A stretch of DNA of 64,000 nt from an uncultured Leptolyngbyaceae cyanobacterium (GTDB taxonomy: Bacteria; Cyanobacteriota; Cyanobacteriia; Leptolyngbyales; Leptolyngbyaceae): assembly GCA_938023035.1 (NCBI GenBank), contig CALIDI010000016.1, positions 1 through 64,000 on the forward strand, read 5' to 3'. This document shows positions 1-64,000 of this stretch, in pieces. The notes under the pieces were generated by a model. It searched no databases. It saw only the letters and a list, made by a program, of their open reading frames with translations, and was not told where the DNA came from. Position 1 is the first letter of the stretch. Every line of letters begins with the position of its first letter. Position numbers and translations under genes: made by a program.

Positions 1-129
1 AGTCCATTTCAGTAGTTGAGGTGAAGGAAAATGTATTAAATCGAACATGATAAGAACAAGCAAACCAGAAAAAGACTCTATCTTAAAGTTTGATGTTTAC
101 TGTCTAGACAACGGGGTACACCTTAGACT

Positions 130-165
130 TATATCCGGCTAAGTACCGTATATCCGGCTAAATAC
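130..165. repeat. Short tandem repeat, 19-bp period
   Basis: TATATCCGGCTAAGTAC at 130-146 is followed 19 bases later by TATATCCGGCTAAATAC at 149-165, one mismatch apart. It lies in the gene-free stretch 1-249, in which I see no reading frame. A regulatory role is possible but nothing shows it. Confidence 0.7.
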
Positions 166-198
166 TTGGTACTGTGGGGCTTCTGCTATTCAAAATCG

Positions 199-235
199 CG
201 CTTCATTCGACACGCTCACCACCTATCCAAAATCC
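199..235. repeat. Dispersed repeat family B, copy 1
   Basis: This short stretch carries CGACACGCTCACCACC followed by an AAAATCC block. Similar degenerate text occurs at 22561-22608 and 57273-57320, where it is preceded by GCCCATC. All three copies are intergenic. The family is defined here only by reading the window and has no known function. Confidence 0.5.
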
Positions 236-249
236 AAAACGGTATGGGG

Positions 250-1053
250 TTACTCCATCTGTGCCAAAATCTTGACCGGATCGCCCAGTTGGATGGTCTT
301 ACCGGCCTCAGATGCGGGTAAACGGGTGTTAATGGCTAACCGATAAAAATGATTAAACCGCGATCGCTCAGCCCAAGCCGGTAAGGTTTCCTGCCGCTTT
401 TCTACAAAGGTTTTTTGAAAATTGGGGTAGGGTGTACCGGTTTGTGAGTCCCGTGTTACGACCACGCAGCGTTGACAAGGGTTAACCCCTAGAAACCGCA
501 CTTCCCCAATTTGAAAGTCAATGGTTTGGTCAGCGGTCGTAAACAGGCGATCTTCCCAGAAAGCAGGCACACCTCCAATTTCGATATTGGCGCGAAAACG
601 GCGACGCACCTCTGCCACAGTTAAGCCAGGAAACCAGGCGGCGATCGCCGCTAGCGTAGCCATGCTGACGATGGTTGGCCCGGGCGAAGCGGTGTCATCG
701 GGGAAACCCATTTCCAGATTTTGTTGAAGTTGCACTGGGCGACCGAAATAGTCTGCCAGCCAGGCTTCACAGGCTTGCTTTTGCTGAGGAAGCTGAAACT
801 CAGCGAGCGGCAAAGTTCCCTCTACAGTCAGGGATACCCGGCCCGTCTCTAAATTAAACTGCGATCGCAGGGCATGAATCTGTGGGTGACGCTTGCCATT
901 GATCAAATCACCCGATGAGTCAAACAGGGCAAATGCGCGATCGCCCCTAATTGCGCCACTGGGCAGCAGAGTTACCTGGTTTACGGCAACCCCATCCAGA
1001 GACTTGATCGGATAAATCCATAACCCTGAGATAATAGGAAGGGCCTCGGTCAT
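250..1053 (-). CDS. MOSC domain-containing protein (YcbX-like)
   Basis: The protein has an N-terminal MOSC beta-barrel with the signature YPIKSLDG near residue 15, then the MOSC domain proper with the conserved NPCQRC cysteine pair at about residues 190-195. MOSC proteins of the YcbX and mARC type bind molybdenum cofactor and reduce N-hydroxylated compounds, so a cytoplasmic Moco oxidoreductase is the likeliest role; the substrate is unknown. The ATG at 1053 was chosen because GGAGG sits five bases upstream; an in-frame TTG at 1065 would overlap that ribosome site. It stands alone, with no Moco gene beside it. Confidence 0.85.
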   Translation of the reverse strand: MTEALPIISGLWIYPIKSLDGVAVNQVTLLPSGAIRGDRAFALFDSSGDLINGKRHPQIHALRSQFNLETGRVSLTVEGTLPLAEFQLPQQKQACEAWLADYFGRPVQLQQNLEMGFPDDTASPGPTIVSMATLAAIAAWFPGLTVAEVRRRFRANIEIGGVPAFWEDRLFTTADQTIDFQIGEVRFLGVNPCQRCVVVTRDSQTGTPYPNFQKTFVEKRQETLPAWAERSRFNHFYRLAINTRLPASEAGKTIQLGDPVKILAQME

Positions 1054-1273
1054 TGCCACCTCCAAAAGGACGGTAAGAAAGCAGGAGTAACAACGGTGAC
1101 GCCATAGGAAAATCGCAGAAGGGGAACTGGGCTAAAACCCGTTGTATTATCCACAAGTATAAGGACAGGGGAAATCAACGCTTCAAACTCTGTCAGTATC
1201 AATAGTCTAAAGACCGTTGCAGAATCATACCGCGGCCCGGGCTTAGTTGGGTGAGAGGATCCAACCGATTTGT

Positions 1274-2935
1274 TTACGGGCTATAGGAGTGACTTGCCTC
1301 TTCTGATTGTTGGGCAACGGTTTGGACAGAGCGAGGGGGCATCGACTTTGCCTCTTTCATGATGGTCGCCATGGTCTTAAAAAAGCCCAGCGGCCCTGCC
1401 ACCAACCCTGCCGTTTTGACCCCGCCCATCATGGCTCCCATAATGCCCAGAGAGGAGGCATCAGCGCCAGTAAGGTACAGGTGTTTAATGGGGGTTTTGG
1501 CACTGACCCAGGATTGATTCAAACGGGCCGGAATGCAGGGAATGCCGTAGATAGAGCCGCGATCGCTGGCATCAAAGTGTTCTACCGTCAGAGGCGTAGA
1601 CAACTCGGCATACTCAATCAGGGTAGCAAACCCAGGGTAGCGGGTTTCGACAAAATCAATCAACGCTTGGGTAATGTGGGCTTTGAGCTGCTGATAGTCT
1701 TGATCGCGATGTCGCCAGGCCTGTTGTCGCCACTGGGTAAATGGCTCGTAGCCAACCATGACAATAATTTCAGCGGTGTGCCCTTGGGCCAAGGGGTCTT
1801 TCAACGAAGGAAAGGAGAGATAGACAAATTGAGGCCAAGGGGCGTTTGAAGGGAGAAATGGCAAGCGGGCCATATGTTCATGGTCGTAGGTGGCATAGAT
1901 CCAGTGATTTTCCCCCTGGAATCCTAGCTTTTGCGGGCTGTCCTTTAACCCCAGGTAAACGGTCAGGGCGCTGCTTCCCTTCGGAAAGCTCTGGATTTGC
2001 TGGCGCACTGGCAGGGGGTAACTGGCCGGAATCAGTTTCAGGTAGGTGTTGATGGCTCCTGCATCAGAGATGATCAGAGGTGCTCGGTAAATGTCTGGTT
2101 CTTGCTCTGGATGGGCAGCATTTTCTGCCCGTACCCCCACAGCCGTCCCCGACTCCAGCAAAATTTCAGTCACCCGTCGCTGGGGAATGATTTTGCCGCC
2201 AGCGCGCTCAATGACCGGGGCAATGGCCGCCGCGATCGCCGGCCCACCCCCGACCGGGTACCACCCGCCCCGGAGGTAGTGAGTCACAATCAGACTATGA
2301 ACCCCAAAACAGCTTTGGGAGGGAGGTAACCCGTAGTCGCTCCATTGAGAGGCCAATAGTGCCTTAAGTCGGGGATTGCGAAAATGGCGATCGAGATAGT
2401 GCTGGGTGGTCTGGCGGGCAATTGCCCCCAGATGGCGCACACCCAATCGGGCGATCGGCGCAAACCAGTCAGGCAGTAAATCTATCATCGTATGAGCACC
2501 AAACCAGAAAGCGCCCTGCTTAACATCTCGAAAATAGCGCCGAATGGCCCTGGCCTCCTGGGGAAATTGCTGGATTAAATCCGCCTGGTAGCGCTGGGGA
2601 TTGGTGGAGACCGCAAAAGTGAAGTCAGGATAAACAAATTTTTCAAAGGGGTTGGGCATCGCTTGCCAGGTCAGTTGGCCATCGGTGAGAACGTCAAACA
2701 CCGCTCGGCCCGTGCTGCCGCGGCCCATATCGCCCACGTAGTGTAGACCTACATCCCAGTGAAATTTGCCCTTGCGGCTAAACCCATGGGTAAAGCCTCC
2801 GACAGTGAAGTGCTGCTCAAGCACCAAAACCCGTTTGTGCTGTAGTTTGGCCAGCAGCGCCGCGACCGTGAGACCGCCAATACCCGAACCAATCACGATC
2901 GCATCAAACTTAGCTGGTCGTAGGCTTGTACCCAT
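1274..2935 (-). CDS. Phytoene desaturase/CRTISO/RetSat-like FAD oxidoreductase
   Basis: An N-terminal dinucleotide-binding motif (VIGSGIGGLTVAALLA) and a following VLEQHFTVGGFTHGF segment place it in the flavoprotein amine-oxidase-like superfamily with carotenoid isomerases (CrtH), CrtO and retinol saturases. The C-terminal YLTGADASSLGIMGAMMGG stretch is the usual second FAD contact. The length, 553 residues, fits. Polyene oxidation, reduction or isomerisation is expected, but the substrate cannot be read from sequence. ATG 2935 (MGTSLRP) is preferred over the in-frame TTG at 2956, which almost abuts the operator. Transcribed away from a TetR gene across a shared palindromic region, so probably under its control. 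Confidence 0.8.
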   Translation of the reverse strand: MGTSLRPAKFDAIVIGSGIGGLTVAALLAKLQHKRVLVLEQHFTVGGFTHGFSRKGKFHWDVGLHYVGDMGRGSTGRAVFDVLTDGQLTWQAMPNPFEKFVYPDFTFAVSTNPQRYQADLIQQFPQEARAIRRYFRDVKQGAFWFGAHTMIDLLPDWFAPIARLGVRHLGAIARQTTQHYLDRHFRNPRLKALLASQWSDYGLPPSQSCFGVHSLIVTHYLRGGWYPVGGGPAIAAAIAPVIERAGGKIIPQRRVTEILLESGTAVGVRAENAAHPEQEPDIYRAPLIISDAGAINTYLKLIPASYPLPVRQQIQSFPKGSSALTVYLGLKDSPQKLGFQGENHWIYATYDHEHMARLPFLPSNAPWPQFVYLSFPSLKDPLAQGHTAEIIVMVGYEPFTQWRQQAWRHRDQDYQQLKAHITQALIDFVETRYPGFATLIEYAELSTPLTVEHFDASDRGSIYGIPCIPARLNQSWVSAKTPIKHLYLTGADASSLGIMGAMMGGVKTAGLVAGPLGFFKTMATIMKEAKSMPPRSVQTVAQQSEEASHSYSP

Positions 2936-2957
2936 GATGGCATCTCGCAAACTCAAA

Positions 2958-3017
2958 TGTTGTCACCGTCAACTTAAAGATAACCCTATATGTTGTCAGC
3001 GTCAACATATAGGGTTA
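2958..3017 (-). promoter_or_regulatory. Promoter with two TetR-type operators and a 15-bp inverted repeat
   Basis: Two near-identical pseudopalindromes, TGTTGTCACCGTCAAC (2958-2973) and TGTTGTCAGCGTCAACA (2991-3007), lie 33 bp apart, about three helical turns. The second sits inside a perfect inverted repeat with 15-bp arms (2981-2995 and 3003-3017) and a 7-base spacer. On the minus strand a good promoter for the oxidoreductase gene is visible: TTGACG (3000-3005), 17 bases, TATCTT (2977-2982). One operator covers the -35 box and the other lies just past the -10 box. Control by the neighbouring TetR protein is inferred from position. Confidence 0.7.
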
Positions 3018-3264
3018 AACTTTTGTGTAATGAGGACTCTGACCACTTGCCTGAGCGCGTTTAGAGATTTGTAAGCTCAGGACGGTTCGCAAAGCTGTTG
3101 AGGGCTTTCTCCATTGGAGGGATGGTTCACGTTTCATAGCGCTCTGCGAAATGACTCCATTCAGCCCAGTGAAGGGAGGGCTGTAGCGATCGTCGTGAGA
3201 AACATGGCAATGGCGAGTCCCGTATCGGCTGAACTGTGAGATGGAATTTGCAAGATCGAATCTG

Positions 3265-3879
3265 ATGTCTACTAAACCTAGGAGCACCTACCACCATGGC
3301 GACTTGCGGCAAAGTCTGATCGATGGCGCGATCGCCCTAATTAGCACAGCCGGTGTGAGTGACCTTTCCCTACGGCAGGTGGCCCGGCATATTGGCGTTT
3401 CTCATAACGCCCCCTACCGCCACTTTGAAGATAAGGAAGCGCTACTAGCCGCTGTTGCCGAGGAAGGATTTAAGGCGTTGACCCTAACCATGGAAACCGC
3501 GCGGCAGGACACGCCCCCTGGGACAAAAGCCGCTCTTACCGCCATTGGGAGCGCTTATGTCCGGTTTGCACTGGCACATCCCGCCCACTATCGCGTCATG
3601 TTTAGCGAGTTTCGCAGCAACTTTCACGACTACCCCAGCCTAGCGGCGGCGGGGCAAAAAGCCTTTATGGTTCTGGTTTCAACGATTGCAGCGGGCCAAA
3701 CTGCCGGCATCTTCAAGGCGGCTGACCCGTGGGAGCTAGCCCGCGTTGCCTGGTCGCTGGTGCATGGTCAAGCCCTGTTAATTTTGGATCATCGCATTCC
3801 CGTTGCATCAGAAGCGAAACTGGAGGAATTTCTACAGTTCTCCTGCCAACTACTGATCAGCGGTATGGCCTCTGTTTAA
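3265..3879 (+). CDS. TetR/AcrR family transcriptional regulator
   Basis: The N-terminal helix-turn-helix region is typical: YHHGDLRQSLIDGAI, then LSLRQVARHIGVSHNAPYRH at about residues 38-57. The remaining 140 residues are helical and resemble the TetR_C (WHG-type) ligand-binding domain of regulators beginning with YHHGDLR. It is divergent from the carotenoid-desaturase-like gene and separated from it by the operator pair at 2958-3007, so it most likely represses that gene and perhaps itself. ATG 3265 gives the short N-terminal tail usual in the family; ATG 3241 is the alternative. Neither has a strong ribosome site. The ligand is unknown. Confidence 0.87.
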   Translation: MSTKPRSTYHHGDLRQSLIDGAIALISTAGVSDLSLRQVARHIGVSHNAPYRHFEDKEALLAAVAEEGFKALTLTMETARQDTPPGTKAALTAIGSAYVRFALAHPAHYRVMFSEFRSNFHDYPSLAAAGQKAFMVLVSTIAAGQTAGIFKAADPWELARVAWSLVHGQALLILDHRIPVASEAKLEEFLQFSCQLLISGMASV

Positions 3880-4123
3880 GGATAGGGAGGCAGCCAAGGG
3901 GGCACGATCATTCAAACATTCAGAAGCGAACAATCGGGTGATCCCAACGACCTGATTGCTTTGCAGCCGAGCCAAGATGGCTCTCCCCGATGGGTGGGGT
4001 ATGGGTCTCGTCGATCGCAACCATGAAACCTACCAAGCTTTAAGCAATAAGCTAGCAGCCAGCGCTCAGCAGCCAATACGGATGACCCAAACGACCAACA
4101 CTCCGCCCCCTTGACCCTGCACG

Positions 4124-5782
4124 TTACGCGCTCATTCCAGAGTCCGCATTTATGACAGGCAGCACGATCGCAAAGGTTGAGCCTTCCCCCAATTTGCTTC
4201 GCAGGGTGACATCGCCGCCATGGGCAATCGCGATCGCCTTCACAATCGATAGCCCTAACCCAGCCCCCTCAGAGCGTCGCCGTTGATGAGACGCGCGAGC
4301 AAACCGCTCAAAAATCCGCTTTTGATCGGTAAGAGCAATGCCAGTGCCCGTATCGCGTACCCAAAAATGCACCTTACCCCTACCAATAGCTGAACCTAGG
4401 GCGATCGTATCCGTCTCCTGAGTGTGCTGCGTAGCATTTTGTACCAAACTCATCACCGCCTGGGTAAGCCGCTGGCGATCCAGGGTGACGGTTCCCTGGG
4501 CGATCTCCTCCAGTTGCCAGTTGCGGGGAGCCAGAGCCTGCGCCTTCGCAAACAGCTCTTGCATCAACGCAGCGGCATCTACAGTTTCTAATTGCAGAAA
4601 ATCGGGCCGTTCTGCCTTAGCCAAAAGAATCAAATCATCCACAAAACGGTTCATCCGATCCAGCTCGTCAATGACCAGTGCCAGGGTCTCTCCCTGCTCT
4701 ACCGAAGCAGGCTCCATCACCTCCAAGTGCCCGCGAATAATGGTAATCGGTGTACGCAACTCATGGCTCGCATCATTAACAAACTCACGTTGGGTCATAA
4801 AGGCCGTTTCTAGCCGCTCCATCATGGCATTAAACTGAGCCGCCAAGCGGGCCAACTCGCCCTTGCCATGAACAGGAATGCGTCGGGTTAGATTGGATTC
4901 ACCAATGGCTTCAACGGTGGTAGCCAGAGTTTGTAGGGGCTGTAGTACCCGACCCGCTGCCAGCCACACAAGCAGCAGGGCCAGTAACAATAAACCCAAA
5001 ATCACCCTTGCAGCGATTAAAGTAGCAGCCAGGCCCTCGGCCCGTTCGCCAGCCGTACTATGGGCAATCACAAATACCCCTAAGAGCTGATCTTGAAAAA
5101 AGATTGGCTCTACCAAGTAAAGAATGCTGCCCACATCAGGGCTATCACTTTCCTGCTCCCCCTCCCCCGGCTGCGATTGCACCGCCCAACGGCGCATCAG
5201 GGCGGCATCAGGCCGTAAATCAACTGGCCGTCCACTAGGACTCGACTTATAAAACTGTCCCCCGACAAACCCAATCAAATAAACCTCATCCTCTGGAAGG
5301 CGGTGTGCCATATAGGCATCAAAAAAAAGCCTGAGATTGGCCTGGGTTGATGGCGGCAGGGACGTTGGCTTTCTACGACTAAGAATAACGGCTGGAAATA
5401 GGGAAGATGAGTGCTTGGCATCGTGAACCAGCGCTAAAGGCCTAGCTTTCTCCGGCTGGCAAGCAGCACCATCAGCGTCATCGTTGCCCAGGTCATCCCA
5501 GTCTATTTTGCCGGCTAGCAGATTGCGAAACTCTTCTAATTCTTCAGCCATATCTCGCCGCACACGGGCATCAATATCCGCAAACAAAAAATAGCGAAAG
5601 ATGGGGACTGAAAGCCCCAGAGCCAGTGTCAAAATCACCAAGTAAAGTAAGAGGAGACGGGTGCGGGTTTCTCCCCAAAAATTTTGCCATCCCACTGCGA
5701 TCGCTGGCCGTAATTTGGACAACCCCAGCAAAAACCGAGAGGGCAATGGGGAAGCAAGAGAGCGCTGATGTAAATTACGCAC
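4124..5782 (-). CDS. Membrane sensor histidine kinase (HAMP-HisKA-HATPase)
   Basis: Order of parts: a membrane segment near residues 42-70, an extracytoplasmic sensor region to about 235, a second membrane segment (ILGLLLLALLLVWLAA), HAMP linker, HisKA with phospho-acceptor His340 in NDASHELRTP, and a HATPase domain with GAGLGLSIVKAIA. The sensor region shows no recognised fold. The start is GTG at 5782. No response regulator lies next to it, so it is an orphan kinase whose partner is encoded elsewhere. The architecture recalls cyanobacterial metal- or redox-sensing kinases, but the signal cannot be assigned. Confidence 0.9.
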   Translation of the reverse strand: MRNLHQRSLASPLPSRFLLGLSKLRPAIAVGWQNFWGETRTRLLLLYLVILTLALGLSVPIFRYFLFADIDARVRRDMAEELEEFRNLLAGKIDWDDLGNDDADGAACQPEKARPLALVHDAKHSSSLFPAVILSRRKPTSLPPSTQANLRLFFDAYMAHRLPEDEVYLIGFVGGQFYKSSPSGRPVDLRPDAALMRRWAVQSQPGEGEQESDSPDVGSILYLVEPIFFQDQLLGVFVIAHSTAGERAEGLAATLIAARVILGLLLLALLLVWLAAGRVLQPLQTLATTVEAIGESNLTRRIPVHGKGELARLAAQFNAMMERLETAFMTQREFVNDASHELRTPITIIRGHLEVMEPASVEQGETLALVIDELDRMNRFVDDLILLAKAERPDFLQLETVDAAALMQELFAKAQALAPRNWQLEEIAQGTVTLDRQRLTQAVMSLVQNATQHTQETDTIALGSAIGRGKVHFWVRDTGTGIALTDQKRIFERFARASHQRRRSEGAGLGLSIVKAIAIAHGGDVTLRSKLGEGSTFAIVLPVINADSGMSA

Positions 5783-5978
5783 TGAATTTTGTCGGTGAAA
5801 TTATTGGTGAAATTGTAGAAAAGCTCACTCAGTGTCAGCTACGCCTAGCAAACATGCCAGTGCTGAAGGAGCCTCATGAGTCAAGCATATCCGAGTAACT
5901 GGATGATAGTCAGACAACTGGCATAAAATTTGACTCCTTAAACCGGCCCAAGCACCAGTATGGCGGAGTCGTGACGTT

Positions 5979-5998
5979 GGCGACTAGCGTCGCCTTTT
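5979..5998 (+). other. Terminator-like hairpin ahead of folP
   Basis: GGCGAC, loop TAGC, GTCGCC, then TTTT form a compact intrinsic-terminator-like hairpin on the plus strand 128 bases before the folP start. No plus-strand gene lies upstream for it to terminate, so an attenuator or small leader RNA is possible. The rest of the 5783-6125 gap shows nothing else I can name. Confidence 0.5.
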
Positions 5999-6125
5999 GA
6001 GGGAGGCTCGAGGGACGAGTTCGGACGCAGGTAATAGCTCTGCTACCATGGCTTCCACAGGGATGCTTGAATCTGTCATCCCAAATTAGTGCCATCACTA
6101 CAGAGAGATTGACTAAAACCACTCT

Positions 6126-6992
6126 ATGACCTTTTTACCCTGGATTGTTCGAGAGACTGCCCTGACTTGGGGCCAGCGCACCTATTTAATGGGCGTGTTA
6201 AATGTCACCCCCGACAGCTTTAGTGATGGGGGGCAGTTTGACACTGTGCCCACGGCCTTGCTCCAGGCTAGACAGTTGGTCGCAGCCGGAGCCGATATTT
6301 TGGATATTGGGGGGCAATCGACTCGTCCCCAGGCAGAAGAGGTCACCCTAGAGCAGGAATTAGAGCGGGTGATTCCGGTAGTACAGGCAATCCGGCGGGA
6401 AATGCAGGTGCCCATTTCAGTGGATACAACGAAGGCAGCGGTTGCCAGGGCGGCGATCGCGGCAGGGGCTGATATAGTCAACGACGTTTCTGGGGCAACG
6501 TTTGACCCCGAAATGCTGGCAACAGTGGCAGAGCTAGGCGTGCCTATTGTGTTGATGCATCTTCGGGGAACGCCCAAAACGATGCAACAACTGACCGATT
6601 ATCAAGATTTGATTGGCGAAATTAAAGGGTTTTTGCAGAAGCAGGTAGAGCGGGCGATCGCCATTGGCATTGCCCCCGACAAGATTGCCCTTGACCCAGG
6701 GATTGGATTTGCGAAAACCTACGCGCAAAACTTGGAGATTTTACGGCAGCTTCCTGCAATTCGTGCCCTGGGCTATCCGCTGCTCGTAGGGCCATCCCGT
6801 AAAAGCTTTATTGGCCATATTCTGAACCAGCCTGACCCCAAACAACGGGTATGGGGAACTGCCGCCGCCGCCTGTGCCGCGATCGCGGGAGGTACAGACA
6901 TTCTGCGAATTCATGACGTGAGAGAAATCAGCGAAGTCTGTCGCGTTGCAGATGCCATTTGGCGCACCCACTCGACCCAAGCAGCAACTTGA
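6126..6992 (+). CDS. folP: Dihydropteroate synthase
   Basis: This cytoplasmic TIM-barrel enzyme condenses hydroxymethyl-dihydropterin diphosphate with p-aminobenzoate in folate synthesis. Both family signatures are present: MGVLNVTPDSFSDGG near residue 22 and DILDIGGQSTRP near residue 57, where the diphosphate and metal loops lie. Also visible are SVDTTKAAVA, NDVSG, DPGIGFAKT and LLVGPSRKSFIG. The length of 288 residues is typical. The gene stands alone; the hairpin at 5979-5998 lies in its leader. Confidence 0.96.
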   Translation: MTFLPWIVRETALTWGQRTYLMGVLNVTPDSFSDGGQFDTVPTALLQARQLVAAGADILDIGGQSTRPQAEEVTLEQELERVIPVVQAIRREMQVPISVDTTKAAVARAAIAAGADIVNDVSGATFDPEMLATVAELGVPIVLMHLRGTPKTMQQLTDYQDLIGEIKGFLQKQVERAIAIGIAPDKIALDPGIGFAKTYAQNLEILRQLPAIRALGYPLLVGPSRKSFIGHILNQPDPKQRVWGTAAAACAAIAGGTDILRIHDVREISEVCRVADAIWRTHSTQAAT

Positions 6993-7018
6993 ACCGTTTC
7001 AGGTGGGGGCCTTTCACT

Positions 7019-7044
7019 TTTGTCATGTAAGTTTGTCATGTAAG
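7019..7044. repeat. Perfect 13-bp tandem duplication
   Basis: TTTGTCATGTAAG occurs twice back to back, at 7019-7031 and 7032-7044, just after folP. It looks like replication slippage. Confidence 0.8.
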
Positions 7045-7138
7045 TTGCCCTACCCTGCGGGCAGAACAGAGCGCTGCATCTCCCCTTGCTTAAAGGCCCA
7101 TTAGGGCGATCTACCGAGAGCCTGTCACCTTTGCAGGC

Positions 7139-7224
7139 CCTCATCCCTTAGCCCTTCTCCCAAGTTGAGAGAAGGGGGGCCGAGCCATCTCAAAGTCTCT
7201 CTCTCAAATTGGGAGAGGGATTAG
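7139..7224. repeat. MITE-like imperfect inverted repeat
   Basis: Left arm CCTTAGCCCTTCTCCCAAG and right arm TTGGGAGAGGGATTAG are imperfect reverse complements around a 30-40 base centre, so the RNA could fold into a long hairpin. Text of this kind (CCTCACCC...CTCTCCCA with its complement) is a familiar small dispersed repeat in cyanobacterial spacers. Related fragments occur near 25613, 28610 and 48373 in this window. Confidence 0.55.
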
Positions 7225-7453
7225 AGCAAGCCGGCCATACCAGAAAAGGGTAAGGGCAAAAGTGACATTCACCCAACCCTGCCGGGGCTTGCCCGGTGGG
7301 TTCACCCAATGGATACGAGGTGATTTTGTCTCAATTTATGCAGATTAGCTGGCTTCACTGATCGGACGGACGCAGCCCAAAAACTAATGCGAGCCGACTT
7401 TATATCAATTTGTTGAGATCAACCTCAGTATGCAGTTGTCCTCAACTTAATCA

Positions 7454-7507
7454 GGGACTAATAACGGAATAATAAATAAATAATAAATAATGGAATAATA
7501 AGGGACT
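7454..7507. repeat. AT-rich TAATAAA tract flanked by short direct repeats
   Basis: A run of TAATAAATAA units (about 7470-7490) is bracketed by GGAATAATAA copies, with AGGGACT at both outer ends. It lies about 80-130 bases before the large photoreceptor kinase gene. Low duplex stability could help promoter opening, but no clear promoter could be assigned. Confidence 0.5.
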
Positions 7508-7586
7508 CAGTGCATGAGCCGCTTCTTCGACACTGGCCCTGCTCTTTGTCGATTGCCTCCATAGCAATTGCCTAACGCTAGCCCCC

Positions 7587-10500
7587 ATGAGAAACCCTAC
7601 TGGTCAATATGCAAATTGGATCGCCATTGTGATTACGGCCTATGGGCTAGTGACTTGGCTAGAGCCAATTGTGCTAGTTGAGCCAGCAATAGAGTGGCCT
7701 CGATCGCTATGGCCGTGGCTGCCACCTCTCTGCTTTTTTCTAACCGGCACGGCCTTATGGGTGTTACTGAATCGAATCAGAAACTCGGCTAACTCCTACT
7801 TTGTGCGGGTCGTTGCCAGTATGCTCTTGCTATTGGCCGCTAGTGCTTTGGGGCTGGCCTGGCAAAGGGAGCAATGGTTCCCCTATCCTGTCTTAAAATC
7901 GCTCTCATCCCTTTTTGTCTTCAGAGAAATGGGGATTGTCACCAGCTTCAGCTTTGGGCTAGTGGGTTTAGCACTTTGGCTACTCACGTTGTCTGGGGGC
8001 TGGCATTTGCTGGGGGCACAAATCATTGCCTTGTTGCTCGCGGCGGTCGCGGCAACGTCCGTCAGTCAATATCTATTTTGGGCTTTTTGGGGTGTCTCTA
8101 GCCTTGAGCAAACCCATGCCATGCCCCTGTTGGGGAGCATCGCGTTCTTTGGAATCAGTGTGGGGATTTTGCAAATTCAGCCGCACGCTGGCCTGATGCA
8201 ACCCCTAACCAGTCCAGAGATTGGAGGGGTCATGGCCCGTCGGCTCTTGCCCTGGGCAATTATCCTACCGATTGTGATTCACGGGCTGATTATGTGGGGA
8301 ACCCAGTTGCACCTTTACAGCCATGTGGATGGATCGGCCCTAGCCGCAGCAGCCATGCTAACAACCATGAGCCTGTTGATTTGGAGCAGTGCGCGTACCC
8401 TCAATCGGCTTTCTGCAGATGTGCAGATGCTGAATCAGCAAGTCATCCATGTCTTAGAAAGTACAACGGATGGGGTTGTTTCCCTAGATCGACAATGGCG
8501 TTATATCTACGTTAATGCCCAGGCCGAACAGATTTTGCGGCGATCGCGGCAGGATTTACTCGGCAAAGGCTTTTGGCAGACAGCGTCTTGCCTGACAAAT
8601 CCCTCAGTAGAGCCAGCCTATTACCGGGCCATGGGCGAACAGATTCCTGTTGAGTTTGAGATTGAACCCACATCTTCCACCGTCGTGCTCGAGGTCAGGG
8701 CCTTTCCACACCCGCTGGGTATAACTATTTACTTTCGGGATGTGAGTCAGCGCCAGCAACTAGAACGCGATCGCCAACAACTCAACAAAACCCTAGAGCT
8801 AAAGGTAGCTGAACGCACCGCCGAACTGTTGGCCATCCATCAGCAGTTGCAGATGAGTGAAGCGCGGCTCAGGACAGCTCAACAAGTCGCCCGCATGGGT
8901 AGCTGGGAGTATGATGTCTCAACCGGCCAAGTCATCTGGTCTACGGAGGTGTTGCATCTGCTTGGGCGGGTGCCTCCTGAGCAGGCACTTAGTTATGAAG
9001 AACAGATTCAGCAATTCTACACCGCCGACTCTGCCAACAGGCTCATTGCCGCCCTGAGACAGGCAATCACGACCGGTGAGCCTTACCATCTCGATTTGCA
9101 AGCCCAACACACCGATGGTTCCACCCTTTGGCTAGAAGCGGCAGGAGAGGTTTTGCGTGATCCATCGGGGCAAGTCGTGCAGTTAGTTGGCACCGTCAAA
9201 GATATTACCCACCGTAGGCAGCTAGAAACCCAACTGCAATTGCAGACAGAGCGAGAACAACTGTTGTCTAAAATGGTGCAGCGCATTCGCCAATCCTTAG
9301 ATTTAGACCAGGTACTCGAGGCAACCGTGGCAGAAGTACAGCAGTTGTTGCTCGCTGACCGGGTGCTAATCTATCAGTTTCAACCCGATTGGAGTGGGCG
9401 TGTGCGCATTGAGTCGGTAGAAGCCCATTGTTCTTCGATTTTACATCAGCTAATTTATGACCCCTGCTTTGCCGAAAGCAAGGCCGCAGCTTATATCAAC
9501 GGTCGAGTGGCGGTGATCGCGGATGTTGAGCAGGCAGACTTACTTCCCTGCTACCTAGAACTCTTAAAGAACCTCCAAGTTCGGGCCAATCTGGTCGTGC
9601 CGATTGTGATTGACTGCCAATCGCCCGACCTGAAAAGCCCCGCATTTTCTGCAACAGAGACCAGCGAGGAACGTGTGAATTCATCAGCGGCTGGCGGCTG
9701 CTTATGGGGTTTGCTCATTGCCCACCAGTGTCATGCCCCGCGCCAGTGGCAAACCTGGGAAATGGATTTATTAGAGCAGTTAGCTGGCCAAGTTGGCATT
9801 GCCATTAAGCAGGCTCAGCTGTATGAGCGGCTGCAATACCTAAATGCCCACAATGAGGCGCTTGTCAGTAAACGCACAGCTCAATTGCAAGAATCCCTAC
9901 AGTTTGAGGCGTTACTGCGGCAGATGACAGATCGGGTACGCAAAAGCTTGGATGAGCAGCAGATTTTGCAGACGGCGGTTCAGGCCCTTGCCCAGCTGAG
10001 TCAGGTCAATGTCTGCTATATGTTGTTGCAAACCTCTGAGCAAGTATTTGCTGCAAGCAATGATGCAGTCCCGACTCCGTGGCAGGATGAGACTCTGCGT
10101 GCACATTTATTCAGGCTCAATCGGCAACCAGAACTGCAAAACCAACTAAGCCAGCACCCGTCTCTACAATGCTGTGACTACTCTGCTACCGGCGAACCGA
10201 TACCCTTTACGCTGCTTGCTAGTTTGATTGCAGATGAAACCCAATGGCTTGGGTATCTATGGCTGGTCAAATCGGCGACCCACTGTTTTTCAGAAATGGA
10301 GATGCGATTAGTGCAACAGGTGGCTAATCATTGCGCGATCGCTCTGCGGCAATCCCGCCTATACCAAGCTGCTCAAGCCCAGGTTAAAGAATTAAAGCGC
10401 CTGAATCAGCTAAAGGATGATTTTCTTAGCACAGTTTCCCACGAGCTACGGACACCGATGTCAAACATCAAGATGTCTACCCAAATGCTAGAGTTGCTTC

Positions 10501-11177
10501 TGTTTGGTGGACCAAATCAAACTGCCATCGTAGCTGACGATAGCATCAAGCTAAAGCAGTATTTCCAGATTCTGCAGGATGAAATTCATTGCGAAATTAG
10601 TCTCATTAACGATTTGCTTGATCTCTCCCGTTTAGATGCAGAGAGCGAGTCAATCACCTTGACGACAATTGATCTGCGTCCTTGGTTAGAGCATCTTGCC
10701 GAACCCTATGTGCAACGAGCGCTACAGCAGCAGCAAGTGCTGTGTCAAAACATTAGTCAGGATCTGCCCCCGATCACAACCGATCTAGCTTACTTGGCTC
10801 GGATTTTGACCGAGCTACTCAATAACGCCTGCAAATATACACCCGCTCAAGGGGTGATTACCCTGGGTGCGACCTTGACTGCTACCAGCGGGGATGAGCC
10901 TGAGCAGCCGCAACTGACTTTACGGGTGAGTAACTCGGGTGTTGAGATTCCTGACTCAGAGTTAGGTCGCGTGTTTGATCGGTTCTATCGCATCCCCAAT
11001 AACGACCCCTGGAAACATGGTGGCACGGGTTTAGGGCTGGCTCTGGTCAAGAAGTTAGCCGAGTGTCTGGGGGGAAAGATCTGGGCAGAAAGCGGCAATG
11101 GCAGTACCCACTTCATCCTGCGCTTACCGTTGGTTTATGCACGCCCAGTGACTCATCAGCCCCTAAACAGCAATTAG
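7587..11177 (+). CDS. Membrane hybrid-sensing histidine kinase with a DXCF cyanobacteriochrome GAF domain
   Basis: Order: about eight membrane segments (residues 10-255), PAS (282-390), a helical linker, PAS (428-546), GAF1 (555-755), degenerate GAF2 (771-930), HisKA with His952 in TVSHELRTP, and HATPase (GGTGLGLALV near 1145). GAF1 reads as a cyanobacteriochrome: the DPCF motif places Cys627 exactly 28 residues before Cys655 in LPCYLELL, the spacing known for the two bilin-linked cysteines of TePixJ-type DXCF domains. VRANLVVPI and LWGLLIAHQCHAPRQW are also typical. The residue after the second Cys is Tyr, not the common His. Blue/green-type or related photosensing is inferred. No response regulator is adjacent, so the output partner is unknown. 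Confidence 0.9.
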   Translation: MRNPTGQYANWIAIVITAYGLVTWLEPIVLVEPAIEWPRSLWPWLPPLCFFLTGTALWVLLNRIRNSANSYFVRVVASMLLLLAASALGLAWQREQWFPYPVLKSLSSLFVFREMGIVTSFSFGLVGLALWLLTLSGGWHLLGAQIIALLLAAVAATSVSQYLFWAFWGVSSLEQTHAMPLLGSIAFFGISVGILQIQPHAGLMQPLTSPEIGGVMARRLLPWAIILPIVIHGLIMWGTQLHLYSHVDGSALAAAAMLTTMSLLIWSSARTLNRLSADVQMLNQQVIHVLESTTDGVVSLDRQWRYIYVNAQAEQILRRSRQDLLGKGFWQTASCLTNPSVEPAYYRAMGEQIPVEFEIEPTSSTVVLEVRAFPHPLGITIYFRDVSQRQQLERDRQQLNKTLELKVAERTAELLAIHQQLQMSEARLRTAQQVARMGSWEYDVSTGQVIWSTEVLHLLGRVPPEQALSYEEQIQQFYTADSANRLIAALRQAITTGEPYHLDLQAQHTDGSTLWLEAAGEVLRDPSGQVVQLVGTVKDITHRRQLETQLQLQTEREQLLSKMVQRIRQSLDLDQVLEATVAEVQQLLLADRVLIYQFQPDWSGRVRIESVEAHCSSILHQLIYDPCFAESKAAAYINGRVAVIADVEQADLLPCYLELLKNLQVRANLVVPIVIDCQSPDLKSPAFSATETSEERVNSSAAGGCLWGLLIAHQCHAPRQWQTWEMDLLEQLAGQVGIAIKQAQLYERLQYLNAHNEALVSKRTAQLQESLQFEALLRQMTDRVRKSLDEQQILQTAVQALAQLSQVNVCYMLLQTSEQVFAASNDAVPTPWQDETLRAHLFRLNRQPELQNQLSQHPSLQCCDYSATGEPIPFTLLASLIADETQWLGYLWLVKSATHCFSEMEMRLVQQVANHCAIALRQSRLYQAAQAQVKELKRLNQLKDDFLSTVSHELRTPMSNIKMSTQMLELLLFGGPNQTAIVADDSIKLKQYFQILQDEIHCEISLINDLLDLSRLDAESESITLTTIDLRPWLEHLAEPYVQRALQQQQVLCQNISQDLPPITTDLAYLARILTELLNNACKYTPAQGVITLGATLTATSGDEPEQPQLTLRVSNSGVEIPDSELGRVFDRFYRIPNNDPWKHGGTGLGLALVKKLAECLGGKIWAESGNGSTHFILRLPLVYARPVTHQPLNSN

Positions 11178-11453
11178 CCCAAAACTAGATTTGAGGAGAT
11201 TTGAGGACAGCAGAGGCAGCGACGGATGCGTTCTGCCGCCAAATAGTCCCACGAACGGTCATGACCCTGGTCTGTAGAATACTGTGCAGGGGTATTCGGG
11301 TTTGGCTAATTCACGCCCATTCCCTGCGGCTGCCCTCATACTAGTTTGGGTTTTGAGCGACTGCGATCGCCTAGTTGCTAAATTTCTCATTGCTGAGTTC
11401 ATGGGGTTCCACGCCTGCACCCTGACCTTAATCAGAGGGTGATCGCTCTAACA

Positions 11454-12296
11454 CTAACCAATCTCAATCCTATCGGAGGATTGACCCAGCACCTGATTTA
11501 ACTTGCCACTACGAAAGCCCTCCAGATCAAGGGTGACGTAAACAAAGCCAAAAGTTTTGAAGGCAGCAACCAGAGTTGACAGGTCGGTGGTTAAAACAAA
11601 CGCCTTGAGTTGGTCAGCAGGTAACTCGATTCGGGCAGTATCCCCTTCAGAGCGTACCCGCAAGGTTTTTAACCCAAGCTGACGCAAATACACTTCGGCT
11701 CTACCAACGCGATGCAATTTGGCAGAGGTAATGGCTTCCCCATAGGGAAAGCGAGAACTGAGACAGGGCTGGGCGGGTTTATCCCAACAGGCTAGGCCAA
11801 GATGTTTCGCCAGTTCACGCACTTCTAGCTTCGTGATGCCGACCTCTGCCAGGGGCGATCGCGCGCCCCGTTCCTGCGCCGCTTGAATGCCAGGGCGATA
11901 ATCACTGAGATCATCTGCGTTGATTCCATCGACCACGTAGGGATAACCCCGCTCAATTGCTAAGGGTTTCAGGGTATTGTGCAACTCACTTTTGCAGAAA
12001 TAGCAACGATTGACAGGATTGGCTGCATAGTTAGGGTTATCGAGTTCGTGGGTCTCGACAAGCTCATGGCGAATGCCGATCGCCGCTGCTTGCTCACAGG
12101 CTTCGGCTAAATCTTCTGGCAATAGAGAAGGGGAAACTGCTGTCACCGCTAAGGCGCGATCGCCGAGAACCCGATAGGCCACTGCCGCAACGAGCGTGCT
12201 ATCAATACCACCGGAATAGGCAATCAGCGCACACTCCAGATCAGAAAAAAGGGCAGTCAATTGATCCCATTTAGATTGCAAGCGGTCTGGCAGCAT
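11454..12296 (-). CDS. larE: ATP-dependent sulfur transferase LarE
   Basis: LarE adds sulfur to pyridinium dicarboxylate mononucleotide to make the nickel-pincer nucleotide cofactor of lactate racemase and relatives. The PP-loop YSGGIDS lies near residue 27. Three cysteines stand out: Cys98 and Cys101 in NRCYFCKSEL and Cys178 in PAQPCLSSRFPYG. The first pair is absent from the sacrificial single-Cys type and matches homologues that hold an iron-sulfur cluster. ATG 12296 is preceded by AAGGAGG; an upstream TTG at 12326 would overlap that site. No larA, larB or larC is in the window. Confidence 0.88.
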   Translation of the reverse strand: MLPDRLQSKWDQLTALFSDLECALIAYSGGIDSTLVAAVAYRVLGDRALAVTAVSPSLLPEDLAEACEQAAAIGIRHELVETHELDNPNYAANPVNRCYFCKSELHNTLKPLAIERGYPYVVDGINADDLSDYRPGIQAAQERGARSPLAEVGITKLEVRELAKHLGLACWDKPAQPCLSSRFPYGEAITSAKLHRVGRAEVYLRQLGLKTLRVRSEGDTARIELPADQLKAFVLTTDLSTLVAAFKTFGFVYVTLDLEGFRSGKLNQVLGQSSDRIEIG

Positions 12297-12870
12297 GGTC
12301 GTCAGGGATCCTCCTTGAAAGATCAAGAGATAACAGAAAAGTCACAAGATTTGCTTTTTCCAGCCTAGCGAATTTCATCCCCCCTTTGGGGAGTTCAGCC
12401 AACAGATGGCTTCTCATTCTTCATCCGAAGAAGCGTTCTAGGACACCAGCTACCGGCTAGCTCCTCCCGACAGAATCCCCTTTACAGAATCCCCCTTATA
12501 GAGCGATGACGCTCAGACGCTATCTTGAAGGGTCAAACCTTTCCTGAAAACTGCCTCAGCACTGGTTTCACCAAGGCAGTTTCTGAGGGAGTTCTGGGCG
12601 ATCACGATAATTTTTTCGGAGAAACGAGTAATTATTGCTACAATCTACGAGAATTCATTGATTTTACCTGTAAGCGCCTGTGTGTTCCCAAGATATTCTC
12701 TGTATTCTTACGATTGCTTTTAGGGATTTTTTCCTTAAGTGCCTCAGGATCTAGATTTTAGAGGCTGGTCTATGCCTATTTGGGTTGCACTTCCGCTGTC
12801 ATCATCAGGTTGCAGGTTCATCCATTGGTCAGATACCCGCTGACGACCGTTGTTAACCTGGTGATGTTGA
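12297..12870. other. 574-bp spacer without a recognisable gene
   Basis: This gap separates divergent larE and the lectin-like surface gene. Short open frames have no protein-like character. It must hold the promoters of both genes, but I could not pick a convincing -10/-35 pair. Confidence 0.5.
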
Positions 12871-14718
12871 ATGATTTGGTTGGCTATTGCTTGGCAGCAG
12901 CCTCTGGTTGTGCTGTCGTCCCAAGGCAGAGGGCGATCGCTCCTGGCTTGCGTTTCTTTATTTTGGCTTTTAGGAGGTTGGATATCCCCTTCTGTCCAAG
13001 CTCAGACTGTCTTAATTCAGGAAGAGTTTAGTGGGACAGCGGCTAACCCCAACTGGACTTCTGGGATCGGCTCAGATGTCTCCGAGTTTCCTTGCCTGAC
13101 CTCGGCCCCGCCCAATCCCAATAACCCACCGCCCAATCCTGCGAGCTTTCCCACTCAGCAGCCCCTGGCTGGTTGCCCAGTGGGTACCGTGCCTGACCCG
13201 ACCGGCAGCGGTGTGTTACGTCTAACCTCGACGAACAATAACCAAGCTGGTTTTGTGTTTTTTCGGCAGCCGCTGCCTGCGGGGAGTGGGCTAATCATTA
13301 CCTTTGATATTTTTCAGTACGGCGGCACAGGGGCGGATGGTATTAGCTTCTTCCTGGTGGATGGCACCCAGCCAGAACCCACTCGTGCTGGGGCCTTTGG
13401 GGGGTCTCTGGGTTACGCTCAAAGGGATGGTGTACCAGGTCTACAGGGAGGCTACGTTGGCATAGGCTTTGATGCCTTTGGCAACTACGCGAACCCCACA
13501 GAGAGTCGAGTCGGTGGAGACGGGTTTTTACCCAACTTTATTTCTCTGCGCGGTTCAGAGGCCACTCAGTATCGCTACTTGGGAGGCGTCGCTGCGCCGA
13601 TCTTTAATCCTACGAACAATACCCGCGCTCCGGCGCGTCGAGGGGTGCGCGTGATCATCACGCCCAACAGTCAAATCACCGTAGAACTAGATACTGGCAG
13701 TGGTTTTATTCCAGTGATTTCTAATTTCGACTTAGCCAGTATTCCGGGGCAAGGCCCCCTCCCCAGCCAGATTATTTTTGGGTTTGCTGGCTCGACAGGG
13801 GCGGCCACTAACTTTAATGAAATTCGGGATTTTCGCGTGACCACGCTTTCCCCTGATTTGAGCCTGAGTAAAACCAGTCAGGGAAACTTTACTGTGGGCA
13901 CTCTCGGTGTGTACACCCTCACTGTGCAAAACTCCCCAGCCGCAGGCCAAACCCTGGGAGCCATTCGTGTCACCGATACTCTGCCAGATGGGTTTCAGTT
14001 TGTTGCAGCAACGGGCACTAATTGGAACTGTACGGCCACTGGTCAAGAAGTAACCTGTACTTACAATGGCTCAGCAGCACCGGGAGAAACCCTCCCCTCG
14101 ATTAGCCTGACGGTGCTGCCAACCGCGATCGCCACTGATGTCGAAAATGTAGCAACCGTCACCACTCCAGGCGATGCGGATCCGAGTAATAACACGGCCC
14201 GCGATCGCACCACCGTTGTTGGGCCTGCCGATCCCGTCTTGCGCCTGGTCAAGCGCATCACAGCCATTCGGCGTGGTGGCAACCCTTTAGCAAGAGTCGA
14301 TTTCAGCCAGTTTGTGAATGATCCAGCCAGTTCCAATGATAACTCCCCTGGCTGGCTAGCCTCTCCCCCCGTTGGCGTTTTTCAACTTGAGGACAACCTG
14401 CGACTACAGAGCGGCGATGAAATTGAATACACCCTATACGTTTTGTCAGAAGGGGGAAGCCCCGCGCAAAATGTCACAGTCTGTGACCACATCCCTCTAG
14501 GCACTCAACTGGTGCCAAACTCAGCCCAAATCCAGATCGGAACAAACCCAATCGCTCCGGGTGGGCAAATCTTTTCACCCCTGGCTCCTCTGCCCAATGG
14601 CAATCCCTGCGCTAACCCAGTTAACCCCAACGGGACAGTAATCTTTAACTTTGGCGATGTACCTAACACCTCGCCAGAGAATGGTGGCTTTGGACGGTTC
14701 CAAGTCCGGGTTGAGTAG
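12871..14718 (+). CDS. Secreted lectin-like/DUF11 surface protein
   Basis: An N-terminal signal peptide (SLLACVSLFWLLGGW, cleavage likely after SVQA near residue 44) is followed by a beta-rich domain of about 280 residues resembling bacterial L-type (legume-like) lectin domains: FVFFRQPLP, ITFDIFQYGGTGADGISFFL and YVGIGFDAFGNY. Residues about 330-440 form a DUF11 repeat (LSLSKTSQGNFTVGTLGVYT...VTDTLPDGF), and 455-615 a second DUF11-like unit. Export and carbohydrate or cell-surface binding are inferred. No anchor or sorting signal is visible at the C-terminus, which ends inside the second repeat and may be shortened. ATG 12871 has no strong ribosome site, so the start is uncertain. Confidence 0.75.
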   Translation: MIWLAIAWQQPLVVLSSQGRGRSLLACVSLFWLLGGWISPSVQAQTVLIQEEFSGTAANPNWTSGIGSDVSEFPCLTSAPPNPNNPPPNPASFPTQQPLAGCPVGTVPDPTGSGVLRLTSTNNNQAGFVFFRQPLPAGSGLIITFDIFQYGGTGADGISFFLVDGTQPEPTRAGAFGGSLGYAQRDGVPGLQGGYVGIGFDAFGNYANPTESRVGGDGFLPNFISLRGSEATQYRYLGGVAAPIFNPTNNTRAPARRGVRVIITPNSQITVELDTGSGFIPVISNFDLASIPGQGPLPSQIIFGFAGSTGAATNFNEIRDFRVTTLSPDLSLSKTSQGNFTVGTLGVYTLTVQNSPAAGQTLGAIRVTDTLPDGFQFVAATGTNWNCTATGQEVTCTYNGSAAPGETLPSISLTVLPTAIATDVENVATVTTPGDADPSNNTARDRTTVVGPADPVLRLVKRITAIRRGGNPLARVDFSQFVNDPASSNDNSPGWLASPPVGVFQLEDNLRLQSGDEIEYTLYVLSEGGSPAQNVTVCDHIPLGTQLVPNSAQIQIGTNPIAPGGQIFSPLAPLPNGNPCANPVNPNGTVIFNFGDVPNTSPENGGFGRFQVRVE

Positions 14719-14724
14719 AACGTA

Positions 14725-14750
14725 CAAAAAAGAGGCGCGATCACGCCTCT
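14725..14750 (-). terminator. Rho-independent terminator of the pst operon
   Basis: Read on the minus strand, AGAGGCG, a six-base loop and CGCCTCT are followed at once by a run of T. It lies 69 bases past the pstB stop and just beyond the end of the convergent surface-protein gene. Confidence 0.85.
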
Positions 14751-14818
14751 AGAGATGTTTACCCGAACACTTCACACGGCTTAGCCCACTCAAGGGTTAC
14801 CATTGCTGAGCTAAATTT

Positions 14819-15622
14819 TTAGCCAAACCGCCCAGAAACGTACTCCTGAGTTGACTTCTCCCGGGGGTTATTAAAGATTGTCTTAGTAGTATCACATTCA
14901 ACCAGGAAACCCTGCTTGCCCCCCTGTTCCGTTGCTTCGGCATTGAAAAAGGCAGTATAGTCAGAAACCCGAGAAGCCTGCTGCATGTTGTGAGTCACAA
15001 TCACAATGGTATACTGATCTTTCAACTGGTTGATTAACTCCTCCACCCGCAGGGTAGAAATCGGATCTAACGCAGAACAAGGTTCATCCATCAAAATGAC
15101 ATCAGGTTGTAGCGCGATCGCCCGTGCAATGCACAGCCGCTGCTGTTGTCCCCCCGACAAAGCTAATCCACTCTTTTTTAACTGATCCTTCACCTCATCC
15201 CAAATGGCCGCCTTCCTCAGAGAATCTTCCACCAACTCGTCCATATCTCCTTGGTAGCCATTGATCCGTGCCCCAAAAGCAATATTTTCGTAAATCGACT
15301 TCGGGAAAGGATTTGGCTTTTGGAACACCATACCAACACGGCGGCGTAAATCAACCGCATCCACATCACTGCTGTAAATATCGCGCCCATGGTACGTCAC
15401 TTTCCCCTCGACCCGTGCCGAAGGAATCAAGTCATTCATTCGATTCAAACATCGCAAAACCGTACTCTTGCCACATCCAGAAGGCCCAATAAAAGCCATC
15501 ACTTGGTTGTAGGGAATATTAATGTTGACATCGCGCACAGCTAGAGTAGAACCATAGTAGACATTCAAATTCTCCATTTGAATAACAGGCTCAGTCATCG
15601 TTGCCGTAGTTTCAGAAACCAT
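14819..15622 (-). CDS. pstB: Phosphate ABC transporter ATP-binding protein
   Basis: PstB energises high-affinity phosphate import by the PstSCAB complex at the inner face of the plasma membrane. Walker [10 protein letters not shown] is at residues 46-54, the ABC signature [14 protein letters not shown] near 155 and Walker [14 protein letters not shown] near 175. PstB-specific text includes [13 protein letters not shown] and [15 protein letters not shown]. The length of 267 residues is normal. GAGGTGG precedes the ATG. It is last in the pstS-pstC-pstA-pstB operon, ended by the terminator at 14725-14750. No phoU follows. Confidence 0.97.
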
Positions 15623-15678
15623 AGTTTAGGCCACCTCAATAAATTGTCACAGGTGAGAAACGAAATTGCATCCCAGAT

Positions 15679-16611
15679 CTAACGATTTTGCTGAAAGCGG
15701 TTCCGCAAGTAAATAGCTATTCCATTCATCAGTAGTAACATCACCATCAGCACAATAATGCCACCCGCAGCCAACAAGTGAAACTCCGCCTGGGGGCGAG
15801 ATACCCAGTTGAATACTTGAATCGGCAACACCGAAAAGGTTGTTCGTAACCCTTGCAGCGAGAGAGGAGGTAAAAAGGCAATAAAAGTCAGTGCCCCAAT
15901 TGTAATCAGGGGAGCCGTTTCGCCGATCGCTCGCGACAGCGCCAAAATCACCCCCGTTAAAATCCCCGGTAGGGCCTGGGGAAAAATGATTTCCCGCACC
16001 ACCTGCCAACGGGTAGCCCCCAAAGCGAAACCCGCCTGGCGTAGGCTACTAGGCACTGCTCTTAAAGATTCGCGGGTAGCAATAATAATAATCGGCAAAA
16101 TCAACAGGGTCAGCGTGAGCGCCCCCGACAAAATCGTCCGTCCACCTGTAATTGGAAAGAGCCAACGCACAAAAACCTGAAGACCCAGCAACCCGTAGAT
16201 AATAGAAGGAACAGCCGCCAAATTGGCAATATTAACCTCAACGATATTTTCAAAGAAGCTATCAGCAATAAACTCCTCTAGAAAAATACCGGCACCCACC
16301 CCAATCGGGAAAGAAAACAAAGCCACTAGCGCCATCACCCAAATCGTTCCCACCAAAGCGGAAAGCAAACCCGACTCAGCAGGACGGCGGGAAGGAAAAC
16401 TGGTTAAAAAGTTCCAGTTAATTCGGGAAATGCCATCATTGGCCACATCGGCCAATAAAACAACTAGTACAGTCAGCGAGATAACTACCGCAGCCCAAGC
16501 TAAAGCCTTAAAGATGCCGTCAGTCTTGTAGCGACTGGGTAAGGCTGGGGAAAACTTGTAAGCATTGGGTTGGCAAGAATCGCCTTGCAAAACCTGATTG
16601 GGTGATGTCAT
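15679..16611 (-). CDS. pstA: Phosphate ABC transporter permease PstA
   Basis: One of the two membrane subunits of the Pst phosphate importer. About six membrane helices are visible, with the inner-membrane coupling motif near [30 protein letters not shown], split here by the EAA-type Gly. The ATG at 16611 overlaps the pstC stop as ATGA, showing translational coupling; an upstream in-frame start at 16644 lies inside pstC and is less likely. The protein is 310 residues, usual for PstA. Confidence 0.96.
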
Positions 16612-17546
16612 TCGTATTTCTCCTGAAACCGACGCACAAACCAAAAGCTAAAAACATTAAGGATTAGCGTTAGCAAAAACAGCGATGTCCCAACTGCAAA
16701 GATAGATTTATAAGCCAACGAACCAGCGGGCGTATCCCCCAGACTAACTTGCACAATGTAAGCCGTCATGGTCATAATTGGCACAAAAGGGTTTAGCGTC
16801 ATCGTTGGGTTTTGCCCAGCCGCCAGGGCTACAATCATGGTTTCACCAACAGCACGAGAAATCGCCAAAATACAGGAGGCGACGATCCCCGATAGGGCAG
16901 CCGGTAATACAACTCCTGTAATTGTTTCGCGTCTGGTGGTGCCCAGGGCATAGCAGCCTTGACGCAAACTATCAGGTACCGCATAAATCGCATCTTCACT
17001 TAGAGAAGCGATCAGGGGGGTAATTGAGATCCCCAGCACTAGGCCAGCGCTGAGAGCGTTAAAACCCGCAATTTGCGGAAACATCGATCGCAAAAAGGGG
17101 GTCACCAGCAACAGCGCAAAATAGCCAAAAACCACGCTCGGCACCCCTGCCAACAACTCCAGAGCAGGCTTAAGCCAGCGTCGCAGATTAGGGGACGCAT
17201 ATTCACTCAAGCAAATGGCAGAAAACAGCCCCAAGGGCACTGCCACAACAATAGCAATCAGGGACGTCAGGAAAGTGCCACTGAGCAGGACAAAGATGCC
17301 ATACTGCGCATTTGTAAACAGAGGAGTCCACTGGCGATCCGTTAAAAACCGCCAGATCGGTACTGCAGTGAAAAATTCAAAGGTTTCAAAAACAAGCGAT
17401 GCAACAATACCAAATGTAGTTGCAATTGAGATGAGGGCAAACATAGCAAAAGTAATCACAACAGCCCTCTGCACAAAATTGTTCAATCCACGATTTGGCT
17501 TCCAGAGAGCATCTGCCACCTGAGACAGATTAGAATCCGCATTCAT
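16608..17546 (-). CDS. pstC: Phosphate ABC transporter permease PstC
   Basis: The partner membrane subunit of PstA. It has a long first helix ([19 protein letters not shown]), a periplasmic loop with [16 protein letters not shown], and the coupling region [19 protein letters not shown]. The open frame runs back to 17786, but ATG 17546 (MNADSNLSQ) is the natural start: AGGAGTTAAAGTG lies directly before it and the extra 80 residues are not PstC-like. This gives 312 residues. A 271-base gap with a duplicated pstS tail and a stem-loop separates it from pstS. Confidence 0.95.
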
Positions 17547-17718
17547 CACTTTAACTCCTGAATCTAGCAAAATGGGGCCAGCCCCAGAAGAACTGACCCC
17601 ACCAACAGCATCTAGCTGATAGAGACTAAGCCATTCAGGCAATGAAGCATGTAGCCAAAAGCTAACTGATGACTTAAATTCGGTTGCATCTATCCTATGA
17701 CAACTAGCAACCGACCTC

Positions 17719-17832
17719 CCAGCAAATTGAGAAAAGGGACAGACTACAGCGAGTCCTCGGCCCAGAGCCGAGTGCTGGAAAATCAAAACTCGCCAGCAAA
17801 TTGAGAAAAGGGACAGACTACAGCAAGTCCTC
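17719..17832. repeat. 40-bp direct repeat copying the pstS 3' end, with a stem-loop between
   Basis: The 40 bases at 17719-17758 recur at 17793-17832 with one mismatch, a 74-base period. The second copy contains the last codons and stop of pstS; the first lies in the pstS-pstC gap. Between them CTCGGC-CCAGA-GCCGAG (17755-17771) can form a stem-loop without a T run. The hairpin could stabilise the pstS message or trim read-through into pstC, as seen in other binding-protein operons; this role is inferred. Confidence 0.75.
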
Positions 17833-18882
17833 TAATTTCACACCCACCGTAGAACCTCTTCCTTCAAACACGGAGCCAATCTTGCGCTGTTCGATTCTGG
17901 CCTTGACCTTGGGTGTGATCGAGGCCGGTAGTGAGACATAACCCACCTCGTCTACCAGTTTGGCATTAGCAGGGTCAACATAGAATTCAGCCATGGCTTT
18001 GACTTCCGGCTTATCCAGAGAAGCTTTTTTAACATAAACAAACTCAGGACGAGACAGGGGCTGATAAGTACCATCCTGAATGGTCTGCGGTGAAGGTTCG
18101 ACGCAACCATTCCCGTTGTCAATAGCAACAAGACCTAGCTTATCCTTGTTCTCAACGTAATAGGCATAGCCAAAAAAGCCTAATGAATTAACATCAGTCG
18201 CCACACCCTGCACTAATACGTTGTCGTCTTCGCTAGCAGTAAAGTCACCCCGGCTCTTACCTTCTCCTCCAACAATGGCGCTAGTAAAGTAGTCATAGGT
18301 ACCCGAATCCGTCCCTGCACCATACAGTACTAAAGGTTGATTCGGAAAGTCAGGCCGAATCTGATTCCAGCTCTTAATCTTACCCTGAGCCGCAGGCTCC
18401 CACATCTTCTTCAGTTCCTCAACTTTGAGGCACTTGGCAAATTCATTCTTAGGATTAATAACGACTGACAACCCATCAAAGGCAACAGGCAGCTCGACGT
18501 ACTCAATGTTGTTTTTCTTGCACAGCTCCACTTCCGAGGGCTTAATGGGTCGAGAAGCTCCTGTGATATCAGTTTCACCAGCGCAGAACTTCTTGAAGCC
18601 ACCGCCAGTCCCTGAAACGCCCACCGTCACCTTTACATTGGGATGCTTCTTCTGAAACTCTTCTGCCATTGCTTCGGAGATCGGAAACACGGTACTAGAA
18701 CCATCAATCAAAACGCTCCCACTCAAGTTTGAGGCGGGAGCCGTGGTTGCAGCTGGATCGGCTGATTGAGTGCCACCACCGGTTGTGGTTTGGTTTCCAG
18801 CACAAGCTGCCGAAGCTAATACGCTAAGAGTCACAAGAAAAGCAAGCGGCTTCTTGAGGTTAGCGTTAGTTGTAAAGACCAT
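17818..18882 (-). CDS. pstS: Phosphate-binding lipoprotein PstS
   Basis: Periplasmic phosphate receptor of the Pst importer. A lipoprotein signal peptide ends in LASAAC with Cys27 as the acylation site; position -3 is Ser rather than the commoner Leu. The phosphate-binding loops are clear: [17 protein letters not shown] and [19 protein letters not shown], then [15 protein letters not shown] 18882 has GGGGAG upstream and is preferred over 18918. It is first in the operon, behind the Pho box at 19037-19066. The length of 354 residues is typical. Confidence 0.96.
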
Positions 18883-19022
18883 AAAACTCCCCTTTGGATT
18901 CCTCATTACAGTGTACAAACATAGCTCAGATCACCTTCCTACCAAGATCTGGCCTACTAGGAGGTCGCTCTAGCATCTAGCCGAAGCGGTTTAAACTACT
19001 AGGAAAAACTCAAATGTAGCGT

Positions 19023-19066
19023 ATCATAGCTTGCTCTAATTTGCTCAAGATTAATTCGAGGTTAAG
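19023..19066 (-). promoter_or_regulatory. Pho box and -10 element of the pst operon
   Basis: On the minus strand CTTAACCT (19059-19066), three bases, ATTAATCT (19048-19055), three bases and a weak GCAAATTA (19037-19044) match the cyanobacterial Pho-box design of 8-base repeats with 3-base gaps. Eight bases further lies TATGAT (19023-19028) as a -10 box, with no -35 box needed, as expected for an activated promoter. The inferred leader before pstS is about 130 bases. SphR/PhoB control is inferred from the motif. Confidence 0.75.
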
Positions 19067-19764
19067 AGGAACAGCTCATCTCTGCAAATATTGCTAAGCA
19101 AAAAAATGATAAAGATAGGAACAAAAGATTTAGTTATTATAATAATGTCAACAAAGATAATTTGATTTTCGAGGCTTAAACCCTAGGTCAGCCTTAAAGA
19201 ATATCTTTTTTTAAAGTTAAAGGTATCCGTAATTCTCAGTATGAGAATGCTGCTCGTCTAGAGATTTGATTTCAATTGGCTGCGATAGCCGGAACTATCA
19301 CTCTACCGTTGAGAAAATCGATCAAAGAAGCGTTTGCAGGCTCTCAAATTAGAGTGAATGTTTCAAAATAGGAGTTGATCTAAAAGCAGGGCTAAGCTTG
19401 AAAAATTAGCTCAATCTCTGAAGCCTTAGTGATGATAGGCTCATGTGCTTGCTCTATAAATTATTTGAAGGCTTTTGCTAAAGACTTGATGATCGAATGC
19501 TTTCTGAGAGGATGTTTTCAAGGCTTGTCTTTCTCGTACTCTCGCTCCTGAAGTTGCGACCTTATGCAGAAAGTCTGCCTCTGCTAGTAATGGAAGGCTC
19601 CGGTTGGGGGAGATCTGTGCTGGTAGACTTGGCCTCATCTCATCGCAGTTTTCACTGCCGGACATTTTTCTAACATCCTCTTAAGGTGCATGCAAGGGAG
19701 AGAATAATTTGAAGGTGCTCGTTTTGATCAGCAGGGGAGCCTCTTTTTCAATACGTTGATGATT
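19067..19764. other. Long spacer upstream of the pst promoter
   Basis: About 700 bases between the Pho box and the end of ppk. It is AT-rich near 19080-19230. One open stretch on the minus strand (about 19441-19665) lacks a ribosome site and protein-like composition. I see no gene here. Confidence 0.45.
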
Positions 19765-21942
19765 TTATTTGGCTAGTTCCATCAACAGGTTTTGGGCGCT
19801 TTGCTCAGTTTCGCCAGGGGCAGGGCGACGTTGAACGTAGTGGCCATCAGGCTGGAGTTCCCAGGCGTGGCGGTTATCGGCCAGCATAATGCCTAGCATT
19901 TCCTCCAGGTCTTTTGCGATCGCCGCATCTTCTACCCGTACAACGGCTTCCACTCGCCGATCCAGATTGCGCGTCATCCAATCGGCACTGCCAATATAAA
20001 CTTCCTCTTCCCCTTGATTGTGAAAGTAGAAGACCCGTGAGTGCTCGAGAAACCGTCCGACGATGCTAATGACCCGAATATTTTCACTGACCCCTGCCAG
20101 CCCCGGACGCAGGCAGCACATCCCCCGTACAATCAGATCAATCTGTACCCCCGCCTGAGAAGCCTCATAAAGGGCTGCGATGATAGGCGGATCAATGAGG
20201 GCATTCATTTTTGCCACAATCCGAGCATGCCGGCCCTGTCGAGCATGGTTTGCTTCGCGTTGAATCAAGGCTAGAAAGCGATCGCGAAGATTAACCGGAG
20301 CCACCAACAAGCGTCGATAGACCTGTTGGCGGGAGTACCCCGTCAAGTAATTAAACAAGTCGGTTAAATCAGCCCCCAACTCAGGGCGGCAACTTAATAA
20401 CCCAATATCCGTATAAAGGCGGGCCGTTTTGGGATTGTAATTGCCCGTACCAATGTGGACATAGCGACGAATGCACTGCTCTTCTCGGCGCACGACCAAA
20501 ATGACCTTAGTATGGGTTTTGAGGCCCACCAGACCATAGACCACATGCACTCCCGCGCTTTCTAGTTGGCGTGCCCAGTTAATGTTGTTCTCCTCATCGA
20601 AGCGGGCCTTCAGCTCAACTAATACCGCCACCTGTTTACCATTCTCGGCAGCAGCAATCAGTGCCTTCACAATGGGTGAATCACCCGAAGTGCGATACAA
20701 CGTCATCTTAATAGCCAGCACATCGGGGTCATGGGCCGCCTGGTTGATAAACCGCTGCACTGTACCAGAAAACGAATGGTATGGGTGATGTAACAACACA
20801 TCATGTTTACGAATCTCTGCAAAGAGATCTAGTTCTTCGCTGCGGCTACCTTCTCGTTTATGGTCTAAATGCCGGCGCAGGCGGGGGGGTAGCACCGGTG
20901 ACCAGGGCGGATCGCGTAACTCTGGAACAGCTAAACCTGCCAGGGTAAACAGATTTCGCAAAGAAAGCATGCCCTCAATTGCATAAACATCCGCCTCGGT
21001 TAGCTCTAACTCTTGCTGAATCACTTCACGCATGCTGACTGGCATCTCGGAGTGAACTTCTAGCCGCACCACAGAGCCACCCAGCCGCCGCTTACGCAGT
21101 TCCTGTTCTACTGCCTGCATTAAATCATCGGCTTCATCCTCAGCTAAAGCTAGGTCACCATCCCGCGTGACCCGAAAGGGATAGTATTCCTGGATATTCA
21201 TGCCAGGGAAGAGCGCTTCTAGGTTATGGGCAATCACCTGCTCCACAGGAACCCCCGTCCACACGGCTGGCCGGTTGCCCGGCTGTAAGCCAACATTTGC
21301 AGGCAACTCTAAAAAACGGGGCAGCAACTGAGGGATTTTGACCCGAGCGAAAAATTCTTCACCCGTCACCGGATCTTTGACTACCACTGCCAGGCTGAGG
21401 CTGAGATTTGAAATGTAGGGAAAAGGGTGCCCAGGGTCAATGGCCAGTGGTGTTAAAATGGGAAAGATCTGCTCCTCAAAATATTGCTGTAAATAGGCGC
21501 GCTGCTCCTGATTTAAGTCGATGTAATCTAGCAGGTAAATACCGTGTTCTGCCAGCAGTGGCCGAATCGCTTGCTCAAAGTGGCGATGCTGTTTGGCAAC
21601 GATTGGCCGTAGGCGTTCGCCAATTCGCTGCAATTGCTCTGCCGCTGTCAATCCATCGGCAGAGAGTTTGGTCACTTCAGCGGCAATTTGCTGCTTCAAG
21701 GCCGCGACCCGTACCATAAAGTATTCGTCTAAATTGGCACTAAAAATGGCCAAAAACTTTAGCCGCTCCAGCAACGGGGTTCGAGGGTCGAAGGCTTCAT
21801 GAAGGACGCGATTATTAAACTCTAGCCAGCTCGTTTCACGGTTAAAGTAGTACTGTGGATCTTGCAGGTTGATACTTGTATTTATTTCACTGGTTTCACT
21901 GGCTGCTACCCGTCGTTGTCTTGGCATACTCTGTTCACCCAT
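19765..21942 (-). CDS. ppk: Polyphosphate kinase 1
   Basis: Ppk1 makes polyphosphate from ATP reversibly and stores phosphate taken up by Pst. The N domain begins at YYFNRETSWLEFNNRVLHEA, and the catalytic half contains KMTLYRTSGDSPIVKAL, HTKVILVVRREE and the active-site His region YVHIGTGNYNPKTARLYTD. SADWMTRNLDRRVE near residue 650 is the second conserved stretch. At 725 residues it is full length. The ATG at 21942 or a second one at 21927 could be used. It reads in the same direction as the pst operon but lies upstream of it across an 880-base gap, so it has its own promoter. Confidence 0.96.
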   Translation of the reverse strand: MGEQSMPRQRRVAASETSEINTSINLQDPQYYFNRETSWLEFNNRVLHEAFDPRTPLLERLKFLAIFSANLDEYFMVRVAALKQQIAAEVTKLSADGLTAAEQLQRIGERLRPIVAKQHRHFEQAIRPLLAEHGIYLLDYIDLNQEQRAYLQQYFEEQIFPILTPLAIDPGHPFPYISNLSLSLAVVVKDPVTGEEFFARVKIPQLLPRFLELPANVGLQPGNRPAVWTGVPVEQVIAHNLEALFPGMNIQEYYPFRVTRDGDLALAEDEADDLMQAVEQELRKRRLGGSVVRLEVHSEMPVSMREVIQQELELTEADVYAIEGMLSLRNLFTLAGLAVPELRDPPWSPVLPPRLRRHLDHKREGSRSEELDLFAEIRKHDVLLHHPYHSFSGTVQRFINQAAHDPDVLAIKMTLYRTSGDSPIVKALIAAAENGKQVAVLVELKARFDEENNINWARQLESAGVHVVYGLVGLKTHTKVILVVRREEQCIRRYVHIGTGNYNPKTARLYTDIGLLSCRPELGADLTDLFNYLTGYSRQQVYRRLLVAPVNLRDRFLALIQREANHARQGRHARIVAKMNALIDPPIIAALYEASQAGVQIDLIVRGMCCLRPGLAGVSENIRVISIVGRFLEHSRVFYFHNQGEEEVYIGSADWMTRNLDRRVEAVVRVEDAAIAKDLEEMLGIMLADNRHAWELQPDGHYVQRRPAPGETEQSAQNLLMELAK

Positions 21943-22030
21943 ACCCCGTCTAAAGACTGGCTTAAAACTGCGTCGTAACTGTGGCCTTCAGTCGCAAAAA
22001 TGGGCGACTCCCAAGCGGCTGCTCACAGCA

Positions 22031-22261
22031 CTAAAAAACCTCATCCTCTTGCCCGACCCACCATTCTCCTAAATTCATGACAGCCTGATGAATATCGACT
22101 AATTCCCGTTCGTACTCTTCTGGAGATAGGTTGGGTTTGCGCTCTTGTAGCTTTTTGAGGCGGAGTTGTGCCAGCAGCCATGGCTTGGAAATACCACCGG
22201 TTTGCTCAATATATCGAGCCAGGCGATCGCTCATTGTTGGCGGAATGTTAGGACTATCCAT
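22031..22261 (-). CDS. Small conserved-looking hypothetical protein
   Basis: A hydrophilic, helical protein of 76 residues (MDSPNIPPTMSDRLARYIEQ at its start) with charged, coding-like composition: LRLKKLQERKPNLSPEEYER, and a tryptophan-rich acidic end. I do not recognise a family or function. The frame stays open to 22396, with another ATG at 22294, but the upstream text is not protein-like. It ends 88 bases before the ppk start region on the same strand, so it could be co-transcribed with ppk. Confidence 0.6.
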   Translation of the reverse strand: MDSPNIPPTMSDRLARYIEQTGGISKPWLLAQLRLKKLQERKPNLSPEEYERELVDIHQAVMNLGEWWVGQEDEVF

Positions 22262-22420
22262 CCAGAGATTGTACGCAAAAAGGTTTAACCCCATCTTACT
22301 GGGTAACAAAAGCGAATAGCACTTCAGCCAAAACGCTGAGACCCGTGTACATCGCTGATACCGATTGAACCCAAAATGCAGCAGATACCCAGTCAAACGC
22401 TGAGTAGTGCAGGGCAGCTA

Positions 22421-22520
22421 CTAGTACAGCAAAGTAGAAATTTCTGGACTCGCCTCAGCCATCCTCCTCCTCTTTTCTGGAATGACCGGCAGGGCTATGC
22501 TCCTTTCCTCATCAAGGGAG
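22421..22520. repeat. Dispersed repeat family A, copy 1
   Basis: It begins CTAGTACAGCAAAGTAGAAA, then TTTCTGGACT and a CTCAGCCATCCTC block, and ends in a purine-rich GGGAGCAGGGGGG. Similar copies lie at 37502-37610 and 39719-39780. All are intergenic. No open frame or transposase is associated, so it may be a non-autonomous element remnant or a retained structured RNA. Confidence 0.65.
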
Positions 22521-22560
22521 CAGGGGGGCCAGACAGATGACTTCGTCTACTAGCCAAATC

Positions 22561-22608
22561 GCCCATCGTTCGATCCGCTCACCCAATGTCCAAAATCCTA
22601 GGTGGGAT
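22561..22608. repeat. Dispersed repeat family B, copy 2
   Basis: GCCCATCGTTCGATCCGCTC followed by CAAAATCC resembles 199-235 and 57273-57320. This copy lies 40 bases after a family A copy. Confidence 0.5.
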
Positions 22609-22766
22609 GAAATTCTGAACCTGGGTAGGGTTTCTAAAGCTCTGTGGCTATCGATCGCCATCAATTAATATGGCGACGGCAAGATGACGACGGCTATAGC
22701 CGGGATATGGTTTTGGAGGCTAGATCACTCCCTTTGAAGCTCGTTGATTGACAAAACTTTTTCGCT

Positions 22767-22874
22767 GGCGGCTGGAAGCCGCGCCTACAGATGCACAACC
22801 CGCGCAGGCGGGTTTTCGGTAAGGGTAGAGAGGCAGCGCCCGACTTTGTTGATGTCGCAGCGGTTTCAACCGCC
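22767..22874. repeat. Cluster of three small GC-rich hairpins
   Basis: Three palindromes follow one another: GCGGCT-GGA-AGCCGC (22768-22782), AACCCGC-GCAG-GCGGGTT plus TT (22797-22816), and GCGGTT-TC-AACCGC (22860-22873). This style is typical of short dispersed repeats in cyanobacterial spacers. The middle hairpin's arms reappear, with order reversed, at 63486-63505. It lies 150-260 bases before the PTPA-CTERM gene. The rest of 22262-23026 shows no gene. Confidence 0.6.
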
Positions 22875-23026
22875 CGGTGCCCAGGTTTTGTCAGTCAATC
22901 AGCCCTTTGAAGGGTATAGAGACCCGATAAACACAGAGTAAAGTTTATATCAAGCTATTGGGAGAATTTCGGTTTTTACGGGTGCTATTCGTATCTGGGA
23001 GTAGAAAACCTTACTCAGTACCTGCA

Positions 23027-23266
23027 ATGCTTGTAAAACTACTAATTCTGCTGTTGCCACTTTTGTTTATGACGGTTGGAGCAAGTCGGACGAGGCCACG
23101 TCGTCTAGTCACTCCGCCCCAGGTGTCTAGCCCCACTCCTACGAATACTCCCACGCCGATTCCTACACCGGCCCTCCTCCCTGGCCTGGCCGCACTGGGG
23201 GCACAAGTGGTACGCAAACGGCGGGCAGAGGCGGCTGCAATCACGGAGGCCGACGTTACGGAGTAA
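23027..23266 (+). CDS. Miniature PTPA-CTERM sorting-signal protein
   Basis: A 79-residue protein made of little more than export and sorting signals. Residues 1-18 form a signal peptide (MLVKLLILLLPLLFMTVGAS), about 20-45 a Pro/Thr/Arg-rich linker, and PTPALLPGLAALGAQV then RKRR forms the PTPA-CTERM-type motif, hydrophobic stretch and basic patch. A short acidic tail follows. Proteins with this tail are thought to be processed or anchored at the cell surface, in analogy with PEP-CTERM and exosortase. ATG 23027 is chosen because it begins the signal peptide; the frame stays open to 22958. Its 3' end overlaps convergent murE by 11 bases. Confidence 0.75.
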   Translation: MLVKLLILLLPLLFMTVGASRTRPRRLVTPPQVSSPTPTNTPTPIPTPALLPGLAALGAQVVRKRRAEAAAITEADVTE

Positions 23267-24758
23267 ACCGCTCGCATAGGGCAGCCCTAGCCTGTTCTCG
23301 ATCGTCAAAGTGGATCTTTTCCGTGCCCAAAATCTGGTAGTCTTCATGGCCCTTACCCGCAATCAGCACCCCATCTCCGGGTTCTGCCAGGGCAATCGCG
23401 TGCCGAATAGCGACGGCTCGATCAGCGATGACAATCGCATCACTCTCTGCGGGAATGCCTGCTACGACATCCTCTAGAATTTGGTGGGGGTCTTCGGTAC
23501 GGGGGTTATCGGAGGTGACAATCACCTGATCGGCCAGGGTGGCAGCAATTCGGCCCATCTGAGGACGTTTGGTGCGATCGCGATCGCCGCCACAGCCAAA
23601 CACACAAATCATCCGACCGGGAATAAAGGGGCGGGCTGCCTTTAGCAAGTTTTCTAAACTATCGGGGGTGTGGGCATAGTCCACAATCACACTAATATCC
23701 TGCTGGGGGGAAACCTCGACCTGCTCCATCCGACCCGGTACTCCAGCAAACTGGGGTAAAGCGTGCAGAATGGTTTCTAAATCGACTCCGAGCCAAAGCA
23801 CAGATGCAATCGCCGCCAGAAGGTTAGACAGATTAAATTGCCCTACTAATGGAGAGCGAAAAGGGCGGGTTCCCTTGGGGGTATGCAGCACGCCGCTCAC
23901 TCCAGTGGCCCCATAGGTCAGGTCGCTGGGCCACAAATCAGCCGCCGCATCTGCCGTGCTGTAACTCCAAACCGGGTTACGCTCTATAGACGCAATCAGT
24001 TGTCGCCCATAGGCATCGTCCCAATTCACCACGGCTAGCCCCTGCAAGTAGGTAGGGCTAAACAGCAAAGCTTTTGCCTTGAAATAATCTTCCATATCTT
24101 TATGGAAGTCCAGGTGGTCTTGGGTCAGGTTTGTAAACACCCCTACCTCAAAAGGACAGCCCAGCACCCGGCCCTGAGCCAATGCATGGGAACTCACCTC
24201 CATCACCCCTAAATCGCAACCAGCAGCGACAGCGGCAGCAAATTGTTGCTGCAACTCCACGGCAAACGGGGTAGTATGCAAAGCGATTTGCTGATATCCC
24301 CGCCAGCGCGTATAAAGGGTACCAAACAAAGCCGGGTGATGGCCTGCCTGGGTCAAAAAATGCTCAATTAAATGGGTGGTGGTAGTTTTGCCATTGGTAC
24401 CGGTTACCCCCACTAGCTTTAGTTGCTGGGCTGGCGCACCATAGAAGTTAACCGCCAGTTGGGCGCAGGTTTGAACCAGGTTATCTGCCACGATTAAGCA
24501 GGGGTTTCCAGAGGCATCGATCTTCGCACGGGTTCGTTCATAGGCCTGGGGAGAAATCACAGCGGCGATCGCTCCGGCGGCGATCGCCCCCGCCCAAAAC
24601 TCGCCCCCATCTACCCGCGTTCCTGGCATACCAATAAACAAATCCCCCGACTTGCAGGCCAGGGAATTGGTGCTCAACCCGGTCACCTCTGTAGCCAGGG
24701 CTGGATGCTCTGACACGACGAGATTAGGAACGGTTGCTAATAAATCACTTAACTTCAT
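23256..24758 (-). CDS. murE: UDP-N-acetylmuramoyl-tripeptide synthetase
   Basis: MurE adds the third residue of the peptidoglycan stem peptide in the cytoplasm. The ATP loop TGTNGKTTT lies at residues 119-127. DNPR at 417-420 (TSDNPRTEDPH) is the signature of enzymes that select meso-diaminopimelate rather than lysine. The length of 500 residues is normal. It is last in a tight minus-strand run with two small genes upstream, 26 bases apart each. Confidence 0.96.
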   Translation of the reverse strand: MKLSDLLATVPNLVVSEHPALATEVTGLSTNSLACKSGDLFIGMPGTRVDGGEFWAGAIAAGAIAAVISPQAYERTRAKIDASGNPCLIVADNLVQTCAQLAVNFYGAPAQQLKLVGVTGTNGKTTTTHLIEHFLTQAGHHPALFGTLYTRWRGYQQIALHTTPFAVELQQQFAAAVAAGCDLGVMEVSSHALAQGRVLGCPFEVGVFTNLTQDHLDFHKDMEDYFKAKALLFSPTYLQGLAVVNWDDAYGRQLIASIERNPVWSYSTADAAADLWPSDLTYGATGVSGVLHTPKGTRPFRSPLVGQFNLSNLLAAIASVLWLGVDLETILHALPQFAGVPGRMEQVEVSPQQDISVIVDYAHTPDSLENLLKAARPFIPGRMICVFGCGGDRDRTKRPQMGRIAATLADQVIVTSDNPRTEDPHQILEDVVAGIPAESDAIVIADRAVAIRHAIALAEPGDGVLIAGKGHEDYQILGTEKIHFDDREQARAALCERFTP

Positions 24759-24784
24759 GTCAGCTACCCCTCACAAAGTCACCT

Positions 24785-25162
24785 CTATTGTGGGTGATCG
24801 CCGGCCAAAAAAATCTGTAACATTTGCTCCACCTGAGCGATTGTTGCCCGGGGCGAAAGTCGAGGGAGCCGCACTAGAGTGATCGCAGAACCGTCCGCCT
24901 CTGAATCCGTCAGATTTGGAGCCAACGGTTCCAATGGCTCGGCTTGTTGATTAGAAGCACCCTGATCTAAATCAGGTTGAGCCTTAGGCCCTTGTACCCA
25001 GATCAGCACAGGAATCTCATACTCATAGGCTTGAAACCACTCAGGGCAGGTCGTAATGTCACGCACTTCTAGTTGCAGCGGCAAGCGGGTAATTTGCCTG
25101 AGCTTCGCTTCTAGCCCCTCACACAAATGGCAACCCGACTTACTGTAGAGAATTAAGTGCAT
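24785..25162 (-). CDS. Glutaredoxin-like protein (DUF836-like)
   Basis: A thioredoxin-fold protein of 125 residues starting LILYSKSGCHLCEGLEAKL, with a CxxC motif at Cys11-Cys14, then RDITTCPEWFQAYEYEIPVL containing the cis-Pro expected of glutaredoxins. The C-terminal 60 residues are low-complexity and acidic. A dithiol redox role is inferred; the partner is unknown. GGGAGGG stands before the ATG. It lies 26 bases upstream of murE on the same strand and is probably co-transcribed with it. Confidence 0.82.
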   Translation of the reverse strand: MHLILYSKSGCHLCEGLEAKLRQITRLPLQLEVRDITTCPEWFQAYEYEIPVLIWVQGPKAQPDLDQGASNQQAEPLEPLAPNLTDSEADGSAITLVRLPRLSPRATIAQVEQMLQIFLAGDHPQ

Positions 25163-25188
25163 TGGCTCCCTCCCTTAAACAGATGGCC

Positions 25189-25497
25189 TCAGTATCCTGT
25201 ATAAGTGACCGGAATTCCATGCGCTTCCGCCCATTGTCGCCATTCCTGCACAGTGGGCAACTGGGTCTGAAATTGGTGCTGAATCAGCAACAGCAAGAGC
25301 CGATCCTTATCGGCGGCGGCAATGGTAAGCCAATATTCATAATCGCGATCGCCAAAAAACGATTCAACCCGATCACCCGCTTCCCACCCCTCTAACATCA
25401 GGCTACCATCAGCACAGATCTGCGCCACCAGCCGGCGACTCTCTGCACCGCTCGTCTCATGGCGAATCACAACCTCCAGGTTGGGTAGTTTATCCAT
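25189..25497 (-). CDS. Conserved-looking hypothetical protein
   Basis: A small soluble protein (from MDKLPNLEVVIRHETSGAES) of about 102 residues with beta-like text LVAQICADGSLMLEGW and a C-terminal WRQWAEAHGIPVTYTGY. I recognise the style of cyanobacteria-specific unknowns but no family. The frame continues upstream to a TTG at 25560 (LTYCDAALLIEIFLDERF), which also looks protein-like, so the start is uncertain. It is first of three minus-strand genes leading to murE, each 26 bases apart. Confidence 0.65.
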   Translation of the reverse strand: MDKLPNLEVVIRHETSGAESRRLVAQICADGSLMLEGWEAGDRVESFFGDRDYEYWLTIAAADKDRLLLLLIQHQFQTQLPTVQEWRQWAEAHGIPVTYTGY

Positions 25498-25560
25498 AAA
25501 GCGTTCATCTAGGAAAATCTCAATCAGCAGTGCTGCATCACAGTAAGTCAATAGGTGCAA

Positions 25561-26036
25561 TTAAATTAAAAAATGCGCCTAACAGACTCAAGCATCAGTC
25601 TGCCTCCCTCAACCTCCACCCCTCTCCCAAAAGCAGGAAAAAAACTTCGGTCTTCCTTTCTACCTTGATAGAAGCAGGAGCGAAAGAATGCAGGTGACTG
25701 AAACGAGTCCAGGAATTTCCGCCTTGCTGTAATAGGGAGGTAGGGTGAAACCCCCTTCTTACAACTTCAACTTATCAGTAGTCAAGTCTGATGAATTGGC
25801 ACACTCTGAATTGGCACAAAGTCTTAGCTCATACTACGCTCAATTCATGCCTAAAATCTGCAACGCCGCTCAATCGGCTGAAAAGGTCGGAGGAGCACAC
25901 AACAGCCAAAATGCTCTTTTAGCAAGATAAAATGCAGCACTTCGGGAAAACTGACCCTGATCTGCACTTAATTTACACAGGCTTTCGGTATCGTAGTTAA
26001 GAGCCCAAAAGTTTTGACCCTCCCTCTCCGGAAGAA
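25561..26036. other. 476-bp spacer without a recognisable gene
   Basis: It contains a fragment of the CCTCAACC...CCTCTCCCA repeat type near 25613 and no convincing coding frame; the open stretch at 25745-25930 is not protein-like. It must hold the cysH promoter. Confidence 0.45.
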
Positions 26037-26768
26037 ATGACGCGATCTATTCAACCATTGACTCAGCCGGCAACCCTCGATCTGAAGAAACTCAACCAAA
26101 AATTTGAGAAAGTTCATCCGAAAGATATTCTTGCCTGGTGTGTCGTCAATATTCCGACCGGTTTAGTTCAAACCAGTACTTTTAGTGTGGATGACCTGGT
26201 CATTACCGACTTGCTCTATCGCGATTTATGCCCCGACTTGCCAGTTCCTGTGATTTTTCTCAACACCCTACACCACTTTCCAGAAACTCTAGAGTTCGTT
26301 GCGGCCTGCCAGAATCTCTATCAACTTGATTTGCGCATTTACCAACCCCTAGAGGCGAAAGACCGCAAGACCTTTGCGAAAAGGTTTGGAAAGGATTTAT
26401 GGAAAACGGACCTTACTAAGTTTCACCAGCTTACAAAGCACGAGCCGATGCAACGAGGTCTGCAAGAACTAGGGGCGATCACCTGGATAACTGGCCGCCG
26501 TCGCGACCAGTCAGAGGCATGGGCAAGAATGCCAATTTTTGAGCTAGACCAGCAGCGACGCCTCAAGGTGAACCCCCTGGCCAACTGGACTCGCAAGGAA
26601 AGTTGGGCCTATGTATTTGAGCATGACATTATCTATAACCCCCTACACGATCAGGGCTACCCCAACATTGGGGATGAACCCCTGACCGTTCCCATTCGGG
26701 AGGGCGAAGACACAGGCACGGGCAGTTGGCAAGGCAGTGACGTGACCGAATACGGTTTACACCTGTAG
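26037..26768 (+). CDS. cysH: PAPS reductase (CysH) homologue lacking the catalytic cysteine
   Basis: CysH reduces phosphoadenylyl-sulfate to sulfite with thioredoxin. The nucleotide-binding half looks intact: GLVQTSTFSVDDLVITDLL, FLNTLHHFPETLEF and the substrate loop ITWITGRRRDQSEAW near residues 150-163. The essential C-terminal ECGLH motif, however, reads EYGLHL: codon TAC at 26751-26753 gives Tyr239. The usual Lys before TEC is Val, and the usual GRW is GSW. No CC/CxxC iron-sulfur motif is present, so it is not an APS-type enzyme. As read it could not form the thiosulfonate intermediate. It may be a redirected paralogue, an early pseudogene or a sequencing error. Confidence 0.85.
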   Translation: MTRSIQPLTQPATLDLKKLNQKFEKVHPKDILAWCVVNIPTGLVQTSTFSVDDLVITDLLYRDLCPDLPVPVIFLNTLHHFPETLEFVAACQNLYQLDLRIYQPLEAKDRKTFAKRFGKDLWKTDLTKFHQLTKHEPMQRGLQELGAITWITGRRRDQSEAWARMPIFELDQQRRLKVNPLANWTRKESWAYVFEHDIIYNPLHDQGYPNIGDEPLTVPIREGEDTGTGSWQGSDVTEYGLHL

Positions 26769-27201
26769 GCGTGTGTCTGAGTAGTGTCTGACGGTTAGAA
26801 TTGCGGCGATATGAGCCGAGTTCGCCTACGCGAATCTCATCCAACCAGAGCCTGCCATGCCCTGCGGAGGCAAGGTTTTATCAGTATAGTTGCAACTGAA
26901 GTCGTCAGGTCTACCTCCCTCCTAAGGGTTTGTCTAATTAGATTGGCGGGGTAGCTGATCGCTTAACACTTAATAAGGATTCCACTTTGAGCATCTGTGA
27001 CTGATCCAAATTTTCCTGATAAAATACTCGCTGCTGACCCTTCTATGGAAAAATCAGGGTTCTATGACATCTCATGACATAATGTGAAACATTCCATTTT
27101 TTGACTAGAGTCTGACCAATTAAGCTGAAAGGGTGCAGCAGTTGTCGTCAGGTTAGGCAGTTTATTCGGTTATTGTTTCAATCCGGGGTAAGCAAAAACA
27201 C
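26769..27201. other. 433-bp spacer without a recognisable gene
   Basis: Nothing protein-like was found. A lone GTTTCAATC at 27174, recalling cyanobacterial CRISPR repeats, is not repeated nearby. Confidence 0.4.
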
Positions 27202-28491
27202 GTGAAGGTATTAGTTGTTGGCAATGGTGGGCGTGAACATGCTCTGGCTTGGAAATTGTTGGAGTCGGGCAAGGTTAAGCAAATCACCTGCGTTCCTGGA
27301 AATGGTGGGACGGCTGCCCTGCCCCGCTGCCAGAATATTGCTCTGGGGGTCAATGACTTTGAGGGCATCGCGCGGTTTGCCCTGGTGAATAACGTTTCCC
27401 TGGTTGTGGTTGGCCCAGAAGTGCCCCTTGCCGCTGGCATCACGAACTATCTACAGGATCAAAAAATCCCTGTTTTTGGCCCCACTCGTCAGGGTGCCCA
27501 GATCGAAGCTAGCAAAGCCTGGGCAAAGGCACTGATGCTGGAAGCGCAGATCCCAACAGCAAAGGCAGTAGTGTTTAACAATGCGGAGGCCGCAACAGCT
27601 TATGTAAAGGCTCAAGGCGCGCCGATTGTGGTAAAAGCAGATGGGTTGGCTGCGGGCAAGGGGGTGACCGTAGCTGCGACTGTGGCTGAGGCTGAGCAGG
27701 CGATCGCCGCTTCCTTTGGGGGCCAGTTTGGGGCAGCAGGCCAAACAGTGGTTATTGAAGAGTGTCTCACGGGCCAGGAAGTTTCAATTTTGGCTGTCAC
27801 AGATGGACTCACGATTCGGCCCCTGCTACCAGCACAGGATCATAAACAAATCGGTGTTGGAGATACCGGTGCCAATACAGGCGGCATGGGCGCTTATGCG
27901 CCTGCCCCACTCGTGACTCCCGAACTGCTGGCGCGGATTCAGCGAGAGATTCTGGAACCAGCGATCGCCCTCCTACGACACAAAGGGATTGACTATCGGG
28001 GAGTCCTTTATGCAGGGCTGATGATTACCCCAGCGGGCGATCCCAAAGTGATTGAGTTTAACTGTCGCTTTGGTGATCCCGAAACCCAGGTGGTTCTTCC
28101 CTTGTTAAGCACCCCCCTGGAGGACTTACTGTTAGCCTGTGTGGAGCAGCGCTTGGCGGACTTTCCCCCCCTTGAGTGGAAAGCTGGAGCCTGTGCTTGT
28201 GTGGTAGCAGCAGCAGAGGGTTATCCGGGAGAGTATCAGAAAGGGGCATTGATTACTGGCATCAATGCGGCTGAAGCAGACGGCACCCTAGTATTTCATG
28301 CCGGCACTCAGGTCAAGCCCCAGGGGCTTGTCAGTGATGGCGGGCGAGTCCTTTGTGTCACGGCTGTGGCCGATGAGTTTGATGCAGCGTTTGCTCAGGT
28401 CTATGCCGCCCTGAGTCAAATCCACTTTGATGGCATTTACTTTCGCTCTGATATTGGTCATCGCGTGCGGCGATCGCATGCAGTGCTCTAA
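27202..28491 (+). CDS. purD: Phosphoribosylamine-glycine ligase
   Basis: PurD joins phosphoribosylamine and glycine in the second step of purine synthesis, using ATP. It shows the N-terminal MKVLVVGNGGREHALAWKL, the ATP-grasp core (KAWAKALM, VVKADGLAAGKGVTVA) and the family signature EFNCRFGDPETQ near residue 285. At 429 residues it is complete. The start codon is GTG. nblS follows on the same strand after a 533-base gap that shows no gene. Confidence 0.96.
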   Translation: MKVLVVGNGGREHALAWKLLESGKVKQITCVPGNGGTAALPRCQNIALGVNDFEGIARFALVNNVSLVVVGPEVPLAAGITNYLQDQKIPVFGPTRQGAQIEASKAWAKALMLEAQIPTAKAVVFNNAEAATAYVKAQGAPIVVKADGLAAGKGVTVAATVAEAEQAIAASFGGQFGAAGQTVVIEECLTGQEVSILAVTDGLTIRPLLPAQDHKQIGVGDTGANTGGMGAYAPAPLVTPELLARIQREILEPAIALLRHKGIDYRGVLYAGLMITPAGDPKVIEFNCRFGDPETQVVLPLLSTPLEDLLLACVEQRLADFPPLEWKAGACACVVAAAEGYPGEYQKGALITGINAAEADGTLVFHAGTQVKPQGLVSDGGRVLCVTAVADEFDAAFAQVYAALSQIHFDGIYFRSDIGHRVRRSHAVL

Positions 28492-29024
28492 GCAATCGGA
28501 GCGGGTAAGAATACTCACAATTAGAGCATCTGGAGGCTGCCCACAAACGACTGACTAGCTTTCTTCCGTCAGGAGACCCGATTAAGACACTTCAGCATCC
28601 GTCTAGTGACCCTCACCCCGCCCCCTCTTCCAGCCCCCTAGTTCCCCACGCATGGGAAGTTAGAAGATAGGACGAGCTAGCGCTCTTGATGGGAGCAGGG
28701 GAGCCTAGTCGCGGGCATTCAAGCAACGGGGATAAGGGCTTCATCCCGTCGTCAAGCAACGCCAAGCTTTCCTGAAAATTGCCCTAATCCGATTTAGGTT
28801 TGCCAGTTTTAGACTTTCGCAGATTCAGGTGAGGGGGGATGACTGCTCCACAGCTCAGATGACAGCTTGGTTTCAGAAAACCCTGAAATGCATTGATTAT
28901 TCTAAAATGCAAATAGGATAAGTAACGGTCAAGGCGGCAATGCCCAAGTAGGCCGTTGTCTCATTGCGTGTATCATCTCTGAGGGGGTGACTCACCCATC
29001 CTTGAACACTCAAGGGGTTACTCT
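28492..29024. other. 533-bp spacer between purD and nblS
   Basis: It holds a decayed CCTCACCCCGCCCCC-type repeat fragment (about 28610) and no coding frame. AAGGGG at about 29011-29016 is the likely ribosome site of the next gene. Confidence 0.45.
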
Positions 29025-31058
29025 TTGTTCGCTTTCTTTGCCAGATTCAGACAGGTGATTGCAAGCTGGTGGTCAGAGTTTACCCTCCAGACCAAGCTAA
29101 TGGCGATCGCAACATTGGTCGTCTCCCTGATTATGAGCGGCCTCACCTTTTGGGCCGTTAACACCATTCAGCAAGATGCTCGTCTCAACGATACCCGCTT
29201 TGGCCGAGACCTAGGCTTGCTACTCGCAGCTAATGTAGCTCCTTTACTAGCCCCGGAACAGCGCAGCGAACTCGCTCGATTTTCCCATAATTTTTACAGC
29301 AGCACCTCCAGCCTCCGTTACATTCTCTATGCCGATGAAGAAGGCAACATCTTCTATGGCATTCCCTTTTCAGAATCAGAGGTGCAAAACTCTCTGACCA
29401 TCCGGCGTAAGATTAACCTGCCAGAAGACTACGCTCAAAACCTGAACCAACCAATGGTGCGACAGCATCTAACCCCCGATGGAGAAGTAACAGATGTTTT
29501 TGTGCCGCTTTATTACGAGAACCAGTATCGGGGTGTACTGGCCATTGGTACCAACCCTAACCCAACCGTCGTCACCTCCTCCCATTTGACTCGGGATGTC
29601 ACGATTGCGGTCTTTGTTTCCATTTGGGTCATGGTGATTTTAGGGGCCGTGTTCAATGCCCTGACGATTACTCGCCCCATTAAAGAATTGCTGGTGGGTG
29701 TAAAGAACATTGCATCTGGTAACTTTAAGCAACGGGTCGATTTGCCCTTCGGCGGAGAACTAGGCGAGCTGATTATCAGCTTTAACGAAATGGCCGAAAG
29801 GTTAGAGCGCTACGAAGAGCAGAACATTGAAGAACTCACGTCTGAAAAAGCGAAATTGGAAACGTTGGTCTCGACAATCGCCGACGGAGCCGTGCTGATC
29901 GACACAGAAATGCAAGTTATTTTAACGAATCCAACAGCCCGCCGGTTGCTGGGTTGGGAGGGCAAAACAGTAGAAGGTGAAAACCTCCTACAGATATTGC
30001 CAAACCCGATCTTGGCAGAGGTTACGCGCCCTTTATATCAAATTGTGCATGGGCACTTGAAAGAAGGCGCAGAGTTTCGCATTGCTTTAACCGAACCCAG
30101 CAATCGCACGGTTCGGATTCTGCTAACGACTGTTTTAGACGCAGGGCGAGAGAATGTTAGAGGGATTGCGATGACCGTTCAGGACATTACTCGCGAAGCC
30201 GAACTAAACGAGGCCAAAAGTCATTTCATCAGCAATGTTTCCCATGAGCTTCGCACACCCTTGTTTAATATCAAGTCTTTCATTGAGACCTTGTATGAAT
30301 ATGGGGAAAACCTGAGTGAGGGTGAACGGCAAGAGTTTTTAGAAACCGCTAACCGCGAAACGGATCGACTGACACGACTGGTCAACGATGTCTTAGACCT
30401 CTCCCGGCTTGAGTCGAATCGGGCTTACACCCTAGAAGCGGTTGATCTGGTGCAACCGATTGAGCAAACCCTGCGCACCTACCAACTAAATGCCCGGGAT
30501 AAGGGAATCGAGCTGATTCAGGAGATTAGCCCCGATTTGCCACCCGTATTGGGACATTACGATCTGCTTTTGCAGGTTTTTACAAACTTGGTAGGAAATG
30601 CCCTCAAATTTACACCAAGCGGAGGAAAAGTTGCACTCCGCGCTTATACCCTCGACCCCCAAAATACCACCTGTGCTGTAGCAGATGGTAAAGGCAGTCG
30701 ATTTCTCTGCCCCCCCGTTGAGGTGGCTGATGTCGCCGCCCCGCCGGGTGGAAAGCCGCTGAGAAAGGTACGGGTAGAAGTCGCTGACACGGGCATTGGT
30801 ATCGCCCCGGAGGATCAGCAGGCCATTTTTGATCGGTTTTTTCGGGTTGAAAACCGGGTTCATACCCTGGAAGGAACTGGGTTAGGGTTATCCATCGTGC
30901 GTAACATTATTGAAAAGCATCACAGTCAGGTTCATTTGGTGAGCGATGTTGGCGTTGGCACTACCTTCTGGTTTGACTTAATGATTTTTCAGGATCCGCG
31001 CCCTGAAGCTGAAGAAGCCCGATTTGCCATCTCACCAGCAGCGATCGCCACTCGTTAA
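29025..31058 (+). CDS. nblS: NblS/Hik33 (DspA)-type sensor histidine kinase
   Basis: This is the conserved cyanobacterial membrane kinase that controls stress, high-light, cold and phycobilisome-degradation genes. Order: a membrane helix near 25-47, an extracytoplasmic domain (LRYILYADEEGNIFYGIPFS), a second helix near 196-216, HAMP, PAS (about 275-385), HisKA with His407 in NVSHELRTPLFNIKSF, and HATPase (GTGLGLSIVRNII). The length of 677 residues and the overall text fit NblS closely. The start is TTG at 29025, backed by AAGGGG. Its usual regulator RpaB is not in the window. Confidence 0.93.
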   Translation: MFAFFARFRQVIASWWSEFTLQTKLMAIATLVVSLIMSGLTFWAVNTIQQDARLNDTRFGRDLGLLLAANVAPLLAPEQRSELARFSHNFYSSTSSLRYILYADEEGNIFYGIPFSESEVQNSLTIRRKINLPEDYAQNLNQPMVRQHLTPDGEVTDVFVPLYYENQYRGVLAIGTNPNPTVVTSSHLTRDVTIAVFVSIWVMVILGAVFNALTITRPIKELLVGVKNIASGNFKQRVDLPFGGELGELIISFNEMAERLERYEEQNIEELTSEKAKLETLVSTIADGAVLIDTEMQVILTNPTARRLLGWEGKTVEGENLLQILPNPILAEVTRPLYQIVHGHLKEGAEFRIALTEPSNRTVRILLTTVLDAGRENVRGIAMTVQDITREAELNEAKSHFISNVSHELRTPLFNIKSFIETLYEYGENLSEGERQEFLETANRETDRLTRLVNDVLDLSRLESNRAYTLEAVDLVQPIEQTLRTYQLNARDKGIELIQEISPDLPPVLGHYDLLLQVFTNLVGNALKFTPSGGKVALRAYTLDPQNTTCAVADGKGSRFLCPPVEVADVAAPPGGKPLRKVRVEVADTGIGIAPEDQQAIFDRFFRVENRVHTLEGTGLGLSIVRNIIEKHHSQVHLVSDVGVGTTFWFDLMIFQDPRPEAEEARFAISPAAIATR

Positions 31059-31600
31059 TCGGGGGTGCATATCACTTTTGCGCGCCCTCTTAATAGGCGC
31101 TTGGCTGTTGGGGCCGGTTGCCAGTGCCTGACTTGTCAAAGTGATAAGTAAACCCGCCTGCACCGATTGCAATTTCTGAAGTGGCGATCGCCGACTCACT
31201 AGCTTTTTCCTTTAATAAAAAACCGATAGGTTTCCTACTTCAAACGAGTTGATTGCAACACACGAAACCCCTTGTTATGGCAAGCGTTTCAATCTTTTAG
31301 TGAACCACCTTCAAAGGCGAAAAAATGACATTTGAGCCAGGCTATTGCCTTGAATGGCTAGCCAAGAGTTTAGGATTTCTTTTGGTTTCAAAACGACTTT
31401 ACAGCTAATATAAAGAAGTGTAATGCTGCGAAATGTCGCCACGTTATGTGTCGTCACCTTTAAGTCATTGGGAAATATCTTCTTAACTCAACTGTAACCG
31501 CCATTTGCTCAGGCTTTACTGGCATTCAATTGAATTTCCAGGCTTATTTCATTAGCAGTGCTATTTCAGCTAGGTCAGCCATTACGGCTTTAATCTGTCC
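31059..31600. other. 542-bp spacer between nblS and metG
   Basis: A weak GCGCC/GGCGC hairpin lies near 31082-31101 after nblS but lacks a T run. No gene, T-box or other riboswitch could be recognised ahead of metG. Confidence 0.4.
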
Positions 31601-33208
31601 ATGAGTTTTGTCACAAACATTTGCGATCGCTTTTCCATAACAACCCCTCTTTATTACGTCAATGATGTACCCCATGTGGGAAGTGCCTACACAACAATTG
31701 CCGCCGATGTGGTATCGCGTTTCCATCGGATGCAAGGAATTCCAGTCCTTTTTGTCACAGGCACCGATGAGCATGGGCAAAAGATTCAGCGGACTGCCGA
31801 AAGTCTAAAGCGCAGTCCGCAAGAGCACTGTGATGTTGTTGTCGCAGAATTTGAGCGACTCTGGCAGGTGCTGGGGATTCAGTTTGACCGGTTTATTCGC
31901 ACCACCAACCCTCGTCACGAAGCGATTGTTAAGGAGTTTTTTCAGCGTCTTTGGGATCAAGAAGACATCTACGTAGGCCAGCAGACAGGATGGTACTGCG
32001 TCTCCTGCGAAGAGTTTAAGGAAGAACGCGATTTAATCGACAAGCGCTACTGCCCGATCCACACCAACAAGGCCGTAGAGTGGCGCGATGAGCAAAATTA
32101 TTTCTTTCGCCTGTCCAAGTACCAGGCCCAACTAGAGCAGTTGTATGCCAGCCAGCCCGACTTTATTCAGCCAGAGATTCGCCGGAATGAGGTTCTAGGT
32201 TTCGTAAGCCAGGGATTGAAGGATTTTTCGATTTCACGGGTCAATGTTTCTTGGGGGATTCCCTTGCCGATGGCACCCGAGCAAACCATCTACGTCTGGT
32301 TTGATGCCTTATTAGGCTATATTTCAGCACTGTTAGAGCCAGAAGCTTTACCCACCTTAGAAAATGCGACAGCGCACTGGTATCCCTTTAATTTGCATCT
32401 GATTGGTAAGGATATCCTGCGCTTCCATGCCATTTCTTTTCCAGCCATGCTCATGTCTGCCGGATTACCTATGCCCCAGCGCGTATTTGTTCATGGGTAT
32501 CTCACTAAAGATGGGCAGAAGATGGGAAAAAGTCTGGGCAATGTGATTGACCCGTTTGACTTGACGGAGCGCTTTGGTGCTGACGCCGTGCGGTATTACT
32601 TTCTCAAAGAAATTGAGTTTGGCCGCGATGGCGACTTCAGTGAACAGCGCTTTATCCACATTGTGAATGCAGATCTAGCGAACGATTTGGGCAATTTGCT
32701 CAATCGCACCCTCAAGATGGCGCACAAATACTTTGGTGATACATTGCCCTCCGTTTCTGCGGCGGGTCAGGTTACCTCTCCTTTGCAGGAGTTGGGGCAA
32801 AGCTTGGGTGAGCAGGTGGCTTCTGCCTATCAGCGGCTTGCATTTAGTGAGGCTTGTGAGGCAATATTGACTCTCGTGCGCTTGGGAAACAAGTTTCTTG
32901 ATGAGCAAGCTCCCTGGAAGCTTTACAAACAGGAAGAGACTCGCCCTCAGGTTCTTGATATCCTCTACACCGTTTTGGAAAGCGTGCGTTTAGCAGCCTA
33001 CTTACTCTCACCGATTACCCCTCAGCTCAGTACCGTTGTCTATCAACAACTGGGGTTCTCTGTGAACTTTGGTGACCAGTCTTTAATTCATGTTTCAGCG
33101 CCCTATAGCACTCATTCTTGTTGGGGCATACTGCCCAAAAACCAGACTCTGGGTGAACCAGTGCCTGTGTTTCAACGGCTAGAAGCTTTGGAACCCAGCG
33201 CCCCCTAG
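31601..33208 (+). CDS. metG: Methionyl-tRNA synthetase
   Basis: A class I synthetase that charges tRNA-Met. The HIGH-type motif is HVGS in YYVNDVPHVGSAYTT; the KMSKS-type motif is KMGKS in KDGQKMGKSLGN near residue 308. The connective domain has one metal knuckle, CVSCEEF and CPIH, with His as last ligand, as I recall for cyanobacterial and plastid forms. The anticodon-binding region is present, but there is no C-terminal tRNA-binding extension, giving 535 residues. It lies 86 bases before the labA-like gene on the same strand. Confidence 0.96.
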   Translation: MSFVTNICDRFSITTPLYYVNDVPHVGSAYTTIAADVVSRFHRMQGIPVLFVTGTDEHGQKIQRTAESLKRSPQEHCDVVVAEFERLWQVLGIQFDRFIRTTNPRHEAIVKEFFQRLWDQEDIYVGQQTGWYCVSCEEFKEERDLIDKRYCPIHTNKAVEWRDEQNYFFRLSKYQAQLEQLYASQPDFIQPEIRRNEVLGFVSQGLKDFSISRVNVSWGIPLPMAPEQTIYVWFDALLGYISALLEPEALPTLENATAHWYPFNLHLIGKDILRFHAISFPAMLMSAGLPMPQRVFVHGYLTKDGQKMGKSLGNVIDPFDLTERFGADAVRYYFLKEIEFGRDGDFSEQRFIHIVNADLANDLGNLLNRTLKMAHKYFGDTLPSVSAAGQVTSPLQELGQSLGEQVASAYQRLAFSEACEAILTLVRLGNKFLDEQAPWKLYKQEETRPQVLDILYTVLESVRLAAYLLSPITPQLSTVVYQQLGFSVNFGDQSLIHVSAPYSTHSCWGILPKNQTLGEPVPVFQRLEALEPSAP

Positions 33209-33294
33209 TCAGCAGCGTACGTTTATGCTTCTCACCCATTTCTCAAATGCGTGTTTCTAAAAACTAACTTTATAGAAAACTCAGTAACCTTCCC

Positions 33295-33912
33295 ATGATA
33301 AGTTCAAACCATTCGTCCTTCGAGCCAGATTCTCCCATTTTTACTCCTGATCAGGTGCTAGAAAATCGGGGGAGGGTGGCCATTTTTATTGATGGCTCTA
33401 ATCTTTTCTATGCTGCCTTGCAGTTGGGCATTGAGATTGACTATACCAAGCTACTGTGTCGGCTCACGTCGGGTTCGCGTTTGTTGCGGTCCTTTTTCTA
33501 CACTGGGGTTGACCGTACCAATGAAAAGCAGCAGGGTTTTTTGCTGTGGATGCGCCGGAATGGCTATCGGGTCATTTCTAAGGATCTGGTGCAGTTACCC
33601 GATGGCTCGAAAAAAGCGAACCTGGATGTGGAAATTGCTGTGGACATGATGTCTCTGGTTGGCTCCTATGATACGGCGATATTAGTCAGCGGTGATGGAG
33701 ATCTGGCCTATGCGGTGAATGCGGTGAGCTATCGAGGGGTGCGGGTTGAGGTAGTGAGCCTGCGTTCGATGACGAGCGATAGTTTGATCAATGTGGCCGA
33801 TCGCTACATCGATTTGGACAACATCAAAGAGGATATCCAAAAAGTACCCCGCAACTATACCTATCGACCTTTGTCTGGCATCGGGGTGGTCGAGGACATC
33901 TTAGAAGACTAG
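33295..33912 (+). CDS. LabA-like NYN domain protein
   Basis: A 205-residue NYN (PIN-like) domain protein. The acidic residues of the predicted nuclease site are visible: VAIFIDGSNLFYA near residue 26, NLDVEIAVDMM near 105 and VSGDGDLAYAV near 123. Cyanobacterial LabA of this type affects circadian output downstream of KaiC; RNase activity is predicted for the fold. It follows metG by 86 bases and may be co-transcribed. Which of several LabA-like paralogues it represents cannot be decided here. Confidence 0.88.
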   Translation: MISSNHSSFEPDSPIFTPDQVLENRGRVAIFIDGSNLFYAALQLGIEIDYTKLLCRLTSGSRLLRSFFYTGVDRTNEKQQGFLLWMRRNGYRVISKDLVQLPDGSKKANLDVEIAVDMMSLVGSYDTAILVSGDGDLAYAVNAVSYRGVRVEVVSLRSMTSDSLINVADRYIDLDNIKEDIQKVPRNYTYRPLSGIGVVEDILED

Positions 33913-33972
33913 CCTGAATCCCTATCCCTGGGATGGTTGGGTTCCGCCAGCGATGCAGTTGTTGATGTCGTG

Positions 33973-35913
33973 CTAAGGGGAGGGAGTCTGTCCCAAGTTT
34001 GCGATAGCTACAGGAATTAGGTCTTCCGCAGGTGCAAAGCCAAAGACTTGGGCGTAGAAATAAAATTCACCGTCTAGGGTGCGCTTGATATTCTCTGCCT
34101 GACGAAATCCGTGTTGCTCGCCTTCGTAGAGGACATAGGCCACAGGTAACTGTTTTTCCTTAAGGACGTTGACCATCCGCTCCGTCTGGTTGGGGGGGAC
34201 GATTTTGTCCTCGGCACCCTGAAAGAAAATAACAGGACAATCAAGCTGTTCTGCTGCGTAGATCGGCGATCTCGCCACATAAGTATCCCGGCACTCCGGG
34301 TAGGGGCCAATCAGACTATCTAAATAGCGGGCTTCAAATTTGTGGGTATCTTGCACCAGCGCTTCCAGATCGCTCACACCGTAGTAGCTGGCTCCGGCCT
34401 TAAAGATATGGCGAAACGTGAGTGCAGACAGGGTGGTATAGCCGCCCGCGCTGCCGCCATCAATCACTAGGCGATCGCCATCCACCCAGCCTTGGGCGAC
34501 CAGGTAGGAGGCGCCATTGCAGCAGTCATCTACATCTACAATGCCCCACTGCCCCTTGAGGCGATCGCGGTATTCCCTGCCGTAGCCAGTGCTGCCGCCA
34601 TAATTCACATCCAAGACAGCAAACCCTCGACTCGTCCAGTACTGAATTTTGAGGTTAAAGCGCGTGGAGGTCGCTGCCGTTGGCCCGCCATGGCTTTTAA
34701 CCAGCAGAGGCGGCAGTTCATCGGGGGGTGCCAGATAATCGGGATTAGTCGGCGGGTAAAAGAATCCATAGGCCGTTAAGCCATTCGTTGTTGGAAAGGA
34801 GATCGCCCTAGGTGTTGAAAAATAGGCCGGATCCAGATTCAGCGAACTAGAGCGCTGCAAAACATCCCAGGTCTGGGTCGTGAGATCAAGCCGTACCAGA
34901 GCGGTCGGCTGCGTGGCTGCCCCCACACTCATCAACACCGCCCCATTTCCCACCTGAATTTCCCCCAGGTCAGTGTAGGGGATATCAATCCGATCAAGTT
35001 GGCGCGTCTGGGTATTGAGGCTGGCCAAGTAGGATACGCCATCCTGGCTATAGGTGCAAATTAAGCGATCGGCACTAACAAAGTCATAATTAGAAGAACC
35101 AAACACCCAATGGGGTACGCCAAACTCCGCCTCCATTGGGTAAAGTGCTTCCACGACACCTTGGTAACGGTAGAGGTTCCACCAGCCCGTGCGATCTGAA
35201 ACAAAATACAAAACACCAGCCGGCGACCAGCGCGGTTGAATAACCGACTCCGCCACCCCTCCAGCAATCAAACTGGCCCCGCCAAGGGAGCCATCAGGTT
35301 GAATCGGGGCGACCCACAGTTCGGTGCCATCCCAGGGCATATTAGGGTGATTCCAACTGATCCAGGCCAGGGAGGTACCATCGGGACTTAAACGCGGGGA
35401 AGAATAAAAATCACAGCCGCTTGTTAGAATTTGCGGCTCTCCTCCCTCTAGGGGAACGGCTACGAGAGTATTGACGGCTTCTCCCGGTGCGGTGTGGTCT
35501 TCCCGCACACAGATGAGCCGTTGTCGGCTGAGATCGATCACCCCATCGGCATAGCGCCAGGCACCCTCAGGGGTAATCGGTTCGGGTATAGCCCCAGGTG
35601 TTTGCCGATAGAGTCGCTGATCGGCAAAGTTGGAGAAATAGACAGTGCCCTGGTGAACCAGATAAGCCCCGCCCCCATACTCATGCACTCGTGTGCGAAC
35701 ATTCAAGGGGGCCGGTGTCACATCGGTCGTCTGCCCATCCGGTGTATGGCGCACTAGCACATTACGCCCCTTTTCGGTCGGGCGGAGTTCTGTCCAGTAA
35801 ATATCGGCCCCATCCCACCGGGCTTCGCCTAACCCAATACTGCCCGATACAATCAGATCAGAGGTGATCGGCGATCGCCAAGAACCATAGGGAGCCATTT
35901 GTGCTTGCATCAT
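33973..35913 (-). CDS. S9 family (prolyl oligopeptidase-like) serine peptidase
   Basis: An N-terminal beta-propeller-like region of about 380 residues precedes an alpha/beta-hydrolase domain. The triad is readable: Ser488 in [11 protein letters not shown], Asp569 in [10 protein letters not shown] and His601 in [28 protein letters not shown] is the family oxyanion-hole text. At 646 residues it fits the acylaminoacyl-peptidase/DPP subgroup. No signal peptide, so a cytoplasmic peptidase acting on short peptides is likely. The ATG at 35913 is followed by a second ATG. Confidence 0.92.
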
Positions 35914-35976
35914 TGAACAAATTAGAAAAGATTTGAACAGAGTTGCTGACCCGTGGACGACCCAAACGTTTGTTTG

Positions 35977-36627
35977 CTATTCACAGGCTTGTAACGCGGC
36001 AATATCAGCTCCCACAATTTTGTCAAGATTGCGGCTAATTTTGCCAATCTCCCAGTTCCACCAGGCGATCGCCAGTAATTGTTGAATCACATCCTCAGAA
36101 AAGCGCTGCCGAATGACCTGGGCGGGGTTACCTCCGACAATGGTATAGGGTGGTACAGGTCGTGTGACAACCGCCTTTGCAGCGATAATAGCCCCATCCC
36201 CAATGGTGACCCCCGGCATCATAACCGACGCATAACCCAGCCAGACATCATTACCAACGACCGTATCCCCCTTAAACGGCTGATCCTTCGGGGAGGGAGC
36301 CACCTGTTCCCAACCGTGACCAAAAATTTCAAACGGATAGGTCGAAAAACCAGCCATCTTGTGGTTCGCATCATTCATGATGAAGGTCACCCCCCGGGCA
36401 ATGGCACAAAATTTGCCAATAATTAAGCGATCGCGGCTAAAAGGGTAGTGGTACAGCACACGCCGCTCAAATCGGGTCGCGTCTTCTGGATCATCATAGT
36501 AAGTGTAATCACCAATTAAGATTTTTGGGTTTTTCACTACATTTTTGATAAAGCACACCTGGGAAAAATCTGGCAGCGGAAAGGGCGTGTTGGGGTCAGG
36601 GCTGGACATAGATGAGGGGAGATCCAT
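35977..36627 (-). CDS. Hexapeptide-repeat acetyltransferase (CatB/Vat family)
   Basis: A left-handed beta-helix acyltransferase of the xenobiotic acetyltransferase group. NDANHKMAGFSTYPF holds the catalytic His, and hexapeptide repeats follow (VVGNDVWLGYASVMMPGVTI), then IVGGNPAQVIRQRF and a WWNWE tail. Relatives include streptogramin and chloramphenicol acetyltransferases, but chromosomal cyanobacterial members usually have unknown sugar or small-molecule acceptors. The start is uncertain among GTG 36657, ATG 36627 and ATG 36609; none has a good ribosome site. Confidence 0.87.
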   Translation of the reverse strand: MDLPSSMSSPDPNTPFPLPDFSQVCFIKNVVKNPKILIGDYTYYDDPEDATRFERRVLYHYPFSRDRLIIGKFCAIARGVTFIMNDANHKMAGFSTYPFEIFGHGWEQVAPSPKDQPFKGDTVVGNDVWLGYASVMMPGVTIGDGAIIAAKAVVTRPVPPYTIVGGNPAQVIRQRFSEDVIQQLLAIAWWNWEIGKISRNLDKIVGADIAALQACE

Positions 36628-36824
36628 TAAACATTGCAAATAAACATGCTTGTGCACCGAGGCCTGCTATCGTTAATCTCACATTTTGCAGAACTGCTGA
36701 CTCCTAAAGGAATACCGATTAATCAACCAGTAAAACGAATGTAAGCATACTCAGCAAGGTCACCGGGGAGTCGCTTTGGGCTTTGTCTTTAGCCTCATGA
36801 AGGCAAGCGACTAAAAACCTGAGC

Positions 36825-36896
36825 ACTTTACCGCAGAAACGCAGAGGACATCGAGCGATGGCTCTGTGTTCTCTATGCCTCTGTGGCCAGTTTTCA
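36825..36896. repeat. Dispersed repeat family C, copy 1
   Basis: ACCGCAGAAACGCAGAGG at the left and GCCTCTGTGGCC at the right form an imperfect hairpin-forming element. A second copy is at 39927-39972. Similar CAGAG/CTCTG elements are scattered in many bacterial genomes. The rest of the 36628-37074 gap shows no gene. Confidence 0.55.
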
Positions 36897-37074
36897 GGTG
36901 ATAAAATCCTCACTTCTAAGAGGATCTAAAAAGATGTTTTAAGGGCTTATTCTCTGGTAGCCCTGATTTTAACCACCGGAGATTGTTTCAACGCTCTCTA
37001 ACACCCTCGAGTTTGGCCATTGTAACCTTGAGCTTTACTTAGATTTTTAACTTTACATTTTGAATGGCCAACTG

Positions 37075-37368
37075 ATGCGAGTGCGGTTAACTGATCAGAT
37101 CCTCTACATCCATGTCGAAGATGTGCCCACGTATAAGAAAAATGGCTCTGTTGTGCGAAATAGCTACTTTTGGGCCTTACGTTCTATTGCAGTGCAAGCA
37201 CGCCGCGATCGCGACTGGGAGTTTGACTCAGAGGTGTGGGTTGCTCTACAACGGATGTTACTTTCCTTTAGTGAGTCGGGTTATTTGGGCTTGAGTGAAA
37301 CCCTGCTAGAGTTTCCTACGGGGGCAGAAATTCCTCCTAGTTTAAAGCCAGTGGCCACCTGGGCCTGA
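37075..37368 (+). CDS. Small hypothetical protein
   Basis: A 97-residue soluble protein with good coding character: MRVRLTDQILYIHVEDVPTY, then AVQARRDRDWEFDSEVW. No family recognised and no known motif seen. ATG 37075 is chosen; the frame extends to a TTG at 37060. The neighbours do not suggest a function. Confidence 0.65.
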   Translation: MRVRLTDQILYIHVEDVPTYKKNGSVVRNSYFWALRSIAVQARRDRDWEFDSEVWVALQRMLLSFSESGYLGLSETLLEFPTGAEIPPSLKPVATWA

Positions 37369-37501
37369 AATAGCTCCTGCAAAAATTACATCCTTGCCAG
37401 CCAGCCATTTGATCAGCCACTCAGAGGCTCCAGATACTAACATAGCCCAGTCTAATTCATTGTCAGCAAGGGGCACCCCTCCCCTTGCTCGCATCTTCTA
37501 T

Positions 37502-37610
37502 CTAGTACAGCAAGGCAGAAATTCCTGGACTAGTCTCAGCCATCCTCATTCCCCTTGCTGGAGTGCCCGCCAAGACTATGCCCCTTTTCCCTTCAAGGAA
37601 GAAGGGGATT
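37502..37610. repeat. Dispersed repeat family A, copy 2
   Basis: CTAGTACAGCAAGGCAGAAA, then TTCCTGGACTAG, CTCAGCCATCCTC and a pyrimidine-rich block that pairs partly with GGAAGAAGGGG. It matches 22421-22520 over most of its length with mismatches. It lies in the gap 37369-37838, in which an open stretch (37394-37675) follows the repeat text and is not judged to be a gene. Confidence 0.65.
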
Positions 37611-37838
37611 CTGATCAAAGCCCTCTGCCTAGTCTCCCATTGGTTAGGGGCCGGGGAGCTAGAAGAAGGGTATAGCCCTAAAGGTCATTCAGGAGAGGCG
37701 TGAGGGCAGCTAGGCTGATGCCGTCATCTACATCCTAACCGTAGTTCGTACTGCTCACCTCCTCGCAAAGGAACAGAAACCTTGCTAGGATCTCCCGCTT
37801 CTGCAAGAAGTTGAAAATTTGAAGGAGTGCCTGTAAGT

Positions 37839-39308
37839 ATGCCAGACCAAACCCAAACCCCGCTCTTGTCAGAGCTACAGGCCTGTGCTCAACGCATCTA
37901 TGCCCCTTTTCACACCCCAGGGCACAAGCGAGGGCAAGGTGCCTCCGCCCGGCTAAAGGAACTTGTAGGGCAGCAGGCGCTTCAGGCAGACCTCCCCGAA
38001 TTACCCGAACTGGATAATCTGTTTGCACCAGAATCGGTAATCCAGGCCGCGCAGGCCCTGGCTGCCGAAGCTTTTGGGGCCGATCGCACTTGGTTTTTAG
38101 TGAATGGCTCTACAAGCGGCATCGTGGCGGCGATTTTAGCCACCTGCCAGCCAGGAGATTTCATCATCTTGCCCCGTAATGTGCATCAATCGGCAATTGC
38201 TGGATTAGTGCTGTCAGGGGCCATTCCCATTTTTATCCAGCCCTCAGTGGATCTCACCTTTGCCCTCGCCCACGGGCTAGATCCAGCAGCCGTTGAAACC
38301 GCTTTGCAAACCTATCCTACAGCCAAGGCGGTATTACTGGTTTCTCCTACTTACCATGGGGTCTGTAGCAATGTAGCTGCGATCGCCCAGATTACCCAAA
38401 AATATAACATCCCCCTGCTGGTGGATGAGGCCCATGGTGCTCACTTTCAGTTTCATCCGAACCTACCCACAGCAGCCCTAGCCGCAGGGGCCGACCTCGT
38501 TGTGCAATCAACGCACAAAACCCTGTCGAGCCTGACTCAGGCCGCCATGCTGCACCTACGGGGAGATCGGCTCTCTCCCACACGGATTCAGACGGCCCTA
38601 GGATTCGTGCAGTCCACCAGTCCTAGCTATCTGCTATTAGCATCCCTCGACGCCGCCCGCCAACAAATGGCCACTGAAGGCTTTTGTCTGCTAACCCAAG
38701 CACTGACTTTGGCTAAACAGGCGCGATCGCAGCTCCAGGCGATTCCTGGCCTTAGGCTTTTGACCGCCGATGCACCAAGTCCCGGCTTTTTTCAGCTCGA
38801 TCTCACCCGCCTTACCGTCCATCTGACCGGTCTAGGGCGGGATGGCTTCACTGCCGATGCCATCTTGCATCAAGAAATGGGCGTAACCGCAGAGTTACCA
38901 ACGACTCAAACACTGACTTTTATCATCAGTCTGGGTAACACACCCACCGATATTGAAAGATTGGTAAAAGGGTTTCAGCAGCTAGGAGTGATCACACCAG
39001 ACAACCCCCGACCCTTACCCTCTGAATTGGGCTTATCGGCGCTCCCCCCCTTCAGTCTCTACCCCTTGCCAGCGCTCACTCCCCGGGAAGCCTTCTTTGC
39101 CCCTACAGAAATCGTATCGACCCAGGCTGCGGTGAACCGCATTAGTGCCGATTTGATTTGCCCCTACCCCCCAGGCATTCCCCTGCTGCTCCCGGGAGAA
39201 CCGATTACCCTAGATGCGATCGCCGCCCTCAAGGCAATCCGCGCCACTGGGGGCACCCTGACTGGTTGCATCGACCCGACGTTGCAAACCTTAAAAGTGA
39301 TTCGCTGA
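37839..39308 (+). CDS. Orn/Lys/Arg decarboxylase-family PLP enzyme
   Basis: A fold-type I PLP enzyme. The opening FHTPGHKRGQGA, the NGSTSGIVAAILA stretch, LLVDEAHGAHF and the PLP-lysine motif VVQSTHKTLSSLTQ are those of the short bacterial arginine/lysine/ornithine decarboxylases. Amino-acid decarboxylation leading to polyamines is expected, but arginine, lysine or ornithine cannot be told apart from sequence. The length is 489 residues. ATG 37839 has GAAGGAG 11 bases upstream; GTG 37827 is in frame. The next gene follows within 66 bases. Confidence 0.88.
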   Translation: MPDQTQTPLLSELQACAQRIYAPFHTPGHKRGQGASARLKELVGQQALQADLPELPELDNLFAPESVIQAAQALAAEAFGADRTWFLVNGSTSGIVAAILATCQPGDFIILPRNVHQSAIAGLVLSGAIPIFIQPSVDLTFALAHGLDPAAVETALQTYPTAKAVLLVSPTYHGVCSNVAAIAQITQKYNIPLLVDEAHGAHFQFHPNLPTAALAAGADLVVQSTHKTLSSLTQAAMLHLRGDRLSPTRIQTALGFVQSTSPSYLLLASLDAARQQMATEGFCLLTQALTLAKQARSQLQAIPGLRLLTADAPSPGFFQLDLTRLTVHLTGLGRDGFTADAILHQEMGVTAELPTTQTLTFIISLGNTPTDIERLVKGFQQLGVITPDNPRPLPSELGLSALPPFSLYPLPALTPREAFFAPTEIVSTQAAVNRISADLICPYPPGIPLLLPGEPITLDAIAALKAIRATGGTLTGCIDPTLQTLKVIR

Positions 39309-39374
39309 TAGGGCCAGCCAAATACCCGTAGGATGAAGAAAAGACAGAACCATCGTTTGATTGCCCCATTCTCT

Positions 39375-39722
39375 ATGCATTCCCTCTTCACAATTAACCT
39401 AGTTGAAGGTTCGGTTTCCTTTCGCTTTACCCCAGAAGCGGCCCAATCCCTCAAAGCAGAGATTCAGCATTTGCTCGAAAGCCTAAAAATCACAGCAGCC
39501 AAAGCGACTCCTGGAGAACGAGCCACTCCCCAAAAGCCCATGGAATACCAGTATGCGGGGGATGTTTTTTTAGAAATCTTCTGTAATCCCAATATCTGGG
39601 CCTCTCCCTATGCCGCCAAGGTTCTCGTCACCGTGCGAGACGAGCGAATTCGGCTAACCACAGAAGCTGAACTGAGCCGCTTGATTGAGGATCTAACTCA
39701 ATACCTGGAGCAAGCAAGCTAG
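39375..39722 (+). CDS. Conserved-looking hypothetical protein
   Basis: A 115-residue soluble protein, MHSLFTINLVEGSVSFRFTP at its start, with a regular pattern of beta strands and helices (LTTEAELSRLIEDLTQYLEQ). No family recognised. The frame extends upstream to 39333, but ATG 39375 is more plausible. It follows the PLP decarboxylase closely and is probably co-transcribed. Its TAG stop is the first part of a family A repeat copy, so the repeat adjoins the gene end exactly. Confidence 0.65.
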   Translation: MHSLFTINLVEGSVSFRFTPEAAQSLKAEIQHLLESLKITAAKATPGERATPQKPMEYQYAGDVFLEIFCNPNIWASPYAAKVLVTVRDERIRLTTEAELSRLIEDLTQYLEQAS

Positions 39723-39780
39723 TACAGCAAAGCAGAAATTTCTCGACTAGCTTTAGCCGGACTCATGCCTCGCTCTACTC
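39719..39780. repeat. Dispersed repeat family A, copy 3 (partial)
   Basis: CTAGTACAGCAAAGCAGAAA, then TTTCTCGACTAG, matches the first 35-40 bases of the copies at 22421 and 37502 and then diverges. The TAG of CTAGTACAG supplies the stop codon of the preceding gene. Confidence 0.65.
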
Positions 39781-39926
39781 GTGCCGTTACGCGAAACTCA
39801 AAGTAACAAAATTCAAAGTGAAAAAAATCCAGTGTATCTGTAATGCAAGCTTCTTGAATCGGCGACTAGTTTTGCCGTCTCAACACTTGGTGCCGCAGAG
39901 CTTCTGCTAGCCAAATTTGAAGCTTG

Positions 39927-39972
39927 ACCGCAGAAACACAGAGAAACGTCTCTCACTGCCTCTGTGGTCAAG
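39927..39972. repeat. Dispersed repeat family C, copy 2
   Basis: GACCGCAGAAACACAGAG and CCTCTGTGGTC bracket a short centre, resembling 36825-36896. It lies 34 bases past the rpsF stop and could form a hairpin at the end of that message, but without a T run. Confidence 0.55.
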
Positions 39973-40005
39973 GTTAAAAGTGTTCGATTGATTGGATCCA
40001 CAATC

Positions 40006-40332
40006 TTACGCTTCGGCAGCAACTGCTTCAGAAACTGTCTTTGGTTCTTCTTGATGAATGGTTAAATAACGGATGACTTCCTCGCTCAGGCGCATTGCCC
40101 GCTCCATCGTTGCAATTTGGCTGCCATCGCCGCGATAATTCATCTGAATGTAAATACCCTCGCGGTGTCGATCAATTTCGTAGGCGAGTCGCCGCTTACC
40201 ACGGTGTTGGGTTTCGAGGATCTCTGCCCCGTTTTCAGTCAAGATTCCCTGGTATTTTTCGATCGCCTGATCGACGGCTTCATCCCCCAAATCAGGACGA
40301 AGGATGTACATCGTTTCGTACAATCTAGTCAT
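40006..40332 (-). CDS. rpsF: 30S ribosomal protein S6
   Basis: S6 binds the central domain of 16S rRNA with S18. The text [40 protein letters not shown] and EEVIRYLTI is diagnostic. The 108 residues include a short acidic C-terminal tail. GGAGCG precedes the ATG. It is alone, without rpsR or ssb beside it, as is common in cyanobacteria. Confidence 0.97.
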
Positions 40333-40362
40333 GGCAAAAATTCGCTCCTTGTGGACTGAATG

Positions 40363-40381
40363 GCTTCTTCTCTAAAGAAGC
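40363..40381 (-). other. Hairpin in the rpsF leader
   Basis: GCTTCTT, a five-base loop and AAGAAGC form a 7-bp stem about 30 bases upstream of the rpsF start. S6 leaders in many bacteria carry an autoregulatory structure, but this simple hairpin lacks the features I know for that motif. Confidence 0.4.
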
Positions 40382-40617
40382 AAGGATCTTTAACTATACC
40401 AAAACTCGTTTTAGAGTAGCACAGTAATTTTGCATCAGTGTGCTGACATCTCCTTTTCCTAGGTCACAATAGGGATTGCTAAGGAACCATTCAGGCTCTG
40501 ATGCTGTCCCAGCTTAAGGGTATGTCTTATCCAGTTCCTGACGTTTCTGCTAAGGCTGAGCGGTTCAGGGCATCCTTACGATTGGGCATAGCAAACGTCC
40601 CTTATTACAACTGTTCT

Positions 40618-41469
40618 ATGTTTAGCTCTGGTTTTCCTCCCATTCGCTCATTTCGCCGTCGGATTGTTTACCCCATTCTTTCCCTGGTAGTTGCCCTGGG
40701 GCTAGTGCTTGGGCAACCCATTGGGGCACAGGCTCTGCCTTGGGCTGAGTTGATTCTACGCGGGGTGCAGGTGATACAACTGGCTAACCTATCGGATCGT
40801 CAGGAAGTGGCCCTTGGTAGCCAAATCAATGAGCAGATTATTCGCAGCGGGCAAGCCCGAATTTCCCGCGATCGCGCCCTCACTGCTTACATCGATGAAA
40901 TTGGTCAACGTCTGGCAAAGGCCAGTACCCGTCCTCAGATTCCCTACACTTTTCAGGTCGTTGATGATAACCGCATTAACGCTTTTGCCACAATGGGTGG
41001 GTTTGTTTATATCAATACCGGCCTGATCAAAGCCGCCGATAACGAAGCGCAACTCGCCAGTGTCATTGGCCATGAGATCGGCCATGTGGCTGGTAGGCAC
41101 GCCGTCAACCAGATGAAAGAAATGGCTACAATTGGCTTAGGTGCTTCAGCCGCAGGGCTAAATCGTAGTCGTGCCGTTGCTTTGGGAGTGGAGTTGGCCC
41201 TGCGCCGTCCTCATAGCCGCAATGCCGAATATGAAGCGGATGAGCTTGGCCTCAAAATGTTGATGAATGTGGGCTATGCACCTTCAGCCGCACCCACCTT
41301 TATGCAAAAGCTCGTGAGTGCTTCTTCGCCACCTACTTTCTTGAGCACTCACCCGGCTGCGACTGATCGAATCGCTCGGATGAACCAGCAGATTCCTCCT
41401 GATCAGCGCGATACCGGGATTGGGCTTAGTACAACGGCCTATCGGCAGCGTACCAGCTCTCTGCGCTAG
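40618..41469 (+). CDS. M48 family metalloprotease (exported)
   Basis: A signal peptide (YPILSLVVALGLVLGQPIGA, cleavage after AQA) is followed by a zinc-protease domain: VIGHEIGHVAGRHAV with His152, Glu153 and His156, and EYEADELGLKMLMNVGY with the third ligand Glu. THPAATDRIARM is also typical. It is a BepA/YfgC- or Oma1-like periplasmic quality-control protease without the TPR region. ATG 40618 begins just before the signal peptide; ATG 40501 is in frame, but its extra 39 residues do not look exported. Divergent from rpsF. Confidence 0.88.
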   Translation: MFSSGFPPIRSFRRRIVYPILSLVVALGLVLGQPIGAQALPWAELILRGVQVIQLANLSDRQEVALGSQINEQIIRSGQARISRDRALTAYIDEIGQRLAKASTRPQIPYTFQVVDDNRINAFATMGGFVYINTGLIKAADNEAQLASVIGHEIGHVAGRHAVNQMKEMATIGLGASAAGLNRSRAVALGVELALRRPHSRNAEYEADELGLKMLMNVGYAPSAAPTFMQKLVSASSPPTFLSTHPAATDRIARMNQQIPPDQRDTGIGLSTTAYRQRTSSLR

Positions 41470-41798
41470 TTTTGCCCTAGGCTATCTGCCCCAAGCTGTA
41501 AACTGAGCAACATTGCTGAGTTTGCTCTCTCTGTGAGCGATCTTTCGCGAACGGCATCGAGGGGCGAGGGGCAGCACTTCGCAGAGCACGAAAAAATGCA
41601 AAGCACCTTAAAGCAGCAACGTGATCATTCAGTAGATATTTCAAGATATTTCATGATTTTGCAATGCTCTTACTACTAATGGAGCGATGCCAAGTTGCTG
41701 AGTGGATGGGGGAAGAAGGGGTGCTGCCCTCAGCTAGGAGCGCCCCCGCTGCACCCTGGCTCAATCAGACCTGGCTCAATCAGGCAGCTACAGCTATA
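41470..41798. other. 329-bp spacer between convergent genes
   Basis: It separates the M48 protease and PBP2 genes, which face each other. I see no terminator hairpin or gene here. Confidence 0.4.
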
Positions 41799-43607
41799 TC
41801 ATTGACCCGCCCGGTTCGGCTGGGTCGCCGTCCTTGGCTTAGGCGGTTTCACCCCAAAATAGGTCTTGTAAAGCTCATGAGCAATGGGAACCGCCGATTG
41901 AGCGCCATATCCCCCTTTTTCCACAACAATCGCAACCGCAATTTGGGGCTTATCAGCCGGAGCAAACCCAACATAGAGCGAATTATCCTTTTGCCCGGGC
42001 ACTTCTGCTGTACCGGTTTTGCCTGCCGATAGAGGAACCCTGCCATCATTCAAGCTGCGAGCCGTGCCTTCTCGCACGACTCCAATCAACCCTTCTCTGA
42101 TCACAGCCAGAGTGGCAGGAGCCATTTGGGTTGGCTCAGGCTTCATAGCCGTTGTATTGGTTTGACTGGCCAGGAGATGAGGCTTGACCCGGTAACCACC
42201 ATTAGCGATCGCGGCTACCATTACAGCCATCTCCAAGGGCGTTACCTGCACTAACCCCTGACCAATTGACATACTGACCGTATCGCCCCCATACCAGGGT
42301 TCATTAAACAAAGCTTCCTTTTCCGCTGGGGTTGGTAGCGAGCCGTAGCTTTCTCCATCCAAACCCAGTTTAGTCGTGCCGATCCCCAAACGTTTTCCCC
42401 ATTTAGCAATCTGCTCTGGGCCTGCTTTGAGACCAACCTGATAGAAAAAAGTATTACTACTAACAATCAGAGCCTCACGAAAGCCAATCACCCCATAGCC
42501 GCTGCCTCCATGTTCATGAAACAGATGCCCTCCCAGATTCAGCGCTGGGAAAGTCATCAGAGTAGAACTGGCGGTAAACTGTCCCGACTCGATCCCCGCT
42601 GCGCTAGTCACAATCTTAAAGGTGCTACCAGGGGCATAACCCTGAAGGGCGCGGTTGAGAAAGGGTTTATCTTGAGCCTGTAACCGTTGCCATTCGGCAT
42701 GAGTCACACGACGAGTAAATAAGTTGGGATCAAAGGTAGGGGCACTCGCCATCGCCAGTACCTCGCCGGTTTTAACATCTAAAACAACCACAGCCCCCTT
42801 GCGATTGGCCAGGGCACGCTCAGCCGTTTTTTGCAAGGCCAGATCTAAGGTGAGGGTAACGGGTTTCCCTCCTTGAGGGGGCTTATAGCCTAAGCGTTGC
42901 ACCTGCTTACCCCGGGCATCAACTTCAATCAGTTGCCCACCCCAAACGCCCTTGAGTTCCTGATTAGCGATCCGCTCAACCCCCGCTTGACCCACAATCA
43001 TGCCCATTGGGTAGTCAGGATGAGCTTTGAGATCCTCGGCAGTGGCCTCGCCCACGTATCCTAATATATGGGCTGCTAAGGAGCCATAGGGATAGGCCCG
43101 ACTCGACTCCCCCTGAACCTCTACCCCAGGTAACAAGTGGAGTTTCTCATTGAGGGCAATAAACGCTGCCGGGGAGAGATCCCGACTAATGCGAACTGGC
43201 ATTGCCGAGCGATAGCCCGCAACTTCTAGCTGGCGCAAAATTTCGCTGGCGGGTTTATCTAAAATTGGACTCAGCATCGCCGCTGTCTTGACCCACTGCT
43301 CTTTGGTTTGCTCACGGGGGGCTAGGTAAACAGCGCGGGTCAGGCGGCTGGCAGCCAGCGCCTTGCCTTTGCGGTCAAAGATAATGCCTCGATCAGAGGG
43401 CAGCGGCACCAAGGAGATGCGGTTTTGCTCAGCCAATTCGCGGTTATAGGCTCCTTGCACTAGCTGAAGCTGGGTCAAGCGGGCCGCAATGACCCCCAGT
43501 AATGTGGTTGTGAATGTCAACAAAAAGATGGCCCGCCGTGATCGCTGGTTGGCGGTAATGGAATGAGTGCGATGACTGCTAGCACCGCTGAAAAACCCTG
43601 TAGCCAT
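41799..43607 (-). CDS. mrdA: Penicillin-binding protein 2 (elongation transpeptidase)
   Basis: A class B peptidoglycan transpeptidase of the rod complex. One N-terminal membrane helix (AIFLLTFTTTLLGVIAARL) anchors it; the dimerisation domain opens with RISLVPLPSDRGIIFDRKG. The active site is complete: Ser328 in PGSTFK, SSN in ALIVSSNTFFY and KTG in AGKTGTAEVPG. At 602 residues it fits PBP2. It stands without rodA or mreC neighbours. Mur-pathway murE lies 17 kb away. Confidence 0.92.
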   Translation of the reverse strand: MATGFFSGASSHRTHSITANQRSRRAIFLLTFTTTLLGVIAARLTQLQLVQGAYNRELAEQNRISLVPLPSDRGIIFDRKGKALAASRLTRAVYLAPREQTKEQWVKTAAMLSPILDKPASEILRQLEVAGYRSAMPVRISRDLSPAAFIALNEKLHLLPGVEVQGESSRAYPYGSLAAHILGYVGEATAEDLKAHPDYPMGMIVGQAGVERIANQELKGVWGGQLIEVDARGKQVQRLGYKPPQGGKPVTLTLDLALQKTAERALANRKGAVVVLDVKTGEVLAMASAPTFDPNLFTRRVTHAEWQRLQAQDKPFLNRALQGYAPGSTFKIVTSAAGIESGQFTASSTLMTFPALNLGGHLFHEHGGSGYGVIGFREALIVSSNTFFYQVGLKAGPEQIAKWGKRLGIGTTKLGLDGESYGSLPTPAEKEALFNEPWYGGDTVSMSIGQGLVQVTPLEMAVMVAAIANGGYRVKPHLLASQTNTTAMKPEPTQMAPATLAVIREGLIGVVREGTARSLNDGRVPLSAGKTGTAEVPGQKDNSLYVGFAPADKPQIAVAIVVEKGGYGAQSAVPIAHELYKTYFGVKPPKPRTATQPNRAGQ

Positions 43608-44630
43608 TTGAATTAACCGAGTTCAGTGGAATACATCAATGGATTCTTCTAAAGTCCAGATATACCGGCAGGAAAAGGCATCAGAACAAGGCACAGAAGG
43701 GCAAAACTTGACTGATCCTGGCCTACCAGGCGTAACAACCCCACAATTTTGGCGGAGCCTACCCCGAGGCACAACGGCAACCAAGGTGTAAACCCTACAC
43801 TTTTAAGTTGCCAACCTCTCATAAACCAACCTCTAGGTACCTGACGACCGATCAAGAGACAATCGATTATCCTCCGGGTCAAGTTAAATCTCTTTAACCT
43901 AGAGAATGAGCCTGCCGATTGAATGAGTACTTTGCCAGGTTGCAAGGTTTACAGGATTTTGGCTCAGTCATCCTCAGACACGACCAGGCAACCCTCTGAA
44001 AGGAAAGAGGCATCGGTAAGCAATACTTTAGAAAAGGTTCTTGCAGCATCGTCAGAGGGTAAATCAAGCAATAGGAGACATTGACGGCGATCCCAGTCAT
44101 CGAACGAATCCAGAAACCTAGGAGTTGATCCAACTTAGATTAAATTAAATAGGTAACTGAGCAGCAGAAAGTCGATGAGGGTTCAATTTTGAGAGTCTGC
44201 GACCCGTCAAAATTTTCCTAACGGAACACTCGTCCAAGTCAGCCAGAAATCACAGAGCTGATGCCTCCATAAACCAGCGCTGGCTCTGTCTTCCCTATTC
44301 GACCTTTCCACACCAAATCAGTCCGCCTCCGGATAGCTTTAGGGTAAAATTTCACCGATAACATCATTGTCGCTCAGAACAAAGTTCTGGAAAGCAGCCA
44401 CGTTTACCAATTTTCAATTCAACCCTGAGAGTAAAAAGTAACCAAATCTCGAGTAAAACTCTTAGTTTTCTTTTAGCCCAACAGGCCGTATGAGCATTCT
44501 AGACCGGTACAAGATTTAATTTAAGAGGGGGTTAAAAATACAAAAAGTTTCTTGGGATCGATATCAGCAATTTGCTATGTTTCTGTAAACGCAAAGAAAA
44601 TCTTTAGCTTTGAGGATGCAGGTATTCATT
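43608..44630. other. 1-kb spacer without a recognisable gene
   Basis: The longest gene-free stretch in the window. Open stretches on the minus strand (43649-43945, 43894-44133) lack protein-like patterns. I looked for RNase P RNA, tmRNA and 6S RNA signatures and saw none. It separates PBP2 from the STAS gene, which are divergent, so it must hold both promoters. Confidence 0.45.
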
Positions 44631-44951
44631 ATGAGTTCGGATATTGAACTGATTCAGCTACCAGATATTCTGAACGAGAGTTGTGCCGCGAGTATCCATG
44701 CAAAAATTCAAAGCTTGCTGGATGCAGGGCATCGGCATATTCTGCTTGACCTTTCTGAGACCCGATTTATTGATAGTTCGGGCTTAGGTGAGTTAGCTGT
44801 AAGTTTCAAGTCCGTCAAAGCTGTAGGGGGGCGACTTTGTTTTTGTGCCGTTGGCACCCAACCCAGCATGTTATTTGAATTGACCGGCATGGAAGAGGTC
44901 TTTGAGATTTTTCCAACAACAGAGGCTTGTCTCGCCGCACTGAGCAGCTAA
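44631..44951 (+). CDS. STAS domain anti-sigma factor antagonist
   Basis: A single STAS domain of 106 residues (LLDLSETRFIDSSGLGELAV at about 42-61), in which the Ser pair is the phosphorylation site of SpoIIAA-like proteins. Such proteins relay partner switching with anti-sigma kinases or PP2C phosphatases. No kinase or phosphatase is adjacent, so the partner is unknown. ATG 44631 has AGG upstream; ATG 44616 and TTG 44610 are in frame. Confidence 0.88.
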   Translation: MSSDIELIQLPDILNESCAASIHAKIQSLLDAGHRHILLDLSETRFIDSSGLGELAVSFKSVKAVGGRLCFCAVGTQPSMLFELTGMEEVFEIFPTTEACLAALSS

Positions 44952-45071
44952 AGAAAGGTAGCAAGCTGCTGTCGGCCCCAGTTGCAAGCCTCAACGATCG
45001 CAGGTGTAAGACTAGTTACATAAACTGTCATGAGCGCACAACAGAAGTAGAGGCCAGGCTGCTATGTAATT

Positions 45072-45460
45072 ATGAAATGGATAGGTTTCCTGACCCTGGT
45101 TGCTGTTATCATTCTAGCGATCGCCCCAATCACTCAAACCCAAGTTTCTATTCGAGATTTACAGCGCAACCTGGGAATTTATCTTATGGGCATCTTGTGG
45201 GCGAAGTGCGAAATGTTGCTGGTAACAAGTTCATTCTGGATGATGGCACCGGGCAGAGAGTGATTGACGCTGGCCTCAGTTGATACCAGCCCACTGATAT
45301 TGCTGGTGGCGAAAGAGTGAAGGTGGTTGGTAAATACGATGACTTTGAGTTTAAGACCTATTCAATCATCCGTCGTGACGGTGAGGTCATTCAGATCCGC
45401 CCGGTAAGGGGGGCCACCCCCTTGGATAGAAAGACAACATGGGCCGCAAGGGCAAGCTAG
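45072..45460 (+). pseudogene. Decayed secreted OB-fold (BOF/DUF5666-like) protein
   Basis: The 5' part encodes a signal peptide (MKWIGFLTLVAVIILAIAPI) in one frame; about 35 codons on, the protein-like text switches frame to VGEVRNVAGNKFILDDGTGQ, so at least one frameshift lies near 45150-45200. Downstream an in-frame TGA at 45281-45283 interrupts AGLS-YQPTDIAGGERVKVVG, where homologues typically have Trp, a one-base change from TGG. Coding text then continues (VVGKYDDFEFKTYSIIRRDG, EVIQIRP) to a TAG at 45460. Intact relatives are small exported OB-fold proteins of unknown role. The gene is inactive as read. Confidence 0.75.
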
Positions 45461-45953
45461 GAGGAATAGGTGTGAGGCAAGGCGGGGTACTCTGAGCCTA
45501 GTTGCTATCGGTATGATTTATCTGGTCATGAAGAAGTTAAGAGATCGATTCCCTGCTTCGGTTGATGGACGGCGGTTAAATTCACGGGTTTGAATTTAGC
45601 CGATTCATACTGATGGACATTGGTGCCAGGGTGCTTTGGGGCGAACGGAGGTTTTGCGGGCGCACAGCAGGGAAGCATGCCCATCGACAGCCTATACTAA
45701 TGGGTTTGCCAGACTGAGCCGTGCAGCTACTTTGCTTGGGTGAACAATTTCTTTAGGGGATCTTTACAGTTGGTTTGGATAACCAACTGAGCCACCTGCT
45801 AGATGAATGCCACCTTGACAACGAATGGTCTTTTCATCGATTTATTAGCCAATAAAAACGATACAAAATGAAGGGTAAGGCATTGGTTACAAGTTTGTGG
45901 AGATCTTGTTACCATGCAATGAATTTAGTGCATCCCAAGCGGAGATTCTATCT
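45461..45953. other. Spacer with a possible decayed frame and an inverted repeat
   Basis: A short frame ending at about 45592 reads LSLVAIGMIYLVMKKLRDRF, membrane-like, and could be the tail of a lost gene. CGGTTAAATTC (45573-45583) and GAATTTAGCCG (45592-45602) form an 11-bp stem with one G-T pair. The remainder shows nothing. Confidence 0.4.
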
Positions 45954-47348
45954 ATGGGGCTAGAGCAGGGGCAGGATCAGCAACGGTGTTTAGATCAGTT
46001 GAATCGGGCCATTGCAGAATTAGGGGGTAAACCAGACCCAATCTGCTTAGCGCGAACTGCCGAGTTAATTATTCAAACGATGACTGGGCCTTGGCGGTTT
46101 TTTCATACCCCAGAGCACATCTTTGAAGTAGGTGGGTCGGGGGATGGGGTTGAGGTACTGGCAGCCCTGTTCCATGATTTAGTCTATGTCCAGGTTGATC
46201 AGGGTGTCAGTGTCAATATCAGTGCCTTCATTTCTCCCTTTATGAAAGAGGTGAATGGGCAACTGGTGATTCGCGATCGCAATGAACTGCCTCCCAATCA
46301 GCGATTTGAGTTAGTACTGCAAGTTTTTGGATTTGAGCCAAGCCAGGGGTTGGTACCAACGGCTGGCCAAAACGAGTTTTTGAGTGCCGTGATTGCAGCG
46401 GAGTGTCTGTATCCTGCGTTACCTGATCGGGTCATTGCTGAGATTGCCGCTTGTATCGAGGCGACGATTCCCTTTCGGGGCAAGGCTGCGGATGGCACAA
46501 CTCCCGCTGAACGTCTCTATCAACGCCTTCGGCAAATCAGTGAAACTCATCAGTTTAATTGGAGCGCTGCTGATCTCAGCCAGATTGTGCGGCGAGCGGT
46601 TCGTTTGGCGAATCGAGACGTCGAGAACTTTGCTTACCCCGACCCGGCTGACTTTCTCGACAATACCTGGAATCTATTGCCAGAGACGAATCATGACCTA
46701 GCGAATGCCAATTCTTACACTGTTTATGGCTATCGTATGTCGCTGCAAAAGATGGAGAGCTTCATGCACTTTCTCAAGCCAGAGCTAGTGTTTCAACGCT
46801 TTGAGGATGAGCCAGATGCCGAAACCTACGGGCGTTTGGTAGAGCATACCAGTAAAAATCTTGAGGTTGCCCGTCTGTACTTGGGTAGCAAGCTGCTATC
46901 GATCGCCATCATTGAGGCGCTTTCTCGGCGGCTAGGACGAAACATTCCCCTGGCAACTATGATGGGTGAGTTGCCGTCACTAGATGTGGCAACCGCCCAG
47001 CTCGAAAACTTTTTGCCCTCGCTTAAACATCCCCCCCATCAACCCCAAACTCCGCTGGAAAAGAATGTGCTGAGGTTACTGGAAGAAGGCCGTTATCAGG
47101 CTTCCTCCTATGATATCAAGAATTCACCAGTGGCTACTTACATCATTAAGTCGGTTGGCTTTGATGCAGGACGGAGCCTGCTTCATCAAGCAAAGGCGTT
47201 CTTTAAGGGAGAACTGTCAGCAGAGGAATTTCTTGATTTGTTTGAGCGCCCGGTGATTGAACCGATTGTGGATGGCGTAGCCGCAGTGTTTGAAAGCCGC
47301 AAGACGGCAATTCGGCGCGCTAAAGTAGGCAATGAAGTTCATTCCTGA
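45954..47348 (+). CDS. HD-fold hypothetical protein
   Basis: The N-terminal half carries metal-binding text of the HD phosphohydrolase superfamily: WRFFHTPEHIFEV near residue 48 and VLAALFHDLVYV near 73 give the spaced His and His-Asp. The C-terminal half, about 250 residues, is helical and unrecognised. A nucleotide phosphohydrolase-like role is possible but unproved, and the long insert after LFHD is unusual. ATG 45954 has GGAG nine bases upstream; GTG 45897 is in frame. The next gene starts 29 bases later on the same strand. Confidence 0.7.
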   Translation: MGLEQGQDQQRCLDQLNRAIAELGGKPDPICLARTAELIIQTMTGPWRFFHTPEHIFEVGGSGDGVEVLAALFHDLVYVQVDQGVSVNISAFISPFMKEVNGQLVIRDRNELPPNQRFELVLQVFGFEPSQGLVPTAGQNEFLSAVIAAECLYPALPDRVIAEIAACIEATIPFRGKAADGTTPAERLYQRLRQISETHQFNWSAADLSQIVRRAVRLANRDVENFAYPDPADFLDNTWNLLPETNHDLANANSYTVYGYRMSLQKMESFMHFLKPELVFQRFEDEPDAETYGRLVEHTSKNLEVARLYLGSKLLSIAIIEALSRRLGRNIPLATMMGELPSLDVATAQLENFLPSLKHPPHQPQTPLEKNVLRLLEEGRYQASSYDIKNSPVATYIIKSVGFDAGRSLLHQAKAFFKGELSAEEFLDLFERPVIEPIVDGVAAVFESRKTAIRRAKVGNEVHS

Positions 47349-47377
47349 AGGTTCTGACTAGAGCCGTAACAAGCACA

Positions 47378-48304
47378 ATGGGACAGTTTACTCACCGTTA
47401 CCTGTTAGCCGTCCTTTTGGGAACTAGCTTTGGGTTTGGCGACATCGAACCCTTTGTTCGCAGGATGGAGGGGAGATCGCCCGAGCTCCGGTTATCCGCC
47501 TATGCCTGCCAACCCCCTGCCCTTGCTCGCCTACAGCAACATCAAATTGCTCCGGGAGAAACCCTAGATAGCATCGCTCGTCGCTACAAGCTGATTCCAG
47601 CGACGCTGATGGGGTTAAACCCAGTTTTGCAAACGGGCCAAGCACCGGTGGGAGCGGTGATTCTGATCCCTCCCTACAATGGGGTTCGGGTTGAGGTTCC
47701 CGCGAGTCAAACCCTGCGGGATGTGGCAAAAGCCTATAATGTGCGTCCTGATGTCCTGTTTGAAGTAAATGGATGTCAGGCAAATCCACGGGTGGTGTTT
47801 GTGCCGGGGGTCAATTGGTCGCCTTTAGAGCCAGCGGCTGCGAGTACCAGCAGCGCAATCGCCCAGGTAATTGCGAGGTATCCGCTGCCCCCAGCCTTTG
47901 CGGGTGCAACCCTGCTAATGGGTTACGGCTGGAAACTGCAACCCCGACTAGGACAGGTTGCCTTTCACAGTGGAGTGGATTTAGCCGCCCCGGCAGGAAC
48001 AGAAGTACTATCCGTCGCCAGTGGAACTGTGGCCTTTGCCGGCAATCAGGGCAACTATGGCAACCTCATTGTGATTAACCATGCCCAGGGGCTACAAACT
48101 CGCTACGGCCAACTGAGTGCGATTCGCGTGCAGGTGGGGCAGCTAGTGCAGCAGGGGCAGGTGATTGGTGCGGTGGGGGTTTCGGGTATCCCCAGTTCTG
48201 AGAGTCCCCATTTACACTTTGAATTGCGATCCCGTTCAAATTTGGGTTGGGTAGCCGAAAATCCAGAACCCCATCTCAAGCGGATTCTGGCGCGAACTGA
48301 GTAG
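47378..48304 (+). CDS. LysM-M23 peptidoglycan endopeptidase
   Basis: An exported cell-wall protein. A hydrophobic N-terminus (YLLAVLLGTSFGFGD) is followed by two LysM units (HQIAPGETLDSIARRYKLIP near 50; VEVPASQTLRDVAKAYNVRP near 105) and an M23 domain with zinc ligands in HSGVDLAAPAGTEV and HLHFEL. Cleavage of peptide cross-links, or activation of an amidase, is expected. It follows the HD-fold gene by 29 bases and may share its transcript. A second M23 protein lies at 61891. Confidence 0.9.
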   Translation: MGQFTHRYLLAVLLGTSFGFGDIEPFVRRMEGRSPELRLSAYACQPPALARLQQHQIAPGETLDSIARRYKLIPATLMGLNPVLQTGQAPVGAVILIPPYNGVRVEVPASQTLRDVAKAYNVRPDVLFEVNGCQANPRVVFVPGVNWSPLEPAAASTSSAIAQVIARYPLPPAFAGATLLMGYGWKLQPRLGQVAFHSGVDLAAPAGTEVLSVASGTVAFAGNQGNYGNLIVINHAQGLQTRYGQLSAIRVQVGQLVQQGQVIGAVGVSGIPSSESPHLHFELRSRSNLGWVAENPEPHLKRILARTE

Positions 48305-48646
48305 TCGAGGCAGCGTAGTGATGAGTCGGCCGTTGCTGAATTTGGGCCGTTGCTGAATTTGGATAGAAATCACCCAATTCGCCCTCACCCTTTGGGCTAT
48401 CCTTTCTAAAAAAGTTGATGGCCCCTAAGCCTTGGGAGAGGTAAGATGCACATCTTCGAGGAGAGGATAAAGCCTGATCAAGCTGCACCGGAGGGTTTTC
48501 AGACCCGGTTTTTTATCCTGCTTGCAGGCGAGGCCGCCGCCAAGTTGAGCCATTCAGCACATGGATTTGTCTGAGAGATCGCTCAAATCAGGGGGCTATG
48601 GCTACATAAAACCTGGGCTACTTCAAATTCAAATCTTAAAAAGGCA

Positions 48647-48669
48647 CAAAAAAGGGGCCTACAGGCCCC
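48647..48669 (-). terminator. Rho-independent terminator of ftsH
   Basis: On the minus strand GGGGCCT, a two-base loop and AGGCCCC are followed by a run of six T. It lies 25 bases past the ftsH stop codon. Confidence 0.92.
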
Positions 48670-48693
48670 AAGGAAGATAACGCTAGCGAATGT

Positions 48694-50532
48694 TTAGGCG
48701 ATCGCAGCCACCTTCACATCACTGTTTGCTAGGAGTTCTTGAAGTTCCTCAGCATCTACGGTTTCCTTCTCAATTAGCATTTGCGCCAGACGATCTAAAA
48801 CGCCACGGTTTTCCGTCAAAACGGCCTTTGCGCGACGATAGGCTTGCTCTACCAGATTACGCACTTCATCGTCAATCGTAGCCGCTGTTTCCTCAGAAAA
48901 ATCGCGCTCAGACGCAATATCCCGACCTAGGAACATGTTACCCTGTTGCCGGCCCAAAGCCACAGGCCCTAGCCGATCGCTCATACCAAAGCGAGTGACC
49001 ATCTGGCGTGCAACCCGCGCCACCTGCTGCAAATCGTTGGAAGCCCCCGTTGTGACCTCCTCTTCACCAAAGATAATTTCTTCAGCAATACGACCACCCA
49101 GTGCAACCGCCATCTGATTTTGCAGATAAGAGCGGGAGTATAGACCCGAATCCATCCGGTCTTCACTAGGGGTAAACCAGGTTAAGCCACCTGCACGCCC
49201 CCGAGGAATAATGCTAATCTTTTGCACTGGGTCATAGTCAGGCATCAGCGCCCCCACGAGGGCATGCCCGGCCTCGTGATAAGCCACCAACTCCTTCCGT
49301 TTTTCACTCATCACCCGATCCTTCTTCTCTGGCCCTGCCAACACCCGGTCAATGGCATCATTAACCTCATCCATAGAAATCTCGGTTAAGTTGCGACGAG
49401 CCGCCAGAATGGCCGCCTCATTCAGCAGGTTAGACAAGTCAGCTCCCGTAAAGCCAGGTGTCCGACGGGCAATTTTCTCCAGATCCACATCTTGAGACAG
49501 CGTCTTACCACGAGCATGCACATTTAAGATCTCTAAGCGACCGGCATAATCGGGTCGATCCACCACCACTTGTCGATCAAATCGACCGGGACGCAATAGC
49601 GCCGCATCCAACACATCCGGACGGTTAGTCGCTGCAATGATAATAATGCCAGTGTTGCCTTCAAAACCGTCCATCTCAGTTAGCAACTGGTTGAGAGTCT
49701 GTTCGCGCTCGTCATTGCCACCACCCAGGCCAGCTCCACGCTGACGGCCTACAGCATCGATCTCATCGATAAACACAATGCAGGGGGCATTGGCTTTCGC
49801 CTGCTCAAACAGATCACGCACACGGGAAGCACCGACCCCAACAAACATCTCAACGAATTCTGAACCAGAAATAGAGAAGAAGGGAACTCCGGCTTCACCA
49901 GCGACAGCGCGAGCCAGCAAGGTTTTACCCGTACCCGGAGGCCCCACTAGCAAAACGCCCTTGGGAATCTTCGCTCCAACGGCAGTAAAGCGATCCGCAT
50001 TTTTCAAGAAGTCCACAACTTCGGCTAATTCCAACTTGGCTTGCTCAATTCCAGCAACATCCCCAAAGGTCACCTGAGTTTGAGGCTCCATCTGCACACG
50101 GGCGCGAGACTTGCCAAAGTTCATCGCCTGGCTGCCAGGGCCACTCTGGGCACGGCGCAGCAAAAAGAACAAACCAACCAACAACAATACGGGAAAAAGC
50201 AAGCCACTCAAAGCTCGCACCCAAGCGCCATCATCTGTCTGGGGAGAAACAGCGATATCAACGCCCTTACGGGTCAAAATGTTAATTAACTCAGTATCGC
50301 TGGGCAGAATGTTAACGCTGACGGTCTTGTTGCCATCGCGTAGGCGCACTTCCGTGCGTGAAGCATTCATTTGAACTTTCTCGATAGAGCCATTCTCTAC
50401 TCTTTCGATAAATTCTGAGTAAGTCAGCTCCTCTTTTGGCTGAGGCTTACCATCAATCAACGCTGTTGCCAGCGTAAGCGCTACGATTGCCAAGAGCGCA
50501 TACAATCCAACATATCTCCACCGCTTATTCAC
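48694..50532 (-). CDS. ftsH: ATP-dependent membrane zinc protease FtsH
   Basis: A hexameric membrane protease for quality control. Two N-terminal helices ([32 protein letters not shown]) flank a periplasmic domain; the AAA module has Walker A GPPGTGKT at 197-204, Walker [12 protein letters not shown] and SRH text; the zinc site is HEAGH at 419-423. The beginning [14 protein letters not shown] and the [20 protein letters not shown] linker suggest the plasma-membrane FtsH1/FtsH3 group rather than the thylakoid FtsH2 group; this is from memory of Synechocystis proteins. The 612 residues are complete. Confidence 0.96.
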
Positions 50533-50751
50533 CGGCGATTTCCTCCTAGCTATTTGGGTGCGGAGTTTCCTACAATTCTATCTTGTTAATTAATCTTAAC
50601 GTAATCTCAGAATTCTCGGGTAGGGTTATCAGAATACACCCTCGTCGTTGTACCTGAATTCAAGTCCTGGCTCTCCTTAGATTTCTTGGAGTCGGTGCCT
50701 TTTCAGGCTTGATTGCCCAGATGCTGAGACCCCAATTCTAACGAACGCCTG

Positions 50752-52173
50752 ATGAGTTTTGACTATGATCTGGTAATTATTGGCGCAACTCCGGCGGGTA
50801 TGGCCGCTGCGATCGCGGCAGTGTCAATGCAAGCCCGGGTAGCTCTTATCAGTCAAGACATCGATCCTGTCTTGCTCGTGCGAGGATATCGGCCTTTACT
50901 AGAGGCCGCACAGATGATTCGCCAGTCGGATCGGGCGAGGCAATTGGGTTTGTTGCCTCCGGGGGAGCCGACTCTTTCTGTTCCCCTGGAGCAGTTGATA
51001 GAGCTATGGCAGAAAGTCGCTTCTACGGCGATTGCCGAGCAGTACTCTCTAGCGGTATTGGCGGCCCAGGGGGTTGAAGTGATTGTTGGGTCTGGGAGTT
51101 TTCAGAGCCAATCGCCCTTGGCGTTTACAGTGGCCGGGCGATCGCTGCGATCGCGCCGCTATTTGCTGGCCCTACCCATTGATGCAACCGCCCCGGCAGC
51201 ATCTAGGCTTGCACCCACGAGCCTGCACCCCGCCCAACTCCTGACCCATCTGGCCCAGCTTTCTCCCCCTCGCCACATCCTTCTCAGTGGTCACTCCGGC
51301 TCAACGCTAGAGGTCGCACAGGCTTTACGCACTGTTGGTTTCACCATTACCTTGGCGGTGCCTACGGCCACCATTTTGCCGGGTCACGATCCAGAAATGG
51401 CGACTTGGCTCCAGGCTTCCCTAGAGGCCGATGGTGTCAAGGTATTAACCCATGCGCCTGTGACTCAAGTCAAACAAATTCAAGGAGAGCATTGGGTGCA
51501 GGTCGGCAGAGCCGCCTTACCGGCTGATGAGGTGATTCAGTTAACACCCCCTACCTATCCGGCTTCTCTGCTGAATCTGAACGCGGCAAATGTGGCACTT
51601 CAGGCTGGTCAGATCGTGGTGAATCCCTATTTACAGACCACCCATTCTCAAATTTATGCCTGTCCTTTTGATGGCAATTCTGGGGAGGCCCAACCGGCCG
51701 TTGCGATCGCAGAACTGGCGGCCTACAATGCGTTGTCAATCCCCCTGAGACGAAGGCCCGTCTGGCAATGGGTTCCTATTCACTCGATCGCGACAGACCC
51801 TGTCTGCGCCTGGTTCGGGGTGACAGAGTCTGAAGCGGCAGCGCGCTACGGCAGCAATTATCAAGTGATTCGACGCAGTTTACAGACCAATGATTATGCC
51901 CAACTACGGGGTGAGCCAGGGGGGTGGTGTAAGATAATCGTGCGGGGCGATGGGCATATTGCAGGGGCTGTAATTGTTGGAGCCGACGCTCAGGAATGGA
52001 TTGGCGCGATCGCCTTAGCTAAGCAACAGTGCATTCCGCTTCAGGAATTGACCCAGTTAAACTTGCCTCCCTTTAGCTTTAGCCATACGTTGCAACAGAT
52101 TAGCCACGACTGGAACCAGCAACAAGCTCGGCAGCATCCTTTCGCCCGGCTAAAGGCAAGTTGGGGTAGCTAA
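50752..52173 (+). CDS. Disulfide-less pyridine nucleotide oxidoreductase-like flavoprotein
   Basis: An FAD protein built like dihydrolipoamide dehydrogenase and mercuric reductase: FAD motif LVIIGATPAGMAAAIAA at residue 7, an NAD-type motif HILLSGHSGSTLEVAQALR near 180, and a dimerisation-like C-terminal domain. The CxxxxC redox disulfide expected near residue 45 is missing (DPVLLVRGYRPLLEAAQ), and so is the C-terminal His-Glu pair. It cannot run the usual dithiol reaction. Electron transfer to another acceptor, or a scaffolding role, is possible. The ATG at 50752 opens directly into the FAD motif. Divergent from ftsH. Confidence 0.82.
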   Translation: MSFDYDLVIIGATPAGMAAAIAAVSMQARVALISQDIDPVLLVRGYRPLLEAAQMIRQSDRARQLGLLPPGEPTLSVPLEQLIELWQKVASTAIAEQYSLAVLAAQGVEVIVGSGSFQSQSPLAFTVAGRSLRSRRYLLALPIDATAPAASRLAPTSLHPAQLLTHLAQLSPPRHILLSGHSGSTLEVAQALRTVGFTITLAVPTATILPGHDPEMATWLQASLEADGVKVLTHAPVTQVKQIQGEHWVQVGRAALPADEVIQLTPPTYPASLLNLNAANVALQAGQIVVNPYLQTTHSQIYACPFDGNSGEAQPAVAIAELAAYNALSIPLRRRPVWQWVPIHSIATDPVCAWFGVTESEAAARYGSNYQVIRRSLQTNDYAQLRGEPGGWCKIIVRGDGHIAGAVIVGADAQEWIGAIALAKQQCIPLQELTQLNLPPFSFSHTLQQISHDWNQQQARQHPFARLKASWGS

Positions 52174-52461
52174 CCACCTACGCCCCCTTGGCTGCCATAG
52201 ATACCGAAATGGCTAAAGGACGATACAGCAATAACAAACTTGTACAGGACAAATAGAAAGCAGGGCAGATAGAAAATGAAAACCCGTCGGGGCAGCTCGG
52301 ATTCTAGGCTCTGCCGACCCGATGCAGGATGGCGATTTGAATCAATCGCGTCTTTTTGCCGAACAGCAGACCCGATCCGCGATCGCCCCACCAAATTTCA
52401 TTAAAAATTGTATAGTGAGGGTGTTTGCTATGTTCCCCATACAACTTAGAGGGTTACTGCT

Positions 52462-53157
52462 GTGAATTTGGTTGAAGCGGTTGCTACCAAGTCGCCTGGG
52501 CAGGACGTTGAGTCGCTGCGACAGGTGTTTCGCTCCATTCAAGCTGAGAGTTGCCCAACACGATTTAACTTCCACATGCATACCGTGTGTTCAGATGGCA
52601 AGTTGCACCCAGAGGAGTTGGCACAGCAAGCAATTGTCATTGGTTTAGAAGGGTTTGCCATTACCGATCATCACTCGGTCAATGGGTATCGCCTCGCTCA
52701 ACGCTGGTTAGATGAGCAGCAACAGGAAGGGCAACGAGAGCTACCCCGGTTGTGGGTAGGCGTTGAAATTACGTCTCAGTTACTTGAAACTGAAGTTCAT
52801 ATTTTGGGCTACGGTTTTAGCCCAGATCATAGGGCGATTCGTGGCTATCTCCAGGGACAAGCGCCGACCCATGAGGCGGCTACGGCTGCCAGCGTGATTG
52901 CAGCGATTCGTCAAGCTGGAGGCATGGCCGTTCTCGCCCACCCGGTGCGTTATCGGCGCTCTCCGGAGGAGTTGATTGCGGCTGCCATTGATTTGGGCAT
53001 TGATGGAGTGGAAACCTATTACGCCTACGACAATCCCTCTCCCTGGCGGTGTAGCCCTGAGCAAACTGAACGTGTGCAACGACTCAGTAGTACCTATGGG
53101 TTGCTCAACACCTGTGGTACAGATACCCATGGTAAAAGTCTGTTGCAACGCCTGTAA
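52462..53157 (+). CDS. PHP domain phosphoesterase
   Basis: A metal-dependent PHP fold: FNFHMHTVCSDGKLHPEELA near residue 32, FAITDHHSVNGY near 60, the Glu of VGVEIT, and later VLAHPVRY and CGTDTHGK. This order matches small bacterial PHP proteins related to YciV/RNase AM, which remove phosphate or trim short nucleotides; the substrate here is unknown. The start is GTG, with GAGGG nine bases upstream. At 231 residues it is slightly short for the family. The ROK kinase follows 95 bases later. Confidence 0.87.
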   Translation: MNLVEAVATKSPGQDVESLRQVFRSIQAESCPTRFNFHMHTVCSDGKLHPEELAQQAIVIGLEGFAITDHHSVNGYRLAQRWLDEQQQEGQRELPRLWVGVEITSQLLETEVHILGYGFSPDHRAIRGYLQGQAPTHEAATAASVIAAIRQAGGMAVLAHPVRYRRSPEELIAAAIDLGIDGVETYYAYDNPSPWRCSPEQTERVQRLSSTYGLLNTCGTDTHGKSLLQRL

Positions 53158-53252
53158 GCTACCCATCATGGAATTGTGAGGAAGCATGTGCTCTGGCAGT
53201 GAAACCAACTAAATCCTGCTAGGATGCTCTATTGCAGGATTACGGGTTTGTT

Positions 53253-54200
53253 ATGGGTGACGACGCTTCTGGGATAAATGAGTTAGGTAAGCCGCCTGAG
53301 CAAGTTATTGGCATTGATTTAGGTGGCAGTGCCATAAAAGTCGGTCGTTTTACCCACGATGGGCATTGTGTCGAGTTTCTCTCTACGCCAACTCCCCAAC
53401 CATCAACACCTGAAGCGGTACTGGACAAAATTTTAGCCGCGATCGCGACAGTTGACCCCCATCAACAAGCCGGGGCGATCGGCATCGGCACCCCTGGCCC
53501 TGCCGACGTCAATGGGCGAATTGCCCGTGTTGCGATTAATCTCAGCGGTTGGCATGATGTGCCCCTAGCCGACTGGGTTGAAGCAAAGACCGGTCTTCCA
53601 ACCATTCTGGCCAATGATGCCAACTGCGCCGGATTAGGTGAGGCCTGGTTGGGGGCTGGAAGGTTTTTCCGCGACTTGATTGTCATAACCCTAGGGACTG
53701 GTGTAGGCGGAGCCATCATTCTCAATGGCAAACTGTTTACAGGGCACCATGGCACCGCTGGAGAACTGGGCCTGATTACGTTGAATCCAGATGGCCCAGA
53801 ATGCAATAGCGGTAATCGAGGTTCTTTAGAGCAGTATGTTTCAGTACCAGCCATTCGCCGTCGCACCGGCCTAGACCCCCAGGAGTTGGGGCAACTTGCC
53901 TTAGCCGGAGATAGTCAGGCCTTAGAGTTTTGGCAAAGTTATGGTCATGACCTCGGAGCCGGCCTCGCCAGCCTCGTTTACGTTTTAACGCCAGAGGCGA
54001 TTATTATTGGCGGTGGCGTAAGTGCCAGTGCTGACTTTTTCTTACCGACAGTGCAGGCAGAACTAGAGCGTCGGGTGCTACCTAGCTCTCGTGCTGGGTT
54101 ACAGCTATTAACCGCCGAGCTGGGCAATCAAGCTGGGATGGTAGGGGCCGCGCAGTTGGCTTTTCAACGGGATAGCGCTATTTACCTAGACAAAAATTGA
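53253..54200 (+). CDS. ROK family sugar kinase (glucokinase-like)
   Basis: A ROK-fold kinase: VIGIDLGGSAIKVGRF at the N-terminus, AIGIGTPGPAD, the catalytic Asp in LANDANCAGLGEAW, and ITLGTGVGGAIILNGKL. HGTAGELG follows. The structural zinc motif CxCGxxGC common in ROK proteins reads ECNSGNRGSLE, keeping one Cys. Glucose phosphorylation is plausible, as cyanobacterial glucokinases are of this kind, but the sugar is not settled. ATG 53253 is chosen over TTG 53232. Confidence 0.88.
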   Translation: MGDDASGINELGKPPEQVIGIDLGGSAIKVGRFTHDGHCVEFLSTPTPQPSTPEAVLDKILAAIATVDPHQQAGAIGIGTPGPADVNGRIARVAINLSGWHDVPLADWVEAKTGLPTILANDANCAGLGEAWLGAGRFFRDLIVITLGTGVGGAIILNGKLFTGHHGTAGELGLITLNPDGPECNSGNRGSLEQYVSVPAIRRRTGLDPQELGQLALAGDSQALEFWQSYGHDLGAGLASLVYVLTPEAIIIGGGVSASADFFLPTVQAELERRVLPSSRAGLQLLTAELGNQAGMVGAAQLAFQRDSAIYLDKN

Positions 54201-54255
54201 GCCAGAAGAGCGTCCATCGCCCGTTCCCGCAGGCGAGTGAATGAAAAATTGCCCA

Positions 54256-55200
54256 CTATTTTTTCTTGACATAATCAAAAATCCCTGTAGGCGCGGTTTG
54301 TTCAGCAACTACTTTGCCGTCGGTCATGAGATAGTCAAAAAAGGCTTTTGCAATGATTGAAAGCTGTTTGCCTGCGGGGTAGACCACGTACCACATTTTC
54401 TGAATGGGAAACTCTTCAGCATCGAGGATTGCCAGAGGGCTGTCTTTGCCTTCTAGGGCAAGGGTGTGAATGGAAAGCACTGAAATGCCCAACCCTCCAG
54501 CGATCGCCTGCTTAATCACCTCATTGCTACCCAAATCAAGCTTCACCTTAAGCTCACAGTTGCTCTGCTCAAACAACTGCTGCACGGCCTTACGAGTACC
54601 GGATCCTGGCTCTCGCATAATAAAGGGTTCCTGGGCTAACCGTTTGAGCGGAATGTTTTTCTCCTTCACTAGCGGGTTGCTCCGATGAGCCACGACGACG
54701 AGAGGATTTTCCAAGAAGGGGTGGATCGAAACATCTAGGTCTTCCGGCGGCTGACTCAGAATATACAAATCGTGACGATTGTCGGCGATATCTCCGATTA
54801 AGCGCTCATGATTCGTCACCGTAATCGAGACATCAATACCAGGATATTCCTGACAAAATGGCCCCAATAACCGGGGAATAACATACTTGGCTGTGGTCAC
54901 AACGGCCAGACGTAGCGTGCCCTGTTTAAGGCCTTTGAGGTTTGCCGTCGTCACCTCAAATTGCGACAATCGCTCAAAAACTTCCTGACAGGTTGAATAA
55001 AGCTCTTTGCCAGCCTCCGTTAGATACAGCCGCTTTCCCACCTGCTCAAACAAAGGTAATCCAACAGCCTTTGCTAGTTGCTTTACTTGCATTGAAACCG
55101 TAGGCTGGGTTAAAAACAACTCTTCCGCAGCGCGAGTAAAGCTGCTGTGGCGAGCAACCGCCTCAAAAACCCGCAGCTGATGTAATGTAGCGTTTTTCAC
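54256..55200 (-). CDS. LysR family regulator (CbbR/CmpR-like)
   Basis: The N-terminal winged helix-turn-helix (LHQLRVFEAVARHSSFTRAA, TQPTVSMQVKQL) is followed by a periplasmic-binding-like effector domain with LRLAVVTTAKYVIPRLL and GSNEVIKQAIAGGLGISVLS. It resembles the CbbR/RbcR/CmpR group that controls carbon-fixation and inorganic-carbon uptake genes, but no such gene is adjacent, so the target is not known. GTG 55200 is preferred because AGGA lies six bases upstream; a TTG at 55215 is in frame. It converges on the ROK gene. Confidence 0.88.
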   Translation of the reverse strand: MKNATLHQLRVFEAVARHSSFTRAAEELFLTQPTVSMQVKQLAKAVGLPLFEQVGKRLYLTEAGKELYSTCQEVFERLSQFEVTTANLKGLKQGTLRLAVVTTAKYVIPRLLGPFCQEYPGIDVSITVTNHERLIGDIADNRHDLYILSQPPEDLDVSIHPFLENPLVVVAHRSNPLVKEKNIPLKRLAQEPFIMREPGSGTRKAVQQLFEQSNCELKVKLDLGSNEVIKQAIAGGLGISVLSIHTLALEGKDSPLAILDAEEFPIQKMWYVVYPAGKQLSIIAKAFFDYLMTDGKVVAEQTAPTGIFDYVKKK

Positions 55201-55780
55201 AAATTTCCTAGACAAAACAACCTATAGACAGAGAACTATCTCAGTTATCGGCAACGATGATTTCGATTTATGAAGTTAACCGTTATCATCGTTAGCAAGA
55301 GCGTATGCTCCCTTCCAAGCAGCGTTGCACTAACAAGTCTGACTCATTCTTCGAAGTGCAACGCTTTTCTCATTTCTATTTTGTTCAAGATTTGCAAACA
55401 ATTACATCATAATCGTGAATGTTGCGGATTCAGCATTTCAATAACGACAGGGTTGAAATAGGATTGACGATCGCAGCTTCAAGTGCATGAGCAAAGAGGT
55501 TAACGTTACAGAATGCATCAGTTTTGCTCTAGAGTCCTTGCTATTTCAGGTTTTTGGGTTAGCTTGTCTGCGTCGGTTCTCTGTTACTGTCCCAAGGGTT
55601 GGGGAATCATGAGTGCATCTTGCAGCCGCGGAATGGAGAAGGTTAGGGCTAGACATTTCGCAGCACCCGATTGGACGCCAATGCGTTTGATCAGTGAACT
55701 GTACCAGTGCGTAGAGTGTTGCTCTGAAGTTGGCTGAAGCGATCGCAGCGATAGGATGAGTCGTTTTTCCTGAATTCAGT
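55201..55780. other. 580-bp spacer without a supported gene
   Basis: One plus-strand open stretch (55513-55737) begins with a hydrophobic, Cys-rich 25 residues, but lacks a ribosome site and a natural continuation. It must hold the LysR gene promoter. Confidence 0.4.
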
Positions 55781-56158
55781 TTATCGTCCCTTCGCTTCCT
55801 TGAGCAGCTTCTTCACAGCCGCCAGCAAATCAGGTGGATGGTACGGCTTCGTAATGTAAGCATCGGCTCCCTGTTTCATCCCCCAGTAGAGATCAAACTC
55901 TTCGCCCTTACTCGTACACATGATCACTGGGATATTTCGAGTTTGTTGCTCACTCTTAAGCCATCGACAAAGCTCGTAGCCATTTTTCTTTGGCATCACA
56001 ATATCGGTTACAACCAAGTCAGGTAGACTCTCCTGGATTTTGGCAATGGCCTCTTCTCCATCCACGGCCTCTACAACAGCGAAGCCAGCTCTTCTCAGTT
56101 GTTCTGAGACCATCTCGCGCACAGTCTGGCTATCGTCCACAATCAAGATCGTCGGCAT
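55781..56158 (-). CDS. Single-domain response regulator (PilH/CheY-like)
   Basis: A receiver domain only, 125 residues. The acidic pair Asp8-Asp9 (ILIVDDSQT), phospho-acceptor Asp52 (LVVTDIVMPKKNG), Thr82-Ser83 (IMCTSKG) and Lys103 (ITKPYHP) are in place. The text is close to cyanobacterial PilH/PixH-type regulators that act in pilus motility and phototaxis with PilG, PilJ and PilL homologues. None of those is in the window, so it is an orphan here. Confidence 0.92.
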   Translation of the reverse strand: MPTILIVDDSQTVREMVSEQLRRAGFAVVEAVDGEEAIAKIQESLPDLVVTDIVMPKKNGYELCRWLKSEQQTRNIPVIMCTSKGEEFDLYWGMKQGADAYITKPYHPPDLLAAVKKLLKEAKGR

Positions 56159-56409
56159 GGGGAGTGTTATCGGCGCAATAGTTTAGAGACGTGAATCAAA
56201 ATGGGAAGAAGAAAACACAATCGGACTACTAACCAACCGCGTCCGTGAGCATGGCAAAGAACTATTCGCTAATGCATGCAATCATGCGGATAGAACAGAC
56301 AAAGATCCTCTTTGGCCGAAATTTCAACAAACCAACGGATTACTGAAATTTTTCTTACAAAACCTCAATAAGAAGCAGTGCATTTAAGCCTTAGGCATCG
56401 TACCATTCC

Positions 56410-56922
56410 TCAGTACACCCAGGGAATGAGCTTTTTAACTCGGTGACGATAATCGGAGTATTCAGGATATTTCTCACCTAACCAGACCTCTTCACGACTG
56501 GCTTTGGCATTTAAAAAAATAGCTAACACTAGGCTACCCAACAGGTGGGAACAACTAACTTGATAAAGAGACCAGGCCAGGGTCACAAAAATTAAGCCAC
56601 TGTAAATCGGGTGACGGACGTAACGATAGGTGCCCCCTTGAACTAGACTGCCATCAGACCGGGGATAGGGGAGGGGCGTTAAACTTTGTCCCAGGTAGTA
56701 CAAGGCACTGCCCAGAAGCAAAATTGCGCCTAGCCCCAAAATTGCGGCGATCGCCCAAAGTAGAGATAACCATAGCCCCTGGGGCTTGACCCAACCGGAG
56801 GGATAATAGACTGGCAAAACAGCGAAGGCAACGAGCAAGAAAGCCTGCCCCAATACCCAGTATTCGCCCCGTTCACCGCGCCAACTGGCGGCAGTAAAGC
56901 CCCAATCAGACCAGAGTTTCAT
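56410..56922 (-). CDS. ICMT/phospholipid methyltransferase-like membrane protein
   Basis: A 170-residue integral membrane protein with about four helices and the signature of the isoprenylcysteine/phospholipid methyltransferase family: YRYVRHPIYSGLIFVTLAWS near residue 97, followed by EEVWLGEKYPEYSDYRHRV. These bind S-adenosylmethionine at the membrane face. The substrate is unknown; bacterial members act on lipids or small molecules. It lies alone. A 250-base gap with nothing notable separates it from the response regulator. Confidence 0.87.
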   Translation of the reverse strand: MKLWSDWGFTAASWRGERGEYWVLGQAFLLVAFAVLPVYYPSGWVKPQGLWLSLLWAIAAILGLGAILLLGSALYYLGQSLTPLPYPRSDGSLVQGGTYRYVRHPIYSGLIFVTLAWSLYQVSCSHLLGSLVLAIFLNAKASREEVWLGEKYPEYSDYRHRVKKLIPWVY

Positions 56923-57063
56923 ACACTTTCATCAACGTTGGAATCAAGACGCCATAAGCATAGCGATCGCTCGCCCCATGACTCAAAAGACTTTCAGACG
57001 TAGCGGCCCCCTTTAAAGCCTCTTAAAGCGAGGCTGGCTCCCGATTGATCGCCATAGCCACCT

Positions 57064-57153
57064 GATTGAGCCAGGGGTGCAGAGGTAGACCGGCAGATGA
57101 TTACTCGGTATGCCATGGAGTTTGCGATTGAGCCAAGGATGCAGGGGTAGACC
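57064..57153. repeat. 28-bp direct repeat
   Basis: GATTGAGCCAGGGGTGCAG at 57064-57082, continuing AGGTAGACC, recurs at 57126-57153 with three mismatches, a 62-base period. It lies in the gene-free stretch 56923-57595. Confidence 0.7.
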
Positions 57154-57272
57154 CCCTGACTGGGGGCAGCCTCCCCTCCCTTAACCTCAAATGGATTTGG
57201 TCACCAGGCGATCGCTCTCAACAAACAATGCTGCAGAAAACAATGCCACAGATAGTTGACTCAAAGTAAGGT

Positions 57273-57320
57273 TGCCCATCATTTGACACGCTCATCACAC
57301 GTCTAAAATCCCCAATGGTA
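57273..57320. repeat. Dispersed repeat family B, copy 3
   Basis: GCCCATCATTTGACACGCTC then ATCACACGTCTAAAATCC matches 22561-22608 and 199-235 with scattered differences. Confidence 0.5.
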
Positions 57321-57595
57321 GGAGCCGCCCTTGGCCCTTAAACCCGCAACGGCACGAACAAAGTCTGTCTGTGCGGAACTCCAGCGAATTGAGCCATTGA
57401 CCGACCGTGGGGAGTCAGGTTTTGCCTGGATCGCCCCGAATTGAGATCCCAGGTGACTCTAAGGGATGACTTTCACCCCAATATCCTATAATTTCATTTT
57501 ACTAAATGAATCCGGACTGAATGAAGGCTGAAGTTGGCCAAGCTAAGTGCCGTAGTATAAGCGATTAGACCTTACCAATCAGTCAATGCGCGAAC

Positions 57596-58168
57596 ATGCC
57601 TGAATCACCAACCCTTTACACACCGCGGTTGATTCTGCGGCTGGGTGATTACCAAGATGCTGCTGCGATCGCCAACTACTACCAGACCAATCGAGAATTT
57701 CTTCAACCCTTTGAACCCGCCCGTTCCGAGGAGTTTTTTACCCCAGCCTTTTGGCAAGTGCAGGTACAACAAAACCAGTTGGAATTTGAAAATGAGTTTT
57801 CCCTTAGGCTGTTTCTCTTTGAGCAAACGCAACCCGGCACCGTGATTGGCACCCTGAACCTCAATCAAATTTTTAGAGGCGTTTTTCATGCTGCCGTATT
57901 GAGCTATTCCCTGGGAGAAGCCTATCAGGGCAAGGGGATCATGTTTGAAGCGGCCACGCGGGCGATCGCCTACACCTTTGATGAACTTAATCTCCATCGA
58001 ATCATGGCCCACTATATGCCCCGCAATCGCCGTAGTGGTAACTTGCTCAAGCGCCTGGGCTTTACAGTCGAGGGCTATGCCAGGGAATATTTGCGAATTA
58101 ACCAGCGGTGGGAAGATCACATTCTCACTAGCCTGACGAACTCCCATTGGCAGGCACCGGACAACTGA
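57596..58168 (+). CDS. GNAT family N-acetyltransferase (RimJ/RimL-like)
   Basis: A GNAT fold of 190 residues: LYTPRLILRLGDYQDAAAIA opening, YSLGEAYQGKGIMFEAATRA with the acetyl-CoA-binding QGKG at about residues 115-118, and NLHRIMAHYMPRNRRSGNLL followed by RLGFTVEGYAREYLRIN. This matches RimJ/RimL/SpeG-like enzymes that acetylate protein N-termini such as those of S5 and L12, though many relatives have other acceptors. It converges on the D27-like gene with a 34-base gap. Confidence 0.92.
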   Translation: MPESPTLYTPRLILRLGDYQDAAAIANYYQTNREFLQPFEPARSEEFFTPAFWQVQVQQNQLEFENEFSLRLFLFEQTQPGTVIGTLNLNQIFRGVFHAAVLSYSLGEAYQGKGIMFEAATRAIAYTFDELNLHRIMAHYMPRNRRSGNLLKRLGFTVEGYAREYLRINQRWEDHILTSLTNSHWQAPDN

Positions 58169-58202
58169 CAATTCCCAGAGAAAGGTTGGTTTTGACCAAC
58201 CA

Positions 58203-58862
58203 CTAGACACGCAATTTGGGGCAAGCCGTCGCTCTCGGGCTGGCGATCGCGCACTTGTCCACTAAGCAAGGTTGGTGATAGCAGGGCTCCGTTTCCACTG
58301 GTGGAGGCACCTGACCAAACACCATTTCACAACTATAGTCTTCAAAGTTAGGAGTCATCGTCAACGGAATGCCAAAATCCTGAGTGAAGAACCTTTGGGT
58401 GGGCAACTTACACATGTTGATACACATTCCCACACAGTTACTGCTTTCCAGATAGCGGCATTTCTGAATATGCACCCCACTTTTTTGCTGACGAGAGTTT
58501 CCTTGCGAGTCAGTCATCTCGATCTGGCGGACTTCACAGGGGCCAACCAGCCACTCAAACAAACGCACCGCAAACCAGGCATTCAGTTCACATACCAGAG
58601 CAGTGGGCGAAACCAGGGTGCGAATCAGCCACAACACCGGGGCAGGCACTAGAGAACGCAGAACCACTGCGACCAGGGCTTGCTGCTCCGTAGCCGTACG
58701 CCCCTGCATGATTTGCTTCGATAGATCGACAAAGCCGTCATACCCCTGTACAAGGGTTCTCTGACCAAGGGCATTGGCCATCTTACGAGAAAACAACCAG
58801 ATAAACAGACGGTCAAAAAGGTTGTCGTTATAGACCGTTGGATTGGAGGGAGTCATATCCAT
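58203..58862 (-). CDS. D27-like (DUF4033) carotenoid isomerase homologue
   Basis: A 219-residue protein ending in a Cys-rich domain: CRYLESSNCVGMCINMCKLP then TQRFFTQDFGIPLTMTPNFE and DYSCEMVFGQ, the hallmark of plant D27 beta-carotene 9-cis/all-trans isomerases and their cyanobacterial relatives. D27 is an iron protein; the several Cys and His residues could bind metal. The role in cyanobacteria is unproved. It starts 13 bases after the stop of the Kef-type antiporter gene, so the two are almost certainly one transcript. A carotenoid-isomerase-like gene also lies at 1274. Confidence 0.9.
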   Translation of the reverse strand: MDMTPSNPTVYNDNLFDRLFIWLFSRKMANALGQRTLVQGYDGFVDLSKQIMQGRTATEQQALVAVVLRSLVPAPVLWLIRTLVSPTALVCELNAWFAVRLFEWLVGPCEVRQIEMTDSQGNSRQQKSGVHIQKCRYLESSNCVGMCINMCKLPTQRFFTQDFGIPLTMTPNFEDYSCEMVFGQVPPPVETEPCYHQPCLVDKCAIASPRATACPKLRV

Positions 58863-58875
58863 TTATTCCTCAGTT

Positions 58876-61257
58876 TCAAACCTCGCTAGCAACGGGGCTA
58901 TCGGTTGGGTTAGAGCTGTTTTCTATCAAGTTAGAAGGGAGTGTAGTGCCATTGCCCTCTACAACTTCGGGGGTGGGATCAGGCGTGAGCCAATTGCTGG
59001 CCTGGCTTAATGCATAATAATTGCCACACAGCAACAGGCGATCGCCCGCCTGAATATCACTTGCCCCATTGGGAAACCCGATAAACTTACCTTCCCGCCG
59101 AATCGCCTGCACTAATACGCCAAATTGGCTATGGATGTGCAGTTCTGCCAGGGTTTTACCGACAGCAGGGCTAGCTGTTGGTATCAGCAGCCACTGACAG
59201 GAGGCATTTTCAGCCGGGATGGTAGCTTCACCCTTAACCAGCTCAGTGAAGGCGACTAACTCATCAGGGCCACCCACCACTAACAGGCGATCGCCGGCTT
59301 GCAAACCAACCGTCGCATCCGGGTAATCAATTTCCTCACCGTTTGAGCGTTTGATCGCCATTAAAGTCACGCCTGTTAACCGTCGCAGGTTAGTTTCTTC
59401 CAACGTCATCCCCACCAGAGGCGAATCTTCAGGCAAGGGATACCAGCGACTATTCATCGCCTGGGCTGCCGCCTGTAAATCTCGTGATACCTGAGAGGGC
59501 GATTGTTCAGAACGAAGATCTTGATAATGCGAATTGCGAATGTGCTGAACATCCCGCTGAATGATAGGTAACGGCAACCCAAGACTCGTCAACAGATGAG
59601 AAGAAAGCTCTAGACTCGCTTCAAACTCTGGTTGCACAACCTCCCTGGCTCCCAATTGATACAGCAGTTCAATATCCTTATCCTGATTCGCCCGAACCAC
59701 AACATCTAAGTCGGGCGAAAGCTCCAATGCCCGCTTTAGACAAATCCGCGTGCTCATCGCATCGGGAAGGGCGATCGCCATTCCTTTTGCGGTTCCCACG
59801 CTAGCCTTTTCCAGCACATAAAGGCTAGCCGCATTGCCATAGACATAGGGAATATTCGCCTGACGCAGCTCTTCTACCCGCCGTTCAGACTGCTCAATCA
59901 CCAATATTGGGTAGTCATGATCCCGTAAAAGTTGCACAATATTGTGACCAATCCGCCCATAGCCACAAACAACCACATGATCCCGCAAGGGTAAATCCTC
60001 TGAAACGGCGATCGGCACATCTCCCTGCTCCATATAGCGCTTCAGCCACGGGAACACCTCCGCCCAAACAAACAACTGAGGAATTAGACGCAAAATAAAG
60101 GGAGTTAAAACAAGAGTGACCGCTGTGGTCCCCAAAATCAGCAAGTAAACCTGACGTGAGACCAACCCTAGCGCCTGCCCTTCACTGGCCAGCACAAAAG
60201 AAAATTCTCCAATCTGGGCCAACCCTAGCCCCACCGTCAAAGCCGTTTTTAAGGGATAGCGGAAAATCAAAACAATCGGAGTAATAATCAAAAACTTGCC
60301 CACAAAGGCTAGGGCAACAAGCCCCAAAATAAGTTCCAGGTTATTCCACAAAAAGAGGGGATCAATCAACATGCCGATCGCCGCAAAAAAGAGAGTGGCA
60401 AAAATATCTCGCAGCGGTTCCACATAAGTTAACGTCTGGTCAGCATACTCCACTTCAGAAATCATCAACCCAGCAACAAACGCGCCCATCTCAATCGAAA
60501 GGCCAAGGTGTTCGGTCAAGAGAGCAATGCCCAAACAAAGAGCCACAACCCCTAACAAAAAAAGTTCGCGGCTTTCTGTCCGGGCTAGCAGCCGTAACAG
60601 TGGCGGAATCAACCAAATGCCAGCCACAACCGCACCCAATGCCAAAAGCCCTGTTTGCAGCAGCGCCCAGCCAATCGCCAAACCGATCTTTTCGGGTGGC
60701 TGGTTCAACGCTGGCAAAACCGCCAGCATTAACCCCAGAGCCAAGTCCTGTACCACTAGCAGACCCAGCATGACTTGCCCATGCGGTGTTGCCGTATCTC
60801 CCCGCTCCATCAAGCACTTCAACACCACAGCCGTAGAAGAAAGCGAGAGAATGGCTCCTAAAAAAATACCCTGGGCTGGAGAGGTGACCCAACCGACCCC
60901 CAAAGCAACCAGAGCCGTCAAACTAATTGTTAGAAGAATTTGAAGAGTCCCGCCGCCCAGACTGATCCGCCTTACCTTATTTAATTCTGAGAAAGAAAAT
61001 TCAACACCCAGCGCAAACAGCAAAAAGGCCACGCCAAACTGAGCCAGGGTTTCAACTTGAACCAATTCTTTGATTAACCCAAACCCTGCCGGTCCTACTA
61101 ACATCCCGGCCAGAAGATACCCCAGTAAAATTGGCTGGCGCAGAAAAGCCGCAAACAACCCTCCGATCGCGGCAGCCCCTAAAACAGTAACTAAATCGAC
61201 AATGAGGCGAAAATCTTCTTGCACAAAAAATAACGAAATGTTTCTAGCTGTTTCCAT
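58876..61257 (-). CDS. Kef-type (CPA2) cation:proton antiporter with RCK/TrkA domains
   Basis: A membrane exchanger of 793 residues. About 12 helices fill residues 10-400 (FLRQPILLGYLLAGMLVGPAG; ILSLSSTAVVLKCL; LVVQDLALGLMLAVLPALN). A TrkA-N/RCK NAD-binding domain follows (HVVVCGYGRIGHNIVQLL near 428), then two TrkA-C domains near 610-690 and 700-770 with GDRLLVVGG and GDRLLLCGN. K+ or Na+ exchange for protons, gated by nucleotide through the RCK domain, is expected. The D27-like gene follows within 13 bases. Confidence 0.93.
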   Translation of the reverse strand: METARNISLFFVQEDFRLIVDLVTVLGAAAIGGLFAAFLRQPILLGYLLAGMLVGPAGFGLIKELVQVETLAQFGVAFLLFALGVEFSFSELNKVRRISLGGGTLQILLTISLTALVALGVGWVTSPAQGIFLGAILSLSSTAVVLKCLMERGDTATPHGQVMLGLLVVQDLALGLMLAVLPALNQPPEKIGLAIGWALLQTGLLALGAVVAGIWLIPPLLRLLARTESRELFLLGVVALCLGIALLTEHLGLSIEMGAFVAGLMISEVEYADQTLTYVEPLRDIFATLFFAAIGMLIDPLFLWNNLELILGLVALAFVGKFLIITPIVLIFRYPLKTALTVGLGLAQIGEFSFVLASEGQALGLVSRQVYLLILGTTAVTLVLTPFILRLIPQLFVWAEVFPWLKRYMEQGDVPIAVSEDLPLRDHVVVCGYGRIGHNIVQLLRDHDYPILVIEQSERRVEELRQANIPYVYGNAASLYVLEKASVGTAKGMAIALPDAMSTRICLKRALELSPDLDVVVRANQDKDIELLYQLGAREVVQPEFEASLELSSHLLTSLGLPLPIIQRDVQHIRNSHYQDLRSEQSPSQVSRDLQAAAQAMNSRWYPLPEDSPLVGMTLEETNLRRLTGVTLMAIKRSNGEEIDYPDATVGLQAGDRLLVVGGPDELVAFTELVKGEATIPAENASCQWLLIPTASPAVGKTLAELHIHSQFGVLVQAIRREGKFIGFPNGASDIQAGDRLLLCGNYYALSQASNWLTPDPTPEVVEGNGTTLPSNLIENSSNPTDSPVASEV

Positions 61258-61498
61258 CCAGCATACAAACTTTTAAGAATTTGCGGGAAGCGTTAGGGTG
61301 TGACCCTGCAAATGTTTTCCAGTCCTTTACAGAGGTCGGGAATCCCGCACGGCGACAGACATCCTCGAAAATCGGGAAGCCATTTTCTCTAAAAGGCCTT
61401 ATAAAGAGGAGCAATAGCCAGACTTTTCTGGTGGCTTTGGCGGCCATTATGGTGGCAGATGTCTTCAAATCTCATCGAAGGAAACATCCAACCGTCTT

Positions 61499-61531
61499 TT
61501 CTGTCTGGAAAGGGCCATTCTGTCTGGAAAG
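61499..61531. repeat. 14-bp perfect direct repeat
   Basis: TTCTGTCTGGAAAG occurs at 61499-61512 and 61518-61531. It lies in the 633-base gap 61258-61890 between divergent genes; an open stretch at 61281-61586 spans it but does not look like a protein gene. Nothing else was recognised. Confidence 0.6.
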
Positions 61532-61890
61532 AACCGTCGTGGGCACTATCTATCGATTGCCAATTGAGTTAAAACATTGGGAGTAGCGGAGTTTCCTAAA
61601 AAAGTGAGCATTTCCGCCATGGCTTCTCAGAGAGGCCATGCGTTGGTGATAGGCCACTGGGTGCAATTCAACAAAAAATGGTGTTGGGGGTAGAAGGGGT
61701 AACTCTCTGCCTGAGCCAACACTCCGTCTATCTCCTGCTGACCATTCATTACGCCAACCGGGTTGAACAGAAAAGCATGGTAGAGAAAGTCAAAAGTGCA
61801 AAATTGGTTAAGATAAAGTTCGCTATTTCCAACCGTAGCATTTTCCCCTAAGGGTTTAAGTGGTGTATCAGGAGGATTTTAAGGCAGCAC

Positions 61891-62772
61891 ATGGGGCAAT
61901 CACTTAAGACTTGTTTGACTAGCCTAGGGTTGGGTATCATTGGGGGAATCGTTGGTTTGACCCCAGGTGCGAGTGCCCTACGAGTTCAGATTACGCCGAC
62001 AAACCCTCGATTGGGGGATACGCTTGCAGTAGTAGTACAAGCGGATGGGCAGGATATTTCTGATTCTATTTCTATGCCTAGCCTGCGCTTCAATCAGCAG
62101 GTGTTTCCACTTTTTGTCTTGGGAAATCAGCGTTTTCGTGCCTTACTCCCAACCACTCCCCTTGACAGCCCCGGTCGGCTAACAATTCAGATAACGCAGG
62201 GGGAGGTCAACCGCAATTTGGCGATCGCGCTGCGTGCCAGACTCTTCCCCACCCAGTCCATCTGGCTGCCTCCGAGCCGTAATCAGCCAATTTCAGATGC
62301 AGAGTTTGACCGGGTAGATGCATTCAAACGCACGGTCACCCCGACAAAGCTCTGGAGTGGTGCGTTCCTTCGCCCTAACCGGGGGCCAGTCAGTGGGGCC
62401 TATGGCATTCGCCGCTATTACAACGGTGTCTTTGCTAAAGATTACTACCATCGTGGTGTAGATTATGCCGGTGGCCATGGTTCTCCAGTGATGGTGCCAG
62501 CGGCTGGTCGCGTCGCCTTGGTCGGGCGCGAACAAGATGGGTTTCGAGTCAATGGCAACATGATTGGCATTGATCACGGGCAAGGAGTTACCTCCGCCTA
62601 TCTGCATCTCAGCCGCATTTTAGTGAAGGAGGGCGATTGGGTGAAGCCAGGGCAGATCATCGGAGCAGTTGGGGCAACGGGAGCCGTGACTGGCCCCCAC
62701 CTCCATTGGGGGCTATATGTCCACGGGCTAGCCGTTGATCCTGCGCCTTGGCGAGATCAAGGATTTGAGTAG
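61891..62772 (+). CDS. Exported M23 family metallopeptidase
   Basis: A signal peptide (LTSLGLGIIGGIVGLTPGAS, cleavage near ASALR) leads into a beta-rich N-terminal domain of about 120 residues and an M23 (LytM) domain. Zinc ligands are in YHRGVDYAGGHGSPV (His, Asp) and GPHLHWGLYVHG (His). The 293 residues suit a periplasmic peptidoglycan endopeptidase or amidase activator. Unlike the 47378 protein it lacks LysM units. The ComFB gene follows 121 bases later on the same strand. Confidence 0.93.
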   Translation: MGQSLKTCLTSLGLGIIGGIVGLTPGASALRVQITPTNPRLGDTLAVVVQADGQDISDSISMPSLRFNQQVFPLFVLGNQRFRALLPTTPLDSPGRLTIQITQGEVNRNLAIALRARLFPTQSIWLPPSRNQPISDAEFDRVDAFKRTVTPTKLWSGAFLRPNRGPVSGAYGIRRYYNGVFAKDYYHRGVDYAGGHGSPVMVPAAGRVALVGREQDGFRVNGNMIGIDHGQGVTSAYLHLSRILVKEGDWVKPGQIIGAVGATGAVTGPHLHWGLYVHGLAVDPAPWRDQGFE

Positions 62773-62893
62773 TATTGGGGAGATTTGAAATCTCCTTAAA
62801 GAGTGATGCGGATGCATCATGATCGGGCACGATACACCTAGCAACCCATGTTTTGCCCGCTATGGTAATGCGATTTGGACAAATAGAGGCACT

Positions 62894-63445
62894 ATGAGTA
62901 TTGAAAGAATTGTTGAACAAGCTCTGCAAGATGGCTATTTGACCCCAGCAATGGAGTCAGAAGTGGGACGGATTTGTGACACCGCCACTGAGCTGTCGAT
63001 TGAAGAGTATATGGCGTTAGATCGTCTGATGGGTGCTCTGCTAACGGGAGAGGTTGTCGCTGTGCCCCGTAAACAGTTTATCAACGTGATGGAAGAACTG
63101 GTTTTAACCGAGGCGATCGCGCGGGTGGCTGAGATTGAAGCGACCAGTGATCGAACGCTCGATCTTGGAGACATTGCCGCCTATGCCCTCAATCGCTTAC
63201 CGCCTCTCTACGCCACGACAGAAGAGGGCGCAGATTATCAACGGCAGCGGGCAAAGGAAGAACTACAAGGAATGATTGCCCAGAAGGTCAGTGAGGCGAT
63301 CGCCCGTAATCTGGATCATCCCGAGTTCTTTCCTGAACGGCAAGCGCTCAATAAAAAGAGCGGAGATGAGGTGCTCAATCAGGTCAGTTCCCTCCTACAA
63401 GCCTACGCCCCCTCTTTTGAACCCCAACCGACTCGAAAAGACTAG
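62894..63445 (+). CDS. ComFB family protein (candidate cyclic-di-nucleotide receptor)
   Basis: A helical 183-residue protein whose middle part, DLGDIAAYALNRLPPLYATT followed by EEGADYQRQRAKEEL, is the ComFB domain signature. Recent work on cyanobacterial ComFB/CdgR proteins shows binding of cyclic di-GMP and related nucleotides and effects on cell size and motility; that role is carried over here by family. ATG 62894 (MSIERIVEQAL) has AGAGG upstream; the frame is open to 62819, where the text is not family-like. It lies downstream of the M23 peptidase and may share its transcript. Confidence 0.85.
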   Translation: MSIERIVEQALQDGYLTPAMESEVGRICDTATELSIEEYMALDRLMGALLTGEVVAVPRKQFINVMEELVLTEAIARVAEIEATSDRTLDLGDIAAYALNRLPPLYATTEEGADYQRQRAKEELQGMIAQKVSEAIARNLDHPEFFPERQALNKKSGDEVLNQVSSLLQAYAPSFEPQPTRKD

Positions 63446-63485
63446 TAAGAGGCGGGCTTATGTCCAGGTTGGTGAACTTGGTTAG

Positions 63486-63505
63486 GCGGGTTCATGCAAA
63501 CCCGC
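63486..63505. repeat. Hairpin between convergent genes
   Basis: GCGGGTT, six bases, AACCCGC form a 7-bp stem between comFB and the dehydrogenase gene. The arms are the same 7-mers as in the hairpin at 22797-22814, in reversed order. No T run follows on either strand. Confidence 0.55.
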
Positions 63506-63567
63506 TCGTGAAGGGGACGAATTAACTTCAGCCAATCCCCACTTAGGAAAGTGTTGAATATACCTGG

Positions 63568-64000
63568 TTAAGCTGGGTAAATCAAAATCTTGTAAGTATC
63601 TGGGGTAGGCGAAATGGCTCGTTCAACCGCAGCCGCTAACTCTTGGAGAGGGTAGCGATCGCTGATCAGGGCATCCACATCAATGCGCCGATTGAAGACA
63701 ATATCCGTCGCCAGAGCCTGAACGCGATAGGAAGAGCTATAGCTTCCCATTAAATCAATCTCGCGACGGTAGAGAATATTAGGGTTGATTGGAATTTCCA
63801 CCTCATCAGGAAACTCAGCAAAAAAGAGAATTTTGCCACCCTTGCGAGTACAGTCCAGCGCTTGGAAAAAGGCTTTTTCACTGGGAACCGCCAGCAGGCT
63901 CGTATCCACCCCCATGCCTCCGGTCAGCGCTTGAATTTTGTCCGGCAAATGGGCATCGCGGGCATCAAAGGCTGCTTCAGCCCCAACTTCTAAAGCTTTT
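63568..64000 (-). CDS. Zinc-type medium-chain dehydrogenase (partial, cut by window end)
   Basis: The C-terminal 140-odd residues of an MDR-family dehydrogenase. The visible part runs without stops from the window edge: KALEVGAEAAFDARDAHLPD, then a Rossmann-strand region with DCTRKGGKILFFAEFPDEVE, and ends YPLQELAAAVERAISPTPDT. The first half with the zinc and NAD motifs is beyond position 64000. It resembles threonine dehydrogenase-like or sorbitol dehydrogenase-like enzymes; the substrate is unknown. Confidence 0.85.
   Translation of the reverse strand, partial: KALEVGAEAAFDARDAHLPDKIQALTGGMGVDTSLLAVPSEKAFFQALDCTRKGGKILFFAEFPDEVEIPINPNILYRREIDLMGSYSSSYRVQALATDIVFNRRIDVDALISDRYPLQELAAAVERAISPTPDTYKILIYPA

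Follow-up and report, generated by a model that had tools for sequence, protein, structure and literature searches.

The window analyzed here (the whole stretch of DNA, 64,000 nucleotides) encodes a membrane histidine kinase whose first GAF domain is, by its sequence, predicted fold, and relatives, a DXCF-type two-Cys cyanobacteriochrome (CBCR). The kinase is probably regulated by light. It is an ordinary DXCF CBCR kinase that an earlier sequence-only reading had spotted correctly, and its supposed oddity, a Tyr in place of His directly after the canonical bilin Cys, is a common one: by sequence census, this Tyr is frequent in two-Cys CBCRs and rare in single-Cys red/green CBCRs.

Kinase architecture and identity of the first GAF domain

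The gene and its features lie at the following positions of the window.

7587..11177, + strand: histidine kinase gene, 1196 aa (ORF; Pfam)
7620..8300, + strand: N-terminal membrane region, ~6 hydrophobic segments, residues 12-238 (hydropathy)
8454..8756, + strand: PAS domain 1, PAS_4, residues 290-390 (Pfam)
8931..9197, + strand: PAS domain 2, PAS_3, residues 449-537 (Pfam)
9300..9806, + strand: predicted CBCR GAF domain, residues 572-740 (Pfam GAF, 1.1e-24 for the family; PDB sequence matches; AF2 and Foldseek)
9459..9470, + strand: DPCF motif starting at residue 625, with the second Cys, C627 (codon 9465-9467) (sequence)
9549..9554, + strand: canonical bilin Cys, C655 (codon 9549-9551), followed by Tyr656 (9552-9554) replacing His (sequence; census)
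9615..9701, + strand: ~27-residue insertion (677-705) that separates two beta strands (low AF2 confidence; length variable among relatives)
9948..10346, + strand: second GAF, residues 788-920, without a bilin Cys (Pfam GAF_2, 9e-11)
10413..10643, + strand: HisKA dimerization/phosphoacceptor domain, residues 943-1019, with His952 in SHELRTP (Pfam; motif)
10788..11132, + strand: HATPase_c, residues 1068-1182, with NACKYTP (1080) and GTGLGL (1146) (Pfam; motifs)

The protein runs from the membrane region through PAS, PAS, CBCR GAF, GAF, HisKA, and HATPase, with no receiver domain. This order and the hydrophobic segments agree with the membrane PAS-PAS-GAF-GAF histidine kinase proposed by the sequence-only reading. 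Hydropathy analysis of residues 12-238 gave seven hydrophobic windows, two of them overlapping, corresponding to ~6 membrane passes. No Pfam family was found for the first 284 residues, and among the loci compared by blastp the relatives of the membrane region were the same-genus orthologue (36% identity) and one partial match of 174 aa in Leptolyngbya sp. FACHB-321. The features expected of a histidine kinase are present, namely the phosphoacceptor His952 in HisKA and both HATPase motifs. The G1-like box of the HATPase (window 10926-10952, residues 1114-1122) reads VSNSGVEIP versus the usual DxGxG, and the orthologue's version is VTNTGVEIP.

The second GAF had been described as degenerate, a description that did not hold. 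It accompanies a CBCR-type GAF and a kinase in 87 open frames among the loci compared by blastp, some of them redundant, with the best being 43-47% identical. Judged by these sequences, it is a recurrent non-bilin partner of the CBCR GAF and not a degenerate copy.

Translation of the ORF confirmed Cys627 in DPCF and Cys655 in LPCYLELL (which starts at residue 653), 28 residues apart and both within the first GAF. C655 is the canonical bilin Cys of a CBCR GAF, and D625-P-C627-F628 with C655 28 residues on is the arrangement of a DXCF CBCR. D625 supplies the Asp of the motif and F628 the aromatic residue expected on one face of the bilin; the equivalent residues are D56 and F59 of PMC10357936. 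The orthologue and many other GAFs have C627, C655, D625, and F628 at matching positions, and reversed control patterns gave 0 hits for DXCF-28-CY and 1 for DXCF-28-CH in 292 genomes, so the two-Cys motif, as a sequence pattern, is not due to chance. The protein retains all of D625, C627, F628, C655, W707, and C715, residues that vary little or not at all among 182 two-Cys relatives. At the beta2 position that is Phe in red/green CBCRs the protein has Val606, and nearly all of the 182 DXCF relatives compared have V or I. L660 is a Leu at canonical Cys+5, a Tyr/Leu position at which Leu is the blue-shifting choice (PMC7504144).

The best PDB sequence matches of the GAF were CBCRs, including TePixJ (3vv4/4fof), with E values down to 9.4e-46 (phmmer), which places it in the CBCR/phytochrome type. 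An AF2 model of residues 533-765, built from 68 sequences (those of the window plus related loci), had a mean pLDDT of 89.2; most of its low-confidence residues were those of the 677-705 loop. Its best Foldseek matches were also CBCR GAFs, with the dual-sensor kinase 6oap first, followed by miRFP670nano, TePixJ, and AnPixJg2.

Two other CBCR classes were considered. Insert-Cys CBCRs carry the second Cys not at the DXCF position but in a CXXR/K motif of an insertion loop (PMC5240096); the upstream Cys615 reads CSSI, the DXCF Cys is present, and the 27-residue insertion is in the wrong place to be an insert-Cys loop. Extended red/green CBCRs are defined by a WXDXXL motif (PMC11284453) and have no second Cys; the corresponding residues here read IYDPCF.

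The GAF had also been called TePixJ-type. The label holds for the motif and the 28-residue spacing, but is not supported as a statement of descent: in an approximately unbiased (AU) test on a 39-row set, neither a grouping with TePixJ (p 0.49) nor one with red/green CBCRs (p 0.57) was rejected. In a 69-row tree the only highly supported partner of the GAF was its orthologue, TePixJ fell beside a different GAF from this genome, and the red/green CBCRs formed a supported group of their own. The domain is too short to settle its deep placement.

Frequency of tyrosine after the canonical cysteine

His after the canonical Cys is usual in DXCF CBCRs without defining them, and the sequence-only reading was right that Tyr656 replaces it. 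It was mistaken in regarding this as unusual. We counted DNA patterns in 292 genomes of the phylum that were chosen regardless of the gene, summing the tabulated hits. DXCF-28-CH was found at 347 sites in 87 genomes and DXCF-28-CY at 89 sites in 55 genomes, although at least one CY match (genome G313) looks like chance; Tyr thus accounts for 89 of 436 DXCF-28 sites (~20%). In the genome studied here, the exact DXCF-28-CY pattern occurs once more, on contig C2, and contig C14 encodes a DSCF...CY domain. Among 118 single-Cys red/green sites (WXDXXL) that were read out, 116 had His and 2 had Tyr (Fisher p = 3e-8 for the contrast with two-Cys sites, not corrected for kinship).

A similar distribution was seen in 276 distinct GAFs close to the one studied here, a sample biased toward it. 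Those with the equivalent of C627 had His in 114 cases and Tyr in 68, and those without it had His in 29, Leu in 25, and Tyr in 2, one of the latter being the engineered miRFP670nano. On a FastTree tree the Tyr label required 45 changes and the second Cys 14, many of them on weak branches, and His and Tyr seem to interchange easily among the two-Cys GAFs. The raw association of Tyr with the second Cys carries no kinship correction, and a comparison of independent tree pairs was uninformative for it, since branches with a change in Tyr seldom also have one in the second Cys. Some residues (V647, P626, H642, and others) tended to accompany Tyr, but weakly and uncorrected for kinship or multiple testing, and no clear pocket partner was among them.

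Chromophore genes and genomic context

By sequence, the host has the enzymes needed to make a bilin: a heme oxygenase (301 bits) is encoded on the same contig as the kinase gene, and PcyA (256 bits) on contig C10. The nearest response regulators on the kinase contig start at 55.8 kb, ~45 kb away, in keeping with the earlier statement that the kinase has no linked partner. Conservation of the neighborhood was confined to the upstream folP and to the genus. Neither a promoter/terminator scan upstream of the gene nor an Rfam scan of the 64-kb window returned anything of use.

The same-genus orthologue (locus L031) is 59% identical in the GAF region and keeps D625, C627, F628, C655, and Y656. A single in-frame TAG interrupts its CBCR GAF (L031:1501-2211) where the kinase in the window has the Trp of PRQWQ, and the architecture is otherwise intact. 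The TAG may be a real nonsense mutation or an assembly error of the metagenome-assembled genome (MAG).

Several other loci were observed in passing. On contig C10 (119164-125720), a CBCR kinase of RcaE-like type (EEVF...CL) and response-regulator domains are encoded no more than a few kb from pcyA, and the region is possibly a chromatic-acclimation cluster. Contig C17 (16636-18270) carries a 1293-aa frame with three tandem CBCR GAFs, one of which reads DPCF...CH and is nearest TePixJ in the tree; response regulators lie near this frame, at 20134-21281. In the window, positions 27202-31058 hold purD and, after it, a 677-aa HAMP-PAS-histidine kinase, the layout of cyanobacterial nblS/hik33. A 615-aa ORF at window positions 12871-14718 combines a legume-type lectin beta-barrel with a DUF11 repeat, and its product is likely a surface or secreted protein.

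Proposed light sensing, possible role of Tyr656, and known systems

We consider it likely that the protein is a light-regulated membrane histidine kinase that works as follows. C655 would carry phycocyanobilin made by PcyA, attached by its ring A. In darkness a second bond, from C627 to carbon 10 of the bilin, would break the conjugation and give blue absorption. Light would convert 15Z to 15E and release C627, giving a longer-wavelength product that would be green if phycocyanobilin is isomerized to phycoviolobilin and orange if it is not; a blue dark state with one of these two products is what we would expect. A teal product is unlikely, judging from the sequence, because the beta2 Phe is replaced by Val606. 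The signal would pass along a long helix to the second GAF, then to HisKA and His952, and finally to an unlinked response regulator. Tyr656 would lie against rings B and C, opposite F628 and near carbon 10, and would probably tune proton exchange, the packing of the bilin, and how stable the bond between C627 and carbon 10 is, without abolishing sensing. Against this mechanism, the in-frame TAG in the orthologue's GAF suggests that the gene may be dispensable, unless it is a MAG error, and C627 could be too far from carbon 10 in the real structure. A natural bearer of the CY pair that does not photoconvert, NpF2164g5 (PMC5578081, PMC6121604), also counts against it.

The position proposed for Tyr656 draws on engineered relatives. 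It corresponds to H260 of phytochrome DrBphP (PMC10357936). In miRFP670nano, an evolved form of NpR3784, selection yielded H87Y, and this Tyr makes a face-to-face stack with biliverdin (PMC6336887); Y87 and F59 hold rings B and C between them (PMC6336887, PMC10357936). F59 is equivalent to F628, which adjoins C627, and because of this sandwich Tyr656 is expected, by analogy, to pack beside carbon 10, the atom attacked by C627. As for NpF2164g5, a mutagenesis primer for its BV4 variant translates to GYVQCYLEI (PMC7504144), and two close natural homologues read VQCYLEIL; from this sequence evidence NpF2164g5 very likely carries CY naturally. It was the only naturally CY-bearing CBCR that we could match to published work, and it fluoresces with a 10-15% yield without photoconverting (PMC5578081, PMC6121604).

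These observations invite a broader proposal, which we put forward tentatively and think somewhat doubtful as it stands: that the His-to-Tyr switch has arisen repeatedly in nature as a means of tuning and is linked to the second Cys of DXCF CBCRs. Tyr and the DXCF Phe would sandwich rings B and C around carbon 10, with Tyr altering the stability or speed of the Cys-carbon 10 bond, and repeated flips would set dark reversion or color. Among the papers searched, we found no statement of His/Tyr tuning tied to the second Cys; an earlier mention of CY is possible in Rockwell 2012/2015 and Hasegawa 2018.

Other readings of the domain were weighed against a photoconverting two-Cys sensor. The closest to it supposes a two-Cys CBCR that keeps phycocyanobilin or accepts biliverdin, since Tyr656 stacks on rings B and C, and that forms an orange or far-red-shifted product instead of following the blue/green cycle of TePixJ. 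We regard this as rather unlikely. H87Y did aid the accommodation of biliverdin in miRFP670nano (PMC6336887), and known DXCF CBCRs form orange, green, or teal products (PMC5578081), but isomerization is tied to the second Cys (PMC11284453), which this protein has. With a different chromophore, this reading is a special case of the favored mechanism. It is less probable still that Tyr656 locks a bilin bound through C655, leaving the domain inert or only fluorescent, with the kinase sensing redox or PAS ligands and the bilin serving as a structural or screening pigment. NpF2164g5, a red/green CBCR, and the selection of H87Y during the evolution of a fluorescent protein (PMC6336887) both speak for such a lock. 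However, NpF2164g5 and miRFP670nano come from other lineages and have no DXCF Cys; NpF2164g5 differs elsewhere too, and the block of ring D in miRFP670nano is attributed to N117H, not to H87Y. Moreover, Tyr occurs in about one-fifth of all DXCF-28 GAFs, which is too many for inertness by default.

The least probable reading, and in our judgment a very improbable one, makes the GAF a CBCR relic that binds no bilin in vivo and is kept for dimerization or small-molecule binding. The same-genus copy with a stop in its GAF and the other GAFs of this genome that have no canonical Cys would fit a relic, but a decaying pocket is not expected to keep all of D625, C627, F628, C655, W707, and C715.

Taken alone, the gene is one further predicted blue-light kinase in a genome that encodes many CBCRs. 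What could matter more is that the residue engineered into miRFP670nano is found naturally in ~20% of two-Cys CBCRs and almost never in red/green ones. The natural CY and CH variants form a ready panel for relating the neighbor of the bilin Cys to photoconversion, fluorescence, and biliverdin acceptance.

Among known systems, the TePixJ GAF (PDB 3vv4, 4fof, 4glq) has the same DPCF and canonical Cys 28 residues apart, the same fold, Val at beta2, and Leu at Cys+5. It is 41% identical to the GAF described here and has His, not Tyr, after the canonical Cys; at the fifth residue past the DPCF Cys it has Trp where the present protein has Lys632, and its output is a chemotaxis protein, whereas that of the present protein is a kinase. 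The GAF of the dual-sensor histidine kinase (6oap/6oaq/6ob8) is the best match in both sequence (160 bits) and fold and likewise feeds a histidine kinase, but it reads DQYF, has no second Cys, and has His after the canonical Cys. The second-best match is NpR3784 with the proteins engineered from it, miRFP670nano, nano3, and 718nano. The engineered Tyr87 corresponds to the natural Tyr656 and His117 to His713, but the DXCF Cys is missing (DRYF in miRFP670nano) and the natural residue at 87 is His; unlike the kinase, the miRFP670nano-type fluorescent proteins are single-domain and bind biliverdin. NpF2164g5 of Nostoc punctiforme shares the Tyr directly after the canonical Cys, as deduced from the primer and two homologues, but belongs to the red/green lineage, has no second Cys, and does not photoconvert.
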